From assembly GCA_017522745.1 (NCBI GenBank), contig JAFWYI010000085.1, forward strand, positions 1 to 6,906: a stretch of DNA of 6,906 nucleotides. The letters are read 5' to 3'. Every line of letters starts with the position of its first letter. Position 1 is the first letter of the stretch. Under the pieces are notes generated by a model. It saw only the letters and a program-made list of their open reading frames with translations. It did not search any database and had not been told where the DNA came from. This DNA comes from Mailhella sp. GTDB lineage: Bacteria > Desulfobacterota > Desulfovibrionia > Desulfovibrionales > Desulfovibrionaceae. Both the position numbers and the translations under genes were made by a program. This document shows positions 1-6,906 of this stretch, in pieces.

Positions 1-205
1 CTATCTGGGGCTGTTCGCGGTGTACACGGGCATAACGCCCATCAGCCTTTCGCTTGCCGGCGTCGGTGTGGGGCTCCTTGCCGGGGTACTCGTGTATGCG
101 GCCATGACGGCATTGCAGATATGCCTGCTCAAAGGCGGCAGCCGGGAATCGTTCTCCGTGCTTCCGGCTATCCTCGTGACGGCGATAGTGCCGCTCCTCT
201 GGTAG
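1..205 (+). CDS. C-terminal fragment of an unrecognised integral membrane protein
   Basis: The reading frame is open from the left window edge (first full codon at base 2) to a TAG at 203-205, giving about 67 visible residues. The visible part is strongly hydrophobic. A first segment rich in Ala, Gly, Val and Leu (about residues 18-43, including VGLLAGVLVYAAM) is followed by a short polar loop, KGGSRES. A second hydrophobic stretch (VLPAILVTAIVPLLW) runs to the stop. This is the pattern of the last two transmembrane helices of a polytopic inner-membrane protein. No family-specific motif is visible, so no function is assigned. The GTG at base 20 is in frame but is not a credible start, because the frame is open upstream of it. 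The next gene follows after 18 nt, so the two are probably co-transcribed. Confidence 0.6.
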   Translation, partial: YLGLFAVYTGITPISLSLAGVGVGLLAGVLVYAAMTALQICLLKGGSRESFSVLPAILVTAIVPLLW

Positions 206-208
206 GGC

Positions 209-214
209 GGGAGG
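209..214 (+). promoter_or_regulatory. Shine-Dalgarno site that fixes the start of the DUF1653 gene
   Basis: GGGAGG lies 9 nt before the ATG at 224, a normal distance. The in-frame ATG at 242 has no comparable purine-rich site at the right distance, which supports the upstream start. Confidence 0.6.
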
Positions 215-223
215 TCGCAGTCC

Positions 224-517
224 ATGCCGCACGAAGAAACGATGCTCCGTTTCCAGCCGGGCGATATCGTGAAGCATTTCAAGCGGGAACTCATCCAGGA
301 CCCGCAGGAGGAATACCTTTACGAGGTCGTGAGCTGGGCCCGCCACTCCGAAACGGACGAGCGCTATGTGGTCTATCGCGCCCTGTACGGCACGAAGGAA
401 ACGTGGGTACGCCCCTACGAGATGTTCATGGAAGAGGTGGACAGGGAGAAGTACCCGCAGATCCGTCAGCGTTTCCGCTTCGAACTCCACCGCCGGGGTG
501 AAGACCAGCCCTGCTGA
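224..517 (+). CDS. DUF1653 family small protein
   Basis: This 97-residue protein has the conserved pattern of the DUF1653 family: PGDIVKHFK near the N terminus (residues 12-20), YEVVSWARHSETDE (33-46), VVYRALYG (49-56), WVRPYEMFMEEV (61-72) and a late RFRFE (83-87). These blocks match the usual order of a glycine plus histidine-lysine motif, an R/H-SET block, a VVY-LY strand and W-V-RP-MF. The family is small, cytosolic and widespread, and its biochemical role is not established. The protein is slightly longer than many members because of charged ends. The start at 224 is chosen because of the GGGAGG ribosome site; Met7 (base 242) is the alternative. The gene is the last before a strong hairpin terminator and is likely in an operon with the membrane protein upstream. 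The family call is confident, but no function can be inferred. Confidence 0.85.
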   Translation: MPHEETMLRFQPGDIVKHFKRELIQDPQEEYLYEVVSWARHSETDERYVVYRALYGTKETWVRPYEMFMEEVDREKYPQIRQRFRFELHRRGEDQPC

Positions 518-533
518 ATGCCCCTGCACCCAT

Positions 534-597
534 AAAAATACGAACAGCGTGTCCTGTCCGGAGAGAACCCGGATGAGACACGCTGTTCTTTTATTTT
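534..597. terminator. Bidirectional intrinsic terminator between convergent genes
   Basis: A perfect 12-bp inverted repeat, GAACAGCGTGTC (542-553) and GACACGCTGTTC (577-588), encloses a second small stem, TCCGG/CCGGA (557-561 with 569-573). On the + strand it is followed by CTTTTATTTT, which suits termination of the DUF1653 transcript. On the minus strand it is followed by the complement of ATAAAAATA, also U-rich, which suits termination of pflA. It lies 25 nt after the DUF1653 stop and 19 nt beyond the pflA stop, so it probably serves both converging transcripts. Confidence 0.9.
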
Positions 598-606
598 GAG
601 TAAGGA

Positions 607-1395
607 TCAGCAGCCGGTCTTTTTCTTGCCGCTGGAAAGTTCGCAGTGTACGGCGCGACCTTTCACGCCGCTTTCGCTTTCTCCGTTGAGATGCGTCGGG
701 ATGAGCGCACGCAGGCTGGTCATGACGGTGCTTTCGGGCGAGGGGATGTCCGCAAAGGGGAAGGGCAGGCCCATGTCGTCGTATTTCACCTGACAGACCT
801 TGCGGAAAGGCAGGAGTTCCAGCTTGTCCACGCAGGGGTGCGCTTCCGCGATGCGGATGAGTTCGCGCACGCTCTCCTCGTCGTCGTTCAGACCGGGGAT
901 AGTCACCTGCCGCAGGGTTGTGGGCTTGCCCAGCTCGTCGAGCCGCGCAAGGAAGCGCATGGGCGCGGCGAGCCCGCAGCCAACGTGGGCGCGGTACTTC
1001 TCTTCGGTCACGTATTTGATGTCGAGCAGGACGCGGTCGGTCTCGACCAGCAGGGCTTCGACATCGTCATTGAGGATGCAGCCAGAGGTGTCGAGGCAGG
1101 TGTTCAGCCCGGCCTCGTGGCAGAGCCGGAACAGCTCCGCGCAGAACTCCGCCTGCATGAGCGGTTCGCCGCCGGAGATGGTGAGTCCGCCTTCTTCCCC
1201 GAAGTACTCGCGGAAGCGCAGGGCTTTCTGCAGGATGGCTTCCGCCGTCCATTCCTTACCACCTGCGGGGTCCCACGTGTCCGGGTTATGGCAGCAGCCG
1301 CAGCGCAGCGGGCAGCCCTGCGCGAAGGCTACGAAGCGTACCCCCGGGCCGTCTAAGGTGCCGAGGCTCTGGAAGGAATGGAAGCGACCGTTCAT
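607..1395 (-). CDS. pflA: Pyruvate formate-lyase activating enzyme (radical SAM)
   Basis: This 262-residue cytosolic enzyme uses S-adenosylmethionine and a [4Fe-4S] cluster to abstract a hydrogen from the radical glycine of PflB. The N-terminal IHSF-like start, the GTLDGPGVRF block (12-21), the radical SAM cysteines C28-x3-C32-x2-C35 followed by HNPDTWD, the SGGEP motif (74-78), DTSGC, LLDIKY and LLPFRKVCQVKY are all characteristic of PflA. Two features are unusual. The residue before the third cluster cysteine is Cys34 instead of the usual aromatic. There is also a C-terminal extension of about 20 residues, ending KKKTGC, relative to the 246-residue E. coli enzyme. The start is supported by GGAG (1401-1404) placed 5 nt before the ATG. 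No convincing promoter is visible in the 107-bp gap from pflB, so expression probably depends on read-through of the terminator at 1460-1491. Assignment as an activase is very secure, and PflB as its partner follows from adjacency. Confidence 0.95.
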   Translation of the reverse strand: MNGRFHSFQSLGTLDGPGVRFVAFAQGCPLRCGCCHNPDTWDPAGGKEWTAEAILQKALRFREYFGEEGGLTISGGEPLMQAEFCAELFRLCHEAGLNTCLDTSGCILNDDVEALLVETDRVLLDIKYVTEEKYRAHVGCGLAAPMRFLARLDELGKPTTLRQVTIPGLNDDEESVRELIRIAEAHPCVDKLELLPFRKVCQVKYDDMGLPFPFADIPSPESTVMTSLRALIPTHLNGESESGVKGRAVHCELSSGKKKTGC

Positions 1396-1459
1396 GAGGA
1401 CTCCGAAGTGTTGCTGAGGACGGGATGGGGAAGCGCGGCGAGTTTTCGGCGCGGGAATG

Positions 1460-1491
1460 AAAAAGGCGGCCGCCCGTGTGGACAGCCGCCT
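1460..1491 (-). terminator. Intercistronic terminator between pflB and pflA
   Basis: On the minus strand, AGGCGGC (1491-1485) pairs with GCCGCCT (1470-1464). The stem continues through UGUCC/GGGCG (two G-U pairs) to an ACAC tetraloop, for about 12 bp. The 3' arm runs directly into TTTTT (1464-1460). It starts 12 nt past the pflB stop. This is a textbook intrinsic terminator inside an otherwise co-directional pair, and a partial one would make pflB transcripts more abundant than pflA. Confidence 0.85.
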
Positions 1492-1502
1492 CGCATGGTT
1501 CG

Positions 1503-3734
1503 TTACACAGCCTCGTGGAAGGTACGGCTGATGACTTCCTTCTGCTGTTCACGAGACAGCTTATGGAAGTTCACCGCGTAGCCGGACACGCGGATGGTGA
1601 GGTTGGGGTAGGCTTCGGGGTCTTCGTAAGCCTTCATGAGCGTTTCGCGGTTGAGGACGTTCACGTTGATGTGATGGGCTTTCTTGGCGAAGTAGCCGTC
1701 GAGGATGGCCACGAGGTTGCCCACGCGTTCGCCTTCTTCACGACCGAGGGCTTCGGGCGTGATGGAGAAGGTGTTGGAGATACCGTCGCGGCAGTCGTCG
1801 TAACTGATCTTGGCCACGGAGTTCAGCGAGGCGAGGGCGCCGTTCTCTTCGCGGTTATGCATGGGGTTGGCGCCGGGGGCGTAGGCTTCGCCAGCCTTGC
1901 GGCCATCCGGGGTGGCACCGGTGTTCTTGCCGTACATCACGTTGGAGGTGATGGTAAGCACGGAAAGGGTGTGGATGGCGTTGCGATAGGTGGGGGTCTT
2001 GCGCAGTTCGGTGATCACGCGGTGGGCCATATCCTTGGCGATGAGGTCCACGCGGTCGTCATCGTTGCCGAACTTGGGGAAGTCGCCTTCGGTCTTGAAG
2101 TCCACGATGAAGCCGTAGTCGTCGCGCAGGGGCTTGACGTTGGCGTGCTTGATGGCGCTCAGGGAGTCCGCCACCACGGAGAGACCGGCGATGCCGAAGG
2201 CCATGAGGCGTTCCACGCTGGTGTCGTGCAGGGCCATCTGCGTCTTCTCGTAGGCGTACTTGTCATGCATGTAATGGATGACGTTCATGGTGTTCACGTA
2301 GAGGTGGCACAGCCATTCGAGATAGATCTGGTAGCGTTCCATCACGGCGTCGAAGTCCAGCTTTTCCACGTTCATCACGTCCATCTGCGGGCCGATGTGC
2401 ATCTTGCTGGTGGTATCGTAGCCGCCGTTCAGGGCGATGAGGAGCAGCTTGCCGAGGTTGCAGCGGGCACCGAAGAACTGCATCTGCTTGCCCACACGCA
2501 TGGCGGAAACACAGCAGGCGATGGCGTAGTCGTCGCCGTAGAGGGGGCGCATCACGTCGTCGTTCTCGTACTGGATGGAGTCGGTATCCACGGAGACCTT
2601 GGCGCAGAAGCGCTTGAAGGGCATGGGGAGCTGGTTCGACCACAGCACGGTGAGGTTGGGTTCGGGAGAGGAACCGAGCGTGTAGAGCGTGTTCAGGATG
2701 CGGAAGCTGGACTTGGAAACGAGGGTGCGGCCGTCTTCGCCCATACCGCCCACGGCTTCGGTGATCCACATGGGGTCGCCGCCGAAGAGTTCGTTGTATT
2801 CGGGCGTGCGGAGGTGGCGGGCAAGGCGGAGCTTGATGACGAAGTCGTCGAAGAGTTCCTGGATGCCGGCTTCGTCGATGTCGCCGCGTTCAAGGTCGCG
2901 TTCAGCGTAGATGTCGAAGAAGGTGGCAACGCGGCCGAGGGACATGGCGGCGCCGTTCTGTTCCTTGATGGAAGCGAGGTAGGCGAAGTAGGTCCACTGG
3001 ATGGCTTCCTTGAGGTTGGCGGCGGGCTTGGAGATGTCGAAGCCGTACATGGCGGCCATTTCCTTCATGAAGCCGAGGAAGGCGATCTGCTGGAACAGTT
3101 CTTCGGTGAGGCGCACCTTTTCAGCGTCGAGGTCCATCACGCCGATAGCGGCCTTGTCCTTCTTCTTTTCTTCCACGAGGCGATCGACGCCGTAAAGGGC
3201 CACGCGGCGGTAGTCGCCGATGATGCGGCCGCGACCGTAGGCATCGGGCAGACCGGTGATGACATGGCACTTACGAGCAGCACGCATCTCGTCGGTGTAG
3301 GCGCGGAACACGCCTTCGTTATGCGTGGTGCGGAAGCGGAACTCTTCCTGCACCTTGTCGGAGAGCTTGTAGCCGTAGGCTTCGCAGGCCTGTTTGGCCA
3401 TGCGCATGCCGCCGAAGGGGTTCACGCCGCGCTTGAGGGGGCGGTTGGTCTGGAGGCCGAAGATGAGTTCGTTGTCCTTGTCGACGTAGCCGGGGGAATA
3501 GCTGGTGAGGGAGGAAACGGTAGAGGTGTCCACATCCAGCACGCCGCCGAACTGGCGTTCCAGAGCGAAGAGACCTTCGACCTTCTTCATGAGGGCCTTG
3601 GTGCGGGGGGTAGCTTCGGCGAGGAAGGAATCGTCGCCGGTATATTCCTTATAGTTGAGCTGGATGAAGCCGCGAACGTCGATGGTATCGGTCCATTCAC
3701 CCTTGATGAATCCATCCCAGTTTCTGCTTTCCAT
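1503..3734 (-). CDS. pflB: Formate C-acetyltransferase (pyruvate formate-lyase), glycyl radical enzyme
   Basis: This 743-residue enzyme catalyses CoA-dependent, non-oxidative cleavage of pyruvate to acetyl-CoA and formate in the anaerobic cytosol. The catalytic adjacent cysteines are Cys407-Cys408 in [19 protein letters not shown]. The double Cys identifies a true pyruvate formate-lyase and argues against choline, glycerol or other glycyl radical lyases, which have one. Arg424 in GARCN matches a substrate-binding arginine of the E. coli enzyme at the same offset. The radical-bearing glycine is Gly718 in [17 protein letters not shown], within the C-terminal glycine radical domain (about 620-743). 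Length is near the 760 residues of E. coli PflB, with no truncation. The start is set by AAGGAGA (3741-3747) 6 nt before the ATG. The gene is preceded by a ZTP riboswitch-like leader with a terminator and followed by a terminator and pflA. The exactly opposed antisense frame has no stops across the gene, meaning TTA, CTA and TCA codons are avoided, as in a strongly codon-biased, probably highly expressed gene. Confidence 0.98.
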
Positions 3735-3740
3735 AAAGAT

Positions 3741-3760
3741 TCTCCTTGCGGCGGGGCCGC
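3741..3760 (-). promoter_or_regulatory. pflB ribosome binding site abutting a GC hairpin
   Basis: AAGGAGA (3747-3741) is a strong Shine-Dalgarno site 6 nt before the pflB ATG. It is directly preceded by GCGGC-CCC-GCCGC (3760-3748), a 5-bp all-GC hairpin with a three-base loop. The hairpin leaves the ribosome site single-stranded and may block alternative pairing or affect mRNA stability. The ribosome site is certain; a role for the hairpin is inference. Confidence 0.7.
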
Positions 3761-3774
3761 CTTATATCGCCCGG

Positions 3775-3814
3775 AAATAAAAAAAGGGCGAGTCAGTGCA
3801 TAACTGATTCGCCC
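3775..3814 (-). terminator. Riboswitch-controlled intrinsic terminator in the pflB leader
   Basis: On the minus strand, GGGCGAATCAGT (3814-3803) pairs with ACTGACTCGCCC (3797-3786) over 12 bp with one G-U, around a 5-nt loop. It is followed by seven T, one A and three T (3785-3775). It lies about 40 nt upstream of the pflB start and downstream of the visible promoter, so unregulated transcripts would stop before pflB. Its 5' arm reuses the GGGC that ends the riboswitch pattern, so the terminator and the ligand-bound aptamer are mutually exclusive. Confidence 0.9.
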
Positions 3815-3879
3815 AGACGGTCGGCTAGAAACTTCTGCACTTCCCCGCGGTAATCCGCGAAATTCCGTCAGTCATGCAG
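3811..3879 (-). promoter_or_regulatory. ZMP/ZTP riboswitch aptamer (pfl motif) controlling pflB
   Basis: The minus-strand leader shows the ordered elements of the ZTP riboswitch. P1 is CUGCA (3879-3875) with UGCAG (3839-3835). The conserved UGACUG-type internal segment, here UGACUGACGG, lies at 3874-3865. The P2 hairpin is CGCGG-AUUA-CCGCG (3859-3846), followed by GGGGAAG. A linker follows, and then a GCC...GGC hairpin (3825-3811) whose loop carries CCGUCUGGGC, the counterpart of the family's CCGCCUGGGC. The pseudoknot GACGG (3869-3865) with CCGUC (3820-3816) keeps pairing although one base pair differs from the usual GGCG/CGCC (G-C changed to A-U), a compensatory change that supports the structure. 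The known class binds the purine intermediates ZMP/ZTP and turns expression on when 10-formyl-THF is scarce. The element begins about 5 nt after the likely transcription start and precedes a terminator that overlaps its last helix. The call rests on recognition by eye, without a covariance search. Confidence 0.88.
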
Positions 3880-3889
3880 GAGTGATTCT

Positions 3890-3919
3890 TATTTAGAGGA
3901 AAAATAGGGCTTTTGTCAA
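3890..3919 (-). promoter_or_regulatory. Sigma-70-type promoter of pflB
   Basis: On the minus strand, a perfect -35 TTGACA (3919-3914) is followed after 18 nt by an AT-rich -10 region, TAAATA (3895-3890). The -10 match is only moderate. Transcription would begin near 3883, just before the riboswitch P1 stem, which fits a leader of about 150 nt. It lies between the terminator of the YegP-like gene and the riboswitch, so pflB has its own promoter. No clear FNR-type palindrome was seen around it. Confidence 0.65.
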
Positions 3920-3945
3920 GCGGTAAATCACGGATCCGGCGCATG

Positions 3946-3966
3946 AAAAAAACGCCCACAGGGGCG
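3946..3966 (-). terminator. Intrinsic terminator of the YegP-like gene
   Basis: On the minus strand, CGCCC (3966-3962) pairs with GGGCG (3957-3953) around a CTGT loop, and the 3' arm is followed by seven T (3952-3946). The stem is short but all GC. A further inverted repeat, AGGCG/CGCCT (3976-3995), lies between it and the gene's stop. Confidence 0.8.
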
Positions 3967-4008
3967 GCTTTCCTTCAGGCGTACCAGCAAGCGCCTCAGC
4001 GGTGAGCA

Positions 4009-4386
4009 TCACTCGGGCTGAACGATGAAGATCTTGGCATCGGGAGCGTTGGTCCGCACGCTTTCGATACCGTTCAGGCAGGATGCCTTGCTCTTGTATT
4101 CTTCGGAAGCAGCGATGATGGCGCCGTTCTTGGCCTTCAGGCGGAAGCGGAATTCACCGGCCTTGTCGACGTACACTTCGAACTTCGGATTAGTGACTTT
4201 AGCGAAGTCTTCCACAGTCTGGTCTTCCAGTTTGGCGTCGGACGCGTTCCGGCGCACGCTCTCGATGCCCTTATAGCAGGCGGCGGAGCTGGAATAGACT
4301 TCTGAGGAAGCGATGATCTCACCGTTACCGGCTTTGAGGTCGAACCTCAGCCCGGTTTTAACGGTCTTGATGGCAAACGTGCCCAT
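4009..4386 (-). CDS. yegP: YegP-like protein with two DUF1508 repeats
   Basis: This 125-residue protein is built from two tandem DUF1508 units. The first (about 3-56) contains FDLKAGNGEIIASSEVYSS, then CYKGIESVRRNA and DAKLED. The second (about 68-123) contains FRLKAKNGAIIAASEEY, then CLNGIESVRTNA and DAKIFI. The two copies are clearly related along their whole length, in the pattern of E. coli YegP (110 residues). Each unit is expected to fold as a small beta-beta-beta-alpha module. The molecular role of the family is unknown, and no signal peptide or membrane segment is visible. The start is well supported by AGGAGG (4393-4398) 6 nt before the ATG. The gene has its own promoter (4421-4448) and terminator (3946-3966), so it appears to be a single-gene transcript between the hydrogenase operon and pflB. 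Nothing links it functionally to either neighbour. Confidence 0.9.
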   Translation of the reverse strand: MGTFAIKTVKTGLRFDLKAGNGEIIASSEVYSSSAACYKGIESVRRNASDAKLEDQTVEDFAKVTNPKFEVYVDKAGEFRFRLKAKNGAIIAASEEYKSKASCLNGIESVRTNAPDAKIFIVQPE

Positions 4387-4420
4387 GGGAAACCTCCTAG
4401 AGGGGATGCGTTCTGCTGAA

Positions 4421-4448
4421 CGTATAGGTCAGGGAACTATATTGTCAA
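4421..4448 (-). promoter_or_regulatory. Sigma-70-type promoter of the YegP-like gene
   Basis: On the minus strand, a perfect -35 TTGACA (4448-4443) lies 16 nt from TATACG (4426-4421), a fair -10. The start of transcription would fall near 4414, leaving a leader of about 28 nt that contains the AGGAGG ribosome site. An AT-rich stretch just upstream contains the small inverted repeat GTAAA-G-TTTAC (4478-4468), which could act as an UP-like or operator element. Confidence 0.7.
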
Positions 4449-4484
4449 GGAGTTTCCATAACTTAACGTAAACTTTACATGGCT

Positions 4485-4539
4485 CGGAACAAGAGAGATC
4501 TCCCCTTCCCGGCAGGATACGGAACAAGGGGAGATCTCC
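4485..4539 (+). repeat. Imperfect direct repeat overlapping a hairpin
   Basis: CGGAACAAG followed by GAGATCTCC occurs twice, at 4485-4503 and 4520-4539. The copies differ by one substitution and one inserted base. Because the second part is itself palindromic, the two copies also form the inverted repeat annotated as a terminator. This could be a local duplication that generated the hairpin. Confidence 0.6.
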
Positions 4540-4546
4540 ATTTTTT
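4495..4546 (+). terminator. Strong hairpin with a T tract on the + strand
   Basis: GAGATCTCCCCTT (4495-4507) pairs perfectly with AAGGGGAGATCTC (4526-4538) over 13 bp, followed by CATTTTTTC. This is a good intrinsic terminator for + strand transcription, although no + strand gene ends here. On the minus strand the hairpin is followed by TCTTGTT, a weaker tail that might still end the hydrogenase operon transcript. Confidence 0.6.
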
Positions 4547-4577
4547 CTAGACGTGGTGCGGTTAAAACGGCCATTTT

Positions 4578-4618
4578 AGGGGAACGGGAAAAGGCTTTTC
4601 ACGACCTTGTTTTCCCCT
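4578..4618 (-). other. Hairpin just downstream of the hydrogenase gene
   Basis: AGGGGAA (4578-4584) is complementary to TTCCCCT (4612-4618). An alternative inner pairing is GGGAAAA (4586-4592) with TTTTCCC (4610-4616). The structure begins 13 nt past the hydrogenase stop. It lacks a U run on the minus strand, so it may be a 3'-end stabilising hairpin. Together with the hairpin at 4495-4538 it is the only candidate for ending this operon. Confidence 0.35.
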
Positions 4619-4630
4619 TTCGACCCCGCA

Positions 4631-6427
4631 TCAGATGTCGGTAAGAGTGAGCTTGTTCTTGGTGGCGGTGATGCTTTCCTTCTGCACCTTGCTGCGGTCC
4701 GAGTAGTGGGTGTGCAGCAGTTCGTGAGCCAGATGGGAGTTGGGCTCGCCAAGGAAATCCTTGTAGAGCTGCGTCACCTGCGGGTTCAGATGGGACTGGC
4801 GGCGAGGCATGGCCTTGTCGATCTTGTAAAGGCCCTGCATGCGCTTGGAAGCGTTGGGATGGTATTCGCCCTTCACGCGGCAGGTGCCGCCACCGTCCAC
4901 ACAGCCGCCGGGGCAGGCCATCACTTCGATGAAGGTGTAGGGCGAGGTGCCGGCAACGGCCTCATCCACCAGCTTATGAGCGGCGGCAAGACCATGGCAG
5001 ATGGCGACCTTGATGACGCCGTTGCCTTCGCCGAGGTCCACATCAGCTTCACGCATGGCGGATTCGCCGCGGATGGGCTGCACGTCGATGCCGGGCAGTT
5101 CCTTGCCGTTGAGAACGGCGTACACGGTACGCACAGCCGCTTCCATAACGCCGCCGGTGGTGCCGAAGATGACGGCCGCGCCGGTGGAGTCGCTCATGAA
5201 GGGGTTGTCGAAGGCTTCCGGTTCGATCGTGGTGAGGTCGATGCCGCAGCGGCGCAGCAGGCGGGCGAGTTCACGCACGGTAAGCACCACGTCGGTATCG
5301 GCTATGCCGTTGGTGTGGAGCTGCGGGCGAGCCGCTTCGTCCTTCTTGGCGGTGCAGGGCATGATGGAGATGGTGCGCATCTTCTTGGGGGAGATGCCCA
5401 TCTTGTCGCACAGGTAGGTCTTGCACAGGGCACCCTGCACGGCCTGAGGCGAACGGGTGCTGGAGATGTAGGGCAGGCTTTCAGGGCAATGCTTTTCGGC
5501 GTAGTTCATCCAGCCGGGGCAGCAGGAGGTGAACATGGGCAGCTTGCCGCCTTCCTTGATGCGGTGCAGGAGTTCCGTGCCTTCTTCCATGATGACCACG
5601 TCGGCACCGAAGTCGGTGTCGGTGATGATATCGAAGCCGATGCGGCGCAGGGCGGCGACGAGGCGGCCTTCCACGTTTTCTCCGGGACCGAAGCCGAAGG
5701 CTTCACCCAGCACCACGCGGACGGAAGGCGCGAAGGCCACCACGGTGGTGAGTTCAGGATCGGCGATGTAGTCGAGGACTTCGTCGTTCTGGTCACGTTC
5801 GGCAAGGGCGCCGGTGGGGCACACGATGGTACACTGGCCGCACTGGATGCAGGCGGAGATGTTCTGCGAGGGGGCCATGCCCACGCCCACATGGGCGTTC
5901 ACGCCGGTGCCGTCCACGGTGAGGGCGGCCACGCCCTGGACCTTGCGGCACACTTCCACGCAGCGCAAGCAGCGGATGCACTTGGTCATATCGCGCACCA
6001 TGCCGCGCATGGTATCGTCGAGCGGGCGGTCGATAGCGATGCGGGGGGCGAAGCGGTTGGTGGAAAGACCTACGTATTCGCCGAGGGACTGAAGTTCACA
6101 GTCGCCGTGGCGGGCACAGGCGATGCAGTTCTGGTCATGGTCGGCAAAGATGAGTTCCACCTGCAGCTTCTGCATCTTGCGGACGCTGCTGGAGCGGGTA
6201 TCCACTTTCATGCCGTCCTGCATGGGGGTGTTGCAGGAGGTGACGATGCTGGTGTTGCCCTGAGCGTCGGTCACTTCCACAAGGCAGACGCGGCAGGTGC
6301 CGGGCTTATGATCCAGCGCGTGGAAATGGCAGAGCGTGGGGATGAAGACTCCGTTGCGCTTGGCGACCTGAAGGATGGTCTCCCCCTGCTCGAAGCTGTA
6401 TTCACGGCCATTGATGTATGCTTTCAT
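4631..6427 (-). CDS. hydA: Multi-cluster [FeFe] hydrogenase, catalytic subunit
   Basis: This 598-residue cytosolic enzyme interconverts H2 with protons and electrons. It has the modular M3-type architecture. An N-terminal [2Fe-2S] domain carries Cys33, 45, 48 and 65. A His-ligated [4Fe-4S] site has His97, Cys101, Cys104 and Cys110. Two ferredoxin-like [4Fe-4S] motifs have Cys150/153/156/160 and Cys193/196/199/203. The H-cluster domain shows all three signatures: TSCCPGW (300-306; Cys302), MPCTAKK (356-362; Cys358) and ACPGGCVDGGG (504-514; Cys505 and Cys509). The small-subunit-like domain closes with LYKDFLGEPNSHLAHELLHTHY, after which about 20 polar residues form an unusual tail. No Tat signal is present. 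GAGG (6436-6439) lies 8 nt before the ATG. It follows a flavoprotein gene by 18 nt, so the two are co-transcribed and probably form a complex. The combination suggests exchange of electrons between H2 and NAD(P)(H) or ferredoxin. All cluster ligands are intact. Confidence 0.97.
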   Translation of the reverse strand: MKAYINGREYSFEQGETILQVAKRNGVFIPTLCHFHALDHKPGTCRVCLVEVTDAQGNTSIVTSCNTPMQDGMKVDTRSSSVRKMQKLQVELIFADHDQNCIACARHGDCELQSLGEYVGLSTNRFAPRIAIDRPLDDTMRGMVRDMTKCIRCLRCVEVCRKVQGVAALTVDGTGVNAHVGVGMAPSQNISACIQCGQCTIVCPTGALAERDQNDEVLDYIADPELTTVVAFAPSVRVVLGEAFGFGPGENVEGRLVAALRRIGFDIITDTDFGADVVIMEEGTELLHRIKEGGKLPMFTSCCPGWMNYAEKHCPESLPYISSTRSPQAVQGALCKTYLCDKMGISPKKMRTISIMPCTAKKDEAARPQLHTNGIADTDVVLTVRELARLLRRCGIDLTTIEPEAFDNPFMSDSTGAAVIFGTTGGVMEAAVRTVYAVLNGKELPGIDVQPIRGESAMREADVDLGEGNGVIKVAICHGLAAAHKLVDEAVAGTSPYTFIEVMACPGGCVDGGGTCRVKGEYHPNASKRMQGLYKIDKAMPRRQSHLNPQVTQLYKDFLGEPNSHLAHELLHTHYSDRSKVQKESITATKNKLTLTDI

Positions 6428-6445
6428 GGCGTTTTCCTCGCACGG

Positions 6446-6906
6446 TTAGGCGTTGATGCCGGGGATGGAAGAGCGGGTGACGACGGACATGATGCGGTAG
6501 CAGCGCATGCAGCGCTTAGCTTCCTGCCATGCCTCCTGCTGAGACATGCCCAGTTCCACTTCCTTGAAGTTGTGGGCGCGTTCGGCAGGTTCGAGCTCGT
6601 TCATCTTCACACGGGGCTTCTGTTCCTGACCGCAGACAGGATCTTCGCCGAACAGACCGGCCTGCTTGATGAGCTGGCTGATGCGTTCACGGGCGATGAA
6701 CGGAGAGGTGTTGCCTTCCAGATAGCTGGCGATGGCATGGGCGCCGATGGTGCCCTGAGCCATGCCGTGGATGAGGACGCTGGGGCCCTTGGAGCGGGGG
6801 CCGGAGGTGCCGTCGCCGCCGGCGAACACGCCGGGACGGGACGTGGCCTGATATTCGTCCACAAGGATGATGTTCTTGCGGTCGCAGGCGATGCCGTCGG
6901 CTTCCA
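6446..6906 (-). CDS. C-terminal part of a GltD-like FAD/NAD(P) oxidoreductase, hydrogenase partner (partial)
   Basis: The frame runs off the right window edge, so only the last 152 residues are visible. The segment VDEYQATSRPGVFAGGD, then GPSVLIHGMAQGTIGAHAIASYLEG, is the C-terminal FAD-binding end of the pyridine nucleotide-disulfide oxidoreductase fold, as in glutamate synthase small subunit (GltD) and NfnB-type proteins. The tail (ERAHNFKEVELGMSQQEAWQEAKRCMRCYR) resembles the Fe-S motif that GltD proteins carry at the N terminus. Here it sits at the C terminus with one clear CxxC and a lone upstream Cys, so a complete four-cysteine cluster is not evident in the visible part. Placed 18 nt upstream of the [FeFe] hydrogenase, it is likely the NAD(P)-reactive partner. 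The GTG at 6862 is not the start, since homology continues upstream of it. The N-terminal domain composition, including any NuoF-like fusion, lies outside the window. Confidence 0.85.
   Translation of the reverse strand, partial: EADGIACDRKNIILVDEYQATSRPGVFAGGDGTSGPRSKGPSVLIHGMAQGTIGAHAIASYLEGNTSPFIARERISQLIKQAGLFGEDPVCGQEQKPRVKMNELEPAERAHNFKEVELGMSQQEAWQEAKRCMRCYRIMSVVTRSSIPGINA

Follow-up and report, generated by a model that had tools for sequence, protein, structure and literature searches.

The window (the whole 6906-base stretch of DNA that was analysed, from genome G000 of Mailhella, a gut bacterium of the family Desulfovibrionaceae) carries on its minus strand a pflB gene for pyruvate formate-lyase (1503..3734, 743 aa; TIGR01255, 1150.6 bits for a cut-off of 994.2), followed by pflA for the PFL activase, a radical SAM protein (607..1395, 262 aa; TIGR02493, 235.8 bits, cut-off 231.75). 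The predicted PflB aligns with the E. coli PFL structure sequence 1h16 at 953.5 bits, including IACCVSAM and RVSGYAVNF, which we take to be the adjacent catalytic cysteines and the C-terminal glycyl-radical motif, and to judge by its sequence the gene is a true pyruvate formate-lyase. Upstream of pflB lie a DUF1508 gene (4009-4386) and then an [FeFe] hydrogenase gene (4631-6427). A terminator-like hairpin with a T7 run at 3953-3966 (minus strand) separates the DUF1508 gene from the promoter of pflB, and likely ends the upstream transcript. The operon is also present in two other genomes of the genus, referred to below as G070 and G199.

The predicted pflB promoter has a -35 element TTGACA (3914..3919) and a -10 element TAAATA (3890..3895), both read from the minus strand and separated by 18 nt. 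TTGACA is identical in G070 and G199, where the -10 elements are TAAATA and TAAACA, respectively, with 17-nt spacers of different sequence. A generic scan that demands T at the last -10 position found no sigma-70 promoter in the window. The predicted ribosome binding site, AAGGAG, is at 3742..3747 on the same strand (sequence, position by script).

The aptamer and its pseudoknot

The pflB leader matches the ZMP-ZTP family of Rfam (RF01750) over the full model (1-86) at 3885-3804 on the minus strand, scoring 61 bits where the gathering score is 39 (cmscan, E 2.1e-08). This is the single Rfam family found across the whole window at the curated threshold, and the one ZTP match in its MAG (1.68 Mb, 85% complete). 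The aptamer ends 69 nt before the pflB start. A sequence-only reading of this DNA had placed a ZMP/ZTP riboswitch ahead of pyruvate formate-lyase and named a minus-strand search with the Rfam covariance model as a check; the significant match, together with the TIGR01255 assignment of pflB, bears it out. Its interval, 3811..3879, does lie inside the aptamer, but omits the outer pairs of P1 as well as the expression platform, where the terminator reaches to 3779. At the sequence level the leader is confirmed as a ZTP (pfl-motif) riboswitch, with ZMP binding and switching predicted.

The core elements follow one another as P1, GACUGACGG, the P2 hairpin, GGGGAAG, and CCGUCUGGGC (3811-3820), so the parts listed earlier, including the pseudoknot, are all there and in order. 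The P1 arms are at 3874..3883 (5′) and 3831..3840 (3′), placed by script and, for both arms, examined in an alignment of 52 aptamers. The P2 hairpin CGCGG-AUUA-CCGCG, CGCGGAUUACCGCG, occupies 3846..3859 (sequence, scripted position, and Rfam alignment). P3 with its loop L3 spans 3811..3825, GCC at 3823-3825 pairing with GGC at 3811-3813, and the pseudoknot joins GACGG in J1/2 (3865..3869) to CCGUC in L3 (3816..3820; alignment and scripted position). All of these are on the minus strand. The three helices and the conserved core letters are present, and the Rfam alignment shows two mismatched pairs, a C-A in P1 and another next to P3. In the part of PMC10687018 that was available, a U and a G are described as touching ZMP in this class; by position beside the pseudoknot, U3815 and G3814 would correspond to them. 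The ligand paper for the class is Kim et al. (2015), as cited in the accessible part of PMC7266159.

The 52 aligned aptamers were hand-picked, mostly have standard linker lengths, and comprise three from Mailhella, 26 of 70 from clostridial pflB leaders (described below), and 23 of 28 from other loci of the family. In this set, nine of the ten P1 pairs show at least one two-sided change, with 89.2% of cells paired, and the P3 pairs form in 52/52. All five pairs of the J1/2-L3 pseudoknot likewise form in every sequence; three never vary, and two change on both sides (A-U/G-C and G-C/A-U), dividing the set into 29 and 23 sequences. ACGG/CCGU is found in 72 of 73 pflB leaders (the three from Mailhella and 70 from the best clostridial relatives), the remaining one having GCGG/CCGU with a G-U pair. 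The other fetched Desulfovibrionaceae ZTP riboswitches (L002-L030 except L022) belong to the same RNA family but, unlike that in the window, precede glyA or a BenE-type transporter gene, and have GGCGA/UCGCC in 28/28 cases. The change splits by lineage: GACGG/CCGUC versus GGCGA/UCGCC is a real compensated difference, one that marks two lineages rather than many independent events. The pseudoknot had been singled out as a compensated change at this locus. The compensation itself holds up, but it is not peculiar to the locus, being the usual form ahead of clostridial pflB. If the transfer proposed below is right, the tempting over-reading is corrected: the odd pseudoknot is the ordinary form of the donor.

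Expression platform and leader folding

An intrinsic terminator is predicted from a computed fold at 3779..3814 (minus strand), as an 11-bp hairpin (6 + 5 pairs with one mismatch) followed by U7. Its minimum free energy (MFE) is -17.3 kcal/mol with the tail and -16.1 for the hairpin alone, against a mean of -4.8 for shuffled sequences, none of which came as low in 1000 shuffles. The 5′ arm begins with the GGGC of the aptamer's conserved CUGGGC, so the terminator and P3 should be mutually exclusive. By script criteria an overlapping terminator is present in 71 of the 73 aptamer-bearing pflB leaders (exceptions L119 and L140). The upper stem has other letters in G070 and G199 (GGGCGAUACAG/CUGUGUCGCCC) and still pairs, which supports the terminator stem. 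The hairpin does not appear in the output of a generic terminator scan of the window. Overlap of a terminator with the 3′ end of the aptamer is the predicted anatomy of a transcription-terminating ON switch. A further copy of GGGCGA, the start of the terminator 5′ arm, lies after the U-tract (3767-3772, minus strand) and might base-pair with the 3′ arm of the terminator once read-through has occurred. It is present in the three Mailhella leaders but in just four of 70 clostridial ones, and is therefore not claimed as a conserved anti-terminator.

Folding of the leader raises the question of whether the riboswitch could be decayed or mis-wired, with the aptamer kept and switching poor. An 11-pair match between the P1/J1-2 strand and the terminator arm is visible in the sequence, and the MFE fold of the whole 157-nt leader, in a model that leaves the pseudoknot outside, pairs that strand with the upper arm and loop of the terminator and so differs from aptamer plus terminator. 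Against this, the conserved letters of the core are retained, with the pseudoknot change compensated, and the same pseudoknot-free computation gives P1/P2 plus the terminator as the optimum for a transcript ending at the U-tract (-36.2 kcal/mol, or -29.9 when the 3′ arm of the terminator is blocked). The G070 and G199 leaders have other letters where the two strands meet, and for this reason the pairing looks accidental, while it could weaken switching in the genome of the window. Mis-wiring is accordingly judged quite unlikely.

Distribution, relatives, and origin of the unit

Canonical PflB scores over the cut-off in three of 288 genomes of the family (G000, G070, and G199), which are also three of the 19 genus genomes, and in one of 395 sampled from the phylum (BLAST at E 1e-100, with a maximum of two candidates scored in each genome). 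All three carry a ZTP riboswitch ahead of pflB. Among named records, the nearest comes from goat colon: Mailhella sp. RGIG2023 (JAFQPD010000111.1, L064), with a PflB 95% identical to that of the window. The contig of this record and contig C101 of G199 are identical over 8459 bases, so the two were treated as a single genome in the counts.

The riboswitch itself is more widespread, with matches in 52 of 199 sampled family genomes at E 0.001 (51 over the cut-off). Of 53 matches, 30 loci were fetched; 17 precede glyA, 11 a BenE-type transporter gene, and two (G000 and G070) pflB, as classed by a motif script with six checked against Pfam. Within the genus, two of the 16 genomes drawn have a riboswitch, both ahead of pflB, as does G199 (L033), which was outside the draw. 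The BenE-type (“benzoate”) transporter loci are L003, L004, L007, L014, L018, L020, L023, L024, L025, L027, and L030, and Pfam PF03594 was found in all three of those tested. One idea is that such a transporter under a folate-stress switch might import p-aminobenzoate, a folate precursor; a literature search found no paper linking the ZTP riboswitch with benzoate.

The closest relatives of the Mailhella PflB outside the genus are clostridial. The best 80 of 590 confirmed matches in genome_contigs include one from Mailhella. The other 79, used for comparison and selected by their similarity to the query, are titled as Clostridia or groups within them, apart from one given only as “bacterium,” and 53 titles name a ruminant. 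Among these best 80, the closest named PflB sequences outside the genus are from Clostridia, at 80–84% identity. The 120 PflB matches listed from a set of 5.8 billion proteins are 83–95% identical; nine of the 120 carry organism names, all of which we take to be Bacillota.

A ZTP aptamer lies just upstream of pflB in 70 of the 79 loci of these best relatives. The first 12 were scanned with Rfam, and all 12 have the riboswitch. A model with an automatic structure lacking P2 (R1) was used solely to locate aptamers; the 14 loci without an R1 match (eight) or with one above E 0.01 (six) were re-scanned with Rfam, of which five passed. The nine with no scoring aptamer upstream of pflB are L088, L094, L095, L096, L106, L107, L117, L133, and L137. 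L133, truncated where its contig ends, retains CCGUCUGGGC; L095 has just 173 bases upstream; and the non-scoring leader of L088 contains CCGUCUGG. Of the 71 clostridial loci with 1.2 kb or more of downstream sequence, 70 have pflA directly after pflB.

Among the three Mailhella loci, the DNA shared with the window runs from the end of pflA to the -10 element (611-3896 in G070; 609-1394 and 1504-3896 in G199), and outside these limits no DNA similarity was found at E 1e-5. In G199 the operon lies between inverted copies of a dispersed repeat of ~450 bp (L153 1855-2340, 2391-2707, 6141-6594), and part of this repeat is found just past pflA in G070 (L152 6810-7075). Its matches number 37 in G070, 27 in G199, and three in G000, as those of a general dispersed repeat would, and the repeat is no proof of a mobile unit; movement of the operon as a composite transposon is thus not proposed.

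In a PflB tree of the Mailhella trio, the 79 other sequences, and an E. coli outgroup on a long branch, the trio forms one clade (support 100). The forks that nest it among Bacillota have SH-aLRT values of 85 and 87, below the threshold of 95, and no one donor is singled out. When the pseudoknot columns are left out, a tree of the aptamers puts the trio and Clostridia opposite the 23 other family aptamers with 98/94 support, on 74 columns and with an unsettled bootstrap and a long-branch warning. With the same columns removed, the trio aptamers have a mean identity of 0.71 with Clostridia and 0.54 with the other family aptamers. Together with the distribution, the trees suggest that an ancestor of the three Mailhella-like genomes would have acquired riboswitch, pflB, and pflA whole from gut Clostridia.

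Two other histories have to be weighed against this. The unit could instead be ancestral in the Desulfovibrionaceae and lost everywhere else, with no transfer. The RNA class is certainly at home in the family, given its 52 of 199 genomes, and nesting of the trio inside Bacillota is not strongly supported in the PflB tree. Such a history would have to accommodate a canonical PflB found in three of 288 family genomes, all of one genus, along with family riboswitches that otherwise precede glyA or the BenE transporter, differ in their pseudoknot, and fall on the opposite side of the aptamer tree; it is considered unlikely. The contig might also be clostridial DNA binned into a Desulfovibrionaceae MAG, as it is just 6.9 kb long and Clostridia MAGs supply the closest named PflB relatives outside the genus among the best 80 of 590. 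Its flanking [FeFe] hydrogenase is native, however, with matches in 19/19 genus genomes (71–83% identity in 17 of the 18 others, 45% in G042), and two further genomes of the genus carry the same operon, with a 95% identical PflB, in one case on a contig of 97 kb. GC3 (0.845 for pflB, 0.825 for the hydrogenase, 0.821 for pflA, 0.796 for DUF1653, and 0.738 for DUF1508) also sets pflB close to pflA and the hydrogenase and far from the clostridial pflB median (0.525, maximum 0.89). With the hydrogenase native and pflB so close to it in GC3, mis-binning was rejected as most improbable. The same GC3 values indicate that the transfer is not recent, or that the donor was GC-rich.

The reading preferred here, of a riboswitch whose overlapping terminator would switch pflB-pflA on as ZMP/ZTP builds up, acquired as a unit from Clostridia, is thought probable, with confidence limited by the moderate support for nesting in the PflB tree. 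Titles and abstract beginnings in the open-licence literature yielded nothing on transfer of a Desulfovibrio ZTP riboswitch or pfl.

Proposed mechanism and metabolic role

By analogy with the switches of C. beijerinckii and T. carboxydivorans, the P1 and P2 helices and the pseudoknot would be the first elements made by RNA polymerase. If no ligand binds, the CUCGCCC strand would take GGGC from P3, form the terminator, and stop transcription before pflB; with ZMP/ZTP bound, P3 and the pseudoknot would resist and the polymerase read through. The ON logic is inferred from characterized ZTP riboswitches, as described in the portions of PMC10085676, PMC10687018, and PMC7337938 that were available. 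According to the first and second of these, the C. beijerinckii pfl riboswitch is like that of the window in aptamer class, gene, and ON logic of terminator versus P3, but its terminator strand, besides breaking P3, migrates on through the pseudoknot, whereas the stem predicted here takes only GGGC of CUGGGC and competes for P3, not directly for CCGUC. The host also differs, being here a Desulfovibrionaceae genome and not a Clostridium. The T. carboxydivorans ZMP riboswitch, in the accessible sections of PMC7337938, shares the J1/2-L3 pseudoknot and a terminator that takes a P3 strand, in another organism and, by its G-C pairs, with other pseudoknot letters.

Build-up of ZMP/ZTP would signal a shortage of 10-formyl-THF, with PurH stalling at AICAR. 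PflB and PflA would then make formate, which formate-tetrahydrofolate ligase could charge onto folate, and the riboswitch here would tie formate supply to one-carbon demand. A formate-to-formyl-THF rationale for the class was given with the first description of the pfl motif, in the part of PMC2864571 consulted. The ligase gene (fhs) was found in G070 and G199, both with the same operon, and not in the 85% complete MAG of the window (0/1), where FolD and a partial model match to the AICAR transformylase PurH (positions 73-311 of 311) were found. Across the genus, fhs over the cut-off is missing in four of 19 genomes, several of the fhs-less MAGs being incomplete (none in G000, G184, and G200; a weak partial match in G201). 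PurT was considered as an alternative use of formate, and has no match over the cut-off in G000, G070, or G199. It does score over it in two of the 19, G184 and G200, where this formate-dependent enzyme may substitute for the folate route.

Much of this is already known: the ZTP class, its link to pfl, the gene from which the class took its first name, and the switch logic (PMC2864571), and riboswitch transfer as such. The first description of the motif likewise had overlapping terminators, and associations with purH, fhs, pfl, glyA, and folD; an inter-phylum origin of an instance, as proposed for the window, was not among the statements seen in PMC2864571. A lysine-class riboswitch described in the accessible part of PMC5584792 also crossed phyla with the gene it controls, from Firmicutes to Actinobacteria, but differs from the present case in riboswitch class and gene.

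A broader reading, tentative and held at somewhat under even confidence, is that a self-regulated clostridial riboswitch-pflB-pflA module crossed phyla, and that PFL would serve here as a ZTP-controlled biosynthetic source of formate for purines and not as a fermentation enzyme. As part of this reading, the unit would need no protein regulator in a host lineage with genome assemblies of 1.6–2.0 Mb. If true, nothing else from the donor would be needed, since the metabolite sensed is universal and the output comes from an intrinsic terminator, and this one locus would show a gene keeping its own regulation, by way of a riboswitch, after a move between phyla.
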